Origin: an uncultured Ruminococcus sp.
Lineage (GTDB): Bacteria; Bacillota; Clostridia; Oscillospirales; Acutalibacteraceae
Assembly (NCBI GenBank): GCA_902762615.1
Contig: CACWOX010000012.1
Coordinates: forward strand, 1-64,000
Direction: 5' to 3'
Length of the DNA: 64,000 nt
Shown: piece after piece, positions 1 through 64,000 of the stretch
Layout: every line of letters begins with the position of its first letter
Position numbering within the stretch: the stretch's first letter is position 1
Position numbers and translations under genes: made by a program
The notes under the pieces: generated by a model
What the model was told of the DNA's origin: nothing
Databases searched by the model: none
The model's input: the letters and a program-made list of their open reading frames with translations, nothing else

Positions 1-85
1 CCTTAAAGCTAAGCGTTTCAGATGCTCTTTTGACGATCGCTTCTTGGCTGATGTTATTTTCAACAAATTCTCCTGATTTTTTCAT
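1..85 (-). CDS. Partial CDS, N-terminus of an unrecognised protein
   Basis: An open frame on the minus strand starts with ATG at 85-83 and runs off the window edge, giving about 28 residues that begin MKKSGEFVENN. It starts 14 bases after the stop codon of the DUF5104-like gene, so it is probably the next gene of that transcript. The ribosome binding site is weak (a GGGCG stretch about 5 bases before the ATG). The peptide is hydrophilic with no signal sequence. I do not recognise the family. Confidence 0.4.
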   Translation of the reverse strand, partial: MKKSGEFVENNISQEAIVKRASETLSFK

Positions 86-99
86 GCGGTCGCCCTGCT

Positions 100-1179
100 T
101 TATTCGCCGCTTTCGTCGTCATAGAGCGTGTAGTCGTAGTCGTATTCCGTCGGCGTGCAGAGAAATGCACGGAATATTTTGCCGTATGGGGACTCGGATT
201 TAAGATTGGCATAGCAGGGCTGACCGTTTCTGTCCGCCAGCTCGTAATAATATTCGTAGGCGGTGGAGTTGGCGTATTTTTCAAAGGCGTTGGGCGCGCC
301 GAGCTTTTCACGCAACTGAGCGGAATCGAGCTGTTGGTTTTCCTTTAATAAATCCCGCAGTTCATCAGCCGTCAGCTTTGGCGTGTCGGTGGACGTCCAG
401 AGAAGCGGCTGACCGCCGATCAGCCGTGCACTCACTTCATCGGGGCTTTTGATGTCGCACATCAGATAAGCGTCATCAGGGCGCTCCATGCTCCGGCTGT
501 ACTCGTCAAAGAATACAGCGGCGGCTTCGAGATTCATAATTCTCAGGTCGGTAACGCCCACCTTGTCCGGCTCGTCGGTATTGTTGTAGCAAAACTCAAT
601 GCTGATGTAATACCAAATCCCATCAAGTGTGGTGTTGAAATGCACCGAGTCGTACTTTACATTGTGCCCGTAGTTGTAGGAAGCGCCGCCACTTCCGCCT
701 TCGTCCTTCCTTTCGCAGCCGGCAAATCCCTTGGGATAGGCGGCGAAAAAGGCATTGACGGCGTCGGTGAAGCCTTCTGACCTTTGCAGCTCGGGCGTGA
801 AATTTTTGCAAAATGCTTCGCGGTCTCCGTTGTCGGCGGAGGTAAACAGCGCGTCGATGATTTCATCCTCCGCCTGCGAATCTGTCACCCATTCGTTTCG
901 CCAGCGGTCGGGCACACATTCGTATGTTGTGCGCCTGAATGCCGTTTCCACAGCGGAAGAAACGCCCCATACAGCAAGAACCAATGCCGTGATGACTGGG
1001 AGCGCAAGCAGCACCGAACCGGACACAATGCAAACAACCGGCGATTTTTTGCCGGCGTTTTTCTTATTGCACTTTCTGACAATGCCGACAATCAGCAGAA
1101 TCAGCCCCGCAAGAAACATCGCGCCGAGAATGAGCGCCGCTATGAAAATGAATACAATCATCATGGAAACAAATGCCAT
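100..1179 (-). CDS. Membrane protein with DUF5104-like extracellular domain
   Basis: 359 residues. Two hydrophobic segments lie near residues 6-34 and 47-74, separated by a short Lys/Cys-rich loop. The region from about residue 98 (AEDEIIDAL) to 215 resembles DUF5104, a domain of small secreted Clostridia proteins: an N-terminal helix followed by a beta-rich part with aromatic YYISIEF-type strands and a GVTDLRI strand. The remaining 140 residues are polar and unassigned. The start is supported by AGGAGG eight bases before the ATG. It is the fourth minus-strand gene in a row, 70 bases after the DUF523-GNAT gene. The function is unknown; a cell-envelope role is inferred from topology only. Confidence 0.65.
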   Translation of the reverse strand: MAFVSMMIVFIFIAALILGAMFLAGLILLIVGIVRKCNKKNAGKKSPVVCIVSGSVLLALPVITALVLAVWGVSSAVETAFRRTTYECVPDRWRNEWVTDSQAEDEIIDALFTSADNGDREAFCKNFTPELQRSEGFTDAVNAFFAAYPKGFAGCERKDEGGSGGASYNYGHNVKYDSVHFNTTLDGIWYYISIEFCYNNTDEPDKVGVTDLRIMNLEAAAVFFDEYSRSMERPDDAYLMCDIKSPDEVSARLIGGQPLLWTSTDTPKLTADELRDLLKENQQLDSAQLREKLGAPNAFEKYANSTAYEYYYELADRNGQPCYANLKSESPYGKIFRAFLCTPTEYDYDYTLYDDESGE

Positions 1180-1249
1180 TGTAATACCTCCTGTCAGAGA
1201 ATGATTTATGAAATGATGAAACGTAAACCTTGGTTGAGATTGAGAGTTA

Positions 1250-2188
1250 TTACAGTTCTTTACGGGCTACCGTGACGGTGTAGTTTTCGGTGTGGTAGGT
1301 TATGCCTGTCTCCTTAAAGCCGTTCTTGTGCCAGAAATGCACCGCCTGCGGATTGCTGCTTACCCAGCCGAGCTTAATTCCCGAAAGACCGGTGTCTTTC
1401 AGATAACGGCACAGCCCGTCGATGATGCCACTGCCCACGCCGGCGCTCTGTACGGAACTGTCGGTCATAAAGAAGCCTATGAACGCTGTTTCTTCATCGG
1501 GGTACGCCATAATAAAATCCATCACGGCGATCAGCTTTTCACCGTCGTAATATCCCACATAATACTTGTCGGGATAATCCTTTCCCGGAGGAAGGGCTTT
1601 CATGTCGTCGAGGATGCTCTGCTCCGTGACAAACGGAGGGCAGTATTTATAATACTGCGGATTTCCCTTGCACAGGGCGTAAATGACCGGAATGTCAGCA
1701 TAATGCAGGCAGCGGGCGCGGTAGTGATCGGAAAATTTCGCTACGTCAATCATTCTGTGCTCGCCGTTCTTAGCAAAATCTTCCACGTCCATCACCCTGA
1801 ATCCGTTCTCCATGAGCAGCGACGCGAACACGCCGGAGCCGTGGGTGAGGCTGCGTGAAAACGTACCGTCGTATATTTGATGCACACCGCATGACGGGCT
1901 TCTCGATTGCAGTATGGCAAGGTCGATGTTGTTTCGCTCTGCAATCGCAAGGCATTTTTCCGCGCCGTCGCGGAACTGACAGTCTTTGCTTTCACCGGCG
2001 ATGTTGATAACCTCGCCGTTTACAATTTCACAAGGCAATCTCGGGACGGACAATCCGCCCGCCACTTCTGGACAGACAGGAAAGACTTCATGTTCTTTTA
2101 CAAGTGCGGCAATTTTTGGATTAGCATTGTCACCGCCGTTGTATTTGCATTTCTGCCCCAGAAGGCATGCGCTGACCAGAATTTTCAT
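1250..2188 (-). CDS. DUF523 domain fused to GNAT acetyltransferase
   Basis: 312 residues in two parts. Residues 1-140 match DUF523 (YbbK-like), with the conserved ACLLG start, the CPEVAGGL segment and the SRSPSCG cysteine motif near 95-101. DUF523 is linked to metal/cysteine chemistry but has no settled function. Residues 165-312 look like a GNAT N-acetyltransferase, with the acetyl-CoA loop QSAGVGSG near 247-254 and a late NPQAVHFWHKNGF helix typical of the fold. The start has AGGTGA at a good distance. It sits 17 bases after a small lipoprotein gene and is probably cotranscribed with it. Full-length fusion without an obvious frameshift suggests one bifunctional protein. Confidence 0.8.
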   Translation of the reverse strand: MKILVSACLLGQKCKYNGGDNANPKIAALVKEHEVFPVCPEVAGGLSVPRLPCEIVNGEVINIAGESKDCQFRDGAEKCLAIAERNNIDLAILQSRSPSCGVHQIYDGTFSRSLTHGSGVFASLLMENGFRVMDVEDFAKNGEHRMIDVAKFSDHYRARCLHYADIPVIYALCKGNPQYYKYCPPFVTEQSILDDMKALPPGKDYPDKYYVGYYDGEKLIAVMDFIMAYPDEETAFIGFFMTDSSVQSAGVGSGIIDGLCRYLKDTGLSGIKLGWVSSNPQAVHFWHKNGFKETGITYHTENYTVTVARKEL

Positions 2189-2205
2189 TGCATCTCACCT
2201 GACAA

Positions 2206-2613
2206 TCAACAGACCCCGTGGGTCATATATTTCCAGTGACCGCCCTTGCTCCTCACCAAAATCCATTCCCAGTCATCGTAGGTGCTGTTTGGTTCAAGCG
2301 AACCGTCGCCGCCGGTGAAATCGACTGTAAACGATGATTTCAAGACGATACCCTCGTCCGCGTTATAAAGGTCTGCCCATTCCTGAAACTCCCTTGCACA
2401 TCCATCTCCGGCATAGTAGATTTCGGTCAATGTGCAGCCGCTCCATTCCAAAGCGAACTCTCTTTTGATAACGTCGATGGCTGAATCAATATCCTTCTGC
2501 GTGTATATATTCGATGCAACCACTTTCGTTTTGACGTTTCTGACATTTCCTCCGCAGGAAACAAAGCACAATGTCATAAGAAAACATATAATGATACAGA
2601 CAGCCTTTTTCAT
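2206..2613 (-). CDS. Small lipoprotein of unknown function
   Basis: 136 residues from the chosen ATG, which has AAGGAG 12 bases upstream; an upstream in-frame TTG would sit on top of that site and is less likely. The N-terminus MKKAVCIII is a signal peptide, and FVSC at about residue 17-20 is a lipobox-like site, suggesting lipid anchoring on the outer face of the membrane. The mature part (about 115 residues) is mixed alpha/beta with a WEWILV strand near the end, like many small Clostridia lipoproteins that look like drug- or stress-response accessory proteins. No family is recognised. It lies between the SDR and DUF523-GNAT genes with gaps of 16-17 bases. Confidence 0.7.
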   Translation of the reverse strand: MKKAVCIIICFLMTLCFVSCGGNVRNVKTKVVASNIYTQKDIDSAIDVIKREFALEWSGCTLTEIYYAGDGCAREFQEWADLYNADEGIVLKSSFTVDFTGGDGSLEPNSTYDDWEWILVRSKGGHWKYMTHGVC

Positions 2614-2629
2614 AGTGATCAGCAACTCC

Positions 2630-3430
2630 TTAAACAGATAAAACTTTTTTAATAATCCAGAATCGCATGCTTTTCGGAAACCTGTCCAGCAGTATCAATA
2701 AAAAATTGCGGTTGATGGCATAGGCGAATTTCGGCCTTTTTGCGCTGAATATTTTATACAGCTTTTCGGCGATTTTTGCGGGAGGAATGCGGCGGGCCTC
2801 CACACCGTTCACAATTTGCTTGAAGCGCTCTGCGTTGCAGGTGTAGAGCTTTGTATCGCGGCAGAAATGATCGAGCTGTCGTGTGGATTCTCCGAGCATT
2901 CCGGTGTCCACGGCTCCGGCGCGAAGCACCGATACGCTGATTCCAAGAAGCTGAAGCTCCATGCGCAGCGAATAGGCGTATTTGTCAAGCGCGGTTTTGG
3001 TAATCCCGTAAAGACCTGTGAAGGGCAGCGGATCGCGCACGGCGAGTTCGCTTGTCAGCATGATGATTTTGGCATTTGCGCCCTTTTGCAGCAGCGGCAG
3101 GAAGGTGCGGTTGATCAGAAACGCGCCGCCCAGATTCACGCGGAAGGCGCGCTCGAATTCCGAAGGCGGCATTTCCACAAGCGAATCGAGCAGATAGATG
3201 CCGGCTAAATGTATGATGCCGCACAATTCCGAAGTCTCGGCAGATACGGCTTCCAACGCCGCCGCGATGCTGGATTCATCGGTCACGTCGGTCTGAATGG
3301 GAATGACATTGTCCCGCGCAGGGCAGGCGATCCTGTCGAGCGCGAATACGCGATATCCGCTTTTGGCAAACAAATCGACGGTGGCTCTTCCCATGCCCCC
3401 GCTCGCCCCCGTAATCAAAATGGTTTTCAT
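2630..3430 (-). CDS. Short-chain dehydrogenase/reductase
   Basis: 266 residues with a classical SDR fold. The NAD(P) glycine motif TGASGGMG lies at residues 7-14, the LAGIY stretch stands in for the usual NNAG, and the catalytic residues are Ser in LTSELAV with Tyr-Lys in YGITK. Substrate cannot be read from the sequence; the length and C-terminus fit the large classical group that acts on keto groups of sugars, lipids or steroids. The ATG at 3430 is preferred over a GTG 12 bases upstream because GGGTGA precedes it suitably. First gene of a short minus-strand unit with the lipoprotein and DUF523-GNAT genes. Confidence 0.85.
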   Translation of the reverse strand: MKTILITGASGGMGRATVDLFAKSGYRVFALDRIACPARDNVIPIQTDVTDESSIAAALEAVSAETSELCGIIHLAGIYLLDSLVEMPPSEFERAFRVNLGGAFLINRTFLPLLQKGANAKIIMLTSELAVRDPLPFTGLYGITKTALDKYAYSLRMELQLLGISVSVLRAGAVDTGMLGESTRQLDHFCRDTKLYTCNAERFKQIVNGVEARRIPPAKIAEKLYKIFSAKRPKFAYAINRNFLLILLDRFPKSMRFWIIKKVLSV

Positions 3431-3546
3431 ATTTCTTTTCACCCGGGCAGCGCGCCCGTTCCTTTTTTCTTATCAATCATCTCTGTTATTGCTCTTATTA
3501 TATACCCCATACAACAATAATTCAACCTTTTGTATATTTACAAAAT

Positions 3547-3594
3547 AAAAAACCTCTCCTGCCGCGGCTTTAGTTGTGCCTGACAGAAGAGGTT
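3547..3594 (-). terminator. Intrinsic terminator after the zinc-ribbon HTH gene
   Basis: Inverted repeat AACCTCT / AGAGGTT with a loop of about 30 bases, followed on the minus strand by a run of T (plus-strand AAAAAA at 3547-3552). It lies just downstream of the minus-strand regulator at 3654-4418. Its sequence is clearly related to the hairpin at 7857-7905. Confidence 0.7.
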
Positions 3595-3653
3595 GATTTG
3601 ATTATATGATGCAAAGCAGCGTTCTCAAAAATACAAAAAATACGCGGGAAAAA

Positions 3654-4418
3654 CTATCTCTTCTTATAAAGAACCAGCTGGGGATTGGCTCCTTCCGCTT
3701 CATAGGTGCAGACAAGTATAAAATCCATGTTGGCGAGAACGCCGAAGCAGCGATCTCCTCCGAATTCCGATTCCAGTTGGTTTCCCAGATAGGTGGTCCC
3801 ATCGTCGAGGAATTTTACCGTCTGACCGCTTGGAAGTCTGTATTCCAGATTGACAAAACTGCCGACAAGCGCGTTGAGTTTTTCGACTTTGGGCATACCT
3901 TCGATGGAAAGCGCGTTGATTTCGTCGATGAGTTTTTTCTTAAATGCCTCAAATTCCCCGTTGTCGCTCAGTTCCTCGTACCGTTTCCAGTAATCGAGCT
4001 GCGGTAGCTTCTTTTTCATGTAGGAACGCGCCTGTTCTTCGGTGAAGTTTTCATTTACCATGTGCTTTACACATACCTCGATCAGCTCGTCCATATCGTT
4101 GTAGGTGTAGGTGCCGTCGGCATAGCACCATTTGCAGTATTGCTCGTTGAGCGTTCCGTCCTGATTTCTGCCGATGATTTCATCTTCCAGCGGCATGCCG
4201 CAGCACTGGCAGATCAGCTTCTGAGGCGAGCCGAGCAGCGTGTTGATGGAAACATTGAAAAGATTCGACAGGCGCTTGAGCGTTTCGGTGTTGGGAACCG
4301 TTTCCCCATTTTCCCACCTTGATACCGCCTGACGGGTCACAAAGACCTTTTCCGCCAGCTCGTCCTGCGAAAGTCCCTTCTTGGTTCTGAGTTCGTAAAT
4401 CACGTCTTTTGTGTTCAT
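3654..4418 (-). CDS. HTH (XRE) regulator with putative zinc-ribbon domain
   Basis: 254 residues from an ATG preceded by AGGAGGTG. Residues 1-60 are an XRE/Cro helix-turn-helix (LSQDELAEKVFVTRQAVSRW). Near residue 67 to 110 a CQCCGMPL and a CKWC pair form the zinc ligands of the putative zinc-ribbon family (zf-ribbon_2), followed by a helical region typical of proteins with that domain. The last 75 residues form a predicted beta-rich domain. In related proteins the HTH is often absent, so this is a regulator-fused version. It has its own terminator. The regulated genes are unknown; the adjacent MFS gene at 4488-5714 reads the same way upstream. Confidence 0.8.
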   Translation of the reverse strand: MNTKDVIYELRTKKGLSQDELAEKVFVTRQAVSRWENGETVPNTETLKRLSNLFNVSINTLLGSPQKLICQCCGMPLEDEIIGRNQDGTLNEQYCKWCYADGTYTYNDMDELIEVCVKHMVNENFTEEQARSYMKKKLPQLDYWKRYEELSDNGEFEAFKKKLIDEINALSIEGMPKVEKLNALVGSFVNLEYRLPSGQTVKFLDDGTTYLGNQLESEFGGDRCFGVLANMDFILVCTYEAEGANPQLVLYKKR

Positions 4419-4487
4419 ACAAAACACCTCCTGCTTCTATTTTAATGCGAAGGTATTATGATTGCAAGCAACTTGCTGTTGCCTGCA

Positions 4488-5714
4488 TCAATTATACAGC
4501 TTCGGATAAGCCTTTTTGTCGAGCTTTTGCAGGATAACGGCAGTAGCGGCGGATGCAGCCGTCACAATCAGAATCAGCGACCACGCCCAGTGAGAGCCGG
4601 CGCGGTCATAAAGCTGTCCCACGCCCAGATCCATGACGGAGGACACCGTGAAATAGGCTACGCTCATCAGTCCGTTGATCCGCCCGCGATGGCTCGCCGG
4701 AATGCGGGTGGAAACGTACGGTCCCGAAGAAAGCACATCGAAGATTTCTCCCCATGTGAAAATCAGCATGGCAAGGTAATAGCCGGGAATAAAGCCGAGC
4801 AGCAGGATGAAGATCATATATCCCGCAAAGACAAGCAGCCTGCCGGTCAGCATTTTGCCGGTATCGCGCATTTTGACAAAGAATTTGGTGATGAGGGGGG
4901 TGAAGAGTACGACGGTGATGCAGTTGAGACTGGACACCGTTCCGAAAAGCACCGCGCCGGCGTCGCCGTGAATAGCTGCCATATCGAGCGGCATGATGAA
5001 GGTGTACTGTCCGTAGGCTGCGGAATAAAGAGTGCCGCAGAGCAGGTAGAGCAAAAGCATCGCATTCTCTTTGAACACAGTGAAGACGCTCGCGCCGTCT
5101 TTTTTCTCCTGATACGCCGCTTCCTCGCTGTTATCCTCTACGGGTGTAATGTCCTTGATGAGTACGGCAATCAGAATTGTCGAGAGGGCAATGGATATGC
5201 CGCTGATGAGGAAGCTCAGCCACAGATAATTTTTGAAGAGCAGTCCCGCGATGGTGGGCGAGAGGACAAGACCGAGATTGCCGCCGAGATAATCGAGCGA
5301 ATAGGCGCGTTCTCTGTCCTTGGTCGTGGAAAGGTCGGAAAAGAGCGCTTCATACGCGGGATTTTCCATGCTCTGAAAGATACCCGCAAGGATAAAGAGC
5401 AGCACCGTGCCGATTCCCAGCGGCAGCGCCGCGCTGATGAAAAAGCAGAGAATGCTTACGCTGTCGCAGCATACGATAATCCACTTCCTGTTGAAGCGGT
5501 CGGCGATCTTGCCGCCGATGATATTGGCCGGCAGCATGACAATGCTCGAACCGACAAAGTAATAGGAGATTTCCGCCGCCGACAGTCCGAGCTTCTGACT
5601 GAGAATCATGGTGAGAACCGGCCAGATCATGCTGCCTAAGCTCGTCACCATTTTGCCGAAGAAGAGAATGTAGATTTCCCTTCGCAGTCCGCGGTATTGA
5701 TTGAAGAGTTTCAT
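4488..5714 (-). CDS. MFS transporter
   Basis: 408 residues with about 12 hydrophobic segments and the major facilitator superfamily loop motif GGKIADRFNRKW between helices 2 and 3. The second half has a matching loop region. Members with this look are drug or metabolite exporters, but substrate cannot be predicted. The start at 5714 is chosen over an ATG 30 bases earlier because AGAAAGGA lies seven bases before it and the hydrophobic N-terminus then begins at once. It lies 69 bases upstream of the zinc-ribbon regulator on the same strand, so the two could be cotranscribed, with the regulator controlling it. Confidence 0.85.
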   Translation of the reverse strand: MKLFNQYRGLRREIYILFFGKMVTSLGSMIWPVLTMILSQKLGLSAAEISYYFVGSSIVMLPANIIGGKIADRFNRKWIIVCCDSVSILCFFISAALPLGIGTVLLFILAGIFQSMENPAYEALFSDLSTTKDRERAYSLDYLGGNLGLVLSPTIAGLLFKNYLWLSFLISGISIALSTILIAVLIKDITPVEDNSEEAAYQEKKDGASVFTVFKENAMLLLYLLCGTLYSAAYGQYTFIMPLDMAAIHGDAGAVLFGTVSSLNCITVVLFTPLITKFFVKMRDTGKMLTGRLLVFAGYMIFILLLGFIPGYYLAMLIFTWGEIFDVLSSGPYVSTRIPASHRGRINGLMSVAYFTVSSVMDLGVGQLYDRAGSHWAWSLILIVTAASAATAVILQKLDKKAYPKLYN

Positions 5715-5828
5715 TACAAATCCTTTCTGATGGATCAATTCCATCCTGCCTGATTCCTCGCTGTGTCATTGGTTTCCTGAAAAAGACAAAAGAAAGACGC
5801 GCAGCCAACCGCGGTTGTCAGAAGGGCA

Positions 5829-5856
5829 CAAAAAACCGCGACAATAAGCCACGGTT
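5829..5856 (-). terminator. Probable intrinsic terminator of the GNAT operon
   Basis: On the minus strand AACCGTG pairs with CGCGGTT (one G-T pair) around a nine-base loop and is followed by TTTTT. It lies about 70 bases after the stop codon of the isochorismatase fragment. Confidence 0.5.
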
Positions 5857-5927
5857 CAATCGTCTGAAAATTTTCCTGTCAGGATCAAAATGCACAAACC
5901 GAGGACATCATACTATATTCAATTGCT

Positions 5928-6077
5928 TTATTCGTTTTTTGATTGAGCATAGATGACTTCGATCCCGTTTTCTCTGGCAGTTTCAATGATTTTTACGGTG
6001 TTTTCTATAAGACCGTGAAAATTATAAAGCTCGTCGTCCATAAGTGCTTTTTGCATGTCAATTACGATTAATTTCAT
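5928..6077 (-). pseudogene. Truncated isochorismatase-like cysteine hydrolase
   Basis: Only 49 residues remain, starting MKLIVIDMQKALM at an ATG with a perfect AAGGAGG. This is the start of the isochorismatase/nicotinamidase fold, with the catalytic Asp of the IDMQ motif and the following helix and strand (GIEVIYAQ). After that the frame stops, and no continuation of the family (the catalytic Lys and Cys blocks) is found in the next hundred bases in any frame. A family member is normally 170-220 residues. It is the third gene of the GNAT operon, 19 bases after its neighbour. The intact ribosome binding site suggests it is still translated. Confidence 0.65.
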
Positions 6078-6096
6078 TTCTTTGATAACCTCCTTG

Positions 6097-6618
6097 TCAG
6101 TCAAAATAAAAAATAATATCCGCTTTGCCCTCCTGGCTGGTGCCGTTATATACCTCCGTGTCAAAGCCGCCGATACGGAAACCGCTTTTGATGTAGAATT
6201 GACAGGCGGCGAGGTTGTTGTCCTGCCCTATGGTATAGATGCCTCTGTAGCCGTTTTCGCGGGTGACCGTTTTTGCCGCTTCGATCAGAAGGTTTCCCAC
6301 GCCCTGCCTGCGATAGGCTTTGTTTACCTTGAGATCGTAGAGATACATATATTTCAAAAATCCCCGCTGCATAATGGCAAGACCCACGCATATATCTCCG
6401 TCATAAGCGCCGAGAAAAACGCTGTCGGCTTTCATTTCTTCATAGCTGTAATTCTCGTCGGGAAAACACATTTCGGATATTTCGTCAAACTTTTCCACCG
6501 TATAACTCCAGCATCCGTCGACCAAGCGCGGGACCATCCGTCCGAATAAGGAAAACGGCTCGTTGGGAATATTGATGTCCTGCTTGTTGGTTTCGTCGAT
6601 TCGTTTTATTTCGATCAT
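6097..6618 (-). CDS. GNAT acetyltransferase resembling streptothricin acetyltransferases
   Basis: 173 residues. The N-terminal part (DINIPNEPF, GRMVPR) and the C-terminal QDNNLAACQFY and GFRIGGFDT stretches match the pattern of streptothricin N-acetyltransferases of the Sat4/SatA type, which acetylate the beta-lysine amino group of streptothricin. The acetyl-CoA loop is RRQGVGNLL near residue 110. Good AGGAGG precedes the ATG. It is cotranscribed with the GNAT at 6647-7108 (28-base gap) and the isochorismatase fragment. Similarity to Sat is from memory of motifs; chromosomal relatives of this type may act on other amines, so resistance is only a possibility. Confidence 0.75.
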   Translation of the reverse strand: MIEIKRIDETNKQDINIPNEPFSLFGRMVPRLVDGCWSYTVEKFDEISEMCFPDENYSYEEMKADSVFLGAYDGDICVGLAIMQRGFLKYMYLYDLKVNKAYRRQGVGNLLIEAAKTVTRENGYRGIYTIGQDNNLAACQFYIKSGFRIGGFDTEVYNGTSQEGKADIIFYFD

Positions 6619-6646
6619 GTTGTTCCTCCTGATTTGTCGTGCTTGC

Positions 6647-7108
6647 TTAATTTATATCCATCCAGATTCCTGTATCATGAATCGAAGCGTCTTCCACATT
6701 TTTATAGAAACTTTTGGCTTCGTCGTTATTTGCCATTAATGCGATCAATATACCAATGCCTTGTGCTTTACATTCATTCCTCAACTCACGGAGTAATGTC
6801 TGCGCAACCTCATGGTGCCTTTCACTTTTCAGCACACAAATCCAATCAAGATAGGCGCTGTAACATGATGCATCGCTTCGGCTGCTGATAATAGAAGCGT
6901 CGATTCTGCCGATTACATGACCGTCCTTCACCGCAAGAAAGGATATTGCGGTATTGAATCGCAGATCATCGAAGCTTTTTTCCAATTGTTTCGCGTATGC
7001 TTCATCGGGTTCCCAGTAATAGGTATCAGGTTCCTGTCTGCGCAGTTCTGATTCAAATGCTATGACTTTTGGAATATCCTCTTTTTCAAATTTTTTTATT
7101 TCAAACAT
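6647..7108 (-). CDS. GNAT N-acetyltransferase
   Basis: 153 residues beginning MFEIKKFEKED. It has the GNAT fold with the central VIGRIDASI strand, an acetyl-CoA region ERHHEVAQTLLREL in which the usual glycine-rich loop is weak, and the final NNDEAKSFYKN helix. Substrate unknown. The ATG at 7108 is favoured because the upstream extension is polar and unlike the family, although the AGGA site is about 14 bases away, which is long. It is the first gene behind a near-consensus promoter and next to a 22-bp palindrome shared with the divergent HTH gene. Confidence 0.8.
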   Translation of the reverse strand: MFEIKKFEKEDIPKVIAFESELRRQEPDTYYWEPDEAYAKQLEKSFDDLRFNTAISFLAVKDGHVIGRIDASIISSRSDASCYSAYLDWICVLKSERHHEVAQTLLRELRNECKAQGIGILIALMANNDEAKSFYKNVEDASIHDTGIWMDIN

Positions 7109-7154
7109 CTTTTGTTTTGAATTCCTTTCTCCATTTCCAGAATTTGTCAATGCA

Positions 7155-7183
7155 ATCATACCATGCCTGACTGATAATGTCAA
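7155..7183 (-). promoter_or_regulatory. Sigma-A-type promoter of the GNAT operon
   Basis: On the minus strand TTGACA (7183-7178) and TATGAT (7160-7155) are separated by 17 bases. It lies about 47 bases upstream of the first GNAT start codon. Confidence 0.75.
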
Positions 7184-7202
7184 TAGCAGCGGAACTCAAC
7201 TC

Positions 7203-7224
7203 AAAATAGAATATATTCTATTTT
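7203..7224. promoter_or_regulatory. Perfect 22-bp palindrome, candidate operator
   Basis: AAAATAGAATATATTCTATT plus TT reads identically on both strands over 22 bases. It lies eight bases before the -35 box of the plus-strand HTH gene and about 20 bases before the -35 box of the divergent GNAT operon. A perfect dyad in this position is what an HTH dimer would bind. The natural candidate binder is the regulator at 7308-7850. Confidence 0.65.
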
Positions 7225-7231
7225 CCCGTTA

Positions 7232-7260
7232 TTTACGAATGACCTTTTCTGTATTATAAT
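7232..7260 (+). promoter_or_regulatory. Promoter of the HTH gene
   Basis: TTTACG and TATAAT are separated by 17 bases; the start codon follows 48 bases later with AAGGAGCGATAG as ribosome binding site. Confidence 0.7.
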
Positions 7261-7307
7261 GAGCTTGCAAGGCAAACAACCAATCACTAAATCAAGGAGC
7301 GATAGAT

Positions 7308-7850
7308 ATGGACACATTGAAAATCGGACAGTATATACAGCACTTGCGCAAAGCTGCGGGCATGACGCAGAAAGAGCTTGCGGAGAAACTGAATGTTTCT
7401 TTTCAGGCGGTATCAAAATGGGAAAACGGCGATTCGCTGCCCGACACGGGCATTCTGCTTGATTTGTGCGATACGCTGAACACGACGGCGGACAAGCTGC
7501 TCAACGGAGGAAAGCTCACGGGATTTGACCGCAAGCTTATGCGACTGGAGGATGTAATTACGGGCTTTCAGTATATGGAAAGCATCGGAAGGCTTTTCGG
7601 AGAGGACTGCACCTTCTTTACGGGAATGATCGAGGGAATCAATGAAAAAATGGATATGGATCTGCTGACCTATCTGAAAGACCCTATGACCCGTGAAGTG
7701 CTGTACGCGGAAGTGCTGATTCAGGGAATCCTTTCCGGGCGAACTGTGGATATGGACGAAATTGAGGCGAATTTTCAGAATAAAAAAATGGTCGAAACCA
7801 TTCGTCGCTACATCGCCAAAACCAACGACGCACCGGACACAACGGCATAA
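7308..7850 (+). CDS. HTH (XRE) transcriptional regulator
   Basis: 180 residues. Residues 1-65 are a typical XRE helix-turn-helix (MTQKELAEKLNVSFQAVSKWENG). The remaining 115 residues are helical and acidic, with no recognised ligand domain; this architecture is common in Clostridia regulators. It has a strong ribosome binding site and its own promoter, and is divergent from the GNAT operon across a perfect palindrome, which suggests autoregulation and control of the acetyltransferases. A hairpin with a short T-tract follows directly. Confidence 0.85.
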   Translation: MDTLKIGQYIQHLRKAAGMTQKELAEKLNVSFQAVSKWENGDSLPDTGILLDLCDTLNTTADKLLNGGKLTGFDRKLMRLEDVITGFQYMESIGRLFGEDCTFFTGMIEGINEKMDMDLLTYLKDPMTREVLYAEVLIQGILSGRTVDMDEIEANFQNKKMVETIRRYIAKTNDAPDTTA

Positions 7851-7856
7851 ATATAA

Positions 7857-7905
7857 AAAACCTCTTTTGCCCTCGGCTTTAACCGTAGTAGACAAAAGAG
7901 GTTTT
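7857..7905 (+). terminator. Terminator hairpin between HTH gene and tRNA-Gln
   Basis: AACCTCTTTTG and CAAAAGAGGTT form an 11-bp stem around a loop of about 23 bases, with A-rich and T-rich flanks so that it can serve the plus-strand HTH gene and the convergent minus-strand tRNA. The sequence aligns with the hairpin at 3547-3594, including a shared CGGCTTTA in the loop. Confidence 0.75.
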
Positions 7906-7911
7906 CTCTGA

Positions 7912-7985
7912 TGGCTGCGGAACTAGGATTCGAACCCAGACAAACAGAGTCAGAGTCTGTCGTGCTACCCTTACACAATTCCGCA
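7912..7985 (-). tRNA. tRNA-Gln (anticodon CTG)
   Basis: The minus strand folds into a full cloverleaf: acceptor stem TGCGGAA/TTCCGCA, D-arm with GTAAGGGTAGCAC, anticodon stem ACAGA/TCTGT with loop CTCTGAC (anticodon CTG, reading CAG), and T-arm with GGTTCGAATCC. The discriminator G and CCA are encoded. The TGCGGAA start is usual for bacterial glutamine tRNAs. Confidence 0.93.
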
Positions 7986-8025
7986 ATATTTTTGTATTTT
8001 CTGTCGCTCACAGGCGACTTTCTAT

Positions 8026-8053
8026 ATTATATTCAATTTTCCTGATTTGTCAA
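8026..8053 (-). promoter_or_regulatory. Promoter of tRNA-Gln
   Basis: TTGACA and TATAAT on the minus strand with a 16-base spacer, about 40 bases upstream of the tRNA 5' end. Confidence 0.75.
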
Positions 8054-8153
8054 TAGGTTTTTGAGATTTTTTTTGAGGAAAGTAAAAATTATAAAAAACA
8101 TCAAAATATCATTTAAAAAACTGAAAATATATATAAATTTAACAATATCAATG

Positions 8154-8182
8154 TTGAACGCACGTATAAAAGCCTGTATAAT
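8154..8182 (+). promoter_or_regulatory. Promoter of the PPK2 gene
   Basis: TTGAAC and TATAAT with a 17-base spacer, about 43 bases before the start codon. The region upstream (8054-8153) is very A-rich, which may help the promoter. Confidence 0.7.
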
Positions 8183-8225
8183 ACATAGTAATCCAATAAA
8201 TATAAAAAAATCGGAGGAAATAAAA

Positions 8226-9716
8226 ATGTTTGACATATTTGACAAGGGCGTTGAAGAAGCCAAGCGGGAGGTTTATTCCACGCAGGATGAGCTGGAAGCC
8301 CGTCTTGCCGAGCTTCAGCGCGAAATGAAGGCTGCCGGCATTCCCACCGTCGTGGTGTTCGAGGGCTGGAGTGCTTCGGGCAAGGGCACAATGATCGGCA
8401 AGTTGATTCGTTCGCTCGATCCCAGAGGTTTCAAGGTCTACTCCATGACCAAGCCTACCGACGAGGACAGACGCTATCCGCCAATACGCCGCTACTGGCT
8501 TAATTTGCCGTCCAACGGCAATATTTCCGTGTTCGACCGCAGCTGGTACCGCTGCATCGACTTCAAGGAGGGCAAGAAGCTCAAGGAGGAGGACGAAGAT
8601 AAACTTTACAGAATCCTCGATTTTGAATCACAGCTCACCTCCGAGGGGTATCTTGTCATTAAATTGTTCCTGCATATATCCAGCGACGAGCAGAAGAAGC
8701 GCTTCAACAAGCTCAAATCCGTCAAGTCAACGGCGTGGAGAGTCAAGAAATCCGACGTAAAGCAGAATGAGAATTACGTCAAGGTATACCGGATGCTCTG
8801 TGAGCTTTTTGACCGCACCAATACCCCTTCCGCGCCGTGGCACATTATCAATACATCCGACAGAGATACCGCTGCCGCAACTATGTATTCCATCGTGATC
8901 GAAGCGATGGAACGCGCTCTGGAGCAAAAGAGCAGAGGTCTTGCGGTGAATCCCCAAGGCAGCGATATTAAATCTCCCACACGTCCGCTGGTTTCCGTAG
9001 CCCTAAGCGACGTTGACCTCTCGCTCAAGGTTTCCGACAGCGACTACAAAAAGCGCCTTAAAGCGCTGCAGGACAGACTCTTTGTGCTGCAAAACGAGCT
9101 TTACCGCCGCAAGATTCCGCTGATCATCGCCTACGAGGGCTGGGACGCGGCAGGCAAGGGCGGCAATATCCGCCGCATCACACAGGCGCTTGACCCAAGA
9201 GGGTATGAGGTGATTCCGATCAGCTCTCCCACGCCCGATGAAAAGCAGCGCCATTTCCTGTGGCGCTTCTGGCGCAGACTGCCCAAGGACGGACACACCG
9301 CGATATTCGACCGCACATGGTACGGCAGAGTGCTTGTGGAGCGCATAGAGGGCTTCTGCACCGAGGCGGAATGGAAGCAGGCTTACGACGAAATCAATCG
9401 CTTTGAGTACAGCCTGACGAACTTCGGCGCGATCGTGGTGAAATTCTGGCTCCACATTGACAGCGACGAGCAGTTGGTGCGTTTTACCGCCCGTCAGAAT
9501 ACTCCCTCGAAGCAGTGGAAGATCACCGACGAGGACTGGCGCAACCGTGCCAAGTGGAGCGAATACGAGGTGGCTGTCAACGAGATGATCGAAAAGACCA
9601 ACACCCCAAACGCGCCATGGATTATCGTGGAATCCAACGACAAGAAATATGCCCGTCTGCGCACGCTGGAAGAGGTTGTTGCGCTCATAGAAAAACGCCT
9701 TGCCGTCAAGGAATGA
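8226..9716 (+). CDS. Two-domain polyphosphate kinase 2 (polyphosphate:AMP phosphotransferase type)
   Basis: 496 residues from an ATG with GGAGGAAA. Two PPK2 modules lie in tandem. The first has Walker A GWSASGKG near residue 47 and FDRSWY; the second has the canonical GWDAAGKGG near residue 304 and FDRTWYGRVLVERIEGF. Two-module PPK2 enzymes phosphorylate AMP to ADP with polyphosphate, and in characterised members the C-terminal module is the active one. Here too the second module is closer to consensus, while the first has RCIDF in place of GRVLVER. An in-frame upstream extension is A/T-rich, unlike the family, and is not used. It has its own promoter. Confidence 0.88.
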   Translation: MFDIFDKGVEEAKREVYSTQDELEARLAELQREMKAAGIPTVVVFEGWSASGKGTMIGKLIRSLDPRGFKVYSMTKPTDEDRRYPPIRRYWLNLPSNGNISVFDRSWYRCIDFKEGKKLKEEDEDKLYRILDFESQLTSEGYLVIKLFLHISSDEQKKRFNKLKSVKSTAWRVKKSDVKQNENYVKVYRMLCELFDRTNTPSAPWHIINTSDRDTAAATMYSIVIEAMERALEQKSRGLAVNPQGSDIKSPTRPLVSVALSDVDLSLKVSDSDYKKRLKALQDRLFVLQNELYRRKIPLIIAYEGWDAAGKGGNIRRITQALDPRGYEVIPISSPTPDEKQRHFLWRFWRRLPKDGHTAIFDRTWYGRVLVERIEGFCTEAEWKQAYDEINRFEYSLTNFGAIVVKFWLHIDSDEQLVRFTARQNTPSKQWKITDEDWRNRAKWSEYEVAVNEMIEKTNTPNAPWIIVESNDKKYARLRTLEEVVALIEKRLAVKE

Positions 9717-9772
9717 CAATTCCGTTATAGCGCTGAAATGCGCTTGTTTGAAGAAATGTAACAATTAAACAC

Positions 9773-9839
9773 TTGTAAATCACCGCCGTGTTTGCTATAC
9801 TGAATTAATCAGATAAAAAATCAAGCAGGGCGGTGATTT
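9773..9839 (+). promoter_or_regulatory. Promoter embedded in an inverted repeat
   Basis: TTGTAA (9773-9778) and TATACT (9796-9801) with a 17-base spacer form a promoter for the next gene. An exact 11-bp inverted repeat, AAATCACCGCC at 9777-9787 and its complement at 9829-9839, flanks it. The right arm runs into T's, so RNA coming from the PPK2 gene could fold it as a terminator, while RNA started at this promoter would lack the left arm. The right arm also contains the GGGCGGTGA that precedes the TTG start. Confidence 0.55.
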
Positions 9840-9840
9840 T

Positions 9841-11052
9841 TTGGCGCGTCTGGCAAACCGAAAGAAGTACAAGAAAAAAAGAGAGACATTCATGCAGTTT
9901 TACAACAGGACATGTGACCGGGTTTTCGGCTATGTCTTTGAGCGCTGCCTGAATCATGCCGATACGATGATCGTCTGCCGAGAGGCGTTTATTGACATGT
10001 ACTTTGACATATCCAGCCTGCGCTCGGCTCCCAGTGTGGATTATTGGCAGCGCAAGCAGGTGGACAAGACGCTGCGCTATCTGGTGCGCAAGGACAGACT
10101 CTCCATGATACACGAAAAGACGCTTGCCGATGTTCCCGACAGCATTACGGTCGATGAGAAGGAGGAACTCTGGCGGCGCATAAACCGCACCATCGACATT
10201 GACCCGTGGAGACTGGTGCCTGTTCCGGGCAAATCTTCCATATTCACCGTGATTGCCGATCAGGCGGCTTCCGACATGAGCTACATGAGTATGCTCGATA
10301 TAGCAAAGGCGGCCGGCGTCGTGCTGCTGATCGTTGCGCTGATAGGCGGCGCGGGCTTCGGAGCCTATTATTTTCTGTTTCGCGGCTCGTCAGGCGGCGT
10401 GGAGGCTATGGAGGAGATATTCCTTGATGAACGCAGCTATGACGAATACAACGAAGAATCGCGAGTGCGTGTGACCGATGAGGAAATCAACGCGCTTATC
10501 AAGGAAGCCTTCGACGGTCTCGAGGACGAGGGAGGACTCAGCAGCCATTCGGCAGTCACGCATAATTCCTCCAAGGAGCCGGTCTATACCAAGGACAATG
10601 CGATTAACGACCAGTTGACCACCATTCTCGACGAAATACTCAAGGACGAAATGAGCGACAATGAGCGGCTGTGGGCGATCTATTACTACGTCGGCACGCA
10701 CATGCGCTATGAGAATGTATCCGACAAGAGCGAAGAACAGGTTACTCTGCTGAAATATTATTTCAAGAATCAGACGGGCGACAGCCGGCATTATTCCATG
10801 CTATTCAAATCGCTCTGCAATGCCGCCGGCTACGACTGCGAGGTAATCAAGGGACGATTCGTGCTGAATGCCGACACCGAATTCCGGCGCGATATTCTGC
10901 ACTACTGGAACAGAATGAGGCTCAACGGCATGTATTATTACTACGACTGCGAAGCCGACACCGACGAATTCGGCACGCAGGTGCGCGAATACTACTTTAT
11001 GGCAACCGATGGCAACATCAAATGGTCGGTCTGGAACCGCGACCACCAATGA
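9841..11052 (+). CDS. Membrane protein: sigma-region-2-like N-terminus, TM, transglutaminase-like domain lacking Cys
   Basis: 403 residues from a TTG start (an ATG 51 bases later is the alternative). Residues 15-85 resemble a degenerate ECF sigma region 2: a YNRTCDRVFGYVFERC helix, CREAFIDMYFD where sigma factors have QEVFLRAW, and a terminal ARN-like VDKTLRYLVRK. A transmembrane segment lies near 155-180. Residues 270-395 resemble a transglutaminase core: TGDSRHYSMLFKSLC, then HYWN and DCEAD for His and Asp. The usual Cys is replaced (Ser in GDSRHYS), so peptidase or crosslinking activity is doubtful. Followed by LicD, CDP-glycerol transferase and GT2 genes, suggesting a surface-polymer context. 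Domain calls are inference. Confidence 0.6.
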   Translation: MARLANRKKYKKKRETFMQFYNRTCDRVFGYVFERCLNHADTMIVCREAFIDMYFDISSLRSAPSVDYWQRKQVDKTLRYLVRKDRLSMIHEKTLADVPDSITVDEKEELWRRINRTIDIDPWRLVPVPGKSSIFTVIADQAASDMSYMSMLDIAKAAGVVLLIVALIGGAGFGAYYFLFRGSSGGVEAMEEIFLDERSYDEYNEESRVRVTDEEINALIKEAFDGLEDEGGLSSHSAVTHNSSKEPVYTKDNAINDQLTTILDEILKDEMSDNERLWAIYYYVGTHMRYENVSDKSEEQVTLLKYYFKNQTGDSRHYSMLFKSLCNAAGYDCEVIKGRFVLNADTEFRRDILHYWNRMRLNGMYYYYDCEADTDEFGTQVREYYFMATDGNIKWSVWNRDHQ

Positions 11053-11150
11053 GCGCTCGCTCACATTCGTTCGCTCGCTAAGATAATAGAGAATAACGAA
11101 TAGATAATAGATAATAACGGAGGAAGGGCTTTGCCCTTGGAATGAAGAAA
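11053..11150 (+). repeat. Intergenic repeat copy 1
   Basis: Directly after the stop codon comes GCGCTCGCT-rich sequence, then GCTAAGATAATAG, several AATAACGAATAGATAATAG units, CGGAG, a small hairpin AAGGGCTTTGCCCTT and GGAAT. The same order of parts occurs after the next gene (12004-12085). It looks like a dispersed intergenic repeat, not a gene; a ribosome binding site for the LicD gene is not obvious in it (GGATTTG lies about 10 bases before the ATG). Confidence 0.5.
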
Positions 11151-11166
11151 AGGATTTGATGCAACA

Positions 11167-12003
11167 ATGAGTGAAAGTACGAAAACCGCGCCTCCCGAAA
11201 AAACGCAGGAGGAGGCAATGCAGCTTGTTCATGAATTGCAGCAGGTGACGCTTGCCATGCTCAAGGACATCGACAAGGTCTGCACTGAATACAATATTCC
11301 GTATTATCTGGGCGAAGGCACCATGCTCGGAGCGGTGCGTCACAAGGGCTTTATACCGTGGGACGACGACATCGACCTGCTGATGATGCGGGACGATTAC
11401 GAGCGGTTTTTGAAAATCGCTCCCGAGGCGATGGGAGAAAGGTACGAAATTCAGCACTACACCACCATGAAAAACTGCTGGACGCCGCTGCTCAAGGTGC
11501 GCCTGATCACCGACAGCCCGAAATTCCGTCAGTCGCACATCGCCCACGTGACCGAGAACAACGGTCCGATGATCGACATATTCCCGCTGGACAATGTGCC
11601 GAAGCTCTCCTCCATCGGTCAGACGTGGCAGGGAACTAAAATACGCATACTCCGCGGCACGCTTTCTCAGAAAATGGGAACAGCCGAAGCGAATTCCTTC
11701 GCTGCGAAGGTGCTGCGCATTGCCTCGCACTTTGTGACAAGGGATTTTTTGTATAAATGCATCAACAGGAATTATGTCAAATACAACAGTCCCGACAACC
11801 CCTACATTGTCTGCCTTGCCAGCTACTACAAGGTACAGAAGGAGACCTTCCCCAAGGAAGCCTTCGGGGAGCCTGTGCGCGTGCCGTTTGAGGACGGAAT
11901 GTTCCCCGTGCCGCAGGACACCGATCTGATACTCACCACCATTTACGGCGATTACATGACACCGCCGCCGCCGGAGAAACGCGTCATCAAGCACCATTTC
12001 TGA
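11167..12003 (+). CDS. LicD family phosphotransferase
   Basis: 278 residues. The LicD/nucleotidyltransferase core is clear: YYLGEGTMLGAVRHKGF followed by WDDDIDL near residue 60-72, then FPLDNVP further on. LicD proteins transfer phosphocholine or similar phospho-groups to surface teichoic or glycan chains on the cytoplasmic face of the membrane. The next genes are a CDP-glycerol polymerase and a GT2 enzyme, in line with polymer decoration. A second LicD paralogue lies at 60184-61110. No choline supply genes (licA, licC) are visible in the window, so the transferred group is unknown. Confidence 0.85.
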   Translation: MSESTKTAPPEKTQEEAMQLVHELQQVTLAMLKDIDKVCTEYNIPYYLGEGTMLGAVRHKGFIPWDDDIDLLMMRDDYERFLKIAPEAMGERYEIQHYTTMKNCWTPLLKVRLITDSPKFRQSHIAHVTENNGPMIDIFPLDNVPKLSSIGQTWQGTKIRILRGTLSQKMGTAEANSFAAKVLRIASHFVTRDFLYKCINRNYVKYNSPDNPYIVCLASYYKVQKETFPKEAFGEPVRVPFEDGMFPVPQDTDLILTTIYGDYMTPPPPEKRVIKHHF

Positions 12004-12085
12004 TGCGCTTGCTAAGAGAATAGATAACAGAGAATAACGAATAAATAAATTTCGGAGCGCCTGCGGCGCAGGAATACAGATTTTT
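12004..12085 (+). repeat. Intergenic repeat copy 2
   Basis: Again directly after a stop codon: GCGCTTGCTAAGAGAATAG, AATAACGAATAAATAA, CGGAG, a small hairpin GCGCCTGCGGCGC, and GGAAT. Parts and order match the copy at 11053-11150. Confidence 0.5.
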
Positions 12086-12115
12086 TATAACCAATCTGCC
12101 GGGAGTGATTGACCC

Positions 12116-13837
12116 TTGGGAATTAAAAATATAATCAAAAAGCTGCCTACAATGGCGCTTGCGGCAAAATACGCAAGGTATTACAAAAAAAACGAAGTCG
12201 ATGAAAACATGATATTCTATTCCTCCCATCAGGGGGCGGGAATGCTTTGCGGTCCCTATGCGATATTCCGAAAGCTGATGGAATCGAGGGAATTTGACAG
12301 TTATACTCATGTCTGGCAGATCAACGATCCAGCCGAGCAAAAGCAGCTTAAAAAGGAATACTGCGACTGGACCAATGTTAAATTTATCGTCAAGAACAGC
12401 AGGGGATATTTCAACGCTCTGACGAGGGCGAAGTATATCATCGTCAACAATACGCTGCCCTTTTACTTTACCAAAAAGCCGGAGCAGATTTATGTCAACA
12501 CATGGCACGGCATTCCGCTCAAAACGCTGGGTTACGATGTGCCGGACGGCAAATTTACCACCCGCAACATGACGCGCAATTTCCTGCTCACCGACTATCT
12601 GATTTCACCCTGTCGGTTCATGACGAAGATATATCTTGAAAGCTACAAGATAGGCGGCATTTATACCGGAAGGCTGCTTGAAAACGGCTATCCCAGAAAT
12701 GATTTGCTTTTCTCAACCAAGCGGGACGACATTATCGAAAAGCTCATTAACCGCTGCATTGCCATCGACGACAAAAAGAAGATCATTCTCTACGCGCCCA
12801 CATGGAAGGGGGCTTCATTCAAGCGTGCAGACAAGGATATTGCCCGATATGACGAATTTTGCGATTATTTGTTTGAGCATATAGACACTGAAAAATATCA
12901 GATATTGATAAAGCCTCACCCGATGGTCTATAAGCTGCTGTCGGACAAGGAGAAAAGAAGCGGCAGATACATTCCTCAGTCGATAGATACCGATGAGCTT
13001 TTATCCGTTACCGATGTGCTTGTGTCGGATTATTCGAGTATATTCTTTGACTTTTTGCTCACCGACCGCCCTGTCATTTTTTACATACCCGATATCGACA
13101 GCTACAGAGAATACCGCGGCGTCTATTTCGGACTGCATGAGCTGCCGGGACCTTACTCGGGCGACATGGGAGATATAGCCGGATGGATCAACCGCGCCGA
13201 AACGCTTCGCAGCGAATACGGCAGCGCTTATGACAAGATGAAAACATGGTCGTGCGAATTTGACGACGGCAAGGTGACCCAAAAGGTGAACGACGTCCTT
13301 CTGCACGGCAGGCAGGACGCCTGCCGCGTTGTGCAGCCGGATAATTGCTCAAAGAAGAAAATGCTTGTGGCAGGCGGCAGTTTTGCACCGGGCGAACACA
13401 CCGAGAAGGTACTTAAATGGCTGGACGGCATTGATTATGAGACGACCGACGTCACGCTGCTGATTGATGACAACGGCAAGTGTACCGACGAGATCATGCA
13501 TGTCAATGACAATGTACGCGTGCTCTGTCGGAACGGACTGATTCCCCGCGGCATATTCTCCGCACTGAGCGCAGAATTGATTAATCCCGACAAGGCAAGC
13601 ACCGCAAGACTGCTGAAAATATTTCATTCAGCCGCCATCAGGAACAATTACAGGCGCATTTTAGGCGAGAGCAAATTTGACGTTGCGGCGAATTTTGCGG
13701 GCGAATGCTTCGAGCAGGCGCTGACGGCGTATCACGGCGGTCAGAGCGAAGTTATATCCGAAAAGAACTTTGACGGCTGGGCAGCGGCATTTGAGAACGC
13801 CCACGGCGATTGGAAATGCAGCAAGACGGTGCTGTGA
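12116..13837 (+). CDS. CDP-glycerol glycerophosphotransferase with extra C-terminal glycosyltransferase-like region
   Basis: 573 residues from a TTG start with GGGAGTG upstream (an in-frame ATG follows at 12152). Residues 60-400 are a teichoic-acid polymerase domain: NTWHGIPLKTLG, LYAPTWKG, KPHP and SDYSSIFFDFL, the HxGxP and donor-binding motifs that transfer glycerol- or ribitol-phosphate units. From about residue 420 a new segment (MLVAGGSF, WLDGIDYETTDVTLL) resembles the first half of a GT-B glycosyltransferase domain as found fused to related polymerases, but the second half is missing. It sits between LicD and GT2 genes and is probably membrane-associated. Confidence 0.8.
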   Translation: MGIKNIIKKLPTMALAAKYARYYKKNEVDENMIFYSSHQGAGMLCGPYAIFRKLMESREFDSYTHVWQINDPAEQKQLKKEYCDWTNVKFIVKNSRGYFNALTRAKYIIVNNTLPFYFTKKPEQIYVNTWHGIPLKTLGYDVPDGKFTTRNMTRNFLLTDYLISPCRFMTKIYLESYKIGGIYTGRLLENGYPRNDLLFSTKRDDIIEKLINRCIAIDDKKKIILYAPTWKGASFKRADKDIARYDEFCDYLFEHIDTEKYQILIKPHPMVYKLLSDKEKRSGRYIPQSIDTDELLSVTDVLVSDYSSIFFDFLLTDRPVIFYIPDIDSYREYRGVYFGLHELPGPYSGDMGDIAGWINRAETLRSEYGSAYDKMKTWSCEFDDGKVTQKVNDVLLHGRQDACRVVQPDNCSKKKMLVAGGSFAPGEHTEKVLKWLDGIDYETTDVTLLIDDNGKCTDEIMHVNDNVRVLCRNGLIPRGIFSALSAELINPDKASTARLLKIFHSAAIRNNYRRILGESKFDVAANFAGECFEQALTAYHGGQSEVISEKNFDGWAAAFENAHGDWKCSKTVL

Positions 13838-13862
13838 TATTCGTGATTTAGGGGTGTAATAT

Positions 13863-14858
13863 TTGGATAATACAATAAAAGTATCGGTCATTGTGCCGGT
13901 CTATAATACGGCGGAATTCCTTCCGAAATGCCTTGATTCTCTTGCCGCTCAGACCATCGACTCATTGGAGGTGGTCATGGTCAACGACGGGTCAAAGGAC
14001 GATTCTCTCGCAATCATGCGGGAGTATGAAAATAAATATCCCGGCATATTCCGCGGCTTTGACAAGCCGAACAGCGGCGTCGCCGATACCCGCAACCTCG
14101 GTGTGAGCAAGGCAAGGGGAGAATTCATCGGCTTTGTGGACAGCGACGACTGCGTGGAGCCGGCATTCTTTGAAAAGCTCTATAACGGCGCTGTGAAATA
14201 CGGCGCGGATATCTCTGCCGGCAATGTCATTGAAATCATCGGCAGGGAGGACAATTCGCAGGACGTCCATGTGCAGGACAGAATAAAGCAGGAATGCTGC
14301 ATTTCCCTCAGTGAGACCCCTGAAAGGGTCAATCTCTGCCGTCCGTACCTCTGCAATAAGGTATTCAGGCGCACGATATTCAATGAGGACAATCTCTTTC
14401 CCCACGGCATGTGCTACGAGGATGTGTCGCTCATTTACGGTATTCTTTTCACCGCCGACAGAATCGCCCTCTTGCCGGATGTTCATTACACCTACCTCCG
14501 GCTGCGCAGCAACTCGATAAGCAATTCCGCCGACGAGAAGGCGTTTGACGTGTTCAAGGCGTGCGATATCATCGAGGAAAGAGCGCACCGCCTCAACGAT
14601 TATTCCAAAATCGGAGAGGTGATTCAATGGGTGATCATATCGCATATTTTCATTCGCGTAAAGCGTGCTTATGACGACCCGAACAAGCCATTCAAGCTGA
14701 AATTCATCGACCGCGCATATGAGTACCTCGATGAAAAATTTCCGGGCTGGAAGCGCAACAAATACTACTTTGCCAATAAGAAAAATCTTGTTTTCCGCAG
14801 CAAGGCGCTTGTCAAGCTGGCATTTGTGTATTGCAATTTCCTCCCCGTCAAAATGTAA
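13863..14858 (+). CDS. Family 2 glycosyltransferase
   Basis: 331 residues from a TTG start with AGGGGTG upstream. A GT-A fold is clear: VSVIVPVYNTAEFL at residues 7-20, VVMVNDGSKD, NSGVADTRNLG, and the metal-binding DSDD near residue 97. The C-terminal 200 residues contain CYEDVSLIY, usual in GT2 enzymes of capsule or teichoic-acid loci. Nothing shows the donor sugar. It is the last gene of the 9.8-14.9 kb surface-glycan cluster and the third gene there with a TTG start. Confidence 0.88.
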   Translation: MDNTIKVSVIVPVYNTAEFLPKCLDSLAAQTIDSLEVVMVNDGSKDDSLAIMREYENKYPGIFRGFDKPNSGVADTRNLGVSKARGEFIGFVDSDDCVEPAFFEKLYNGAVKYGADISAGNVIEIIGREDNSQDVHVQDRIKQECCISLSETPERVNLCRPYLCNKVFRRTIFNEDNLFPHGMCYEDVSLIYGILFTADRIALLPDVHYTYLRLRSNSISNSADEKAFDVFKACDIIEERAHRLNDYSKIGEVIQWVIISHIFIRVKRAYDDPNKPFKLKFIDRAYEYLDEKFPGWKRNKYYFANKKNLVFRSKALVKLAFVYCNFLPVKM

Positions 14859-14873
14859 TTTGCATATTACCTA

Positions 14874-14901
14874 TTGATTTTTGCGCGTTTTGATGTATAA
14901 T
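14874..14901 (+). promoter_or_regulatory. Promoter of serS
   Basis: TTGATT and TATAAT with a 16-base spacer, about 42 bases before the start codon. The short leader leaves no room for a T-box. Confidence 0.65.
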
Positions 14902-14942
14902 TAATTTGTTAAACATATTTCTAAGCAAAGGTGATAGTAAAA

Positions 14943-16232
14943 ATGCTGGACATTAAGTTCCTCAGAGAAAATCCCGATGTGGTAAAAGAAAACATCAAGA
15001 AGAAGTTTCAGGACAAAAAGCTCCCGCTGGTTGACGAGGTAATTGCACTTGACAAGCAGCTCCGCACCATCATGCAGGAAGCCGACGGTCTTCGCGCCAA
15101 TCGCAACAAGGTCTCCAAGGGCATAGGCGCACTCATGGCGCAGGGCAAGAAGGCAGAAGCCGAGGCAGAGAAGGCAAAGGTCACGCAGTTCTCCGAGCGC
15201 CTTGCAGAATGCGAGAGACTCGAAACCGAGCTGAAAGACAAGGTTCGCACCATCATGCTTACCATTCCGAATATCATTGATCCATCCGTTCCGATCGGTG
15301 AGGACGACAGCAAGAACGTGGAAGTCGAACGCTTCGGCGAGCCTGTTGTGCCGGACTTTGAAATTCCCTACCACACCGATATCATGAAGACATTCGACGG
15401 CATTGACCTCGACGCGGCAGGTTCCGTGGCAGGCAACGGCTTCTATTACCTCATGGGCGATATAGCAAGACTGCACTCCTCTATTCTGTCGTATGCAAGA
15501 GATTTTATGATTGACCGCGGCTTTACCTATGTTATTCCGCCCTACATGATCCGCCGCAATGTGGTGGACGGCGTGATGAGCTTTGCCGAAATGGACGCCA
15601 TGATGTACAAGATCGAGGGCGAAGATCTCTACCTCATCGGCACCAGCGAACACTCCATGATAGGCAAATTCATCAATACCATCACCAAGGAGAGCGAGCT
15701 GCCCAAGCTGCTCACCAGCTATTCCCCCTGCTTCCGCAAGGAAAAGGGCGCGCACGGTATCGAGGAACGCGGCGTTTACAGAATCCACCAGTTTGAAAAG
15801 CAGGAAATGATCGTGGTTTGCAAGCCGGAGGACAGCCCCAAGTATTACGACGTTCTCTGGAAGAATACAGTAGACTTCTTCCGTTCGCTGGATATTCCTG
15901 TACGCACGCTGGAATGCTGCTCCGGCGATCTGGCTGATCTGAAGGTCAAGTCGGTGGACGTGGAAGCATGGTCACCCCGTCAGAAGAAATACTTCGAGGT
16001 CGGTTCCTGCTCGAATTTAGGCGACGCACAGGCACGCCGTCTGGGAATCCGCGTGGTCGGTGAGGACGGCAAGAAGTACCTTGCCCACACCCTCAACAAC
16101 ACCGTTGTCGCGCCTCCGAGAATGCTCATTGCCTTCCTCGAGAACAACCTGCAGGCTGACGGCACCGTGAGAATCCCCGAAAAGCTGCGCATGTACATGG
16201 GCGGCAAGGAAGTGCTTGTTCCCAAGAAGTAA
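14943..16232 (+). CDS. serS: Seryl-tRNA synthetase
   Basis: 430 residues or so, the usual length, from an ATG with AAAGGTGA upstream (an in-frame GTG 12 bases earlier is part of that site). The N-terminus LDIKFLRENPD and the following coiled-coil arm (Lys/Glu/Ala-rich, residues 25-105) bind the tRNA-Ser long arm. Class II motifs follow: IPPYMIRR, the TSEHSMIG substitute of TSE, FRKEKGAHG.. RIHQFEK for motif 2, and TLNNTVVAPPRMLIAFLENN for motif 3. It charges tRNA-Ser (and tRNA-Sec where present) in the cytosol. It is monocistronic, with its own promoter and terminator. Confidence 0.97.
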   Translation: MLDIKFLRENPDVVKENIKKKFQDKKLPLVDEVIALDKQLRTIMQEADGLRANRNKVSKGIGALMAQGKKAEAEAEKAKVTQFSERLAECERLETELKDKVRTIMLTIPNIIDPSVPIGEDDSKNVEVERFGEPVVPDFEIPYHTDIMKTFDGIDLDAAGSVAGNGFYYLMGDIARLHSSILSYARDFMIDRGFTYVIPPYMIRRNVVDGVMSFAEMDAMMYKIEGEDLYLIGTSEHSMIGKFINTITKESELPKLLTSYSPCFRKEKGAHGIEERGVYRIHQFEKQEMIVVCKPEDSPKYYDVLWKNTVDFFRSLDIPVRTLECCSGDLADLKVKSVDVEAWSPRQKKYFEVGSCSNLGDAQARRLGIRVVGEDGKKYLAHTLNNTVVAPPRMLIAFLENNLQADGTVRIPEKLRMYMGGKEVLVPKK

Positions 16233-16242
16233 GTGAAATACA

Positions 16243-16296
16243 AATCCCTTCCGCAATGTCTGTATTTGCATCGCGGAAGGGATTGTTTGTTTTAGT
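16243..16296 (+). terminator. Terminator of serS
   Basis: AATCCCTTCCGC and GCGGAAGGGATT form a 12-bp stem around an 18-base loop, followed by GTTTGTTTT. Confidence 0.85.
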
Positions 16297-16340
16297 TTTA
16301 AAACTGATATTATTCTAAGAGATCGACAGTGCAACTGTTT

Positions 16341-17411
16341 TTAAAATTCCCCATCATATTGACCAAACAAACTGTATTTGCTGTATTTATCATAATCTTT
16401 ACATTTGTAGTGATATTTTGTGACATAATTTTCGCAACCAGGAGCTTTTGAAGGATCGTCGAACGTAGAAATATAAGACTTAATCTCATAAATTTTATAA
16501 GTGTCAGGTTTGATTTTTTTTATCCTATTCATAATATATATTTTATAATCATCATCACCAACAGCAGAAAAATAATCGTCTTTATATTTCTCATATTTTT
16601 TCGCATTTTTTTCATCGCCAAACATATCAAAATTAAAGTATCCAAATTCTGCATAATAGGTTGTTTTCAGCTTTTTTTGATTCCAAGGATATTTTGTTGT
16701 ATCGTCATTGAATATTTTTTCGTCATTTTCATCATAAATATATGGCGTGGGAATACGTTCGCCGTTTTCATTATAATATCCACGATCTCCGCCATTCACT
16801 ACATCAAAATAATATCCCATTTCGTCTGAAAATCTGCATGAAAATACAACGTTACCGTTCTTTAATCCGACTAATTGTATAAATGACTCAAAATCAGGCA
16901 TATAATCAATGGTTTCATCATGAGATATTGTGGCGTCTAAATAAATGTTTGCTAACCCAGGAATATTAGGGTTTTCGTTATTTTGTATATATAAATCAGA
17001 TAACTCAAGTTCAAGACACCCTACTTTAACTGAGCTATTCACATTGCCGAGATCAACGTGATCCGCAGTGTAATTTTTATCAGGATGTATTTCAATTGTG
17101 TCCAATTCATAAGAATAAGAACCCACGTATTCTGCAATATACTCCCAAATCTTCTCCGCAGCGCTTGCAACATAGCCGCGCATGGGCGTGACAACAATAA
17201 TAAGCGTAATAATCGCCGCAATCGCAGCCGCACGGACTAAAGTGTTTCTGTGGGCGTTTTTCTTTTGTTCTGCCTTTTCTTTGTTTTCCTGCTCTCTCTG
17301 CGCCATGGCTTCCAGCGTGCGGGCTTTCAGTTCGTCCGAAGCTGTGTCGGCGCGTGTGACGAACGGCTTCTTCTGCCGCGGTGCTGTTTTCAGTGTAAAT
17401 TTTTCTGTCAT
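16341..17411 (-). CDS. Putative anti-sigma factor membrane protein
   Basis: 356 residues. The first 75 residues are polar and Glu/Lys-rich (cytoplasmic), followed by one transmembrane segment near 70-90 (VRAAAIAAIITLIIVV) and a tyrosine/aspartate-rich external domain of about 260 residues. Start codon overlaps the stop of the ECF sigma gene (ATGA type), so the two are translationally coupled. This layout is that of an anti-sigma factor holding the sigma factor at the membrane. The external domain is not recognised; the later part (from 16341 to about 17150) is noticeably more A/T-rich than its neighbours, suggesting a fast-evolving or acquired sensor. Confidence 0.65.
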   Translation of the reverse strand: MTEKFTLKTAPRQKKPFVTRADTASDELKARTLEAMAQREQENKEKAEQKKNAHRNTLVRAAAIAAIITLIIVVTPMRGYVASAAEKIWEYIAEYVGSYSYELDTIEIHPDKNYTADHVDLGNVNSSVKVGCLELELSDLYIQNNENPNIPGLANIYLDATISHDETIDYMPDFESFIQLVGLKNGNVVFSCRFSDEMGYYFDVVNGGDRGYYNENGERIPTPYIYDENDEKIFNDDTTKYPWNQKKLKTTYYAEFGYFNFDMFGDEKNAKKYEKYKDDYFSAVGDDDYKIYIMNRIKKIKPDTYKIYEIKSYISTFDDPSKAPGCENYVTKYHYKCKDYDKYSKYSLFGQYDGEF

Positions 17412-17932
17412 TACTTGCCCTCTCCTTTCGTTACCAGATCCACAAATTGCTGTTTTCCCCTTGCGATCAGACCTTTGACGGCAGCTTCGGTTTTCCCCAT
17501 GATTTTCCCTATCTCTTTGACGGTGTAGCCGCAGTCGTATTGCAGCATCAGCACCGCCTTGTAATCCGGCTTCATCTGACGCATGACCGAGTCGAAATCC
17601 ACCTTGCTGTCCATTACGCTTTCAAACCGTTCGTCCAGCAGCTTCTCGCCCGTGAGCGTCCGCGCCGAATGTTCCCATTCGATCGCTTCGTCCTCCATGT
17701 CGCTGCGTTTGGCGAATTCAAAGCGGCGGTACATGCTGCGCACCACATTCAGCGTCACCTTGATGAACCATGCGTTCGCGTGATCCTCGTCACGGAATCT
17801 CGGCTGTTTGTCTATGTAGCGGATAAATACCTCCTGATACACGTCCTCCGCGTCAGAGGCATTGCTTACCTTTGCTTCCGCCAGCGTCTTGACCAGCTCG
17901 GAATATGTGTTTACTGCTTCCTCGTTTGTCAT
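17411..17932 (-). CDS. ECF-type RNA polymerase sigma factor
   Basis: 173 residues. Region 2 includes DAEDVYQEVFIRYI and AWFIKVTLNVVRSMYRR (promoter melting and -10 binding); region 4 has YKAVLMLQYDCGYTVKEIGKIMGKTEAAVKGLIARGK (-35 binding). A linker of about 40 residues separates them. AAAAGGAGG precedes the ATG, though about 12 bases away. It is followed directly by its putative membrane anti-sigma factor, so the pair probably senses an envelope signal. A short dyad GATGAA-TCG-TTCATC lies just upstream of the start. Confidence 0.92.
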   Translation of the reverse strand: MTNEEAVNTYSELVKTLAEAKVSNASDAEDVYQEVFIRYIDKQPRFRDEDHANAWFIKVTLNVVRSMYRRFEFAKRSDMEDEAIEWEHSARTLTGEKLLDERFESVMDSKVDFDSVMRQMKPDYKAVLMLQYDCGYTVKEIGKIMGKTEAAVKGLIARGKQQFVDLVTKGEGK

Positions 17933-18066
17933 TGCCTTCTTAAAACCTCCTTTTACATAATGATGAATCGTTCATCACTATATAAACGCATGGCAATCTC
18001 GAATCGGACCGTTTTTTGAGACAATTTTTTTGTTTTTTATATTTTGTATATATAAATATCCAACCA

Positions 18067-18567
18067 TCATCTGCCAAACAATAATTCCATATACCGGTTG
18101 ATGGCAATGGCAGTGGAGACGGACACATTGAGAGAGGATATATTTTTGCCGTACATCTCTATGTAACAGGCTCCTTCAACCGTATCAAGCAGATCCTGAG
18201 GTACGCCGTGTCTTTCGTTTCCTATAACCAGACAGGTTTTTGGCGGGAAAACAAAGCTCCGCAGAGGAAGAGAGGCGTCGGTTATCTCCAAAGCAATGAC
18301 CGTATATCCCTCCGTGCGGATATCGTTGATGAATTGCGTATCGTCGGTGAATTCTATCGGAGTGGAGGCTCCTCGGGATATTTTCAGATATTTATTTTGA
18401 TTACCGGATATATTACCGTAGTAAATTATTTTTTTCACCGCAAAAACGTCAGCCGTCCGCAGTATCAATCCCAAGTTTTCGCTGCTGACTCCGCACAGGC
18501 ATATCATTAATTCGCTGTCACAGCTTTTAATTGTCTTCATCGTTTCATAATGATCGAGTTGTTTCAT
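18067..18567 (-). CDS. TrmH-family (SpoU) RNA 2'-O-methyltransferase
   Basis: 166 residues from an ATG with GGTGAT upstream; a GTG nine bases earlier is the alternative. The SPOUT motifs are present: NLGLILRTA (motif 1, with the catalytic Arg), LVIGNERHGVP (motif 2) and SLNVSVSTAIAI (motif 3, SAM-binding knot). It lacks the N-terminal RNA-binding extension of RlmB-type proteins, so it is a short form like TrmL or TrmH. The RNA target cannot be told from sequence. It is monocistronic. Confidence 0.85.
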   Translation of the reverse strand: MKQLDHYETMKTIKSCDSELMICLCGVSSENLGLILRTADVFAVKKIIYYGNISGNQNKYLKISRGASTPIEFTDDTQFINDIRTEGYTVIALEITDASLPLRSFVFPPKTCLVIGNERHGVPQDLLDTVEGACYIEMYGKNISSLNVSVSTAIAINRYMELLFGR

Positions 18568-18769
18568 GATAATCACCAGTCATTATATAATTAATTCTAT
18601 AACAAGTAATATCACATCCTTAGCATTATGTCAAGATGTCATAAGTTGTGATATATTTTTACAGTTTTTGTTTACAAACAATTCAATTATGGGCGCAGGG
18701 GAATGTGTTATAATTAATGTGAAAGAATGATATGTTAATTCATCAAAATCGAAAGGGGATATCTTTAAA

Positions 18770-19522
18770 ATGATTTTTCACACATTCGGAGATGTTTCAA
18801 AACCCAAAATGCTGTTAATTCATGGCGTGCTCTGCCCGTGGCAGATGTGGGACGATGTCGTGCAGCATTATCTGGAAAAGTATTACATCATCGTGCCGGA
18901 ACTGGACGGTCACACACAGAATATTTCCACACAGTTCAAGTCAGTGGAGGACGAAGCGGCGGGAATAGAAAAATATCTCTCGCTCTGCGGTATCTCCGAG
19001 CTTGACACGGTGTGCGGTCTTTCGATGGGCGGCAGAATCGCCGCAATGCTCTGGAAGAACGGCAATGTCAAAATCAAAAATCTGGTGCTGGACGGCGCTC
19101 CGCTTGTGCCTGCCGGCGGATTTGTCAGCAGGGTCGTCGTCAATTTCTATATCGACATCGTACAGAAATGCAAGCAGTGCGATCCAAAGACCATCGAAAA
19201 CAGCAAAAAAAATTTCCTTCCGGAAAGGTACACCGAGCCGTTTTTACGGCTGATTGACAAAATGGAAGGAGACAGTATTAACAATGTGTGCCATTCGGTG
19301 CTCGGCGGCGATTTCCCGACAAATCTTTCCACCGAGGGAATGAGAATACTCTATATGTACGGCACCAAGTCCAACGAGATGCTCTCCAAAAAATCCGCCA
19401 AGCTCATTCGCAAACATTACCGCATCGTTAAGCTCGTCAAGTGCAAGGGCATGATGCACGCCGAGCTGCTCTGTTTTCACACGCCCGAGTGGCTGAAAAT
19501 AGCAGATGAATTCATCGGCTGA
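18770..19522 (+). CDS. Alpha/beta hydrolase
   Basis: 250 residues. LIHGVLCPWQMW supplies the oxyanion region, CGLSMGGRIA the nucleophile elbow with Ser near residue 86, and MMHAELLC near the C-terminus the catalytic His. The region between nucleophile and His is a helical cap. The substrate is unknown; this kind of small hydrolase acts on esters or thioesters. AAAGGGGATA precedes the ATG, and a TATAAT with a weak -35 lies about 60 bases upstream. Confidence 0.82.
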   Translation: MIFHTFGDVSKPKMLLIHGVLCPWQMWDDVVQHYLEKYYIIVPELDGHTQNISTQFKSVEDEAAGIEKYLSLCGISELDTVCGLSMGGRIAAMLWKNGNVKIKNLVLDGAPLVPAGGFVSRVVVNFYIDIVQKCKQCDPKTIENSKKNFLPERYTEPFLRLIDKMEGDSINNVCHSVLGGDFPTNLSTEGMRILYMYGTKSNEMLSKKSAKLIRKHYRIVKLVKCKGMMHAELLCFHTPEWLKIADEFIG

Positions 19523-19531
19523 TATTTTAGA

Positions 19532-19622
19532 TTGACAAATCTTCTGTTCTGATAGTATAAAAATCGGATTTCCGTATGATCGACCATATGCTATTGCAAA
19601 AAATATATATTGATAGTATAAT
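19532..19622 (+). promoter_or_regulatory. Two tandem promoters before the phosphodiester glycosidase gene
   Basis: First: TTGACA (19532) and TATAAA (19556) with an 18-base spacer. Second: TTGCAA (19594) and TATAAT (19617) with a 17-base spacer. Both -10 boxes are preceded by the same TGATAG, giving a repeated TGATAGTATAA block. Confidence 0.6.
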
Positions 19623-19658
19623 TGAATTGTAGTTTATTTTCGGGGGAAATGTGAGATT

Positions 19659-20729
19659 ATGCTAAGCAAGAGAAGCAAGAGAAACAAGAGAATTTGCGTC
19701 ACGGTTGCATCAAATAAGCCGATTGATGAAAACAGGAATATCCGGCACACGGCGAAACAGCGCGTTTTTACTGTGCGTCTTGTGCTAGCAGCCGTATGGT
19801 TCGCAGTTAATATGACAGGCTGTTCCATCGACCCGGAGAATCAACCGGTAGCAAGGACAGAAATCCTGTCAGATATTCAATTTGTCTGTGACAAGGCAAT
19901 TGAATCGTCTAAAGAACAGATAAAATCACGCGAGCCTGTTTATGTGATTGATCTGGACAGCTATGTTGCTCCCAGACCCGATTTTTCTAAGTATGACGAT
20001 GCTTTTGATAATTATGTTGATCCCACTATAGAGGTTCATTACTACTCAGAAAACATGTATAATTCCATATTTCATTTTATGGATGTCAAAATAAAGCATC
20101 CGTCACAGCTTAGGCTGGCTCTGGCTGGCAATTCATACGGCGCAACGCGTGATTATCCCTCGTCTATTTCAAAAACTGTCAATGCCGTAGCCGCGGTAAG
20201 CGGAAGCTTTTATAATGCGCGTCCGTACGGCGTAGTGATTTATAACAGAAATCTATTGAAAAAAGTTCCCAAAAATCTCGACGTGCTGTTGATTGATTCG
20301 GAGGGCGAATTGCATATTGTAAATGACCGGGAAATCGAATCCAGCGGTGTGCTTGAAAATTACGATATTATCCATGCGATCTCATTCGGTCCGGAGCTTG
20401 TCAAAGACGGCGAGGAGCTTACTGTTACCAAGCCGGACTGGCAGCCGAACCGCAACGATTCACGCACGGCTATTTGCACCTTTGAAGACAAGCTCCATTA
20501 TCTGATATGCATTGTGGAGGCAGGCAAACCCACAAGCAAGGGGATATATATGCAGACCTTTGCGCATGAGCTTGCCGCGAAAGGCGTTAAATCGGCGTAT
20601 AATCTCGACGGCGGTCAGACCGGTACAATGGTCATTGGCAATCGGTTGAAGAATCGCGTAAGCTGGGGTCCGCAAAAAAAGCAGGGTGAGATTCTGTATT
20701 TTGCCACGGGCATAGATACAGAATCATAG
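19659..20729 (+). CDS. Phosphodiester glycosidase (NAGPA) family protein
   Basis: 356 residues. The first 45 residues are basic, followed by a hydrophobic stretch ending NMTGC near residue 50, a lipobox-like site or membrane anchor. Residues 140-356 match the NAGPA-type domain: VSGSFYNA, SFGPELV, NDSRTAIC and the hallmark NLDGGQTGTMV. This domain cleaves phosphodiester-linked sugars (uncovering-enzyme chemistry) and is common in exopolysaccharide and wall-associated proteins. It should act outside the membrane. It has two promoters and no close operon partner. The long basic N-terminus before the signal region is unusual; translation from a later codon is possible but no better site is seen. 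Confidence 0.8.
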   Translation: MLSKRSKRNKRICVTVASNKPIDENRNIRHTAKQRVFTVRLVLAAVWFAVNMTGCSIDPENQPVARTEILSDIQFVCDKAIESSKEQIKSREPVYVIDLDSYVAPRPDFSKYDDAFDNYVDPTIEVHYYSENMYNSIFHFMDVKIKHPSQLRLALAGNSYGATRDYPSSISKTVNAVAAVSGSFYNARPYGVVIYNRNLLKKVPKNLDVLLIDSEGELHIVNDREIESSGVLENYDIIHAISFGPELVKDGEELTVTKPDWQPNRNDSRTAICTFEDKLHYLICIVEAGKPTSKGIYMQTFAHELAAKGVKSAYNLDGGQTGTMVIGNRLKNRVSWGPQKKQGEILYFATGIDTES

Positions 20730-20785
20730 ACAGGATTATCCAATGAAAACTGACCGTTTGAACTGCATTGCTTAAAAAACAATAT

Positions 20786-21808
20786 TTAAAAATCCCTCGG
20801 TTCGCTCAGCCATTCATCAAAGCTGACGCCGAGGAATTCTTTTACCTCCGCGCGATAATCCCCACTGAACCGGGTGACTCTGCCGACGTTTTTTACAAAC
20901 GGGTCAAGATAGCGGCGTTTTGCGTTTACCTTGACGCAGAATGTATCCGTTGCCGGTTGGGAAGTACGACGGACAGCCTTTATTTTGGTGTAGGTATACC
21001 ACATGTTGTCATTGATGCGATTTTTTTGGAGCTTTCGGATTACCCTTTCCTCTGTGGTGTAAAGATCGTCAATCGTCAGAGCTTTGCTTCCGATGGCTGT
21101 TTTCAGCACTTCTGCGAGGTACTGCATCGTGAATCTGTCCGAATCGGATATATAGACATAGGAACATTTCATCGAGCGCAGGGCAAATTCCTCCGCAATA
21201 GTTCGATCTGAAAAAATAATTTCCGGCTGTCCCTGTTCATTCGTGCCTGCGGAAAGCGCACGGTAGAACCGCGTAATATCCTCAATGCCGCACACGCCGT
21301 ACTGAATGAAATTGCCGAAGGTGTATTCCAGACGGTCGGCGGAAAGCTGCGGTGAGGCATTGTCCGCGATAGGGTAGAGGTGATAGTCGCTTACATCGGC
21401 GGTGGTCAGGGCAAGTCCGGAAAGGATCGCCTGAATTTCTGGCGAATTGTCTATCATCTCAGCAGTTCGGCTCTCTGTGGATTCCTGCGTGAGATGGTCG
21501 CCGTTTAAAAAATCCACCACATGCGCAAAGGCAGGCGTGCTGATGTCGTGGAAGAGTCCGGCAATTGCCTGCTTAACGTCCTCGGTAAAATGCCAGACTA
21601 TCAGTGCAACGCCCACGCTGTGCTCGAACCTGGTGTATCTGCGGCACATATCGTCCCTATGAAGGGCAACGTATTCGCAGCCGCAGTTCATGCCGATTTT
21701 TTTTAAGCGCTGCATGGGCGGCGTTTCACTCAGCTGCCTAATGAAATCGGGCATTTCGTTGCTGTACAGTTGCCAAAGCTCATCGTAGGTGAAATTACTT
21801 CGGGTCAT
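20786..21808 (-). CDS. HD-domain phosphohydrolase
   Basis: 340 residues. The HD metal site is visible: RYTRFEHSVGV near residue 57 and AGLFHDIST near residue 87, followed by FAHVVDF. This arrangement is that of SamHD1/dGTPase-like and YdhJ-like phosphohydrolases, in which HDIGHGPF is more usual; here HDISTPAF is present. Probable activity is on nucleotides. The start lies inside the end of the upstream membrane-protein gene (14-base overlap) with GGAGG in that gene, so the two are coupled. Confidence 0.85.
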   Translation of the reverse strand: MTRSNFTYDELWQLYSNEMPDFIRQLSETPPMQRLKKIGMNCGCEYVALHRDDMCRRYTRFEHSVGVALIVWHFTEDVKQAIAGLFHDISTPAFAHVVDFLNGDHLTQESTESRTAEMIDNSPEIQAILSGLALTTADVSDYHLYPIADNASPQLSADRLEYTFGNFIQYGVCGIEDITRFYRALSAGTNEQGQPEIIFSDRTIAEEFALRSMKCSYVYISDSDRFTMQYLAEVLKTAIGSKALTIDDLYTTEERVIRKLQKNRINDNMWYTYTKIKAVRRTSQPATDTFCVKVNAKRRYLDPFVKNVGRVTRFSGDYRAEVKEFLGVSFDEWLSEPRDF

Positions 21809-22364
21809 CTTCGCCGTTGACCTCCATCATTTTCTTGTATTTCTCTTCGCGCTTCTCCGTTTTCTGCTGCTGTTGCATATACCTGCTTGCTTTGAATTCA
21901 TACATAATGTAGTCCATTGCAAAGTAAACCGCGAAAAATCCCATAAACTGTATAAGCATTGCGCCGGCAGTATCCAGCCATTGCGTCAGCCCGAATCCTG
22001 CAAGGCTGCCGCTGCGGTAAGCCTGCCAGATGTCCCATCCGGTGATGAAGAGGGCGACAACGACGGCGTATTGCAGACTGTCGAGGATGTATGCCCTTAT
22101 CCTGCCGATCAGCGCTTTTTTTGTGCCTTCGGGACTTACGGCAAGTCCGGCAATGCTCGTGGGAAAATACACCTTTCTGCGGGAACGCAGCAGGAAATAA
22201 GCGACAACAGGCGTGACAAATATTACTGTTAGATCTAAAATATATTGTCCCGGACTACTGCCGTTGAATAATTTGACCATTCCTACAATAAAGATGACGA
22301 TATACACCACAACAAGCATTTTTATCATGGCAGAAATAATAGTACTCTTCTGTTTCTGATCCAT
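21795..22364 (-). CDS. Small integral membrane protein of unknown function
   Basis: 189 residues with four hydrophobic segments, near residues 10-30, 37-58, 92-112 and 124-146, and a highly charged C-terminal tail rich in Lys/Glu. GGGGAG precedes the ATG. It overlaps the HD-phosphohydrolase start by 14 bases, which implies cotranslation. I do not recognise the family. Confidence 0.75.
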   Translation of the reverse strand: MDQKQKSTIISAMIKMLVVVYIVIFIVGMVKLFNGSSPGQYILDLTVIFVTPVVAYFLLRSRRKVYFPTSIAGLAVSPEGTKKALIGRIRAYILDSLQYAVVVALFITGWDIWQAYRSGSLAGFGLTQWLDTAGAMLIQFMGFFAVYFAMDYIMYEFKASRYMQQQQKTEKREEKYKKMMEVNGEDDPK

Positions 22365-22463
22365 TTGTATGATCTCCCCGAGATTATTTTTCTATAATTT
22401 TAATACATATTCATCAAATTGTCAACAATTCATCTTGAACAGCTTGATACAGTCAAATGCAAA

Positions 22464-22511
22464 AGTAAAAACCGCGCACACTATCTTTCTTCGATAATAT
22501 GCGCGGTTTGA
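22464..22511 (-). terminator. Terminator of the str operon
   Basis: On the minus strand AAACCGCGCA and TGCGCGGTTT pair around a loop that itself contains a small ATCGAAGAAAGAT hairpin, followed by TTACTTTT. It lies about 130 bases after the tuf stop codon. Confidence 0.85.
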
Positions 22512-22642
22512 ATATATTTAACGATAATTATCTGAATTGCAAGCCGATTTCCGAGGGTAAATGCTTATTACGGTCTTCCGTCGGTGTTTTTCATAGAATT
22601 ACGTTGCCTTTACAGGCGGAAAGAGCAAGTTTTTTGAAGAAA

Positions 22643-23845
22643 TTACTCGTTGATAGCGGTAACAACACCTGAACCAACAGTTCTGCCGCCTTCACGGATA
22701 GCGAAGCGGAGACCGGGCTCGATAGCGATTTCCTTGAGAAGCTCAACGTCCATCTCAACGTTATCACCAGGCATGCACATCTCAGTGCCCTCGGGCAGAG
22801 CGATAACGCCGGTAACGTCAGTGGTTCTGAAGTAGAACTGAGGACGATAGTTGTTGAAGAAAGGTGTATGACGACCGCCTTCGTCCTTGGTCAGAACGTA
22901 AACCTGACCATGGAACTTGGTGTGCGGATGAATGGAACCGGGCTTTGCAAGAACCTGACCTCTTTCGATGTCTGTTCTCTGGATACCACGGAGAAGAGCA
23001 CCGATGTTGTCGCCAGCCTCAGCATAGTCGAGGAGCTTGCGGAACATTTCGATACCTGTAACAACAGTCTTTCTCTTCTCGTCAGACAGACCGACGATTT
23101 CAACTTCCTCGTTGAGGTTCAGCTGACCTCTCTCAACTCTACCGGTAGCAACGGTACCACGACCGGTGATGGTGAATACGTCTTCGATAGGCATGAGGAA
23201 GGGTTGATCGGACTTTCTTTCGGGAGTGGGGATATACTCGTCAACAGCTGCCATGAGGTCAAGGATGCACTTGTACTCGGGAGCGTTGATGTCCTTGCTG
23301 TCGGACTCGAGAACTGCGAGAGCGGAACCGGTGATGATCGGAACATCGTCGCCCGGGAACTCATACTCGTTGAGCAGCTCACGGATTTCCATTTCGACGA
23401 GCTCGAGAAGCTCGGGATCGTCAACCTGATCAGCCTTGTTCATGAAAACAACGATATAGGGAACGCCAACCTGACGGGAGAGAAGGATGTGCTCTCTGGT
23501 CTGGGGCATAGGACCGTCAGCAGCGGAAACAACGAGGATAGCGCCGTCCATCTGAGCAGCACCGGTGATCATGTTCTTAACATAGTCAGCGTGACCGGGG
23601 CAGTCAACGTGAGCATAGTGACGGTTGTCAGTCTCGTACTCAACGTGAGCGGTGTTGATTGTAATACCTCTTTCTCTCTCTTCGGGAGCCTTATCGATGT
23701 TAGCGTAATCAACGAAATCAGCGTCGCCCTTCATAGCGAGAACCTTGGTGATAGCTGCGGTCAGAGTGGTCTTACCGTGGTCAACGTGACCGATAGTACC
23801 AATGTTGACATGGGGTTTATTTCTTTCAAATTTTGCCTTTGCCAT
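22643..23845 (-). CDS. tuf: Elongation factor Tu
   Basis: 400 residues, full length. G-domain motifs GHVDHGKT (P-loop), DCPGH, and NKAD are present, followed by the two beta-barrel domains ending in [13 protein letters not shown]. It brings aminoacyl-tRNA to the ribosome as a GTP complex. It is the last gene of the str operon, 106 bases after fusA, and uses a restricted set of codons typical of highly expressed genes. AGGAGGAAAT precedes the start. Confidence 0.98.
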
Positions 23846-23951
23846 GGGGAATTTCCTCCTTTAATAGATGAAGATAAATATAATATATCACAATCCTCAA
23901 AAATTGCAATATGATTTAAAAAATTTAACAATTATTCTACAGTCGACCGAA

Positions 23952-26048
23952 TCATTCTTTTCTTGCACGATCGGCAATGATCTTTTCGCCGACAGACTTC
24001 GGAACCTCGCTGTAGTGAGAAGGCTCCATGAAGTAGTTGCCGCGTCCCTGAGACTTGGAACGAAGGTCGGTTGCGTAACCGAACATCTCAGAGAGGGGAA
24101 CCATTGCATTGATCTGCTGTGCGCCGGAGATTGCCTCCATGCCCTGAATCAGACCGCGGCGGGAGTTGAGATCGCCGATGACGTCGCCCATGTATTCCTC
24201 GGGAACAGTGACGACAACGTGCATGATAGGCTCGAGCAGCACGGAACCGCCCTGCTTCAGACCTTCCTTGACAGCCTGTGAACCTGCGATCTTAAATGCC
24301 ATATCGGAGGAGTCGACCTCGTGATAGGAACCGTCGTAGAGAGTTACCTTGACGTCAACAACATTGTAGCCGGCAAGCACACCGGTGAGCAGTGCGCCCT
24401 GTGCGCCAGCGTCAACAGCCGGAATGTATTCCTTCGGAACGGTACCGCCTGTGACAGCGTTGATGAATTCGTAACCCTTGCCGGTCTCGTTCGGCTCGAC
24501 CTTGAGCTTGACGTGAGCGTACTGACCGGAACCGCCGGACTGTCTCTTGAACTTGTGGTCGATGTCGGCAGCCTTGCGGATAGTTTCTTTGTAAGCGACC
24601 TGAGGTGCGCCTACGTTGGCTTCTACCTTGAATTCACGGAGCAGACGGTCGACGATAATTTCGAGGTGAAGCTCACCCATACCGGCGATAATGGTCTGCC
24701 CTGTCTCTTCATCGGTGTATGCCTTGAATGTGGGATCCTCTTCCGCCAGCTTTGCAAGCGCAATGCCCATCTTCTCCTGACCGGCTTTGGTCTTGGGCTC
24801 GATGGCTACGCGGATAACAGGCTCGGGGAATTCCATCGACTCGAGAATGACCGGATGTGCCTCATCGCACCATGTATCACCTGTGGTGGTGTACTTGACG
24901 CCGATACCGGCAGCGATGTCACCCGCGTAGCACACGTCGATGTCCTTACGGTCATTGGCGTGCATCTGCAGGATACGTCCGATTCTCTCGGTCTTGTCCT
25001 TGGTGGAGTTGTAAACGGCAGTGCCCTTCTCGAGCTTACCGGAGTAAACGCGGAAGAAGCAGAGCTTGCCGACGAACGGGTCTGTCGCAATCTTGAAAGC
25101 AAGAGCTGCAAAAGGCTCGGTGTCGGAGGAATGGCGTTCGACTTCCTCATCGGTCTTAGGGTTGATGCCCTTGATGGCGGGAACGTCGGTAGGAGCCGGC
25201 ATGTAAGCTACGATAGCGTCAAGCAGCTTCTGTACGCCCTTGTTTTTGTAGGAAGTGCCGCAGCACACGGGAACCATTGTGTTGGCAATGGTGGACTTGC
25301 GGATGGTGCTCTGGATTTCCTCCTTGGTGAGCTCCTCACCGTTGAAGAACTTCTCCATCAGCTCTTCGTCCTGCTCGGCGACGTGCTCGATGAGCTCGTC
25401 ATGGTACTTCTGTGCAAGCTCCGCCATATCGTCGGGAATATCCACGACAGAGATGTCGGTACCGAGATCGTTGTTGTAAATGTAAGCCTTCATCTCAACT
25501 AAGTCGATAAGACCCTTGAAGTCCTCCTCAGCACCGATAGGCAGCTGAATCGGAACGGCGTTACATTTGAGTCTGTCTTTCATCATGTCCACAACGTGAT
25601 AGAAGTCTGCGCCCATGATGTCCATTTTGTTAACATAGACCATGCGAGGAACCTTGTAGTTGTCAGCCTGTCTCCAGACAGTTTCCGACTGAGGCTCAAC
25701 GCCGCCCTTGGCACAGAGAACTGTGACCGAGCCGTCGAGAACTCTCAGAGAGCGCTCGACCTCAACGGTAAAGTCAACGTGACCGGGGGTGTCGATGATG
25801 TTGATACGAACATCCTTTTTGTTGGCGTCCTTCCAGAAGCAGGTGGTTGCGGCGGAGGTGATGGTGATACCTCTCTCTTTCTCCTGAACCATCCAGTCCA
25901 TTGTGGAAGCGCCGTCGTGTGTTTCACCGATCTTGTGGTTTACGCCGGTGTAATACAGAATACGCTCCGTAGTGGTGGTTTTACCTGCGTCGATGTGAGC
26001 CATGATACCAATATTACGGGTCTGTTCAAGTGAAACCTGTCTTGGCAT
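23952..26048 (-). CDS. fusA: Elongation factor G
   Basis: 698 residues, standard length. GTPase motifs [21 protein letters not shown] and NKMD, then domains II-V ending in the [14 protein letters not shown] motif of domain V. It drives ribosomal translocation. Gene order rpsG-fusA-tuf is the classic str operon. GGAGGAGA precedes the start. Strong codon bias produces long overlapping open frames on the other strand, which are not genes. Confidence 0.98.
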
Positions 26049-26179
26049 AATGTCTCCTCCTCATATTTTTAAATAGATAAATGCTTATTCCCGCGTCGCC
26101 CGCAGGTTACGATGCGACCGGGCAAGCTCCTTGCGGTTTGCGGAATATCAGCGATAGCGCCGAACGTAAGTGTAGGCAA

Positions 26180-26650
26180 TTACCATCTGAAATGCGAGAA
26201 TGCCTTGTTGGCTTCTGCCATCTTGTGAGTGTCCTCACGCTTCTTGGCAGCAGCGCCGCTGCCGTTGACAGCGTCGAGAATCTCGTTGGCAAGGCGTTCC
26301 TTCATGGTTCTCTCGCTGCGGAGACGAGCGTACTTGGTCAGCCAGCGCAGACCGAGAGTCTCACGTCTTTCGGGGCGAACCTCGATAGGAACCTGGTAGG
26401 TAGCGCCGCCGACACGGCGAGCCTTGACTTCGAGCAAAGGCATAATGTTTTCCATTGCGGCTTCAAAAACTTCCAGGGGATCCTTTCCGCTCTTCTGGCC
26501 GACGATTTCAAAAGCACCGTAAACAATCTTCTGAGCAACACCCTTCTTGCCGTCGAGCATGATGTTGTTGACCAGACGTGTGACGATCTTGGAATTGTAG
26601 ATCGGATCGGGCAAAACGTCGCGTTTTGCTATTGAACCTCTTCTTGGCAC
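26180..26650 (-). CDS. rpsG: 30S ribosomal protein S7
   Basis: 156 residues. [17 protein letters not shown] start, the conserved [11 protein letters not shown] and RSERTM segments, and the FSHFRW end of the short form are typical. S7 nucleates assembly of the 30S head by binding the 3' domain of 16S rRNA. It lies 131 bases upstream of fusA. GAGGGAAG precedes the start. Confidence 0.97.
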
Positions 26651-26842
26651 TTTTTCTTCCCTCCTTCATTAGAATTGGATGATATCATAGGTACTCGAAA
26701 GTGACTTACTCCCGCAGGCCAATGCAAGAGGTATTTTACACATTATTATATATAAAACACCGCTGCATTGATTTGCAGCCGTTAGTGATAAAGTCAATTC
26801 AAATTGTGAGGCGACCGATAAACGGTCTCTCGAAAAGGCAGA
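26651..26842 (-). other. Spacer between rpsL and rpsG with two small hairpins
   Basis: At 192 bases this is longer than most rpsL-rpsG spacers. On the minus strand a GAGACCG/CGGTC hairpin follows the rpsL stop, and a GCTGCA/TGCAGC hairpin lies further down, then an A/T-rich TATATATAATAATG stretch. In E. coli S7 represses by binding between these genes; whether this spacer does so is unknown. Confidence 0.4.
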
Positions 26843-27265
26843 TTACTTCTTGCCTGCCTTCGGGCGCTTTGCGCCGTACTTGGAACGAGCCTGCATTCTC
26901 TTGGCAACGCCCTGTGCGTCCAAAGTACCTCTGATGATGTGGTAACGCACACCAGGAAGGTCCTTAACACGACCGCCGCGGATCAGAACAACGCTGTGCT
27001 CCTGAAGGTTGTGACCTTCACCGGGAATGTAAGCTGTGACCTCGATGCCGTTGGAAAGACGGACTCTGGCGATCTTACGCAGAGCAGAGTTAGGCTTCTT
27101 AGGGGTAGCTGTCTTGACAGAAGTGCAGACACCGCGCTTCTGGGGAGAATTCTGATCAGTCATCACTCTCTTCTTGGTGTTCAGACCCTTCAAAAGAGCA
27201 GGAGCCTTCGCCTTTTTCTCAACGTCCTGACGTCCTTTTCTTACGAGCTGGTTAAATGTTGGCAT
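26843..27265 (-). CDS. rpsL: 30S ribosomal protein S12
   Basis: 140 residues from an ATG preceded by GAGGTGAATT; the frame extends nine bases further but without a better site. [12 protein letters not shown] start, [11 protein letters not shown] with the Lys linked to streptomycin response, GHNLQEHS and PGVRYH.. all match. There is a Lys/Ala insertion near residue 20 ([12 protein letters not shown]), usual in Firmicutes. First gene of the str operon, behind a strong promoter and long leader. Confidence 0.97.
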
Positions 27266-27455
27266 TAAATTCACCTCGATACGTATAGAATAAATTTTTT
27301 AATATATGTCAGGGCGCAAACACGCCGGGACATCAGAATAACGAATGTGCCGGAAATAAAGTAATTCGGCACAAAAAAGCGCCGTGCAAAACGTCAAAAA
27401 TATGGCTTTTGACGAATTCAAAATAAATTTACATTTGTGCACGTCACGTTTTTTC
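27266..27455 (-). promoter_or_regulatory. Leader of the str operon
   Basis: About 180 bases separate the promoter from rpsL. On the minus strand three hairpins can be drawn: GTCAAAA/TTTTGAC, GCACGGC with GTGCC, and a CCGGCG..CGCC one, followed by an A/T-rich stretch before the ribosome binding site. A leader of this size can act in autoregulation by a ribosomal protein, but I do not recognise a named motif. Confidence 0.45.
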
Positions 27456-27485
27456 AGTATAGCACAAACACATGCCTTTTGTCAA
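27456..27485 (-). promoter_or_regulatory. Promoter of the str operon
   Basis: On the minus strand TTGACA (27485-27480) and TATACT (27461-27456) with an 18-base spacer. It is the only near-consensus site upstream of rpsL. Confidence 0.82.
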
Positions 27486-27523
27486 GTCCTCTGATGAATT
27501 TTTTCGGGATCGCGCGACAAACC

Positions 27524-27563
27524 AAAAAGCAGAAGGAAGCGCCTGAAAAGCAAATCCTTCTGC
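27524..27563 (-). terminator. Terminator of the TraX-like gene
   Basis: GCAGAAGGA and TCCTTCTGC pair around a 17-base loop on the minus strand and are followed by TTTTTGG. It lies about 30 bases after the stop codon at 27593, just upstream of the str promoter, and insulates it. Confidence 0.75.
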
Positions 27564-27592
27564 CTGCGCATTGTTTGATCACACCTGCATCA

Positions 27593-28396
27593 TCATCTGA
27601 ATATCAGCGCAACATTTCCGTGCAGAACGATTCTGATGATTCCGATCACGACAAGGTGCGCCGGATAGTAGATGTAGAATCCCCATTTTGCCAGCGGTGA
27701 CGGCTTTGTGACCGCAAGTTGTCCTCCTTCTGTGCCTTCCGCCGGCTTTGCAGGCTTCCTTCCGCCGCGTTCGCCGTTGTAGAGCGCGATGATCGGAAGG
27801 GTGAGGAATGTAAACATTTGCAGCACGCCGTAGAGCTTATCGAGGAAAATAAAGTAGACAACGGCATAAATAAATGTCCAGAACACAATGTCAAACGCCT
27901 GTTTTTTCTTGTTGCCACGGTGCATATAGAGACAGAACGGACACATCACCGCGATGCTGGACCAGTCGGACGGGAATCCCACAGCGCTCAGAAGGGTGAC
28001 TGTGGGAATCTTCAGGAAGCCGGGGTATTTTTCGCTGCGTGCAACCGCAATGGCGACGACTGCCCACGCCAATGACCACAGAACGCTTGTCTGATTGAAG
28101 ATGCTGCCGTTGGAGAAAGGAACAAAGGGAATGCCGAAGGCAAAATTGTAGGCAAAATGGGAAATAATCGCGAAGAGAAAGAGTCTGCCCGCGTACTTCC
28201 GGATGTTGCGGGTGTAATGACAGCCCTCGGCGATGAAGAACCACATTAATGGCGCGGTCAGTCTGCCGATGATGTGCAGCGCGACGACGTACCATGTCGG
28301 GTCAGTGCCGGGGAAAATTGCCCATGTCACATGGTCGATGGTCATGGCAATAATGGCGATGAGTTTGATCTGGCTTGCGTTTAATCCTTTTTTCAT
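27593..28396 (-). CDS. TraX family membrane protein
   Basis: 267 residues from an ATG with GGGAGG. The N-terminus LNASQIKLIAIIAMTIDH with its Asp-His pair, the RLTAPLMWFFIAEGCHYTRN segment and about eight hydrophobic segments match the TraX family. TraX of F plasmids N-acetylates pilin; chromosomal members in Firmicutes have no proven role and may acylate surface molecules. It is monocistronic and divergent from the CapA-TIR pair. Confidence 0.85.
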   Translation of the reverse strand: MKKGLNASQIKLIAIIAMTIDHVTWAIFPGTDPTWYVVALHIIGRLTAPLMWFFIAEGCHYTRNIRKYAGRLFLFAIISHFAYNFAFGIPFVPFSNGSIFNQTSVLWSLAWAVVAIAVARSEKYPGFLKIPTVTLLSAVGFPSDWSSIAVMCPFCLYMHRGNKKKQAFDIVFWTFIYAVVYFIFLDKLYGVLQMFTFLTLPIIALYNGERGGRKPAKPAEGTEGGQLAVTKPSPLAKWGFYIYYPAHLVVIGIIRIVLHGNVALIFR

Positions 28397-28603
28397 GATA
28401 TTTGCCTCCCTGACAATGCCTTGATTATGCATTATCTCTTTGATGATAACAGTCTATCACATCAGAAAAAGAAAAACAACAGCTTATCGGTGACGTGCAT
28501 TTTATTGAGGGTGAAATGCATGGATCATTTCTCTTTGCCTGAATTGAATCCGTGAAATGCCGGAGGGCATGTAATACGGTTTTGTAAATTTGCAAAAACA
28601 AAG

Positions 28604-28632
28604 TTGAAATGTGTATGCTGTTATGCTAAAAT
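28604..28632 (+). promoter_or_regulatory. Promoter of the capA-TIR pair
   Basis: TTGAAA and TAAAAT with a 17-base spacer; the -10 box ends 21 bases before the chosen ATG at 28654, so the leader is very short. Confidence 0.65.
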
Positions 28633-28653
28633 TAAATGCGGGGAGATGATATA

Positions 28654-29988
28654 ATGTCAGGCAAAACAAATACCGCGGTGGTTGCAGCGCGTGTGATGGC
28701 AGCTGCCGCGATCGGTGTGCTGATGGCGGTGAATTTTTTTATTTCATACCGCAACCGGGCAGCCCTTGCCTCTGATCATGGCACGAATCGGAATATTGCC
28801 GCGGACGTTTCGTCAAGCGATCGGGACACAACAGCTCCTGAAAAAATACATGAGGTCGCGCGGGCTAAAATATCGGTGACAGGCGACGTCATAATCCACA
28901 ATGCCCTGCTGGATACAGCAAAGGTGTCAAAGGACACATACAATTTCGATTACATTTATAAATATCTGAGGAGCTATGCCGCCTCGTCGGATTATGCCGT
29001 TACCAACCTCGAAACCACTCTCGGCGGCGCCAATTACACCGGATATCCTGTTTTCAACACGCCGGACAGCCTTGTGGATTCCATCACGGGCGCGGGGTTT
29101 GATATGCTGCTTACTGCCAACAATCACGCCAACGACACGGGATATAAAGGCATGTACAGAACTGCCAAGGTGCTGAATGAAAAAAAGGTGGATTTTATAG
29201 GCACCGTTCAGAACGAAACGGACAAGCGCTATCTGGTAAAAGAAGTCAACGGCATAAAGCTGGGCATGATATGCTATACATACGAGGGCAGAGCGCGTTC
29301 CAATGGCATGAAATATCTCAACGGAATGATCAATAAAAAATCCGCTGCCATCATCAATACATTTAATGTGCGCAATCTCGATGAATTCTATACCGAACTG
29401 GGTGAGCGCATGGCTGCGATGAAGGCGGAAGGCGCTCAGGCGATAATGGTTTATCTGCACTGGGGCGAGGAATATGAGCTGGAGCCGAATGACGGTCAGA
29501 AGAAAATCGCGCAGAAGCTCTGTGACATGGGGGTAGATGTGATCGTTGGCGGACATCCCCATGTAGTGCAGCCCATGCAGCTGCTCACAAGCGGCGCCGA
29601 CGCTGCTCACAAGACGGTATGCATCTATTCGATCGGCAATTCGGTCTCCAACCAGCGCAAGAACTATATGCAGCTGAAAACAGGTCACACGGAGGACGGG
29701 GTATTCATCAGCTTTACTTTTACCCAATACAGCGACGGAAGGGTAATCGTCTCCGATGTGGACGTTATGCCTACATGGGTTAATATGTATTACTCCAAAA
29801 GCAAGAGGGTCTTTGAAATCATTCCCCTTGACAAAACGGTGAGCGACTGGAAAGAGGCGTTCTCTCTCGATGAAGCCGGCGAAAAGGACGCAAATGCCTC
29901 TTACAAGCGCACCATGAAGATTGTCGGAGAGGGTCTGGAAGCGTCGCAGGAATACTGCCGCCATTCAGCCGATGCCATAGTAAAATAA
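28654..29988 (+). CDS. CapA-family metallophosphoesterase-like protein
   Basis: 444 residues from an ATG preceded by GGGGAGATG. An N-terminal anchor (residues 10-30) is followed by the CapA/PgsA domain: KISVTGDVIIHN, VTNLETTLGG, TANNHANDTG, VYLHWGEEYEL and VGGHPHVVQPMQ, the Asp, Asn-His, Trp-Gly-Glu and Gly-His residues of the calcineurin-like metal site. CapA proteins are linked to poly-gamma-glutamate capsule synthesis, yet no capB or capC is near. The domain should be outside the membrane. The TIR gene starts 21 bases later and is likely cotranscribed. Confidence 0.88.
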   Translation: MSGKTNTAVVAARVMAAAAIGVLMAVNFFISYRNRAALASDHGTNRNIAADVSSSDRDTTAPEKIHEVARAKISVTGDVIIHNALLDTAKVSKDTYNFDYIYKYLRSYAASSDYAVTNLETTLGGANYTGYPVFNTPDSLVDSITGAGFDMLLTANNHANDTGYKGMYRTAKVLNEKKVDFIGTVQNETDKRYLVKEVNGIKLGMICYTYEGRARSNGMKYLNGMINKKSAAIINTFNVRNLDEFYTELGERMAAMKAEGAQAIMVYLHWGEEYELEPNDGQKKIAQKLCDMGVDVIVGGHPHVVQPMQLLTSGADAAHKTVCIYSIGNSVSNQRKNYMQLKTGHTEDGVFISFTFTQYSDGRVIVSDVDVMPTWVNMYYSKSKRVFEIIPLDKTVSDWKEAFSLDEAGEKDANASYKRTMKIVGEGLEASQEYCRHSADAIVK

Positions 29989-30009
29989 TAAAAAAAGGAG
30001 CGATCAGCC

Positions 30010-31617
30010 ATGTCCAATAGCTTTTACAGGGTTTATATCGCCTGTATGACAAAGGATGCAACCGGAACTCTTACAAGGGATTACATGCTTGCCAAGCAGC
30101 TTTACAGGAAGCTGGAGCAGAAGGGCATACACACCTTTCTCATGGGAAAATGCAATCCCAATGACAGGACAGAAGCGATAAATACCGCTGATATTCTCAT
30201 TGTTGCCGGAACATCCGCTGAGGTCCTTCTATCCGACTCTGTGCGGAAGGATTACGAGGATTTCATAGCAGACGTCGAGCTGTCGGGAAAGAGCCGCTGG
30301 CGCGTATTCAATTACCTGCGCGGCATAAGACCGGACGATCTGCCCGATTATCTGAGGGGACACAGGTCGTATGATTATTTCAATTCAGACGATCTTGTGA
30401 AAAAAATTGAAAAGGTTCTGAATGCCGAGAAACCGAAAAACTGCGTATCCGATCAAGACGACGGCTGTAAAGATGCGCCCTTCGGAGAATGTCCCGAATT
30501 CCTGCCCGATTGCGCAGAATCCGTGAGAGAATACGAAGATGACAACGATCACGATGATCTTCCGGCTCACGGAAGCGTCAGAGCGCGCAGAGCGCCGCAA
30601 GCTCCTGCCGACGAGCTTCGCGTTGAAGAGGATAATTCCGGTGAAGAGGCGGCGGAACCATCCGAACCGGAATCGAAGCAGCCCGCGCCCTTTCTGCCGA
30701 TGTCGGTGCCGGAGGAAAAGCCGGTAAAAGTCAAGCCAGCCAAAATCAATAAGGTGGATTTCTCGGTGGTGGCGCCCGACGAGGTGAAGCAGGGAAAAAG
30801 CTCGGTCATCGACCTGCTGATGTACACCCGCAGCCAGCGAGCCATTGTCAATCGCACGATCAATCAGGCTAAGGAGAAATCCTCCGAAGCTGCCCGCAGT
30901 TCGGGCAGCGTTTCGGTCAGGCAGGGCAGCCGTGTGACGGCACTGCTTTTCTCGGACGATATAGAAATAACCGACAGCGAAAGGACTATGATCTGGAACG
31001 GTGACGCGCTGGACTTCAAATTCCGCGTCGCGCTGCCGGAGGATTATTCCAAAAAGCAGATTGACTTCGGGTGCAGCGTGCAGTTTGACGGCATAGAGAT
31101 AACGCGCCTCTATTTTACCGTTCCGGTCGGTTCAAAGAAAAAGGTCGCTGTTCGTTTCACGCGCAAGGACTGCCGCAGGGCGTTTGTGTCCTATTCGCAC
31201 AAGGACAGACTTCGCGTCGCGGAGCAGCTGTTAGCCATTCAGGAGGTCGCGCCGAAGCTGCGCTTCTGGATGGACAACCGCAGTATGACAGCCGGAGACA
31301 TGTGGAGAAACGCCATTGCTTCCGCCATCAGGAATGCCGACGTGTTTCTGCTCTTCTGGTCGGTCAGCGCGAAGGCGTCCTCCGAGGTGCGCAAGGAGTG
31401 GGAATACGCCCTTCAATTAGAGCAGAGCACAAAGCGCAGAAGGAAAAACGGTTCGCGCTTCATCTCTCCTGTGCCGCTGGACAATCCGGCAGACTACCCT
31501 CCGCCGGAGGAACTGGGCGACCTGCATTTTGGCGATCCGTCCTTCGACAGTGATATTGAAAATATCGAAAAGGTCAGGGTATGGGCGGTCAAGGGCAGGA
31601 ATATCAAATTCTTATGA
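30010..31617 (+). CDS. Protein with two TIR domains
   Basis: 535 residues with AAGGAG before the ATG. Residues 5-135 are a TIR-like domain (YRVYIACMTKD, TADILIVAGTS, VRKDYEDFI, FNYLRGIRPDDLP). Residues 150-240 are an acidic, Pro-rich linker. Residues 245-375 look beta-rich (VVAPDEVKQGKSSVIDLLMY, VTALLFSDDIEI, MIWNGDALDFKFRV), a sandwich-like domain seen before TIR domains. From about residue 390 comes a second TIR domain: AFVSYSHKD, FWMDNRSMTAGD, VFLLFWS and SSEVRKEWEYAL, where Glu fits the NAD-cleaving residue. No membrane segment. Downstream partner of CapA. A role in defence or NAD signalling is inference. Confidence 0.82.
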   Translation: MSNSFYRVYIACMTKDATGTLTRDYMLAKQLYRKLEQKGIHTFLMGKCNPNDRTEAINTADILIVAGTSAEVLLSDSVRKDYEDFIADVELSGKSRWRVFNYLRGIRPDDLPDYLRGHRSYDYFNSDDLVKKIEKVLNAEKPKNCVSDQDDGCKDAPFGECPEFLPDCAESVREYEDDNDHDDLPAHGSVRARRAPQAPADELRVEEDNSGEEAAEPSEPESKQPAPFLPMSVPEEKPVKVKPAKINKVDFSVVAPDEVKQGKSSVIDLLMYTRSQRAIVNRTINQAKEKSSEAARSSGSVSVRQGSRVTALLFSDDIEITDSERTMIWNGDALDFKFRVALPEDYSKKQIDFGCSVQFDGIEITRLYFTVPVGSKKKVAVRFTRKDCRRAFVSYSHKDRLRVAEQLLAIQEVAPKLRFWMDNRSMTAGDMWRNAIASAIRNADVFLLFWSVSAKASSEVRKEWEYALQLEQSTKRRRKNGSRFISPVPLDNPADYPPPEELGDLHFGDPSFDSDIENIEKVRVWAVKGRNIKFL

Positions 31618-31658
31618 TTTTTTCCCAATCGTTTATTATAAAAATAATAAAATAAATC

Positions 31659-31699
31659 AAAAAACTGCATTCACCCTTGCGAGCGAGTGCAGTTTTTTC
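31659..31699. terminator. Bidirectional terminator
   Basis: AAAACTGCA and TGCAGTTTT pair around an 18-base loop, with A-run before and T-run after, between the convergent TIR and lipoprotein genes. Confidence 0.8.
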
Positions 31700-31720
31700 T
31701 GTGGCGGTTAATATCGAAAA

Positions 31721-32320
31721 TCAGAAGTTGATGGCGGCTGATACGCTGAAGAATTCCACCTTGCCGTCCGGCATGTAAAAGAGGAGACTCGGCGTGTCGG
31801 GAAGCGCTTCGCCGTCGTAATATCGGAAGAACCCGTCGCCTTCGTCAGTGTACTTGTCGCCATATGCCTTAAATACAGCTTCCTTTGAGCTGCCGACGAT
31901 AATCCCCATGTCGGTGGTCACCTCGTTTGTGTAGCAGTCGATGTCGCAGATGTAGTCGGCGTCGGGTTTGAGCGGAACGGTGTGTACCCGGAGAACGTCG
32001 GCATAGCGTGCGGTGTCGGTATAATCGCCGTCGCTCACTGCTCCGAAGCTGCCTGAGCCGAAATAATATTCATAGGTGTATTCGTCGCCGTTCTGACTGT
32101 AATGACAGCTCGTCTGAGAAATGGTATTGGCGGGAGTGCCTAAAGCCTTGAGCAGCTTCTGGGCCTTTTCGCCCACCTTGTAGGTGTTTCCTTTATAAAC
32201 AATGCAGAGCGAGTCGGAGGAAAATCCTTCGGCAGACTTGCCGCTGCATGAAGCAAACGAAATTGCCATGAACGACGTGATTACGAGCACCGTCAACTGT
32301 CGAATTATTTTTTTGTTCAT
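31721..32320 (-). CDS. Lipoprotein of unknown function
   Basis: 199 residues from an ATG with AAAGGAAGG; an in-frame extension upstream is Cys-rich and unlike a signal sequence. The signal peptide IRQLTVLVITSFMAISFASC ends in a lipobox Cys near residue 22. The mature domain includes YKVGEKAQKLLKALG and DYICDIDCYTNEV, a pattern of small Clostridia lipoproteins with BLIP-like or repeat folds, but I cannot name it. It is monocistronic. Confidence 0.72.
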   Translation of the reverse strand: MNKKIIRQLTVLVITSFMAISFASCSGKSAEGFSSDSLCIVYKGNTYKVGEKAQKLLKALGTPANTISQTSCHYSQNGDEYTYEYYFGSGSFGAVSDGDYTDTARYADVLRVHTVPLKPDADYICDIDCYTNEVTTDMGIIVGSSKEAVFKAYGDKYTDEGDGFFRYYDGEALPDTPSLLFYMPDGKVEFFSVSAAINF

Positions 32321-32520
32321 TGAAAAACCTTCCTTTAAAAATGCCTTACAATCACAAAAACACAGACTTAACATGTTTATTAATTATATCATCTGAGGAT
32401 TATATTGTCAACAAAATAATTTTACGCATAATTTATCACCAAAGGCAAACAATAACAACGCATACCTTTTGAAGGCAGCACAAATGATTCAGACATCAAA
32501 GGCAAAAGGAGTTATGATAT

Positions 32521-33060
32521 ATGAAAGCGACAGGCATTGTAAGAAGGATAGACGATCTGGGACGAGTGGTGATTCCCAAAGAGATTCGCCGCACCATGCG
32601 CATCAGGGAAGGCGAATCGCTGGAAATTTACACCGACGCCGGCGGAGAGGTGATATTTAAGAAGTATTCGCCCATAGGGGAGCTTGACCCGTGTTCGGCG
32701 CAGTACGCCGAGATTCTTTCGCGCTCAACGGGATTTCCGGCACTGATATGTGACCGCGACCATGTGGTAGCCGCTTCCGGCGTGCCGAAGAGGGAATATT
32801 TGGACCGACGCATTACACCCGAGCTGGAGAGCTGTATGGATTCCAGAACGCCATATACGGCAGGTTCGTCAGGTGAAAGAATATTTCCCGTGGAGGGAGC
32901 CGGACTTGCGGCAGCCTGTGTATTTCCCATCATATCGGCGGGTGATCTCAACGGTGCGGTTGTGCTGATGCAGAAGGAGGACGGCAGTCTTCCCGACGAA
33001 ATGCAGATAAAGCCTGCTGAGGTTGCCGCCGGATTCCTGGGAAGTCAGATAGAACAGTAA
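32521..33060 (+). CDS. spoVT: Stage V sporulation protein T-like regulator
   Basis: 179 residues. Residues 1-50 are an AbrB/SpoVT swapped-hairpin DNA-binding domain (KATGIVRRIDDLGRVVIPKEIRRT.. and EIYTD). Residues 55-178 form the GAF-like C-terminal domain of SpoVT, ending SQIEQ. SpoVT tunes sigma-G-dependent forespore genes in Bacillus; its presence implies sporulation ability. The start is preceded by AAAAGGAG. It has a strong terminator and sits alone. Confidence 0.92.
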   Translation: MKATGIVRRIDDLGRVVIPKEIRRTMRIREGESLEIYTDAGGEVIFKKYSPIGELDPCSAQYAEILSRSTGFPALICDRDHVVAASGVPKREYLDRRITPELESCMDSRTPYTAGSSGERIFPVEGAGLAAACVFPIISAGDLNGAVVLMQKEDGSLPDEMQIKPAEVAAGFLGSQIEQ

Positions 33061-33103
33061 CTATTTGAGAATAAGCTTGCGTAAGACAACACATAATCAT
33101 CGC

Positions 33104-33154
33104 AAAATCTGCGGCATAACGGATTTTTTCCCGCTTTTATGCCGTAGATTTTTT
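33104..33154 (+). terminator. Terminator of spoVT
   Basis: AAATCTGCGGCATAA and TTATGCCGTAGATT pair with one mismatch around a 17-base loop, then TTTTTT. The rest of the 367-base gap up to 33427 holds the promoter at 33326 and no open frame I would support. Confidence 0.85.
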
Positions 33155-33325
33155 CTTGTGAAATTTGTGATTTTTGCTAATGCATAAAAAATGCAGGTCA
33201 AATAATCCCCGGACGTTGGTCACATTGACAAGGAATTTGATAGGTTTTGTTCCCAAAGCCCGCCAAAAGGCATTATTGCTAAATTATGAACGAAAATATT
33301 AGCTATATTCATGATTCGTTTTTAC

Positions 33326-33354
33326 TTGCATTTTAAAATGAATTAGTATAGAAT
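33326..33354 (+). promoter_or_regulatory. Promoter of the pseudouridine synthase gene
   Basis: TTGCAT and TAGAAT with a 17-base spacer, 73 bases before the GTG start. Confidence 0.65.
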
Positions 33355-33427
33355 TATGGGGTAATTTAGAGATATGTCATGGTTTTGCCGGATCGTCGCG
33401 GCATAGAATATGCCGAGGTGATAGCAG

Positions 33428-34138
33428 GTGGAAAGACTTGATAAGATTCTGGCTTCGCAGGGGGCTGGCACTCGCAGCGAGGTGCGTAAAATGATTTGGG
33501 CTGGCAGAGTAACCGTTGACGGTGAGATCTGCCGCAGCATTGACCGCAGGCTTGAACCCTCTGAGCACGAGATCGCCGTGGGCGGCGTTCCGCTGTGCTA
33601 CAGGAAGTACCTCTACATTATGATGAATAAGCCCGAAGGAGCTGTTTCCGCATCCAATGATTCCCATGTGCAGACGGTAGTTGATCTGCTTCCCCCGTCG
33701 CTTCGCCGCAAAGGTCTCTTTCCCGTCGGTCGTCTTGACAAGGACACCACGGGGCTGCTCATCATCACCGATGACGGAGCCTTTGCACACTCGGTAACCT
33801 CGCCCGGCAAAAAGGTATTCAAGACCTACAGAGCTACCCTTGACGGCGCTCTTGACGAGGCGGATATGCGTTATCTGAGTGAGGGCGCTGTGATTGACGG
33901 CGGAGAACAATGTCTGCCGGCGCAGGTAGCGGTGTTGGACGGAGAAAATTTTGTCTATGAGATAAAGATCCGCGAGGGCAAATATCATCAGATCAAGCGC
34001 ATGGCGCAGTCGGTCGGACGCAGGGTAGTCGCTCTGGAACGCACCGCGGTAGGCGCTCTTACTCTCGATCCTGCATTGGACAGAGGTGAGGCGAGAGAGC
34101 TGACCGAGCGGGAAAGGACACTGCCGCTTACCAACTGA
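33428..34138 (+). CDS. Pseudouridine synthase (RsuA family)
   Basis: 236 residues from a GTG start preceded by GAGGTGATAG. An S4 RNA-binding domain (MERLDKILASQGAGTRSEVRK, residues 1-60) is followed by the RsuA/RluE catalytic core, with the active Asp in GRLDKDTTGLLIITDDG near residue 105. RsuA-type enzymes convert U516 of 16S rRNA or similar sites. The family assignment is sure, the target site is not. Confidence 0.92.
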   Translation: MERLDKILASQGAGTRSEVRKMIWAGRVTVDGEICRSIDRRLEPSEHEIAVGGVPLCYRKYLYIMMNKPEGAVSASNDSHVQTVVDLLPPSLRRKGLFPVGRLDKDTTGLLIITDDGAFAHSVTSPGKKVFKTYRATLDGALDEADMRYLSEGAVIDGGEQCLPAQVAVLDGENFVYEIKIREGKYHQIKRMAQSVGRRVVALERTAVGALTLDPALDRGEARELTERERTLPLTN

Positions 34139-34371
34139 GCCTGCTTACATTGCAGCATACAGAACAATGACAGTACCGGATTACTTTTGTTTTTGGAATT
34201 CAGAGGGATTATTGAGACTAAAAAATTGGAAAAATTAATAGGATTTCCTACTAAGCCGCGAAATGCGCGGGTTCTGAAAATTGCTTAAAACGAACGTAAT
34301 AATTTGTTGCTAAGAGCGATAAATTCGGCAGACTTTCTAAATTAGAATTTTAACATTGTTGAGTTCGTCAA

Positions 34372-34400
34372 TTGAATTTGGCGAATAATTCTGTTAAAAT
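34372..34400 (+). promoter_or_regulatory. Promoter of the ABC ATPase gene
   Basis: TTGAAT and TAAAAT with a 17-base spacer, 82 bases before the ATG. The region 34139-34371 is A/T-rich; it contains a CCGCGAAATGCGCGG hairpin at 34256-34270 and no open frame I would support. Confidence 0.65.
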
Positions 34401-34482
34401 TATTACAGTTAATATTGGTTGTGCTTTGTATTTCTTGCGGGCAAATCATATTACATCTTTAAAAATTTGGAGGTATTTTCAA

Positions 34483-35595
34483 ATGGCAAGCTTATCTTTG
34501 AGACACGTTTACAAGAAGTATCCCGGCAATGTTGTTGCTGTTAAGGATTTCAATCTTGAAATCGAGGATAAAGAGTTCATCATCTTCGTCGGCCCTTCCG
34601 GATGCGGTAAGTCCACCACTCTGCGTATGATCGCAGGTCTTGAGGACATCAGCGAAGGCGAGCTCTACATCGGCGACACACTCGCAAACGACGTTCCCCC
34701 GAAAGACAGAGACATCGCAATGGTGTTCCAGAGCTACGCTCTGTATCCCCACATGTCCGTCCGTGAGAACATGGCATTCGGTCTGAAGCTCAGAAAGTAT
34801 CCTAAGGCAGAGATCAACCGCCGCGTTGAAGAAGCTGCTCAGATTCTCGACATTAGCCATCTGCTCGACAGAAAGCCGAAGGCTCTCTCCGGCGGTCAGC
34901 GTCAGCGTGTTGCTATGGGTCGTGCTATCGTTCGTGAGCCTAAGGTCTTCCTTCTTGACGAGCCTCTTTCCAACCTTGATGCTAAGCTCCGTGCACAGAT
35001 GCGTACTGAGATTTCCAAGCTCCATCTGAGACTGGGCACCACATTCATTTATGTTACACATGACCAGACAGAGGCTATGACTCTGGGCGATAAGATCGTC
35101 GTTATGAAGGACGGTATTATCCAGCAGGTCAATACTCCTCAGTTCCTGTATGATAAGCCCTGCAACATGTTCGTTGCCGGCTTCATTGGCTCTCCTCAAA
35201 TGAACTTCATCGACGTCAAGCTCGAGAAGAGAGGCGACCATGTTTACGCTCTGTTCGGCAACTATGCCATCAAGCTCCCGATCTCCAAGAACAGCAAGGG
35301 TCAGCTTGAGGATTACATCGGCAAGGAAGTCGTTCTCGGCGTTCGTCCTGAGCACGTACACGACGAGCCTGAATACATCGAGAGATATGTTGACAGCTGC
35401 ATCGAGGCAGACGTTGAAGTTACCGAATTGATGGGTAACGAGACATTCCTGTACCTCAACGCCCTCGGCTCCAGCGTAACTGCCCGTGTTGCTCCTACAT
35501 CCAAGACCAAGGCTGGCGATCACGTTAAGGTTGCTCTGGTTAACAGCAAGATTCACATCTTCGACAAGGAGACCGAGCTTGCTATTGTCAACTGA
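34483..35595 (+). CDS. Sugar ABC transporter ATP-binding protein (MsmX/UgpC type)
   Basis: 370 residues from an ATG with TTTGGAGGT. Complete ABC motifs: GPSGCGKST (Walker A), [11 protein letters not shown] (Q-loop), [14 protein letters not shown] (signature), [15 protein letters not shown] (Walker B), [10 protein letters not shown] (H-loop), then a regulatory OB domain (VLGVRPEHV). MsmX-type ATPases energise several carbohydrate importers whose permease genes lie elsewhere, which fits its isolated position. Its codon choice (many GCT, CGT, CTC) is biased like that of tuf, so it is likely highly expressed. Confidence 0.9.
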
Positions 35596-35656
35596 TAAGT
35601 TGACGTGGTTAACCTGATAGGTTGATGGCTTTAGTTTGATGAATTGAATTTTTGGT

Positions 35657-35702
35657 CGGCGCACAGTTTTATTCCGGTAAAATTGTGCGCCGGCTTTTTG
35701 TT
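35657..35702 (+). terminator. Terminator of the ABC ATPase gene
   Basis: GGCGCACAGTTTTA and TAAAATTGTGCGCC pair around a short loop, then GGCTTTTTG. The 315-base gap to 35910 otherwise holds only the promoter at 35797. Confidence 0.85.
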
Positions 35703-35796
35703 TTTCTATGTCATAAAATATTTTTAGTCGATTTGCACACATAGATGACATAATTTGTTGAAAAACTAAGAATTTTTAAAACTTTAAATAAAACAC

Positions 35797-35825
35797 TTGA
35801 ATTATTCTATACTTTTGTGTAAAAT
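35797..35825 (+). promoter_or_regulatory. Promoter of the CdaR-family gene
   Basis: TTGAAT and TAAAAT with a 17-base spacer, 85 bases before the ATG. Confidence 0.7.
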
Positions 35826-35910
35826 GTATATGTAGTAAAAGTTTTTGGCGGAATGTATATTTTGACCAATTTTTATTTCATAAACAATTCAGGAAGTGAG
35901 GAGTTTTAAA

Positions 35911-36996
35911 ATGCCTAACAGATTATATCAGACAGTTGTACATCAGATGAGAGATACCATTGACAGAACCATTGGTGTGGTCGATTCGTCGGGTACAATT
36001 CTCGCCTGCAGCGACCTCGGCAGAGTCGGCAAGACTACCAGCGATGTTCCCGTGGAGCAGATTGGTCAGGGCGAGAGCTTCGTGCATAACGGCTACAGCT
36101 ACCGCCCGTTTGGTTCGCAGCCAACCGCTGAGACAGCCGTTTTCGTCGAAGGCAATGACGAACAGGCTGCCAAGTACGCTGCTATTCTTGCCAACTCCCT
36201 CGTTATTATCAAGCAGTATTACGACGAGAAGTTTGACCGTAACAATTTCATCAAGAACCTCATTCTTGACAATATTCTCCCCGGCGATATTTACCTCAAG
36301 GCACGCGAGCTGCACTTCAATACCGATGTAAACCGCGTCTGCCTGTTGGTGCGCACGGTTTCCAAGCCCGATGTTGCTACATTCGACATTATCCAGAACC
36401 TCTTCCCCGATAAGAACAAGGATTTTGTCATTAGCATCAATGAGCGCGAAATTGCCATCATCAAAGAGACACATCAGGGCATTGATCTCAAAAATCTCGA
36501 GCAGTTGGCACGTTCTATCGTCGACACGCTTTCCAGCGAATTCTACACCCACTGCATTGTCGGTATCGGCACACAGGTTTCCGGCATCAAGGATCTCGGC
36601 GCTTCCTTCAAGGAGGCACAGATGGCTCTTGAAATCGGCAAGATTTTCGATACCGAAAAGACCATTGTTTCCTATGAGAATCTCGGCATAGCCAGATTGA
36701 TCTATCAGCTGCCCGATACCCTCTGCGAGATGTTCCTCAAGGAAGTCTTCAAGAAAGGCTCCATCGAGTCGCTCGATCAGGAGACTCTCTTTACCATTCA
36801 GAAGTTCTTTGAGAACAACCTGAACGTCTCCGAGACTTCCCGCAAGCTGTTCGTCCACAGAAATACGCTTGTCTACCGTCTGGAAAAGATCAAGAAGCTC
36901 ACAGGTCTTGACCTGCGCGAATTCGACCACGCCATCATCTTCAAGGTGGCTCTCATGGTCAAGAAGTACCTCACCAACAAGCCCGTGAAGTATTGA
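35911..36996 (+). CDS. CdaR-family transcriptional regulator
   Basis: 361 residues from an ATG with GTGAGGAG. The N-terminal 110 residues form a sugar-diacid-recognition-like sensor (TIGVVDSSGTILACSDLGRVG), a middle GGDEF-like domain is recognisable around residues 125-285, and the C-terminus is a PucR-type HTH (NVSETSRKLFVHRNTLVYRLEKIKKLTGLDLREF). CdaR proteins often control sugar uptake; the MsmX-type ATPase gene just upstream fits this. Its sensor ligand is not evident. Codon bias is strong. It is followed within 20 bases by an uncharacterised gene. Confidence 0.9.
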   Translation: MPNRLYQTVVHQMRDTIDRTIGVVDSSGTILACSDLGRVGKTTSDVPVEQIGQGESFVHNGYSYRPFGSQPTAETAVFVEGNDEQAAKYAAILANSLVIIKQYYDEKFDRNNFIKNLILDNILPGDIYLKARELHFNTDVNRVCLLVRTVSKPDVATFDIIQNLFPDKNKDFVISINEREIAIIKETHQGIDLKNLEQLARSIVDTLSSEFYTHCIVGIGTQVSGIKDLGASFKEAQMALEIGKIFDTEKTIVSYENLGIARLIYQLPDTLCEMFLKEVFKKGSIESLDQETLFTIQKFFENNLNVSETSRKLFVHRNTLVYRLEKIKKLTGLDLREFDHAIIFKVALMVKKYLTNKPVKY

Positions 36997-37015
36997 TGCT
37001 CTGAGGAATCACGCG

Positions 37016-37546
37016 ATGAAAAAGTCGAAGATTGTCAAAAGGCTTTCCGAAAGCATAACGCCGCACAGGATGTGCCGGGTATTTATGGACTATGACGGAG
37101 AGTGGTATATTAATTACTTTCCGCTGAAGGTCAACGAGAAGTTTTTTCTGGGTGCTGTCGAATTTGACTTCCAGCTTGACGGCTTCCGGATTTGTCCGGT
37201 CAGTATGATCAGTAAGGCGAAGATCCGCAAAGACAAGTGCCTTGAAATCGACGTCAGCGAGGGTGTTGTGGATCAGTTGTACACCCCTAAGGTCAATATT
37301 TCCGGCTGGAAACAGATATTCCGTTCACTCAAGGAAATGAACCGGTATATTACGGTGGGAGTCGAGGACTTTGATTATATCGGAGCAATTGTCGGCATAA
37401 AAAAACACAGTGTCATATTAAAAGTATTCGACGCCGATGGGGTGTGGCAGGACGAACCGGTGAAGATCCGCTTTAAGGATATTCAGATGGTTAGTTTTGC
37501 TTCGAGATATGTCGATGTGCTTTCCAAATATGTCCCTAAGCTCTGA
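37016..37546 (+). CDS. Protein of unknown function, partner of CdaR-type gene
   Basis: 176 residues with TGAGGAATC before the ATG, 19 bases after the regulator, so cotranscribed. The basic N-terminus is followed by a beta-rich region (MCRVFMDYDGEWYINYFPL) and a C-terminal half that looks like a small barrel (YIGAIVGIKKHSVILKVFD, PVKIRFKDIQMVSFASRYVDVLSKY). No signal or membrane segment. I do not recognise the family; the end resembles an Sm- or SH3-like fold by strand pattern only. Confidence 0.75.
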   Translation: MKKSKIVKRLSESITPHRMCRVFMDYDGEWYINYFPLKVNEKFFLGAVEFDFQLDGFRICPVSMISKAKIRKDKCLEIDVSEGVVDQLYTPKVNISGWKQIFRSLKEMNRYITVGVEDFDYIGAIVGIKKHSVILKVFDADGVWQDEPVKIRFKDIQMVSFASRYVDVLSKYVPKL

Positions 37547-37611
37547 ACTGTCATTTGTTTTAATTTAGATTTACACTTTTATTTTCATTATTTTTTTCCT
37601 TTCTTTTTGTG

Positions 37612-37667
37612 CAAAAGCCTTCCTCGTTTTGCCGTGATTTGCTGATCGGCAAGCGGGAAGGCTTTTG
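37612..37667. terminator. Terminator after the CdaR operon
   Basis: CAAAAGCCTTCC and GGAAGGCTTTTG pair and enclose a second small hairpin (GCCG/CGGC). A- and T-runs on both sides allow use by both converging operons. Confidence 0.75.
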
Positions 37668-37695
37668 TATTTGTATTCCTTTGTCGGATAGCTCA

Positions 37696-38331
37696 TCAGC
37701 CTCCGATAGCGGTGTTTCCGTCGATGTACAGCGTGTAGTCGTCGGACATATCCTCGACAAATCCGTAATAGAAGGGTACACGGTCGGGATATTCCACAGC
37801 GGTGAATTCGGTATTGCGGCTGTCTATCACTCCTGTGGGAACGTCCGAAATATTGCCCTCGGTGTTGTGCGAGATAATAACGAAGCAGTTGTCGGTTCCG
37901 GGGACGTACAGACGCTCTATAATGCAGTAATTCACGGTGGTGACCACCCGTCGGCGGTTGTAGGCGGTTTCCAGCTTCCACTTGCCGTCCTTGCCGAGGG
38001 GCAGGACATGCGTTGTAATCTTTTCGTCTCCGGTCGAGACTATCACAAAAGCGCAGTCGCCGCGCTCGTCTATCTCGAGGATTTCTCCTGTGTGGTTGTA
38101 GAGAAAAGCCTTTTCGGGGGTTGAAAATCCTGTAATCAAATTTTCCACAGGAATGAGGTGAAGCGCAACGACGGCTGCCGCGAATGTCGCTCCGGCGCCT
38201 ACCCAAGCCTTCTGACTGCCTGCCGCGGAGCGCATCATGTATTTTCGCTCTTCGTCCTTGTAGACAAGCATGACAAAGACAACGGCAGCTCCCGCCAGAG
38301 CAAGTACTATTCTGATAATGCTGTATAGCAT
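37696..38331 (-). CDS. Membrane protein of unknown function
   Basis: 211 residues. Two hydrophobic segments (residues 4-23 and 44-64) flank a short basic loop, followed by a beta-rich external domain of about 140 residues (KAFLYNHTGEILEIDERGDCAFVIVS, ERLYVPGTDNCFVIISHN). The GGGAGG ribosome binding site is held inside a long hairpin that also serves the upstream gene. No family recognised. Confidence 0.7.
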   Translation of the reverse strand: MLYSIIRIVLALAGAAVVFVMLVYKDEERKYMMRSAAGSQKAWVGAGATFAAAVVALHLIPVENLITGFSTPEKAFLYNHTGEILEIDERGDCAFVIVSTGDEKITTHVLPLGKDGKWKLETAYNRRRVVTTVNYCIIERLYVPGTDNCFVIISHNTEGNISDVPTGVIDSRNTEFTAVEYPDRVPFYYGFVEDMSDDYTLYIDGNTAIGG

Positions 38332-38340
38332 AAAACAAAC

Positions 38341-38397
38341 CTCCCGCCGTGGGGCAGAATCATTTTTTATGATATTATTCTACCACAACGGCGGGAG
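38341..38397 (-). terminator. Long hairpin: terminator overlapping a ribosome binding site
   Basis: Minus strand: CTCCCGCCGT pairs with ACGGCGGGAG and the stem continues (GGTAGAAT with ATTCTGCC, ATCAT with ATGAT) to a small A-rich loop, giving about 24 pairs. GTTTGTTTT follows. The outer arm contains GGGAGG, the ribosome binding site of the gene starting at 38331. It may end transcription of the DUF4349 gene and limit translation of the next. Confidence 0.65.
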
Positions 38398-38438
38398 CAA
38401 TTCAATATTCTAAGATGTAAAATCTGCCGATTGACGGC

Positions 38439-39575
38439 TTATTTGTCGGATTTTTCCCTTTCCTGCGGTGCTGCCGGAGCTGCGGGTGCGGCTTGCTGTG
38501 CAGGCGAGGGATTCTGCGCGGGTGCATTGGGCTGCATATTGCCCTGCATCGGCGGGTAGTAAACGGGCATGTAGTTAGGAGCGGTATTCTGCTTGTTTTG
38601 CTTATTAACCTTGAGCTTTTTGGGGTGCTTTTTGCGATAGCTGCGGATGATGAAGAACACAATTCCCGCAATCAGTAGAATGGGAGAGACTGCTATGATG
38701 ATGATGATGAGCCAAAGCAGCAGCGACCACAGGAAGTTGACCACGCTGAGGAATCCGTTCTTGACAAGGGTGAGGAAGTCGCTGAAGCTGAGGGAATCCC
38801 ACTCGAAATCGTCCTCCGCGCCGACATGCAGTTTGTCCTGTTGTGTGATGCTGAGATGTATGGTGGAAAGATCCACCTTGGCGTCATAGTATCTGAGCAT
38901 ACCTTCCATTGATTCGATTTCAGCGGTCAGATCGGTGATGTAACGTTGCACTTCAAGCGTTTCCTCTATGTTTTTGGCTTCCTTGAGCAGCTTGTAGTAC
39001 TGGTTAAGTGCTTCCTTTTTGGTTTCAAGGCGGAGCTTGATGTCGTAATACTCCTGTGTCACATCGTTGGTGGAAACCTCGGAGCTGGTCACTTTGTCAG
39101 TTTTTTCGGCAAGCTCTAAGAAATCACTGAGTTTATCGGGAGATATCTTTAGCTCGGCGTTGATATTGATGTAATCGTAATTGCCGTAGGTGTCGGAGGA
39201 TTTGCTGACGCTTATCTCACGACCGCCGTTTTGCTTTGCAAAGGCGGCGAGGGTATCGTAACACTTCTGAGCGTCAGTTGACTCTATTGTGAGGTCGGCT
39301 GTGCGGATGATCTTGTCCTCGTAGTCAGCGCTGGTGTTATCGCCAGACTTGCTATCACTGGCGGCTTGGGTATTTTCGGCTAATTCCGCGCTTTCCTCAT
39401 CAAAGCTGTCGTCGTTCCTTGCCACCGTATAATCCTCAGCGTAATTCCCGATGTAGTCCTCTGAGGACTTAGACCCGCCTGAGGCTGCGCAGGACGTCAT
39501 CAGCGCCATGATAACCATTGACGCGGCAATCAGCTTGATGAAATACTGCTTTTTGAGATGTGTGAATCGTAACAT
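38439..39575 (-). CDS. DUF4349 lipoprotein
   Basis: 378 residues. Signal peptide with lipobox MTSC near residue 29, then an acidic linker, then the DUF4349 domain (IIRTADLTIESTDAQKCYDTLAAFAKQNGG to YDAKVDLSTIHLSI) with a helical hairpin, and a C-terminal transmembrane segment (LLWLIIIIIAVSPILLIAGIVFF) followed by a Pro/Ala/Gln-rich tail. The family is common in Firmicutes and unassigned in function. It has AAAAGGAGTG before the ATG. Confidence 0.85.
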   Translation of the reverse strand: MLRFTHLKKQYFIKLIAASMVIMALMTSCAASGGSKSSEDYIGNYAEDYTVARNDDSFDEESAELAENTQAASDSKSGDNTSADYEDKIIRTADLTIESTDAQKCYDTLAAFAKQNGGREISVSKSSDTYGNYDYININAELKISPDKLSDFLELAEKTDKVTSSEVSTNDVTQEYYDIKLRLETKKEALNQYYKLLKEAKNIEETLEVQRYITDLTAEIESMEGMLRYYDAKVDLSTIHLSITQQDKLHVGAEDDFEWDSLSFSDFLTLVKNGFLSVVNFLWSLLLWLIIIIIAVSPILLIAGIVFFIIRSYRKKHPKKLKVNKQNKQNTAPNYMPVYYPPMQGNMQPNAPAQNPSPAQQAAPAAPAAPQEREKSDK

Positions 39576-39730
39576 TTTTTTGCACTCCTTTTATTTGTGA
39601 TAGATTAAACAATAAGCCTTATGATAAGCGATCCGGCATCGCTTCATTCATACTATATAACCTTTCGGGAAGGAAAAAGGTTGGCTGCGCGAAAAAAATT
39701 TTTCAATATAATTGCAATATAATTGCAATA

Positions 39731-39772
39731 AAGCCGACATAGCTGTTTTTTTGGGGGGGCTATGTCGGCTTT
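39731..39772 (-). terminator. Terminator of the 1009-residue protein gene
   Basis: AAGCCGACATAGC and GCTATGTCGGCTT pair around a loop that contains seven consecutive G and eight T (plus strand). A direct repeat ATAATTGCAAT lies next to it (39709-39731). Confidence 0.7.
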
Positions 39773-39788
39773 CATCTTTAAATAAAGG

Positions 39789-42700
39789 TCATTCCTCGAC
39801 GTAATTTCTTATACTGTTGATGTAATAGCTGCCGTCGGAATTAAGTGCCAGAACGTATTCCATGAATTTGTAGCACTCCGCCTCCGTGCTTTCAGAGGAT
39901 GTAAGGGACATCTCTTCCTGCTGCACATAGCCGACTACCAGGGATATGTAATCGCTCTTCTGGGCAATTTTTGTAATGACAGCCGATGGTCCGGTTATCC
40001 CGCTTCGGGTGATGTGGAAGGTGTTGTAAATGCTGTCGTAGTAATAAAGGGCGCTGCCGTCGTTCTCACTCAGAACGTTCATGTTTAATTTTACGTTTTT
40101 GCCGAACAGCTCCTTTGCAGCCTTTTCCACATTTTCCGCGGGAAGCACTATCTTGTTGGTGGCGTCGGAAACGTGCTCGTAGCCCTCAGTTTCGTCAAGC
40201 TCACGCAATGCCTGCCATATAGAGCATGTAAGCAGCATTTTGTTGTCGGCTTTTTCCACTGACTCAAAGGGCATAGGATCGTTGACAACCACAGGAGAGA
40301 TAAATTCGGTGTATTCCGTCTTCTTTTCGCTCGTGCTGCCGAGACTGTTAAATCCTGACACGACGGTCTTGACCGCACTGAAAAGTATCATTAAGGCGAA
40401 TAATAATGCTACCGCACCGATAAATGCGGATATTCTGCGGCGGGTGCGCTTGTTGCGTGATGCCATATCGTCACCGTCCTCATCTTCGTCGAGCCATTGC
40501 TCCTGAAATTCGGCGTCGTCAATGTCCGTCGGGAACACAATGGGTCCTTCGGGCAGTTTGAATACCGCCGTGGGATTTTCTGATGATTCTTTGGAATGTA
40601 AAAACAGGGTGTCGTCCTGAACCTCGCTCGCCTGTTTGTCTATAATGGCTGGATTCTCATCGACAATCAGCACCGATTCAAAGAGATTTTCGTCAGGCTG
40701 GCGGGTCTTTTCACGCGGCTGATACTCTCTGATTTTTTCTTCATCGGCCGCCATGACCTCGGGAGTGACCGAAATATCGTCTATGCTTACATTGAATACC
40801 TCGGCTGCAGACGGCTGCTCCTCTTCGGGTACAATATCCTCGCTCTCCAGGCGGAACATCTCGGCAACCTCGGCAGCCTCAGCCAGTTTTTCGATCTTGT
40901 CCTCTACATCTATGCCGGATTCGGAAGCCGATTCGTCCTCGACTTTGCTGTCGGGACTTGACAGCCTTTCCTCGGCGAAGATCTCGTCCTCAAGATCAGC
41001 GATAATGACTTCAACCTCGGGCTCCTCGACTTTTTCCTCGACAAAGACATGAACCGGAGCAGTCTGAACGGCAGGAGCTTCAGCCGGTTCTTCAGCAGGT
41101 TCGGGGAGTTCTTTTGTCTCGGGAGCTTCAGGAATATTTTCCTCAGCTGCCGTATCGACGGGTTCTTCTTCTTTTGGTTCCTCAACCGTCTCTTCGACAG
41201 CCTCCTCTTTTTCCAGCTCCGCCGAGTCGATGATTATTTCGGGAACAAATTCCTCCGCACGCTCTTCCACCTCATCAAAGGCGGGAACAGGCGTTTCAGA
41301 CGGAATTTCCTTCTGCTGAGGCTCAGTGCTTTGCAGGAATTGATTGAGATCCACCGTCTCAATGTTTTCAAGCTCGGGTGGCTCCTGCTGCTCTTCCTCG
41401 GCTTGCTGTTCGGCTTCGAGATACGACAGCATAAGCCGTCTTGAGAGGATAGAATCACTGTTGTCCTCTTCGGATTCTTGGGATTCGTCGTCATTCTGCG
41501 GTTCTTCAGAGACACGGGAAGGAATGACCTCGTTCCAGCTGTCGTCCGTGGCAGAGTCAAACGAGAAAGGTGCATCCATAGCAATTTCTGCCCCTGCTTT
41601 GATGGCTTCGGCTTTATGTATGCTTTCACGCTTCTGCTGCTCTACGGCGGCAAGAATTTCCTCTATGGAAACGGTGTTTACCACGCCGGGAATGTCGTTC
41701 AGCGTTTCCTCAATTGTATCGAGGACCGGTGTATCGTCTGAATGCTCCTGCATTTCGGGAAGTACGTCGAAAGAATGATCTGACGGTGCCTCCTCCGACT
41801 TGAATTCCGCGGCAAGCTGTGCCGCCTTGGTATCCGCTACAACTTCCGGCTCGGCGGCTTTTGCCTCGGCAGCCTTGGTCTCGGCGGCTTCACGCTCGTT
41901 TTCACGGGTGATTTTGTCGTATGGAAGAAGGTCGTCGTCCCCCAGCATCACCGGCTTGACGACCATTGGCGCGTCGGCGGGAGTCTCGTCGGTGAAGTCA
42001 ATGCGCTTTTTGGGCTGCTTGGTTTTTTTGGCGGCAAATTTGGTGTTTTCCCTTGACTTGGGAGGAAATGCCGCATCATAGAATTCTTCCCAGTTTACCC
42101 CGTTTTCCACGTTGTTCTGGGCTTCCTTCTGCGTCTTGGGCATAATTTCCATCGCGTCGGACATGGACGAAATGTCATCTATCATCTGCTCCGACACAGA
42201 ATGTGCCGCCACGCCCATAGCGATTTTGTCCACCGCTGCGCGTTTGGCTTCGATCTTTGCCGCTCTTTCACGGGCGACCTCATCCTTGTTTCGATGATTC
42301 TTTCTGCGATGGCTGCTGCCGTTTCGGGAGGTTGTCTGCTGCCCCTGCTGTGAAGGCTCGCTGCCGTCGCTTGATGCGGGCGAATCGTCTTCTTTCGGAG
42401 CAGAGGTGGTCTGTGCCTGTTCCTGCGCCTGCGCCTCAAGCTGCTGGCGGGTGAGATTGTTGGAAACAGCCCATTTCGGCGCCGGCATTGTGACCGTCGG
42501 CGGAACAAATCCCTGCTGACGGGAGGGCTGCTGCTGAACCGGCTGCTCCGCGGCGGATGGAGCCGGACCCCATGCCGCCTCAGCCATTGCGGCATTCATG
42601 GCGGCGATGCGTTCTTCCTCCGCAGCCTTGGCACGTGCCGAAGTCGTGTCGCTGATCGGGCGCTTTTTTGCTTCGGGGTGGTAATTGCCGTCCGCCGAGT

Positions 42701-42818
42701 AGCCGGTGTATGGATTGGGACGGTTGCTGTATTCCTCACTGTAGCGCTTTACAGGCTTTTTGTTCCTTTTGCGGCGGGGCTGATTATTGCTGTTGTGATG
42801 ATTGCTTGTGTTTGCCAC
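39789..42818 (-). CDS. Large acidic membrane protein of unknown function
   Basis: 1009 residues from a GTG start with GGGGGG upstream. Residues 1-45 are basic and Asn-rich; residues 50-780 are very rich in Glu, Ala, Pro and Asp with few hydrophobic clusters, likely disordered and cytoplasmic; a transmembrane segment lies near 793-815 (ISAFIGAVALLFALMILF) after a basic KRTRRR patch; the last 190 residues form a compact external domain (KELFGKNVKLNMNVL, IAQKSDYISLVVGYVQ). I do not recognise it. It follows proBA by 19 bases and so may share their transcript. Confidence 0.8.
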   Translation of the reverse strand: MANTSNHHNSNNQPRRKRNKKPVKRYSEEYSNRPNPYTGYSADGNYHPEAKKRPISDTTSARAKAAEEERIAAMNAAMAEAAWGPAPSAAEQPVQQQPSRQQGFVPPTVTMPAPKWAVSNNLTRQQLEAQAQEQAQTTSAPKEDDSPASSDGSEPSQQGQQTTSRNGSSHRRKNHRNKDEVARERAAKIEAKRAAVDKIAMGVAAHSVSEQMIDDISSMSDAMEIMPKTQKEAQNNVENGVNWEEFYDAAFPPKSRENTKFAAKKTKQPKKRIDFTDETPADAPMVVKPVMLGDDDLLPYDKITRENEREAAETKAAEAKAAEPEVVADTKAAQLAAEFKSEEAPSDHSFDVLPEMQEHSDDTPVLDTIEETLNDIPGVVNTVSIEEILAAVEQQKRESIHKAEAIKAGAEIAMDAPFSFDSATDDSWNEVIPSRVSEEPQNDDESQESEEDNSDSILSRRLMLSYLEAEQQAEEEQQEPPELENIETVDLNQFLQSTEPQQKEIPSETPVPAFDEVEERAEEFVPEIIIDSAELEKEEAVEETVEEPKEEEPVDTAAEENIPEAPETKELPEPAEEPAEAPAVQTAPVHVFVEEKVEEPEVEVIIADLEDEIFAEERLSSPDSKVEDESASESGIDVEDKIEKLAEAAEVAEMFRLESEDIVPEEEQPSAAEVFNVSIDDISVTPEVMAADEEKIREYQPREKTRQPDENLFESVLIVDENPAIIDKQASEVQDDTLFLHSKESSENPTAVFKLPEGPIVFPTDIDDAEFQEQWLDEDEDGDDMASRNKRTRRRISAFIGAVALLFALMILFSAVKTVVSGFNSLGSTSEKKTEYTEFISPVVVNDPMPFESVEKADNKMLLTCSIWQALRELDETEGYEHVSDATNKIVLPAENVEKAAKELFGKNVKLNMNVLSENDGSALYYYDSIYNTFHITRSGITGPSAVITKIAQKSDYISLVVGYVQQEEMSLTSSESTEAECYKFMEYVLALNSDGSYYINSIRNYVEE

Positions 42819-42837
42819 TGAGAGTCGTTCCCCCCTG

Positions 42838-44082
42838 TTATCTGATCTGCCCGTCTCCCTGAATGATGAATTTGGAGCTGGTGAGCTGTCGTATTCCCAT
42901 AGGCCCGCGGGCGTGGAGCTTCTGCGTGGAGATGCCTATTTCGGCGCCCAGCCCGAATTCACCGCCGTCGGTGAAGCGGGTGGAGCAGTTGACATATACC
43001 GCCGCGCTGTCCACCGCCGATGTAAATAATTCAGCGCTGAAATAATCGGAGGTCACTATGCATTCGCTGTGTCCGGTGGAATACTTAGCAATATGTTCAA
43101 TAGCCTGTTCGAGTGAATCAACCACACGGCAAGCCAGAATGTAGTCTGAAAATTCGGTCGCGTAATCCTCATCGGTTGCCGGAACCACGCTGTCGCCCAG
43201 AATAGCGCGTGTCCTGTCGCAGCCGCGAAGCTCGACATTTTTTTCGTCCAACCGAGCCTTGATGACCGGAAGCGCCTCCTGCGCGATGTCCCTGTGAATC
43301 AGAATTGTCTCGATAGCGTTGCACACGCTGGGACGTGAGGTCTTTGCGTTGAAGATGATATTGGCTGCCATTGGGATATCGGCTGACTTGTCAACATACA
43401 CATGGCAATTGCCGACGCCTGTTTCGATGACCGGAACGGTGGAATTCTTCACCACCGCCCTGATCAAACCCGCACCGCCTCTTGGAATGAGCACGTCGAG
43501 ATATTTGCTCATGCGCATCATCTGATTGGCGCTTTCGCGGGAGGTATCGGAGACGAGCTGTATGCAGTCGGCGGGAAGTCCTGCCGAAGCGACCGCCTCG
43601 CGCAGAATCTTCGCTATCGCCATGTTGGAATGGATGGCTTCCTTGCCGCCGCGAAGTATGCAGGCGTTGCCTGATTTCAGACAAAGCGCAGCCGCGTCGG
43701 AGGTGACATTCGGACGGGCTTCAAATATAATACCAACCACACCGAGCGGAACGCGTACACGCTGAATCTTCATTCCGTTTGGGCGGACGCTGCCTTCTAT
43801 GATCTCGCCAATCGGGTCGGCAAGAGCTGCCACCTGACGGATTCCGTCAGCCATGCCGGCAATGCGCTCGGGCGTGAGACGGAGACGGTCGAGCAGGCTG
43901 TCCCTCATGCCGTTTTGCTTTCCGTTGTCAAGGTCGGCTTCATTGGCGGAGATAATGCTGGCGGCATTGACTTCCAGCGCCGCTGCCATCGCCTCCAGCG
44001 CCTTGTTTTTGCTATTGGTGCTTGCCATGCCGAGAACTCTCGCGGCGGATTTGGCTGCAATGCCCATTTTTTCGGTGTCCAT
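42838..44082 (-). CDS. proA: Gamma-glutamyl phosphate reductase
   Basis: 414 residues, full length. It has the aldehyde-dehydrogenase fold with catalytic Cys in [15 protein letters not shown] and the [10 protein letters not shown] and [24 protein letters not shown] type C-terminal segments (here [12 protein letters not shown]). It reduces gamma-glutamyl phosphate to the semialdehyde, the second step of proline synthesis. AAAGGAGCG precedes the ATG. It follows proB by 48 bases. Confidence 0.97.
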   Translation of the reverse strand: [414 protein letters not shown]

Positions 44083-44130
44083 ATATTTCGCTCCTTTGCA
44101 TGCGAATGTGAGTATAGGAATAGGGGATAT

Positions 44131-44961
44131 TTAATCTCCTTTTTTTGGTGGAACAAAGTGTGTGCCGACCACCTTGCCGTCGGTCAGGGCGTAGAGGTTG
44201 TTTGCGTCGCTGCTGACGATGTAGGTGTCAATTCCGGCAGCGCACGCGTATTCCGCCGCCTGAATTTTGGTCACCATGCCGCCGGTGCCGCGTTTGGAGC
44301 CGGAGCCGCCTGCCATGTCCTTGAGAGCATCGGTGATTTCCAGCACCACGGGAATCTGCACGGCGGAATCGTCCTCGCGGGGGTTGCGGTTGTAAAGTCC
44401 GTCGATGTCGGTGATAAGCACCAATGCCTGCGCACCGACCAGATCCGCAACGATAGCCGAAAGGTTGTCATTGTCGCCGATGTTGCTGCCCGTCAGCTCG
44501 TCGATGGCGACCGTGTCGTTTTCGTTTACTATGGGAATGATCGACATGTCCAGCAGAGCGGACATGCAGTCAATGACGTTTTGCCTGTGGTGCTCGTTTT
44601 CCACATCGTATCGGGTGAGAAGCACCTGCGCGGTTTTCATGCCGTACTCGGCAAATATCTTGTCATAGAGGAACATCAGCTCGCACTGACCCACAGCAGC
44701 CATTGCCTGTCTGCCCGCCGTGTCGGTGGGACGCTGCTCCAGACCCATTTTGCCAACGCCTACGCCGAGTGCGCCGGACGTGACCAGCACGATTTCCCTG
44801 CCGCTGTTGCTGAGGTCGCTGATCACGCGGCAAAGGTGGTCAATGCTGCGGATGTTAGGCTTGCCGTTTTCATATGTAAGGGTGGAAGTTCCCACCTTGA
44901 TGACGATGCGCTTCGCGTTTTGTATATTTGCCAAAGAAATGTCACTCTCCGCGTGGTTCAA
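44131..44961 (-). CDS. proB: Glutamate 5-kinase (short form without PUA domain)
   Basis: 276 residues. RIVIKVGTSTLTYENG is the ATP-site start, VTSGALGVGVG and NENDTV.. the active-site segments, GTGGMVTKIQAA the allosteric/substrate loop. It phosphorylates glutamate in the first step of proline synthesis. Long enzymes carry a C-terminal PUA domain (about 360 residues in total); this one ends without it, as in several Firmicutes. Its promoter is clear, and proA follows, so regulation by proline feedback is expected but not visible. Confidence 0.95.
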   Translation of the reverse strand: MNHAESDISLANIQNAKRIVIKVGTSTLTYENGKPNIRSIDHLCRVISDLSNSGREIVLVTSGALGVGVGKMGLEQRPTDTAGRQAMAAVGQCELMFLYDKIFAEYGMKTAQVLLTRYDVENEHHRQNVIDCMSALLDMSIIPIVNENDTVAIDELTGSNIGDNDNLSAIVADLVGAQALVLITDIDGLYNRNPREDDSAVQIPVVLEITDALKDMAGGSGSKRGTGGMVTKIQAAEYACAAGIDTYIVSSDANNLYALTDGKVVGTHFVPPKKGD

Positions 44962-44983
44962 TTGATAATTTGCTTATTAAAAC

Positions 44984-45012
44984 ATTATAACAAAAAGGGG
45001 CAATAAATTCAA
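44984..45012 (-). promoter_or_regulatory. Promoter of proBA
   Basis: TTGAAT and TATAAT on the minus strand with a 17-base spacer, about 23 bases before the proB start. Confidence 0.75.
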
Positions 45013-45328
45013 TCGCTAAATGTGCCTAAATTTGCTTGATAATACCTGCTAATTCACAACATATTGAATTGAATTATTTTTACATGCCGTACTCTTTTTT
45101 ATCCTTGCAGTGCGGAACACAGCGGGATATTCTTATAGGATTTTATTATATCATATTTATCGGAAAAAAGCTCATATATTACAGAACTGTTATCTTTTGT
45201 TAACAATTTATGAAAACAGGCAATTTGTATTTACAAAAGTTTATATTTTAGTCAGATATCACATGTAATTATTTAACAAATATTGTTTATTATAAAAATA
45301 CTTTGTTAAGCAGGGGGGACATGACAAG
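45013..45328. other. A/T-rich intergenic region upstream of the LRR gene
   Basis: About 315 bases with no supportable gene. It is rich in A/T, with several TTAACA/TTTACA and TATAAA-like words but no pair at good spacing that I would call with confidence. The LRR gene's ribosome binding site AGGGGGG is at its end. Confidence 0.4.
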
Positions 45329-46972
45329 ATGGAAGCAAAAACAGAAGCCGCGGAGCAGCATTGGTCCAAGCCGAAATCAGGCGGAAAAATCAAAATATTC
45401 GCGGCGATATCGGCGGCAGTGCTTGTGACGGCTGCGGCTGTCTGCGGCGGATTGTGGGCTTATTTCAACCCTGCCATCCATCCTTCCGTGCTCGGTGAAC
45501 CGAAGATAATTTTTTCCTCCGCGAAGGAAACCGGCGGCGAGATTTTCTTCCTCTCCGATCCTGACGAGCTGTGGATTGACTGGGGAGACGGCAGCATCGT
45601 GCGCTGCGGTCGTGTGGACAAGACCTTCAGCTACACCATACGGCCATATAAAGAAGAAACCTATTCCGGCTTTTCGGGCGAGATCAAGGGGGATGAAGTT
45701 AAAATCTACAGCATGGGCAGGATGAGACGGTTTGAATGTCTGGAGGAGCAGCTCACTCAAATCGACCTTTCGGGCTGTCCCGAGCTGGTGAAGCTCGTTC
45801 TGCATGAGAACCGCCTCGAACGTCTTGACGTTTCCATGCTCCGCGAGCTTACCTATCTCAACTGTGAGTACAATTCCCTGACGGAGCTGGACGTGACGCA
45901 CAACGAAAAGCTCGAGCATCTGTATTGCAAGGATAATCCTGTCAGTGAGCTTGACCTTTCGCATAACGAGGCTTTAAAATATCTCGGCTGCGCAGGGAAT
46001 CCGGGCGAAACGGATTTTCTGACCGCGCTTGACCTCTCGCATAATCCGGCGCTCGAAGTGGTCGGGTGCAGCTATCAGCCGATTACATCTCTTGACCTGT
46101 CGAATGTGCCGCAGCTCAGGGAGCTTTATTGCAACAACTGCAAGCTGACTTCCCTTGTTTTGACGCAAAACCCTGCTTTGACCAAGCTGAATTGCGGCAA
46201 TAACAGCCTGACCGAACTGGACGTGACGAAAAATCCTCTCCTTGAAAGACTGGAATGTTACCGAAACAGTCTGGATTCACTCAACGTCACCCATCATATA
46301 TCCCTGACGAGATTGAATTGCTCACAGAATCATATCAATCAGCTTGATTTTTCTCACAATAAGGTGCTTGAGTGGCTGGATTGTTCCGATAACGGCTGCG
46401 GCAGGCTCGATGTTTCGGGCAATACCGCCCTTGCGTATCTTCAATGCGGCGGAAATCGGCTGAAATCACTGGACGTGACCCATAATAAAGGGCTGAAATA
46501 TCTGCACTGCGGATACAATGATCTCGAACAAATAGACGTTTTGCAAAACGCCGATCTGTCGATACTGTATGTCAATTATACCAAAATAACTTCGATTGAT
46601 GTGTCAAAGAATCCCTTGCTTACAGAGCTTGGCTGCTCCGATTTGGAACTGGAAGGGCTTGACCTGTCGCACAATCCCGAATTGAGCGAGCTGTATTGCG
46701 AATATTCGGAGCTGACGGAGCTGGACGTGACCAAAAATCCGGCGCTTGTGTGGCTCTATTGCAGCGGAAACCAATTTACCTCTCTCGATCTTTCCCATAA
46801 TCCCGATCTCGACACGCTGGAGTGTCACAATGGCAGGCTGACTTCGCTTGACCTTTCCCACAACACCAGGCTGACTCGGCTGGATTTCCGGTGGAATCCC
46901 GATATAGGCGATGTGGATATCTCCATGCTTGCCGAGCTGGAGGAATTCAATTGTGCTCTTACCAAGGGATAA
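45329..46972 (+). CDS. Leucine-rich repeat protein, membrane-anchored
   Basis: 547 residues. A cytoplasmic basic start, one transmembrane segment (residues 22-46), a spacer of about 80 residues with a DELWIDWGDGS motif like that of PKD/surface domains, then about 19 leucine-rich repeats of 21 residues from residue 145 to the end. The repeat core is LTELDVTKNPxLxxLxCxxN, an internalin-like form with a Cys in most units. Such proteins bind other proteins or glycans at the cell surface. The very even repeats end near the C-terminus without a cap or sorting signal. Confidence 0.85.
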   Translation: MEAKTEAAEQHWSKPKSGGKIKIFAAISAAVLVTAAAVCGGLWAYFNPAIHPSVLGEPKIIFSSAKETGGEIFFLSDPDELWIDWGDGSIVRCGRVDKTFSYTIRPYKEETYSGFSGEIKGDEVKIYSMGRMRRFECLEEQLTQIDLSGCPELVKLVLHENRLERLDVSMLRELTYLNCEYNSLTELDVTHNEKLEHLYCKDNPVSELDLSHNEALKYLGCAGNPGETDFLTALDLSHNPALEVVGCSYQPITSLDLSNVPQLRELYCNNCKLTSLVLTQNPALTKLNCGNNSLTELDVTKNPLLERLECYRNSLDSLNVTHHISLTRLNCSQNHINQLDFSHNKVLEWLDCSDNGCGRLDVSGNTALAYLQCGGNRLKSLDVTHNKGLKYLHCGYNDLEQIDVLQNADLSILYVNYTKITSIDVSKNPLLTELGCSDLELEGLDLSHNPELSELYCEYSELTELDVTKNPALVWLYCSGNQFTSLDLSHNPDLDTLECHNGRLTSLDLSHNTRLTRLDFRWNPDIGDVDISMLAELEEFNCALTKG

Positions 46973-46984
46973 CAAAGTCAATAC

Positions 46985-47033
46985 AACAATCGCCAAAATT
47001 GCGTAAAATGCAAAAAATGGGCGGTTGTTTTAT
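46985..47033 (+). terminator. Terminator of the LRR gene
   Basis: AACAATCGCC and GGCGGTTGTT pair around a loop of about 25 bases, followed by TTATATT. Confidence 0.5.
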
Positions 47034-47076
47034 ATTAAAAATATTAAAAAAACATCAAAAATAATGAACTCACCAC

Positions 47077-47105
47077 TTGTCGATTTGATTAATATATGAT
47101 ATAAT
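47077..47105 (+). promoter_or_regulatory. Promoter of glmM
   Basis: TTGTCG and TATAAT with a 17-base spacer, 50 bases before the ATG. Confidence 0.65.
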
Positions 47106-47154
47106 ATCAGAATAAGCCAATAATGAAAAAAGATAATCGGAGGTTATTTGAAAT

Positions 47155-48507
47155 ATGGGTAGATTATTTGGAACGGACGGCGCAAGAGGCGTCGCAAATA
47201 CCGAGCTTACATGCGAGCTTGCCATGCAGATAGGTCGCGCTGCGGCATTGGTTCTCGCCGAGGATAACGGCGGCAGACGTCCTGTCGTTATGATTGGCAA
47301 GGATACACGCGCTTCGGGCGCCATGCTGGAAGGTGCGCTCATCGCCGGACTTTGCTCGGTCGGCGCCGATGTGGTGCTTCTCGGCGTAGTGCCGACTCCT
47401 GCGGTTGCCTGCATGGTCACGAAGCATCATGCCGACGCAGGAATTATGATTTCCGCGTCGCACAATCCCTGTGAGTACAACGGCATTAAAATATTTGCCT
47501 CTACAGGCTACAAGCTGCCCGACGCGATGGAAGCCAAGATTGAAGCCATCGTGCTGGACAACGCGGAGGAAATTCCTGCTCCCACGGGCGGCGACGTAGG
47601 CAGGGTTACCGTCAAGAGCGACACGGTAGACGAATACATAGAGCATGTCGCTTCGTCCATTGATGTGAAACTGGACGGACTGCGCATTGCCCTTGACTGC
47701 GCCAACGGCAGCTCTTCCGCCACAGCCGAAAAGCTCTTCACACGACTCGGCGCTGATTTTGATATTTTCTACAGCCAGCCGGACGGCGTGAATATCAATG
47801 AGAACTGCGGTTCCACCCACATCGGCAATTTGCAGAAGACCGTGCGTGAAGGCGGCTATGACGCGGGATTTGCATTTGACGGCGACGCCGACAGGTGCCT
47901 TGCCGTGGACGACAACGGCGATCTGGTGGACGGCGACTACATCCTCGCGCTCATGGCGGAGGACATGAAGGAACGCGGCACATTAAAGGGAAATGCCGTC
48001 GTCGGCACCATTCTCACCAACATGGGCTTCCACAAATTCTGCCGCGACCGCGAAATGAACTTCATTGCGGCGAAGGTGGGCGACAGATACGTTCTGGAGG
48101 AAATGCTCAAAAACGGCTACAACCTCGGCGGCGAACAGTCGGGACATGTTATTTTCCTCGACCACTGCACCACAGGCGACGGACAGCTTACCGCCGTTCA
48201 GATATGCGGTTTGCTGAAACGCAGCGGCAGGAAATTCAGCGAATTCACCGATCTGGTCAAGCCCTATCCGCAGACCATGGTAAACGTCAAGGTCACTCCC
48301 GAGGGCAAAAAGAACTGGAAGAGCTGCGAGCCTCTCGATAAGGCGATCAAGGAAGCAGAGTCCGAGCTTGGCGATACCGGCAGAATCATCGTGCGTGAAT
48401 CCGGCACTGAGCCGCTGATCCGCGTGATGACCGAGGGCGAGAATGAGCAGCAGATTCTCCGTATTGCCGATGAACTGGCTGCGGTGGTAAAGGAATTCCT
48501 TGCCTGA
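47155..48507 (+). CDS. glmM: Phosphoglucosamine mutase
   Basis: 450 residues, standard length, with GGAGGT before the ATG. GTDGARG at the start, phosphoserine loop ISASHNPCEYNGIKIF (Ser near residue 101), metal loop FDGDADRC, sugar loop GGEQSGHVIF, and RESGTEPLIRVM for phosphate binding. It turns glucosamine-6-P into glucosamine-1-P for UDP-GlcNAc and peptidoglycan. The cohesin-like gene follows 70 bases later on the same strand. Confidence 0.96.
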   Translation: MGRLFGTDGARGVANTELTCELAMQIGRAAALVLAEDNGGRRPVVMIGKDTRASGAMLEGALIAGLCSVGADVVLLGVVPTPAVACMVTKHHADAGIMISASHNPCEYNGIKIFASTGYKLPDAMEAKIEAIVLDNAEEIPAPTGGDVGRVTVKSDTVDEYIEHVASSIDVKLDGLRIALDCANGSSSATAEKLFTRLGADFDIFYSQPDGVNINENCGSTHIGNLQKTVREGGYDAGFAFDGDADRCLAVDDNGDLVDGDYILALMAEDMKERGTLKGNAVVGTILTNMGFHKFCRDREMNFIAAKVGDRYVLEEMLKNGYNLGGEQSGHVIFLDHCTTGDGQLTAVQICGLLKRSGRKFSEFTDLVKPYPQTMVNVKVTPEGKKNWKSCEPLDKAIKEAESELGDTGRIIVRESGTEPLIRVMTEGENEQQILRIADELAAVVKEFLA

Positions 48508-48577
48508 TGGTCGGGCAGTGTTTTTGTGGGTAAGATTTTTGTATTAATTGTGATAAATCATAAGGGGACTTTTTAAA

Positions 48578-49876
48578 TTGAAGATAAAGATATTCAGAAA
48601 GAAATCCGTCAGGGTGCTGCTCATGGCAATGCTCATGAGCACCTGCTTTGCGGCTTTTTCCGGAATTACCGCGTTTGCGGCGGTCGATTTGGACATCACC
48701 ATCGTTCCGCCTGACGATACCGTGACAAACGGAAGCGACTGCGAGGTCGATCTGGAAATTCTCACAAAGAGCGATAACGGATACACCGAAATGGTGCTTT
48801 ATATCGAGTACGATGAGGACTTGCTCAGACTTGCCGCCCCCGTCAACCAGAACGGCTACAGAGTTGTCGGCTCCAAGGGCAAGCTCACGCTGAGTTACAC
48901 CGACCCGACAGGAACAAAGACTCCGACTCCCATAGGCAACAAAGAGGTCATTCCCATTCATTTTATAGTGCTTGACGACGCTCCCGACACTACTACAAAG
49001 ATACGGGCGAATATAGACCACGCCTGGAACAAACACGGCAAGACCATCACATGGACGCCCATCTATGACAAGTCGGTCGAGATTATCCGAATCAATCAGG
49101 ATACGGCAAGCGATACCACATCGTCGGAGGAGGAATCCTCGCAGTTTGTGGTGGGCGACGGAACCAACCTTGTGAACCGTTCGGGTTCAGGCGTGGCGAC
49201 CGGAAATGCCGGCAAGATCGCTTCGGTGATCATCGGAGCCATCGTTATTTTCAGCGCGGGAATGGCTGCGGGCAATATCTTCTGCATGAAGAGATACGGT
49301 CTGAGTCCGCGTTCCGGCAAAAAGAACGACGAAGAGGAATACTACGACGATTACGATGAGCCGGAGGACAGGCGCAGCCGTTCCGAAAGCGGCTCAGGTC
49401 AGTCGGGCGATTATGATGACGACTACTATGACGATTACGGCTCCAACGACGACGGCTTCTATACAAAGCCGGGCGAGGATTACACCGTGGGCGGAGATGA
49501 CGATTATCTCACCGCTGTTCCGGTCACCAAGACAAGCGGCGACAGCTTCCCGAATGTATTCGGCAGCACATCGCCCATAGGCTCACGATGCATTGATCCG
49601 TCCGATTTCAGCAGCATATTTGATAACAATAAAAAAACCGAAGCTGCGCCCAAGACGCAAAGCCCCTTCTCCGATGACGACGATTATCCGGCGCTGTTTG
49701 CTTCGAGCCGTCCTGCCCAAAGGCAGGCTCCTGTCGCTCCCAAGTTCGACAATGACGAGGATACGATTTTCGGCAGATTCAGCGCAAACGTGGAGCGCAA
49801 TGTTGACGACGGCTACGGCGGCATTTCTTCATCAAGAAGCCGCGATCGCTCCGAGCGTTCACCGAGAAACAGGTAA
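48578..49876 (+). CDS. Cohesin-like membrane protein with acidic tail
   Basis: 432 residues from a TTG start with AAGGGG upstream. Signal peptide (residues 1-38, ending AFA), then residues 40-165 with the pattern of a cohesin/CBM-like beta sandwich (VTNGSDCEVDLEI, MVLYIEYDEDLLRL, GKLTLSYTD, KEVIPIHFIV). One transmembrane segment near 212-235 is followed by a 200-residue cytoplasmic tail very rich in Asp, Tyr, Ser and Arg. Cohesins hold dockerin-bearing enzymes; here the internal tail suggests signalling or anchoring instead. Family assignment is by pattern only. Confidence 0.65.
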   Translation: MKIKIFRKKSVRVLLMAMLMSTCFAAFSGITAFAAVDLDITIVPPDDTVTNGSDCEVDLEILTKSDNGYTEMVLYIEYDEDLLRLAAPVNQNGYRVVGSKGKLTLSYTDPTGTKTPTPIGNKEVIPIHFIVLDDAPDTTTKIRANIDHAWNKHGKTITWTPIYDKSVEIIRINQDTASDTTSSEEESSQFVVGDGTNLVNRSGSGVATGNAGKIASVIIGAIVIFSAGMAAGNIFCMKRYGLSPRSGKKNDEEEYYDDYDEPEDRRSRSESGSGQSGDYDDDYYDDYGSNDDGFYTKPGEDYTVGGDDDYLTAVPVTKTSGDSFPNVFGSTSPIGSRCIDPSDFSSIFDNNKKTEAAPKTQSPFSDDDDYPALFASSRPAQRQAPVAPKFDNDEDTIFGRFSANVERNVDDGYGGISSSRSRDRSERSPRNR

Positions 49877-49949
49877 CTTTTTTCATAATAGGCAATATCT
49901 CTTTTGATTGCGTTAACAGAATGAAACGCTGACCGGGAGGCATGTACAA

Positions 49950-50459
49950 ATGAAAAGACTGCTCACTCTGGATCTTAATGACTACACCGACGACATGCCG
50001 GTTTTTGAGAAACACACTGTGCGTGCGATCATTCTGCGCGACGGCAGAATGTCCATGCAGCTCAGCGGCAAGGGGGAATATAAGATTCCCGGCGGCGGAG
50101 TGGAAGGTGGCGAGAGCCATGCCGTCACGCTGGAGCGTGAGGTGCGTGAGGAGACAGGACTGCTTGTGATTCCCGAAACCATCGAAGAGATAGGGGAGAT
50201 ACTGGAACTGCGTGAAGACGTATTTCATAAGGGTGTGAAGTACGTATGTCATTCTTACTTTTACTTTTGTGATGTGCGGGAGGAGACCGTTCCGACGCAG
50301 ATGACCGACAGCGAGATTGCCAAGGGCTTTCACCCGGTGTGGGAATACCCCGAGGTTATATGCCGCGCGAACGATGCGATACAGACGCAGCTCTGGCAGA
50401 AGCGTGACACGGAGTTCGTCCGCATGCTGCTCAACGGCAGTGTAAAACGCGGTGAATAA
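49950..50459 (+). CDS. NUDIX hydrolase
   Basis: 169 residues. The Nudix box is complete: GGGVEGGESHAVTLEREVREETGL near residues 47-70 (G x5 E x7 REVREETG). It should cleave a nucleoside diphosphate linked to another moiety; the substrate is not predictable. GGGAGG precedes the ATG. A weak hairpin CTTTCG/CGAAAG follows at 50473-50515. Confidence 0.88.
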   Translation: MKRLLTLDLNDYTDDMPVFEKHTVRAIILRDGRMSMQLSGKGEYKIPGGGVEGGESHAVTLEREVREETGLLVIPETIEEIGEILELREDVFHKGVKYVCHSYFYFCDVREETVPTQMTDSEIAKGFHPVWEYPEVICRANDAIQTQLWQKRDTEFVRMLLNGSVKRGE

Positions 50460-50527
50460 TATATTCAGACAAAAAAAGAGGCGCTTTCGTGAGATCTTAA
50501 AAAACTTGCGAAAGCAGATTCTTTTGC

Positions 50528-50593
50528 TTAGGGCTGCTTCCGTAATTTGCCCGGAGTGCAGCCGTATTGTCTTGCAGACAGCTTAATGTGATG
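50528..50593 (-). pseudogene. Remnant of an AraC-family regulator C-terminus
   Basis: On the minus strand about 20 residues ending RQYGCTPGKLRKQP and a stop codon resemble the last helix and tail of AraC-type activators (usually FKKxYGxTPGxYR). Upstream of it (towards 50980) the frame is only the shadow of the acetyltransferase gene, with no HTH motif. It looks like a leftover of a deleted regulator. Confidence 0.3.
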
Positions 50594-50638
50594 TTTGGAT
50601 GGATAGCTAAAAAATGTTACAAGGGAGAAGATCTGACT

Positions 50639-51295
50639 ATGAACAACATCGAAAGACGCGACAAAGGCATGGCTTACATTTCGGACGACAGCGTGATGGA
50701 GCAGCAGAAATGCGCGAGGATTCTCACGCAGAAGCTCAACACAATGGACAGAAGCGATTTTAAAGGAATATCCGATGTTATCAAAGAGCTTTTTGGTCGT
50801 TCGGACGGAGCGTGGGTTAACCCGCCGTTCTACTGCGATTACGGCTTCAATATCGAGGTGGGAAGCAATTTCTTTGCCAATTATAACTGTACCATGCTCG
50901 ACGTCGCAAAAATCACCATCGGAGACAACTGTTTCATGGCGTCCAATGTCGCCATTTACACGGCAGGTCATCCCATTCATCCCGATAGCCGCAACAGCAT
51001 GTATGAATACGGCATTCCGATAACCATAGGGGACAATGTGTGGATAGGCGGCAATACGGTTATCTGTCCGGGCGTGACCATCGGCAGCAACTGTGTGATC
51101 GGCGCGGGCAGCGTTGTCACAAAGGACATACCCGATTGGACGGTAGCCGCCGGCAATCCCTGCCGCGTGATAAGGAAAATTACCGACGAGGACAAGCGCT
51201 TCTATTACAAGAACATTCCCTTTGATGATGACGCGTGGGAGGATATTGTCAGCGGAAAAAAGGTAAATGCACTGGGTGGTTCACTGAAAGACTAA
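50639..51295 (+). CDS. Hexapeptide-repeat O-acetyltransferase (maltose/galactoside acetyltransferase type)
   Basis: 218 residues from an ATG preceded by AAGGGAGAAG; a longer in-frame start lacks a site. The fold is of the LacA/Maa/NodL group: Mac domain residues 1-60, WVNPPFYCDYGFNIEVG, NCTMLDVAKITIGDN and catalytic His in GHPIHP, then left-handed helix repeats GGNTVICPGVTIGSNCVIGAGSVVTKDIP. It acetylates sugars such as maltose or galactosides with acetyl-CoA. The adjacent AraC fragment might be the remains of its regulator. Confidence 0.9.
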   Translation: MNNIERRDKGMAYISDDSVMEQQKCARILTQKLNTMDRSDFKGISDVIKELFGRSDGAWVNPPFYCDYGFNIEVGSNFFANYNCTMLDVAKITIGDNCFMASNVAIYTAGHPIHPDSRNSMYEYGIPITIGDNVWIGGNTVICPGVTIGSNCVIGAGSVVTKDIPDWTVAAGNPCRVIRKITDEDKRFYYKNIPFDDDAWEDIVSGKKVNALGGSLKD

Positions 51296-51302
51296 ATGAA
51301 AA

Positions 51303-51345
51303 GCAGCCTGCTGTTTCGGGTAAAAAACCGGAACGACAGGCTATT
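51303..51345 (+). terminator. Terminator of the acetyltransferase gene
   Basis: AGCCTG and CAGGCT pair around an inner hairpin (GTTTCGG/CCGGAAC), then ATTACTTTTT. Confidence 0.6.
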
Positions 51346-51360
51346 ACTTTTTGGTGGTAG

Positions 51361-51388
51361 AACAAAGCGGAGCTTACTCCGCTTTGTT
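51361..51388 (-). terminator. Terminator overlapping the stop of the BspA-like gene
   Basis: AACAAAGCGGAG and CTCCGCTTTGTT form a perfect 12-bp stem with a four-base loop. On the minus strand it covers the last codons and the TAA of the LRR gene and ends in TTTGTT. Confidence 0.65.
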
Positions 51389-52438
51389 AGCGGCGTTTTT
51401 GCGTGTGATGTTGTCTGCCATAGAGGTGAGCAGACGGAAAGTGAGATATCCCGCAAGAAGCATAGCGGCTGCAAGCGCAAGCCATCCAATCACTTGCAGG
51501 AAAGAATAGTCTTCCTTTTCAATGGTCAGCTTGGGACATTTGAGGAATGCCGTCTCACTTATCTTGGTCGCTTCGCTGTATTTGAGCTTTGACAGATTTT
51601 CGCAGTCGTTGAATGCCTCGTTTACGAAAAGCAGCTTGTCCGGCAGCTCGACCTTCGTCAGAGAGGAACAGCCTGTAAAGCCGCCTGTTATGTAGAGCAG
51701 AGTTTCCGGAAATGTGATTTCACTCAGAGCAGTGCAGCCGTCGAAGGCACCGTCAATCAGAACGACACCCTCGGGAATCGTCACCGATTCGAGTGAAGTG
51801 CAGTCGTCAAAGGCGTTGCTGAGCTTGATGATTCCGCCCACCCAGTCTATCTGTCCGAGTGCGGTGCATCCGCTGAAGCTGTGTTCACCTATGCTGGAAA
51901 CACTTCGGGAAAATTTGACATAGTTGAGGGAAGTGCAGTTTTTGAAGCTGTCCTGTATGGAGGTTACCCCATTAGGGAATGTCATGCTTGTCAGTGCGGG
52001 GCAGTCGCAGAAAACCTGATTTAATACCGCAACTCCTGTAGCCAGCTTTACGGTTTTGAGGTTCGGGCAGCCGTTGAAGCAGTTTTTTCCGATTGATTTG
52101 ACGCTGTTTGGGAAGCTTATTTCCTCGATGTTCCTGTCGCCGGAGAACGCGTCGGTGTCGATAGCCGAGACTTCTCTGCCGTTTATCAGATTGGGAATAG
52201 TGAGCTTGGTGGATTCTCCCACATATCCGCATACCGAAACACCGGGATTTTCTCCCTTGAAATTGTACAGAAACTGATCATCGGATATATAAATGCTCTC
52301 GTCGCCGTCGCGTGAATAGAGCTTGTCAATATCCGCATACTCCGATTGTTCGGCATACGCCGACATTGCTCCCAATAGGAACAGAGCCGCAACCATTGCG
52401 GATGCTGCCAGTCTTTTAATCATTGAGCCTTTTGCCAT
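51374..52438 (-). CDS. BspA-type leucine-rich repeat surface protein
   Basis: 354 residues. Signal peptide (residues 1-30, ending AYA), spacer, then about nine BspA/LRR_5 repeats from residue 75 to 305 (VKSIGKNCFNGCPNLKTVKL type, with Cys-rich CTSL/CTAL turns), and a C-terminal transmembrane segment near 316-338 (GWLALAAAMLLAGYL) with a short basic tail. LRR_5 proteins occur at the surface of gut and oral bacteria and bind host or matrix proteins. AAAAGGAAG precedes the ATG. manA lies 67 bases upstream on the same strand. Confidence 0.87.
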   Translation of the reverse strand: MAKGSMIKRLAASAMVAALFLLGAMSAYAEQSEYADIDKLYSRDGDESIYISDDQFLYNFKGENPGVSVCGYVGESTKLTIPNLINGREVSAIDTDAFSGDRNIEEISFPNSVKSIGKNCFNGCPNLKTVKLATGVAVLNQVFCDCPALTSMTFPNGVTSIQDSFKNCTSLNYVKFSRSVSSIGEHSFSGCTALGQIDWVGGIIKLSNAFDDCTSLESVTIPEGVVLIDGAFDGCTALSEITFPETLLYITGGFTGCSSLTKVELPDKLLFVNEAFNDCENLSKLKYSEATKISETAFLKCPKLTIEKEDYSFLQVIGWLALAAAMLLAGYLTFRLLTSMADNITRKNAANKAE

Positions 52439-52505
52439 TTTATTCTTCCTTTTCTGTGAATGAGCCTGCCGCCGTGCTTTATTGCTTACTTACTTGCTTA
52501 CTTGT

Positions 52506-53465
52506 TTATTCTACCACGGTTGCAATGAATTTACCTGTGCCGGTGAGGGCTACGTCCTTGCTGCCGGCGGCGATAAGTATGGAATCGCCCTTGCGTGCGG
52601 GAACGTCCAGACCGTCAATTTTAAGCGTGCCTTCCAGCATGAGAACAGAGATAAAGGATTCGTCAGGAGCGCTGATAAGTGCGCCGTTTTCGACCTCCCA
52701 CAGCGACAAGGCGAAGTATTCGCTTCGTCCGAGCAGCGTCTCGTAGTGCCCGTCAATCTCGGCACGCGGCACCATTACTCCTGCCGGAACGGTGGGCGGC
52801 GCGGTGATCGTGACGTCCAGCGCCTGCTGAATGTTGAGCGGACGGCTCTCGCCGTTTTCGTCAACGCGGCAGTAGTCATAAACCCGGTAGGAAAGCTCGG
52901 AATTCTGTCCGATCTCGGCGAGCAGAATGTCCTTGCCGATAGCGTGCAGCGTGCCCGGCTCTATGTAGAAGGTGTCACCCTTGCGCACCTCGTAGGTATT
53001 GACGGCAGAAATGAGTGTGTCGTCCTCTATGCGCCTGCGGAAGTCCTCTATGTTGATTTCGTCGTTGAAGCCGCATATCAGATATGCGCCCGGCTCGCAG
53101 TCGATGACATACCAAAGCTGTGCTTTGCCCCAGTCATTTGAAACGCTTGCCGCGTATTCGTCGTCGGGATGCACCTGCACGGAGATATCATCCATGGTGT
53201 CAATCAGCTTGACGAGCAAAGGAAATCTGTCGTACTTTGCGCAGTTGGAGCCGAAAAAGGCGGGATTTGAGGCGTAAATTTCCGAGAGAGGCGTGCCATT
53301 ATGATCGACGCTCTCTTCGTTTTCGCGGCAGGAGAGCACCAGCGCCTCGGCGGTGTTTTCGTCGGGAGTGTCAAATCCGAAGTGGGAGCGCAGTTTAGTG
53401 CCGCCCCAGATAAGCTGCCTGAATGCGGGACTGAGTTTTATGACTCTGACAGTACTGTTTTTCAT
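52506..53465 (-). CDS. manA: Mannose-6-phosphate isomerase, class I
   Basis: 319 residues, the short Firmicutes form. PAFRQLIWGGTKL near the start, VHPDDEYA (zinc ligands), IEPGTLHAIGKDILLAEIGQNS and the YDYCR motif match. It interconverts fructose-6-P and mannose-6-P for mannose use or GDP-mannose synthesis. AAGGTG precedes the ATG. It may be cotranscribed with the BspA-type gene. A TATAAT lies about 75 bases upstream but its -35 is weak. Confidence 0.93.
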   Translation of the reverse strand: MKNSTVRVIKLSPAFRQLIWGGTKLRSHFGFDTPDENTAEALVLSCRENEESVDHNGTPLSEIYASNPAFFGSNCAKYDRFPLLVKLIDTMDDISVQVHPDDEYAASVSNDWGKAQLWYVIDCEPGAYLICGFNDEINIEDFRRRIEDDTLISAVNTYEVRKGDTFYIEPGTLHAIGKDILLAEIGQNSELSYRVYDYCRVDENGESRPLNIQQALDVTITAPPTVPAGVMVPRAEIDGHYETLLGRSEYFALSLWEVENGALISAPDESFISVLMLEGTLKIDGLDVPARKGDSILIAAGSKDVALTGTGKFIATVVE

Positions 53466-53621
53466 GATGGAAAAATCACCTTACTCTCCGAAAGACGCCG
53501 CGCAGACGCTTTCAATTTTTTAATTACCTTTAATTATAACATATTCATGTAAAAAAATAAACCCGTTGAATGAAAAAAGCGAAAATATTTACAAACTGCC
53601 AATCATTTGATGTCCCAATAA

Positions 53622-53659
53622 AAAATGACCGCCAAGTTTCGCCAACTCAGCAGTCATTT
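53622..53659 (-). terminator. Terminator of the phosphohexomutase gene
   Basis: AATGAC/GTCATT with an inner AGTTGGCGAAACT hairpin on the minus strand, followed by TTTTTTATT. Confidence 0.6.
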
Positions 53660-53688
53660 GCATGGAAAAAAATGGATTACTTGATGGA

Positions 53689-55410
53689 TTACTTGCCCAT
53701 GATGGCGTTGGCAGCCTTTTCAAATTCATTGAGCTTTGCGTCGGTGGATTCGAGTGTGCCAACTGCCGCAGTGTAGACTTTGATCTTAGGCTCTGTACCG
53801 GAGGGACGGACGATGAAGGATCCGCCGTTTTCCAGCTTGTAAGCCAGCACGTTACTCTTGGGGAGCTTGATTTCGCTCTCAGTGCCGTCGGCAAGGTTCT
53901 TCTGAACCGACAGCTTGTAGTCGCTGACAGTGGTAACCTTGTCGCCTGCTATTTCTGCGGGAGGATTGCTGCGCAGCTGATCCATGACGGAATTCATGAA
54001 CTTCATGCCCGACTCACCCTCGAATGCGTAGTTGAGCAGGCGGTTGCGGTAATAGCCGAATTCCTTGTAGATTTCGTCCATCACATCGAGCAGAGACTTG
54101 CCCTGCTTCTTGTAGTAGGCAGCCATCTCGCAGATCATCATGGAGGCAACAACCGCGTCCTTGTCGCGCGCGTAGGTGCCGCAGAGGTAGCCGTAGCTCT
54201 CCTCATAGCCCATGATGAAGCGCTCTTTTTCGCCGTCAGCCTCGAGCCAGCCGATGATCTCACCGATATACTTGAAGCCGGTGAGCACTCTGCGCATTTC
54301 GCAGCCGTATTTTTCGGCAATCGCGGTGCCGAGGTCGCTGCTGACGATGGTGCTGACGCATACGGGCTTTGCGGGAAGGGTACCGTTAGCCTTGCGGCAG
54401 GACAGCATGTAATTGAGCATCATAGCGCCGACTTCGTTGCCTGACATCAGTGTGTAGCCTTCATCCGACTTGACGGCGATACCAACGCGGTCGCTGTCCG
54501 GGTCGGTGGCAAGCAGCAGGTCGGGCTGCACTGTTTCGGCAAGCTTCAAAGCGCACTCGAATGCCTCGCGGAATTCGGGGTTGGGATAGGGACAGGTGGG
54601 GAAGCTGCCGTCCGGTTTCTCCTGCTCGGGAACGACAGTTACGTCATCTATGCCGATTCTCTTGAGAATGGCACGCACCGGCTTGTTGCCTGCGCCGCAG
54701 AGAGGAGTGTATATTACTTTAAGACCCGCATCCTTGCAGAGTCCGGGGTTGATGGAGGAAGCTTCCACAGCGTCAAGGAAGCTGTTCACGAGGGAATCGT
54801 CTATCCAGCTGATCATGCCCTGCGCCATCAGCTCGTCAAAGTCGCCGCGCTTTACGTCGTCAAAGATATCGAGCTTCTGCATAAATGCATAGACCTCGCC
54901 GGCAGCGCCGTCGGTCATCTGGCAGCCGTCGCCGCCGTAGCATTTGAAGCCGTTGTATTTCGCGGGGTTGTGGCTGGCGGTAATGACGATACCCGCGGAG
55001 CAATTCAGCTCGCGCACCGCGTAGCTCAGCACTGGAGTGGGCTGGAGTTCGGGGAAGATATGTACCTTCACGCCGTTGGATGCTAAAGTGGCAGCCGCAC
55101 ACTTGGCAAAGTCGATGGACTTGTTGCGGGAATCGTAGCCGATGGCTACAGCGTGAGAGCCGCCTTTCTGCGCGAGGTAATCGGCAAGCGCCTGAGCTGC
55201 CATGCTGACGGTGTAAACATTCATTCTGTTGGTGCCGGCTCCGATAACGCCTCTCAGACCGCCGGTGCCAAATTCGAGGTAACGGTAAAATCTGTCGCTG
55301 ATCTCGTCGTCCTTGCCCTCCACAGCCTTCAGCTCAGCGAGAATGTCTTCGGCGGCAGCCCTGTTCTTCCATGTTTCATAGAGCTTCATTTCTTCGTTCG
55401 TACATGCCAT
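53689..55410 (-). CDS. Phospho-sugar mutase (phosphoglucomutase/phosphomannomutase)
   Basis: 573 residues, with the length of the PgcA-type alpha-phosphoglucomutases of Firmicutes. FGTGGLRGVIGAGTNRMN, the phosphoserine loop ITASHNPAKYNGFK, metal loop ATDPDSDRVGIAV, sugar loop MGYEESYGYL and phosphate loop RPSGTEPKIKVY are all intact. It moves phosphate between C6 and C1 of glucose (or mannose), feeding UDP-glucose and, through RfbA, dTDP-glucose. AAGGGAG precedes the ATG and its own promoter lies upstream. Confidence 0.93.
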   Translation of the reverse strand: MACTNEEMKLYETWKNRAAAEDILAELKAVEGKDDEISDRFYRYLEFGTGGLRGVIGAGTNRMNVYTVSMAAQALADYLAQKGGSHAVAIGYDSRNKSIDFAKCAAATLASNGVKVHIFPELQPTPVLSYAVRELNCSAGIVITASHNPAKYNGFKCYGGDGCQMTDGAAGEVYAFMQKLDIFDDVKRGDFDELMAQGMISWIDDSLVNSFLDAVEASSINPGLCKDAGLKVIYTPLCGAGNKPVRAILKRIGIDDVTVVPEQEKPDGSFPTCPYPNPEFREAFECALKLAETVQPDLLLATDPDSDRVGIAVKSDEGYTLMSGNEVGAMMLNYMLSCRKANGTLPAKPVCVSTIVSSDLGTAIAEKYGCEMRRVLTGFKYIGEIIGWLEADGEKERFIMGYEESYGYLCGTYARDKDAVVASMMICEMAAYYKKQGKSLLDVMDEIYKEFGYYRNRLLNYAFEGESGMKFMNSVMDQLRSNPPAEIAGDKVTTVSDYKLSVQKNLADGTESEIKLPKSNVLAYKLENGGSFIVRPSGTEPKIKVYTAAVGTLESTDAKLNEFEKAANAIMGK

Positions 55411-55476
55411 AATAATTGGCTCCCTTCATAATATAATATTAACCGTAATGGATTTGCATTTATTAAAACACCTTAT

Positions 55477-55505
55477 ATTATACAACAAGCTTTTTTATTT
55501 GTAAA
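55477..55505 (-). promoter_or_regulatory. Promoter of the phospho-sugar mutase gene
   Basis: TTTACA and TATAAT on the minus strand with a 17-base spacer, 67 bases before the ATG. Confidence 0.7.
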
Positions 55506-55630
55506 GCACCAACGAGGCTTTTTCACACGACGCACATAATTTTTTTGAATTTTTTGTTGTTAATCACATATTTATGAATATTTTTCATTGTTATTGAAAA
55601 TAATACCGTATGAAAGGGGCTGACTTGTGT

Positions 55631-56086
55631 ATGTCAAGCATAAAGATTTCGCCTAAGGAATATGAAAAAATGACCCGGCAGGCGGTGCCGCCGTCGCCGC
55701 TGCTCAAGGACTGCGCATTTGCGTTTGTCATAGGAGGGGCTATCTGCTGTTTAGGACAGCTGGTGACTGACGCCATGCTGCGCTTAGGCTTTGCGGAGGA
55801 CACCTCCAAAAGCGCCGCGTCGATTGCCCTTATAGCGGCGGCGGCAGTCCTGACGGCTCTGGGATTATTTGCCAAAATTGCCAAATTCGCAGGCGCAGGA
55901 ACGCTTGTGCCGATTACGGGATTTTCCAACTCCATAGTATCCCCCGCCATCGAATTCAAATCGGAGGGGCATGTGTTCGGCATTGGCGCTAATATGTTCA
56001 AGATAGCGGGTCCGGTGCTGGTCTTTGGAATATCCGCCTCGGTGATATACGGGATCATCTACTGGATGTTCACCACTGTGAAATGA
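55631..56086 (+). CDS. spoVAC: Stage V sporulation protein AC
   Basis: 151 residues from an ATG with AAAGGGG 11 bases upstream (a longer in-frame ATG at 55610 lacks a site). The sequence PPSPLLKDCAFAFVIGGAICCLGQ, then AKFAGAGTLVPITGFSNSIVSPAIEFKSEG, with four hydrophobic segments, is typical of SpoVAC, part of the channel that loads dipicolinic acid into the forespore. Here spoVAD and spoVAE do not follow; the gene is directly convergent with rlmH (4 bases between). A lone copy may be a paralogue outside the main spoVA operon. Confidence 0.93.
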   Translation: MSSIKISPKEYEKMTRQAVPPSPLLKDCAFAFVIGGAICCLGQLVTDAMLRLGFAEDTSKSAASIALIAAAAVLTALGLFAKIAKFAGAGTLVPITGFSNSIVSPAIEFKSEGHVFGIGANMFKIAGPVLVFGISASVIYGIIYWMFTTVK

Positions 56087-56090
56087 TGTA

Positions 56091-56573
56091 TTATTTGTGG
56101 TACTTGGTGTCGGCGTTGATGGAAAATGCGCGGTAAATCTGTTCGCAAAGCATGACACGGGCAAGCTGGTGCGGAAAGGTCATGGGCGACATGGAGAGCC
56201 GAAGGTCGGCGCGTCGCTTTACTGCCTCGCTAAGACCGTAGGAGCCGCCTATGACGAAATCTATCCGGCTTTTGCCGCTCACTGCCGTTTGCTCCAATTT
56301 CGCCGCGAGCTGCGGGGAACTGAGTTCCCTTCCCTCAATGCACATGGCGACGGTGAAGCTGCCCGAGGGTATTTTTTCGAGAATTCTTGCGCCCTCGGTT
56401 TCGATTACCTTTGCGATATCGGCGTCGGAATATGACTTGGGCAGGCGGCTTTCTCCGATTTCCGTTATGGAAAATTTGCAGAAGCCGCCCAGCCGCTTGG
56501 CGTATTCGGCGCATGCGTCGCGCCAGTATTTTTCCTTGAGATTGCCTATACAAAGTATGTTAATTGTAAGCAT
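56091..56573 (-). CDS. rlmH: 23S rRNA (pseudouridine1915-N3)-methyltransferase
   Basis: 160 residues, full length. INILCIGNLKEKYWRDAC start, the SAM knot FVIGGSYGLSEAV, and the end FPHQLARVMLCEQIYRAFSI.. KYHK are characteristic. It methylates pseudouridine 1915 of 23S rRNA (helix 69) in assembled 70S ribosomes. AAGGGG precedes the ATG. The gene end is the SCCmec integration site in staphylococci; here it is convergent with spoVAC and no such element is seen. Confidence 0.96.
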   Translation of the reverse strand: MLTINILCIGNLKEKYWRDACAEYAKRLGGFCKFSITEIGESRLPKSYSDADIAKVIETEGARILEKIPSGSFTVAMCIEGRELSSPQLAAKLEQTAVSGKSRIDFVIGGSYGLSEAVKRRADLRLSMSPMTFPHQLARVMLCEQIYRAFSINADTKYHK

Positions 56574-56759
56574 GATTTGAAGCCCCTTACACAGTAATGA
56601 GTTGAATGTAATAATATTCTATTATATCCCACCCTCACATAAAAATCAATTTTGTACTTTACAAAACAACAAAAAAATATGGAAATCTTCATCGCTTTAT
56701 GATAGAATCATTGTAGCGGGATAACAATCCGCGTAATTCAAAAATTAGGGATGATACAT

Positions 56760-57032
56760 ATGAATGAAACACTCAGCAAACTGCTTGTAGCGGCGCTTCA
56801 CGATGAGGAAATCAAATCGGCGCTGCTTTCCACCCGAAATGCCGCTGATCCGTCGGCTGCATTCTGTGAATGTGCGACCTCGCTGGGCTATCCGGTGACG
56901 GTAGGCGAGCTTTTCACGATGGGCGAGGAATTCAACGAAGCCATGCTCCGCAGCGTCAACGGCGGCGGCGTGGAGGGACCCGACGGCTGGGACGACGCTT
57001 ATGAGATGTTCTTCTCGGCGCTGGAAAGCTGA
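56760..57032 (+). CDS. Small protein resembling Nif11-type leader peptides
   Basis: 90 residues with TTAGGGATG before the ATG at 56760. The helical first part (LSKLLVAALHDEEIKSALLS), then FCECATSLGYPVTVGELFTMGEEF, resembles the Nif11-like domain used as a leader for modified peptides (A-x-G-Y-x-V-T/S-x-E-L). It ends in SVNGGGVEGPDGWDD and an acidic tail; NGGG is where the double-glycine cleavage site would fall, leaving a 20-residue core without Cys. No modification or export genes are near. It could equally be an unrelated small acidic protein. Confidence 0.45.
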   Translation: MNETLSKLLVAALHDEEIKSALLSTRNAADPSAAFCECATSLGYPVTVGELFTMGEEFNEAMLRSVNGGGVEGPDGWDDAYEMFFSALES

Positions 57033-57048
57033 ATTATTCAAAAAAAGA

Positions 57049-57091
57049 AGGGCAGCATTGCATTTTTGATTGCGCGATGCTGCCCTTTTTT
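57049..57091. terminator. Bidirectional terminator between small peptide gene and rfb operon
   Basis: AGGGCAGCATTGC and GCGCGATGCTGCCCT pair with few mismatches, flanked by A- and T-runs on either side. Confidence 0.85.
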
Positions 57092-57098
57092 GTATGGA

Positions 57099-58118
57099 TT
57101 ATCTATTGCCGTACATTTTTTCGTAGTAATTTCTGTATTCGCCCGATACGATGGTCTCCCACCACTGTCTGTTGTCGAGATACCACTTGACGGTCTTTTT
57201 TATGCCGTCCTCAAATTTAGTCTCGGGCAGCCAGCCAAGCTCAGAGTGTATCTTTGTTGGGTCAATGGCGTAACGCCGATCGTGTCCCTTGCGGTCGGTA
57301 ACGTAGGTGATCAGGCTTTCGGGCTTGCCCAGCTCGCGGCATATCATACGGACTATGCTGATATTGCTCATCTCGTTGTGTCCGCCGACATTGTAGACCT
57401 CGCCGACTCTGCCGTTGTGAATGATAAGGTCGATGGCGCGGCAGTGATCCTCCACATAGAGCCAGTCGCGCACATTGAGTCCGTCACCGTAGACCGGAAG
57501 GGGCTTGTCGGCAAGTGCGTTGGCAATCATCAGCGGTATGAGCTTCTCCGGAAAATGATAAGGCCCGTAATTGTTGGAGCAGCGGGATATTGTCACCGGC
57601 AGCCCGTATGTTCTGTAATAAGCCATCACCATCAGGTCAGCGCCTGCCTTTGAAGCGCTGTAGGGCGAGCTTGCGTGAATGGGTGTCTGTTCGGTGAAGA
57701 AGAGATCGGGTCTGTCGAGCGGGAGGTCGCCGTAGACCTCGTCGGTGCTGACCTGATGGTATCTCTTTGTGCCGAATTTCCGGCAGGCGTCCATCATTAC
57801 CTGCGTGCCGAGAATATTGGTGCGCAGAAAGATTTCCGGATCCTCGATAGAACGGTCGACATGTGATTCTGCCGCAAAATTTACCACGATGTCAGGGTTT
57901 TCCTCTTCAAAGAGTTGATAAACTGCCTCGCGGTCGCATATATCGACTTTGGCAAAGCGAAAATTCGGGTTGCTCATCACAGGCTCCAATGTCGAGAGAT
58001 TGCCTGCGTAGGTTAGCTTGTCAATACAAACTATGCGGTAATCCGGATGCTGCCGAAGCATGTAAAAGATAAAATTAGCCCCGATGAATCCGGCACCGCC
58101 AGTAACAAAAACTGTCAT
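57099..58118 (-). CDS. rfbB: dTDP-glucose 4,6-dehydratase
   Basis: 339 residues, standard length. Rossmann motif GGAGFIGANF, FAAESHVDRSIEDP, STDEVYGDL, YSASKAGADL (Tyr-Lys) and CSNNYGPYHFPEKLIPL are all present. It converts dTDP-glucose to dTDP-4-keto-6-deoxyglucose, the branch point for many deoxy sugars. It is the last gene of the operon, 12 bases after rfbA, with TGAGGTG before the ATG. rfbC and rfbD are absent here. Confidence 0.96.
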   Translation of the reverse strand: MTVFVTGGAGFIGANFIFYMLRQHPDYRIVCIDKLTYAGNLSTLEPVMSNPNFRFAKVDICDREAVYQLFEEENPDIVVNFAAESHVDRSIEDPEIFLRTNILGTQVMMDACRKFGTKRYHQVSTDEVYGDLPLDRPDLFFTEQTPIHASSPYSASKAGADLMVMAYYRTYGLPVTISRCSNNYGPYHFPEKLIPLMIANALADKPLPVYGDGLNVRDWLYVEDHCRAIDLIIHNGRVGEVYNVGGHNEMSNISIVRMICRELGKPESLITYVTDRKGHDRRYAIDPTKIHSELGWLPETKFEDGIKKTVKWYLDNRQWWETIVSGEYRNYYEKMYGNR

Positions 58119-58130
58119 TTTACGATCACC

Positions 58131-59015
58131 TCAGTATGAGAATTTGCCGTCAGCCACGCTGCGCAGATGTTCGCCGTAAGGCGACTTGCCGTACATTTGG
58201 GCGGAATGCAGGAGCTGCTCTTTCGTTATCCACTTTTCATAATAGGCTATTTCCTCGGGCGATGAAATGACCACGCCCTGTCTGCACTGAACGGTGCGTA
58301 TGAAGGAGGCGGCTTCCATCAGGCTCTCCATTGTACCGGTGTCCAGCCACGCGAAGCCTCTGCCGAGTATCTGCACTTTAAGGTGGTTGTCTTCGAGATA
58401 GAAGCGGTTCATATCGGTAATTTCAAGTTCGCCTCTGCCGGAGGGTCTGACCTTCTTTGCCATTTCGCTTGCGCCCTTGGGATAAAAGTACAGACCGGTT
58501 ATGGCGTAGTTGGATTTAGGCGCAGAGGGCTTTTCCTCGACCGAGATGACGTTTTTCTTTTTGTCGAATTCCACGATGCCGAATCTTTCAGGATCCTGTA
58601 CGTAATAACCGAATATGGTAGCGTTTCCCTCTTCGGCGTTTTGGACTGCCTCCTGGAGATTTCTTCTGAACCATCCGCCGTAGAAGATATTGTCTCCCAG
58701 TATCATAGCGCAGCTGTTGTCACCTATGAATTCCTCGCCGATGATGAATGCCTGTGCGAGTCCGTCGGGGCTTGGCTGTACGGCATAGGAAAGGTGGATT
58801 CCCATGTCGCCCCCGTCTTTCAGCAGTTCCTGAAACCGCGGAGTATCGGACGGAGTAGATATGATCAGGATATCCCTTATCCCCGCAAGCATGAGAGTAG
58901 ACAGCGGATAATAGATCATTGGCTTGTCATACACCGGAAGCAGCTGCTTGGATGTGACCTTTGTGAGCGGATAGAGCCTTGTGCCTGACCCTCCGGCGAG
59001 AATAATTCCTTTCAT
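58131..59015 (-). CDS. rfbA: Glucose-1-phosphate thymidylyltransferase
   Basis: 294 residues. [17 protein letters not shown] nucleotide loop, [25 protein letters not shown] and the [19 protein letters not shown] segment match the long RmlA type with its allosteric site. It makes dTDP-glucose from glucose-1-P. CAGGAGG precedes the ATG. It lies between the aminotransferase and rfbB in the operon. Confidence 0.96.
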
Positions 59016-59048
59016 TTTGGTACCTCCTGTTGTTTATACTTTTTTGCA

Positions 59049-60173
59049 TTATTTTTGTTGTTTTTTACAGCTCAATATAATGTCACAGATACGGTCAACG
59101 TCGTGGAGCGAAAGGTCGGAGTAAAGCGGCAGGGTCAGAATTTTCTCGCTTACTTCCAATGCCACCGGAGTTCTGCCCGGGTCAAAGGTGCCGCGGTAGC
59201 ATTCAAAGGCGCTTGTCAGCGGATAGAAGTATTTCCGTGCCATTATTTCATGCTCTGCCAGTGTATGGAATACTTCGTCTCTGTCCGCTCCGAATTGCGC
59301 GGGATGGAAAACCACCGGAAAGTACGCGTAATTATGCGCCACGCCGGCTTGCTCACTGCAAAGCGAAATTCCTTCCACGCCTGTCAGATGCATGCGATAA
59401 CGATCAACTACCGATTTTCGCATGGCAATATCTTCCTGCAAATGGCGAAGATTGCATATGCCCATTGCAGCCTGAAATTCATTCATCTTTGCGTTGCCGC
59501 CTATATAAGGCGTGCTCTCCGGTCCGTCAATGCCAAAGTTCTTTATATATCCCAGCTTTTTTGCCAGTTCCTCATCGCGGCAGCATACGGCGCCGCCCTC
59601 AATGGTGTGGAATACCTTTGTCGCGTGAAAACTGAACATGGCGGCGTCGCCGAAATTTGCCGTGCTTTCTCCTTTATAAGTGACGCCGAAAGAATGTGCC
59701 GCGTCATATATTACTTTCAGAGAATGTTTTTCGGCTATTTGCTGTATCGCTTCAATATTGCATACGTTGCCGTAAACATGCACCGGAATGATCGCGCTTG
59801 TTTTATCATTGATCAGTCCCTCAATGAGCCTTTCGTCAATGGTGTAATCGTCGCTTTTTATGTCGCAGAACACAGGTTTGAGTCCGCAGCGCACGATAGC
59901 GTGAGTGGTAGAGGCAAATGTGAAGGGCGTGGTTATCACTTCGCTGCCGGGGGGAAAATCCATTGCCTCGATAACCGTTTCAAGAGCGAGATGTCCGTTG
60001 GCAAAAAGCGTTACATTGGGCGTATGAAGATAATTTTTTAATTGCCGCTCAAACAATCTGTGCTTTGTGCCGTTGTTGGTGAGCCACCTGCTGTCCCACA
60101 GTTCCCTGATTTCATTGCAGTATTCCTCAAAATCCGGCATGGATGAGCGGGTGACCATTATTTTCTTATCCAT
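59049..60173 (-). CDS. DegT/DnrJ/EryC1-family sugar aminotransferase, VioA-like
   Basis: 374 residues. PLP-dependent sugar aminotransferase of the StrS family with DAAHSFGV (PLP Asp) and the Schiff-base Lys in FSFHATKVFHTIEGGAV near residue 185. The N-terminal VTRSSMPDFEEYCNEI, LTNNG, LFANGHLALE and ITTPFTFASTTHAIV stretches resemble VioA, which aminates dTDP-4-keto-6-deoxyglucose at C4 to give dTDP-viosamine. RfbA and RfbB follow directly and supply that substrate. The start with AAGGATCGG fits. The C4 role is inference from motif similarity and context. Confidence 0.85.
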   Translation of the reverse strand: MDKKIMVTRSSMPDFEEYCNEIRELWDSRWLTNNGTKHRLFERQLKNYLHTPNVTLFANGHLALETVIEAMDFPPGSEVITTPFTFASTTHAIVRCGLKPVFCDIKSDDYTIDERLIEGLINDKTSAIIPVHVYGNVCNIEAIQQIAEKHSLKVIYDAAHSFGVTYKGESTANFGDAAMFSFHATKVFHTIEGGAVCCRDEELAKKLGYIKNFGIDGPESTPYIGGNAKMNEFQAAMGICNLRHLQEDIAMRKSVVDRYRMHLTGVEGISLCSEQAGVAHNYAYFPVVFHPAQFGADRDEVFHTLAEHEIMARKYFYPLTSAFECYRGTFDPGRTPVALEVSEKILTLPLYSDLSLHDVDRICDIILSCKKQQK

Positions 60174-60183
60174 AATCCGATCC

Positions 60184-61110
60184 TTATTTAATGTTAAGAT
60201 TCATGTTTTTTAACGCCTCTTTATAGGGTATGTCGGGATAGAACACAACGTTGCTGTGCCACACCCCGCGCTTTTCGAGAGGCGGAAATTCCATATAATC
60301 GCCATATGCCACTGACAAAATCTTATCATATCCGCAGGGAATAAACGTATTGATCCCGTAAAGATCGCAGCTTATGCTCTGTGAAAAACACTCTGCCGGA
60401 AAGACGTTTCTGTTTATTCCGTATGTGGTAGCTGACAGCATGGAAACGTAGCCGGTATATGTTTCGTTTGATTTCCTTGCCATGTCGTTTATCATGTTGT
60501 AAACCGTCATCGGATCTGTTCCGCTGTGGCGTTTTACTCTTTCTTTGTCCCGTTCGGAAAGATTCGGGTGAGTCAGTCTCATGGCAACGGAATTTTCAAG
60601 AATCAGATGATGTATCTCATCGTACATTTCCGCGCCGCCCGTGGGATCAAAATTTTCCAATGTGAGTATGTCAATAAAGCATCCGAGATTGAATCCTTGG
60701 TAAATAAACGGATAGTCGATTGCCGCTGTGTTTGAATTTCTCAGCTTGGCGTGAGCATAATAAAAGCCTGGATCTGTGCGGCTGGTTTGCAGAAAATACG
60801 GTTCATCGAATTCCTTTTTGAAGTCAAGCGCAAGGAATTTTTCATAATCATTTCGCGGCATAACCACGTCCATATCGTCGTCCCACGGGACAAAGCCGTG
60901 ATGCCTTACAGCGCCGAGAAGCGACCCTGCGATAAGGAAGTATTTCAAATTGTGTGCGCGGCAAACCCGATCGAATTCATGGAGAAGATCAAGCTCGATT
61001 GCCCAGACTTTTTTCAGGGTTTCATCCACATAAAAATCGCAAATGGTTTCAGGTTTAAAAAAACTCTCGGGCAACAGCCCTTTTGCGACTATTTTTTCAC
61101 ATTCAGTCAT
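60184..61110 (-). CDS. LicD family phosphotransferase
   Basis: 308 residues. The LicD core YFLIAGSLLGAVRHHGFVPWDDDMDVVMPRNDYEKF (near residues 55-95) carries the DxD metal site; FIDILTLEN follows. It would transfer a phospho-group, such as phosphocholine, onto a glycan. Larger than the paralogue at 11167 and only distantly alike outside the core. The SDR gene's end overlaps its start by four bases (ATGA), so they are coupled. Confidence 0.88.
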   Translation of the reverse strand: MTECEKIVAKGLLPESFFKPETICDFYVDETLKKVWAIELDLLHEFDRVCRAHNLKYFLIAGSLLGAVRHHGFVPWDDDMDVVMPRNDYEKFLALDFKKEFDEPYFLQTSRTDPGFYYAHAKLRNSNTAAIDYPFIYQGFNLGCFIDILTLENFDPTGGAEMYDEIHHLILENSVAMRLTHPNLSERDKERVKRHSGTDPMTVYNMINDMARKSNETYTGYVSMLSATTYGINRNVFPAECFSQSISCDLYGINTFIPCGYDKILSVAYGDYMEFPPLEKRGVWHSNVVFYPDIPYKEALKNMNLNIK

Positions 61111-61877
61111 ATGTATTCTCCTGCCGTTATTCTAAATGTACTGCCCGTCATCATCTGCGACGCATCGGACATCATGTAAACCAGCGCGTCGAGATAATCG
61201 GCGCGCTCGAGCATTCTGCCCATCGGAAGTATGCCGGCAGCCTGCCTGCGAAGCTCCGCCTCGGTCATGCCCTGTGAGCGGCGAAGGCTGACTTCCCCTT
61301 CGGTGGGCGTCCAGCCGAGCGTCAGATAATTGCAGCGGATATGCTCACCTGCGTAGTTGTGGGAGATGTGCTCCATCAGCGTGAGCAGCACGCCCTTGGA
61401 GCAGGCGTAAGCCGCCCGGTCCTTCTGACCGCCCCAGGCGTGCGCCGAGCCGGTCAGCACTATCGAACCGCCGCAACAGATGCGCATGTATTTGATTGCC
61501 TCCTGACAGCAGAAAAAGCACGCCTTGAAATTGATGTCCATTACCTTGTCGAAGGTTGCCTCGTCGCACGTGTCGAGCGGCGAAACCGGAGTTACTCCCG
61601 CATAATTGAAAAATCCGTCGATTCTGCCGAAGGCTTCATATCCTTTGCGGAAAAGCTCACGGCAGTCATCGACCTTTTCAAGATCGGTATGGACAAATAT
61701 GCCGTCGCTGCCGTATGTCTGCATCACGCGGATGGATCTCAGCGCGGATTCCTCGTCGCGTCCGCCGATTACCACCCGTGCGCCGCGGCGTGCAAATTCC
61801 TCCGAGGCGGCTCTGCCGACCCCCTTGGTGCCGCCGGATACGACGATGACTTTTCCGGATAATGTCTTTTCGCTCAT
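61107..61877 (-). CDS. Short-chain dehydrogenase/reductase
   Basis: 256 residues. SGGTKGVGRAASEEFARRG cofactor motif, NYAGVTPV in place of NNAG, LTGSAHAWG (Ser) and YACSKGVLL (Tyr-Lys). NADP preference may be suggested by GRDEES after the second strand. In this operon it could reduce a keto sugar or the acyl part handled by the ATP-grasp ligase; the substrate is unknown. It overlaps both neighbours by four bases. Confidence 0.88.
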   Translation of the reverse strand: MSEKTLSGKVIVVSGGTKGVGRAASEEFARRGARVVIGGRDEESALRSIRVMQTYGSDGIFVHTDLEKVDDCRELFRKGYEAFGRIDGFFNYAGVTPVSPLDTCDEATFDKVMDINFKACFFCCQEAIKYMRICCGGSIVLTGSAHAWGGQKDRAAYACSKGVLLTLMEHISHNYAGEHIRCNYLTLGWTPTEGEVSLRRSQGMTEAELRRQAAGILPMGRMLERADYLDALVYMMSDASQMMTGSTFRITAGEYI

Positions 61878-63169
61878 TCTTTCAGCTCCAATGCGCCATC
61901 AACGTCAAATCCATGAAGCGCTATAGAATTACCTTGGGTATCGGATACCTTTATCTTAGCCATATATTCCTTGAGTGTGTCGGCAAGCTCCTGCTTGCTT
62001 TCGCAGACGAGATAGAGACGGGTCATGACCTGCTTTTCCGTGCCGATCCATTCCTTGAGAACCTTGTCGCCCTCATAAAGCCGCTGAATATTGGCTGCGA
62101 TGCGTTTGTCGTCAGCAATATCCGAAAGACCCTCTATTTTTGCGATGGTTCCTTCCCTGAGAAGAACCCACAGCGTCGCAGCCCATTTGCCGCGGAAATA
62201 GGGATCGTCCTCACGGGCGAGATCAATATCTCCCTCGGAGCCGGTCAGCGCAAAGTTGATCAGCATTTCCCTCTGGTCGAAGCCGTGCACCGCCTTCATC
62301 AGCAGGTGGGGCGCTTCGCCCTGGAGCCGGAAACCTGTGTCGTAGACATAGAATTCTCCGTCCTCATAGAATGCGGACAGCATGAGCACGCCGTTCTTAA
62401 TGCCGATATCCTTGAACATGCGGCAGGCGTTGTCGTGCATGCGCTCAAAATATTCTCCGATGTGCTTGGAAGGATAGGTGCCGCCGAGACAGACGCGGCT
62501 CAGTCCCTTCTGCTCGTCGGTGGTGTAGCGGTCGTAAATGCAGGAGGCGCTGCAATAGCCGTCCTTGAAGGTGTAATACATGCCCATGTCCTCGCATTGC
62601 ATGTATCTCTCCACGATGAAGCGCTTCACCTTGGAGGCGTCAAGCGCCTTCTGAACCGCTGCCGCCAGCTCCTCTTCGCCAAAGCACACCGTCATTCCCA
62701 TACCGCTGCAGCTGTCTACAGGCTTGACCATGACGGGATATTTAATTTTGTCGAGATCCTCGCGGCGCATATTCCCGTCGAGATAGTATTCAGGTATGCC
62801 GTGAATGCCGTATCGCTCGCAGGTCGCCTTGAATACGTCCTTGTAGGAGAAAACGTCCACTATCTCCTGCGAGGCGTAGCAGTGAAATCCCAGCGCGTTG
62901 CAGGCTTTGCAGTAAGCCGGCACAAGAATGTCGGCAACTCCCACCAGAATGCCGTCTATCTGTTCTTCCCGCGCGAGGGCGACCAGCCCGGGAACGTCCA
63001 TTCCGTTCACCTCACAGCTCCTGTAAGCGAATTTCTTGGCGGCGTCATCGGGACGGTTGCTTGTGACGTAGGTTTTTACGCCCATTTCGTTGGCAAGCTC
63101 CACCAGCGGAATGGTTTCGGGATTGGCACCCATGATGAGAAGTTTTTTGCCTTTGAGTTCATTGTTCAT
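61874..63169 (-). CDS. ATP-grasp carboxylate-amine ligase family protein
   Basis: 431 residues from an ATG with GGAGG; the frame extends further upstream into the MBL gene without a site. The N-terminal Rossmann-like part (KLLIMGANPETIPLVELANEMG) and the ATP-grasp core (YPVMVKPVDSCSGMGMTVC, RFIVERYMQ, FYVYDTGFRLQGE) are clear, similar to amino-acid ligases and CarB-like enzymes. Such enzymes form amides from a carboxylate and an amine with ATP. With a VioA-like aminotransferase in the operon, it may couple an acid to the amino sugar. That is inference. Confidence 0.85.
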   Translation of the reverse strand: MNNELKGKKLLIMGANPETIPLVELANEMGVKTYVTSNRPDDAAKKFAYRSCEVNGMDVPGLVALAREEQIDGILVGVADILVPAYCKACNALGFHCYASQEIVDVFSYKDVFKATCERYGIHGIPEYYLDGNMRREDLDKIKYPVMVKPVDSCSGMGMTVCFGEEELAAAVQKALDASKVKRFIVERYMQCEDMGMYYTFKDGYCSASCIYDRYTTDEQKGLSRVCLGGTYPSKHIGEYFERMHDNACRMFKDIGIKNGVLMLSAFYEDGEFYVYDTGFRLQGEAPHLLMKAVHGFDQREMLINFALTGSEGDIDLAREDDPYFRGKWAATLWVLLREGTIAKIEGLSDIADDKRIAANIQRLYEGDKVLKEWIGTEKQVMTRLYLVCESKQELADTLKEYMAKIKVSDTQGNSIALHGFDVDGALELKE

Positions 63170-63183
63170 TGCCGTTCCTCCGG

Positions 63184-63954
63184 TCATATCGTAATTGCCT
63201 CGCCCTGCGTCATAATTGTGTATTCGAGAGCGGGACAATGAATCTTCATCTGTTCCATAAACAAGCCGGGATTTCCCCCGTGCGATGCGAACATTCCGTA
63301 ATGGCAGGGGATCGTCAGCCTTGGCGCGAGAGAAGCGGCAAGCTGTGCGCATTCGTCTTCGCTGAGATTGCCGTACGCGCCGTTGATCGGGGCTATCATC
63401 ACATCAAGCTCACCGAATGACCTGTATTCGTCAATGCGGTCAAGCCGCAGGCAGGTGTCTCCCGCTTCAAAAATGCGCTTTCCGTCAACCTCCGCAATGA
63501 CGCCTACTGCGTCGGGCGCGCCGGAGCCGTGGTCGCAATTGACAAAATGCAGCCGGAAGTCCCCGCAGTCGTAGTTTTCCCCGGGTTTGACATATGTAAT
63601 GCCGTCGTTTGTCATCATCAGCCTGCTTACAAGCCCTTCGCACTCCGTCGAGGCAAAGAGCCGTGTTCTGCCGTTTGCCGTAAGCTCGGGAATCGAGTCG
63701 AAATCGAAGTGGTCGAAATGCGGGTGGGTCGCGATAAGGCAGTCAAATTCCATGTCATAAGGCGCAAGCAGCTTCGGCAGCAGGCGCTTGAAGCCGATAT
63801 GCCCCTCGAGACGTTCCACGCAGTCGGAGAGGTAGAGGTCAATGCCCAGCAATTGTCCCGAGCCGCTTTTTATGATATATCCGGCTTGCCCCGCCGAAAA
63901 CAGCACGGTTTTTCCGTGAGGTGAAGCAAGTATTTTCTGCGCAAGTGTGTTCAA
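63184..63954 (-). CDS. MBL-fold metal-dependent hydrolase (UlaG-like)
   Basis: 256 residues from a TTG start that overlaps the previous gene's TGA. Metal site THPHFDHFDF (HxHxDH), further ligands in NCDHGSG, AGDTCL and the final PCHYGMF. UlaG-like proteins open lactones or cleave phosphoesters. In an operon with ATP-grasp and SDR enzymes it may act on a biosynthetic intermediate; no substrate can be named. It is 14 bases before the ATP-grasp gene. Confidence 0.82.
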   Translation of the reverse strand: MNTLAQKILASPHGKTVLFSAGQAGYIIKSGSGQLLGIDLYLSDCVERLEGHIGFKRLLPKLLAPYDMEFDCLIATHPHFDHFDFDSIPELTANGRTRLFASTECEGLVSRLMMTNDGITYVKPGENYDCGDFRLHFVNCDHGSGAPDAVGVIAEVDGKRIFEAGDTCLRLDRIDEYRSFGELDVMIAPINGAYGNLSEDECAQLAASLAPRLTIPCHYGMFASHGGNPGLFMEQMKIHCPALEYTIMTQGEAITI

Positions 63955-64000
63955 TTCAGGTCGCCTCCCACGGCTTCGTTCAGATATATATGCAGCGCCT
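63951..64000 (-). CDS. Partial CDS, C-terminal end of the next operon gene
   Basis: The last 15 codons, ending HIYLNEAVGGDLN and a TGA that overlaps the TTG start of the MBL gene. The gene begins beyond the window. Overlap shows it belongs to the same operon. The fragment is too short to identify; it could be a ligase or acyltransferase gene. Confidence 0.5.
   Translation of the reverse strand, partial: ALHIYLNEAVGGDLN

Follow-up and report, generated by a model that had tools for sequence, protein, structure and literature searches.

What is the role of a protein that resembles a sigma factor at one end, a transglutaminase without its cysteine at the other, and is held in a membrane in between? 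This question is raised by a gene in a 64,000 nucleotide stretch of DNA from an uncultured Ruminococcus sp., which as a whole is called the window here. The host is one of the uncultured Clostridia, and rumen samples are the source of most of its relatives.

A sequence-only reading of the gene had proposed a degraded ECF sigma region 2, joined through a transmembrane segment to a transglutaminase-like domain with Ser where Cys should be. It also offered two roles: a link from envelope state to transcription, or a scaffold that serves the four surface-glycan genes that follow.

The open reading frame is as that reading had it. It runs from 9841 to 11052 on the forward strand, encodes 403 amino acids, begins with a TTG at 9841 and has a stop codon as its last three bases. 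A Shine-Dalgarno-like AGGGCGGTGA lies upstream of this TTG, at 9827-9836. All 17 members from the genus can be aligned from residue 1 to the end, and all of them keep MARLANRKKY from residue 1 onwards. Both the start at this TTG and the complete architecture are therefore real. The features are collected in Table 1.

Table 1. Position of each feature of the gene and of its upstream region, in window coordinates.
Feature	Coordinates	Strand	Basis or remark
Conserved upstream block TAACAATTAAACACTTGTA, overlapping the -35 hexamer	9759..9777	+	nearly invariant in 14 genus members
Predicted sigma-70-type promoter TTGTAA-N17-TATACT, TG before the -10	9773..9801	+	consensus scan
Whole gene: sigma-2-like / TM / Ser-type transglutaminase-fold protein, 403 aa, TTG start	9841..11052	+	
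Degenerate ECF sigma region 2 domain, residues 13-95, cytoplasmic (predicted)	9877..10125	+	profile, profile-profile, predicted fold
Region 2.2 positions with Asp...Gln in ECFs; codons 44-47 are Ile-Val-Cys-Arg	9970..9981	+	
Juxtamembrane cytoplasmic segment, residues 96-150, instead of sigma region 4	10126..10290	+	conservation; dN/dS 0.06
Single transmembrane helix, residues 151-180, N-terminus inside (predicted)	10291..10380	+	hydropathy, charge, model
External linker, residues 181-249, invariant E192 (MEEIFLDE motif)	10381..10587	+	low model confidence
External transglutaminase-fold domain, Ser-type, residues 250-403	10588..11049	+	PF01841; TglA-like fold
Ser315 codon, catalytic Cys position	10783..10785	+	Ser 24/24
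His354 codon, catalytic His position	10900..10902	+	24/24
Asp369 codon, catalytic Asp position	10945..10947	+	24/24

When 60 related genomes were searched, all but one of the 17 others in the genus proved to have a near-full-length orthologue (16 of 17, 68-90% identity), and one more orthologue lay in another genus. More divergent members come from four other genera of the bacterial family to which the host belongs. An N-terminal profile, run against 398 genomes of that bacterial family, returned 14 true members in five genera. The protein family is small (five genera found) and apparently undescribed so far. Its alignment of 24 sequences is shallow, and the predicted models rest on this same alignment.

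Nei-Gojobori estimates on ortholog pairs, where dS is near saturation, put dN/dS at about 0.085 overall. By part the values are about 0.07 for residues 13-95, about 0.06 for residues 96-150, 0.17 for the transmembrane segment, 0.10 for the linker and about 0.11 for residues 250-403. By this measure all domains of the protein are under strong purifying selection. Constraint is strongest in the inner domain and the juxtamembrane segment, which argues that they have a function. A frameshifted or decaying pseudogene is ruled out by the 16 intact orthologues together with the low dN/dS.

The proposed transmembrane segment is present as one helix, at about 147-180 by hydropathy and at 151-181 in the model, and it joins the sigma part to the outer domain. 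It has counterparts in all 24 members, in which the C-terminal flank is strongly net negative and the N-terminal flank mostly positive. The N-terminus is predicted to be inside. The external part is strongly acidic overall.

The inner domain and its kin

The sigma identity of the N-terminus emerged only by NCBIfam, profile-profile and fold comparison. Pfam yields chance matches only on this part, with a score below the PF04542 threshold. NCBIfam ECF sigma models are matched by all 18 members scanned, the best at 7.4e-8. Set against 11 ordinary ECFs of related genomes in hhalign, the N-terminal family reaches a P of 97% and an E of 1.1e-10 over 102 columns. The 24-member profile finds sigma-R region 2 (1h3l, 1.5e-4) and SigW (1.6e-4) as its best PDB profile matches, and mycobacterial SigE is also among the first.

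In a fold search with the full-length model, the transglutaminase domain filled the results, and the N-terminus was therefore modelled alone. The AlphaFold model of residues 1-155 has a pLDDT of 83.8. Compared by VIA-align, its top 30 rows are all ECF sigma region 2, from Z 8.8 to 5.4, and unrelated folds appear at Z 3.7 and below. For example, 9m98_F is matched with Z 8.7 and an rmsd of 1.7 over 71 residues. Foldseek returned no match for this model at E < 0.001. Because the VIA-align Z stays below 9, the fold evidence is used in combination with the sequence evidence.

On the profiles and the model taken together, residues from about 13 to 95 are a sigma region 2 domain. The degraded ECF region 2 of the sequence-only reading is thus supported by NCBIfam, hhalign, PDB profiles and fold alike. 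Profile support for a sigma-like fold exists, and the model is not an unrelated helical bundle.

It is a peculiar region 2 however. Position 44, in region 2.2, is I, T, L or S, and it is acidic in none of the 24 members. Position 47 is Arg in 21 of them, and position 48 keeps E or D in 23. These three positions correspond to D403, Q406 and E407 of E. coli sigma-70, residues that contact core polymerase. In controls, the acidic position is Asp in all 11 ordinary ECFs, and 15 of 15 membrane-fused ECFs have both the Asp and the Gln. The loss of this Asp is therefore specific to the family.

Region 4 is missing as well. A Pfam search found no Sigma70_r4 match in the protein up to E 10; the fused ECF controls match PF08281 with E-values no worse than 1e-14. 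Between the sigma part and the membrane, the model of residues 1-155 has two separate helices only. This juxtamembrane segment carries a conserved W111 and a DIDPWRLxPxPGKS motif. Since region 4 is absent and no member has kept the core-binding acid of region 2.2, this is not a normal sigma factor, and a functional ECF sigma factor is ruled out. Some contact with polymerase or DNA could still occur, because the region 2.2 Glu is mostly kept and the region 2.4 helix is rich in Arg and Lys.

As to where the sigma part came from, 12 of its 14 next best matches outside the family, among the 398 genomes, are proteins that run from sigma2 through sigma4 and a transmembrane segment to an exterior. 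These relatives are long, and the exterior often consists of LRR_5 repeats. The host's own genome has 24 region-2 domains above the cut-off, only one of which sits in a frame of that size (L160, sigma-TM-LRR_5). Given that its closest relatives are membrane-fused ECFs, the sigma part probably arose from such a protein by loss of region 4.

Membrane-fused ECFs (ECF48/52/53, SCO4117; IutY; locally L160 and L115) likewise have an N-terminal sigma region 2, a transmembrane segment and an exterior in one chain. The protein described here differs in having lost region 4 and the core-binding Asp, and in having a Ser-type transglutaminase fold as its exterior. Also unlike them, no anti-sigma or zinc-finger domain was found in the protein. 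Activation of a membrane-fused ECF by proteolysis has a precedent in IutY/ECF52 (PMC8999054).

The searches also turned up other sigma-related genes. Full ECFs with BspA-type LRR_5 repeats, joined on by a transmembrane segment and a stretch rich in Ser and Thr, are found in the own genome (L160, 365-1873). The same architecture is seen in L115, L118, L119, L125 and L060, and is apparently common in the bacterial family. The own genome further holds a 93-aa region-4-only protein (L159, 763-1044, minus strand), a possible sigma-4 partner. It also has an ECF split into a region-2 ORF and a region-4 ORF (L158, 579-857 and 865-1146). These are 7 bases apart and in different frames, which may be a frameshift, an assembly error or a natural two-subunit sigma.

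The outer domain and its serine

Transglut_core (PF01841) is matched in Pfam at 1.2e-8, with 35.6 bits against a curated cut-off of 23. In the full-length model, pLDDT is mostly 82-96 over residues 251-403, and S. pyogenes TglA is matched to the outer-domain model with Z 15.9 and an rmsd of 2.3 over 137 residues. The transglutaminase-like nature that had been read from the sequence holds on both counts. TglA (PDB 9crn) shares the fold of the outer domain and its His and Asp positions. It has a Cys nucleophile and no sigma domain however, and in the sequence alignment this catalytic Cys stands opposite Ser315.

The earlier claim of Ser for Cys, with the His and Asp kept, was checked by looking for Cys in homologues, and all 24 family members turned out to have Ser. 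This rules out a chance Cys-to-Ser change in one strain. The Ser, His and Asp are among only 21 invariant columns of the outer domain, in members down to about 27% identity. E371, A372 and D373 are invariant across the 24 members too, while the residues flanking Ser315 are variable.

The seven other Transglut_core domains of the own genome all have Cys. Among 20 further relatives in the bacterial family there are 16 with Cys, 2 with Ser, 1 with Pro and 1 with Ala. The Pro or Ala stands at the nucleophile position of the transglutaminase-fold relatives L155 and L154, so Cys has been lost more than once in the bacterial family.

A tree groups the Ser-type domains on a single branch (96/91), separate from the Cys-type domains. 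Two extra Ser proteins, from genus g139, fall within the family branch, on a long branch of their own. They come without the sigma part, and have a transmembrane segment and choline-binding repeats. Judging by the tree, a single gain of Ser, followed by its retention in two architectures, is the most likely history, and this speaks for a role of Ser315 itself. In g139, L145 283-1812 and L147 325-1812 are membrane-anchored, with choline-binding repeats and a Ser-type domain that contains GTSQHYA.

Papain-like families with a conserved Ser are known, and a negative charge at the site may allow these to be active; the activity of natural Ser-type papain or transglutaminase folds has been called poorly explored (PMC10318531).

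Promoter and neighbouring genes

The -35 core and the -10 of the predicted promoter are conserved in 14 aligned genus members. From 9759 to 9801, TAACAATTAAACACTTGTA and then TTTGnTATACT are nearly invariant in these 14. The copy of TAACAATTAAACACTTGTA at 9759-9777 is the only exact one in the whole genome. The 9759-9801 block may be a dedicated operator. A regulon-wide operator is ruled out by this uniqueness, and the single match with 3 mismatches is at control level.

Downstream there are three glycan genes and not four: LicD, CDP-glycerol glycerophosphotransferase and GT2. The fourth gene is a seryl-tRNA synthetase. LicD is the next gene in 16 of 16 congeneric loci, and the order PPK2, sigma/transglutaminase gene, LicD is found in most genus loci that are not cut off by the contig end. 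The two nearest outgroup genera, with one locus in g12 and four in g68, have the gene directly after purL and without adjacent glycan genes, and in g102 and g135 it has other neighbours. Because of the purL neighbour, the glycan association is a genus-level arrangement, and a fixed operon partner of the glycan genes is ruled out. The proposed scaffold for surface-glycan genes is weak on this ground, and also on that of the gene's own conserved predicted promoter.

There is a faint hint of a link to choline-decorated teichoic acid, as LicD adjoins the gene here and the g139 relatives carry choline-binding repeats. Near the g139 Ser-type genes no LicD was found. No conserved anti-sigma gene adjoins the gene either; its neighbours are PPK2 and LicD, or purL.

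The window contains some further items of note. At 16341-17932 on the minus strand, an ECF sigma gene is followed downstream by the gene of a membrane protein (16341-17411) which, by inspection only, resembles an anti-sigma of the DUF4179 type. This putative pair has no match near the orthologues in relatives. Similar AT-rich repeats (GAGAATAACGAATAG...) are present at 11089-11121 and 12030-12044, in the intergenic gaps that flank licD.

Possible mechanisms and their meaning

The protein is best read as one for transmembrane signalling or tethering, in which a sigma-2 mimic acts as the docking module, and not as a working sigma factor. It would be a single-pass membrane protein with its N-terminus predicted to be inside. 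The inner domain, probably derived from a membrane-fused ECF and deprived of region 4 and of the polymerase-gripping region 2.2 residue, would bind a sigma-2 partner at the membrane. Most likely this would be an anti-sigma factor, possibly RNA polymerase. The module would not itself start transcription. On the outside, the Ser-type transglutaminase fold would engage a cell-wall component, and this would alter how available the inner module is, or its conformation.

The link from envelope to transcription machinery that the sequence-only reading had suggested is plausible, because the fusion of sigma-2, transmembrane segment and Cys-less transglutaminase is confirmed. The inner end cannot be a normal sigma, given the missing region 4 and the lost region 2.2 acid.

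Sigma mimicry has a precedent in PhyR, the degenerate sigma-like domain of which titrates an anti-sigma (PMC8103513). Both proteins have an ECF-like fold with degenerate polymerase-binding residues, and both are proposed to bind an anti-sigma factor. PhyR however is soluble: it is a response regulator that has a receiver domain, with NepR as its partner. The protein here is membrane-anchored, and Pfam finds no receiver domain in it.

Other explanations start from the outer domain. It could be catalytically active, with Ser-His-Asp as a hydrolase or acyltransferase for the peptides of peptidoglycan or the decorations of teichoic acid, and with the sigma remnant there only to anchor or localise it. 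This is somewhat unlikely, but it gains from the three invariant residues, from the separate Ser-type branch, and from the g139 proteins, in which the domain does without the sigma part and is fused to choline-binding wall repeats. The strongly acidic external part also fits with Ser papain-like folds that may act at a negative site. Changing Cys to Ser usually abolishes activity in the transglutaminase fold however, and an enzyme of this kind leaves the strong constraint on the inner domain unexplained. Alternatively, the outer domain might be a pseudo-transglutaminase scaffold that binds or activates glycosyl- or phosphocholine-transfer enzymes, such as its LicD neighbours. Here the model is fungal Cyk3, a Cys-less transglutaminase domain that acts on chitin synthase (PMC4758748). 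Cyk3 has likewise kept the His and Asp, lost the Cys, and is tied to wall polymer synthesis, but it is eukaryotic and cytoplasmic, has an SH3 domain and no sigma domain, and no conserved Ser is reported for it. The constant LicD neighbour within the genus and the choline-binding repeats in g139 suit such a scaffold. It is nevertheless improbable, given the purL loci without glycan genes, the g139 genes without LicD and the gene's own predicted promoter, and it would leave the sigma-2 domain with no role.

A last explanation concerns the inner domain, which might be released or presented as the sigma-2 subunit of a split sigma of the SigO-RsoA kind, together with a separate sigma-4 protein. In B. 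subtilis, a sigma-2-only protein with a sigma-4-only partner is known (PMC8103513), and in the own genome there is at least L159 as a lone region-4 protein, and L158 as a split sigma. RsoA also has sigma region 2 without region 4; it is however small, soluble and encoded with its sigma-4 partner. With the core-binding acidic residue lost in every member, and with no adjacent sigma-4-only partner gene in the window, in the outgroup loci or in any other locus examined, a split sigma is likewise improbable.

The preferred reading is that of a sigma-2 docking module inside and a wall-engaging Ser-type transglutaminase fold outside, coupled through one transmembrane segment. Confidence in the architecture is high: the domain identities, residue losses, conserved Ser-His-Asp, purifying selection and kinship with fused ECFs are all computational results. 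The mechanism is held tentatively, and could nearly as well be right as wrong; its topology, partner, ligand and direction of signalling are what we infer. A stronger version, which is unlikely, would make this a new class of transmembrane regulator. In it, an external Ser-His-Asp enzyme would sense the wall or act on it, and exert direct control over a sigma-2 decoy tethered to the membrane, so that a single protein would link the state of the wall to sigma-factor availability.

Each half of the protein has precedents, in PhyR and the membrane-fused ECFs on the one hand, and in Cyk3 and the Ser papain-like families on the other. No description of a sigma-2/transglutaminase fusion was found in the open-licence literature searched.

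The gene represents the exaptation of a sigma factor domain, as a module for protein interaction that is bound to the membrane, next to a transglutaminase-fold subfamily that has kept Ser-His-Asp for Cys-His-Asp over long divergence. It makes two things testable: whether natural Ser-type papain/transglutaminase folds are active enzymes, and whether sigma factors are regulated by degenerate sigma domains in systems other than PhyR. The cell wall may here be coupled to gene regulation in a new way. If true, this would be a wall-to-transcription route in the poorly understood rumen Clostridia.
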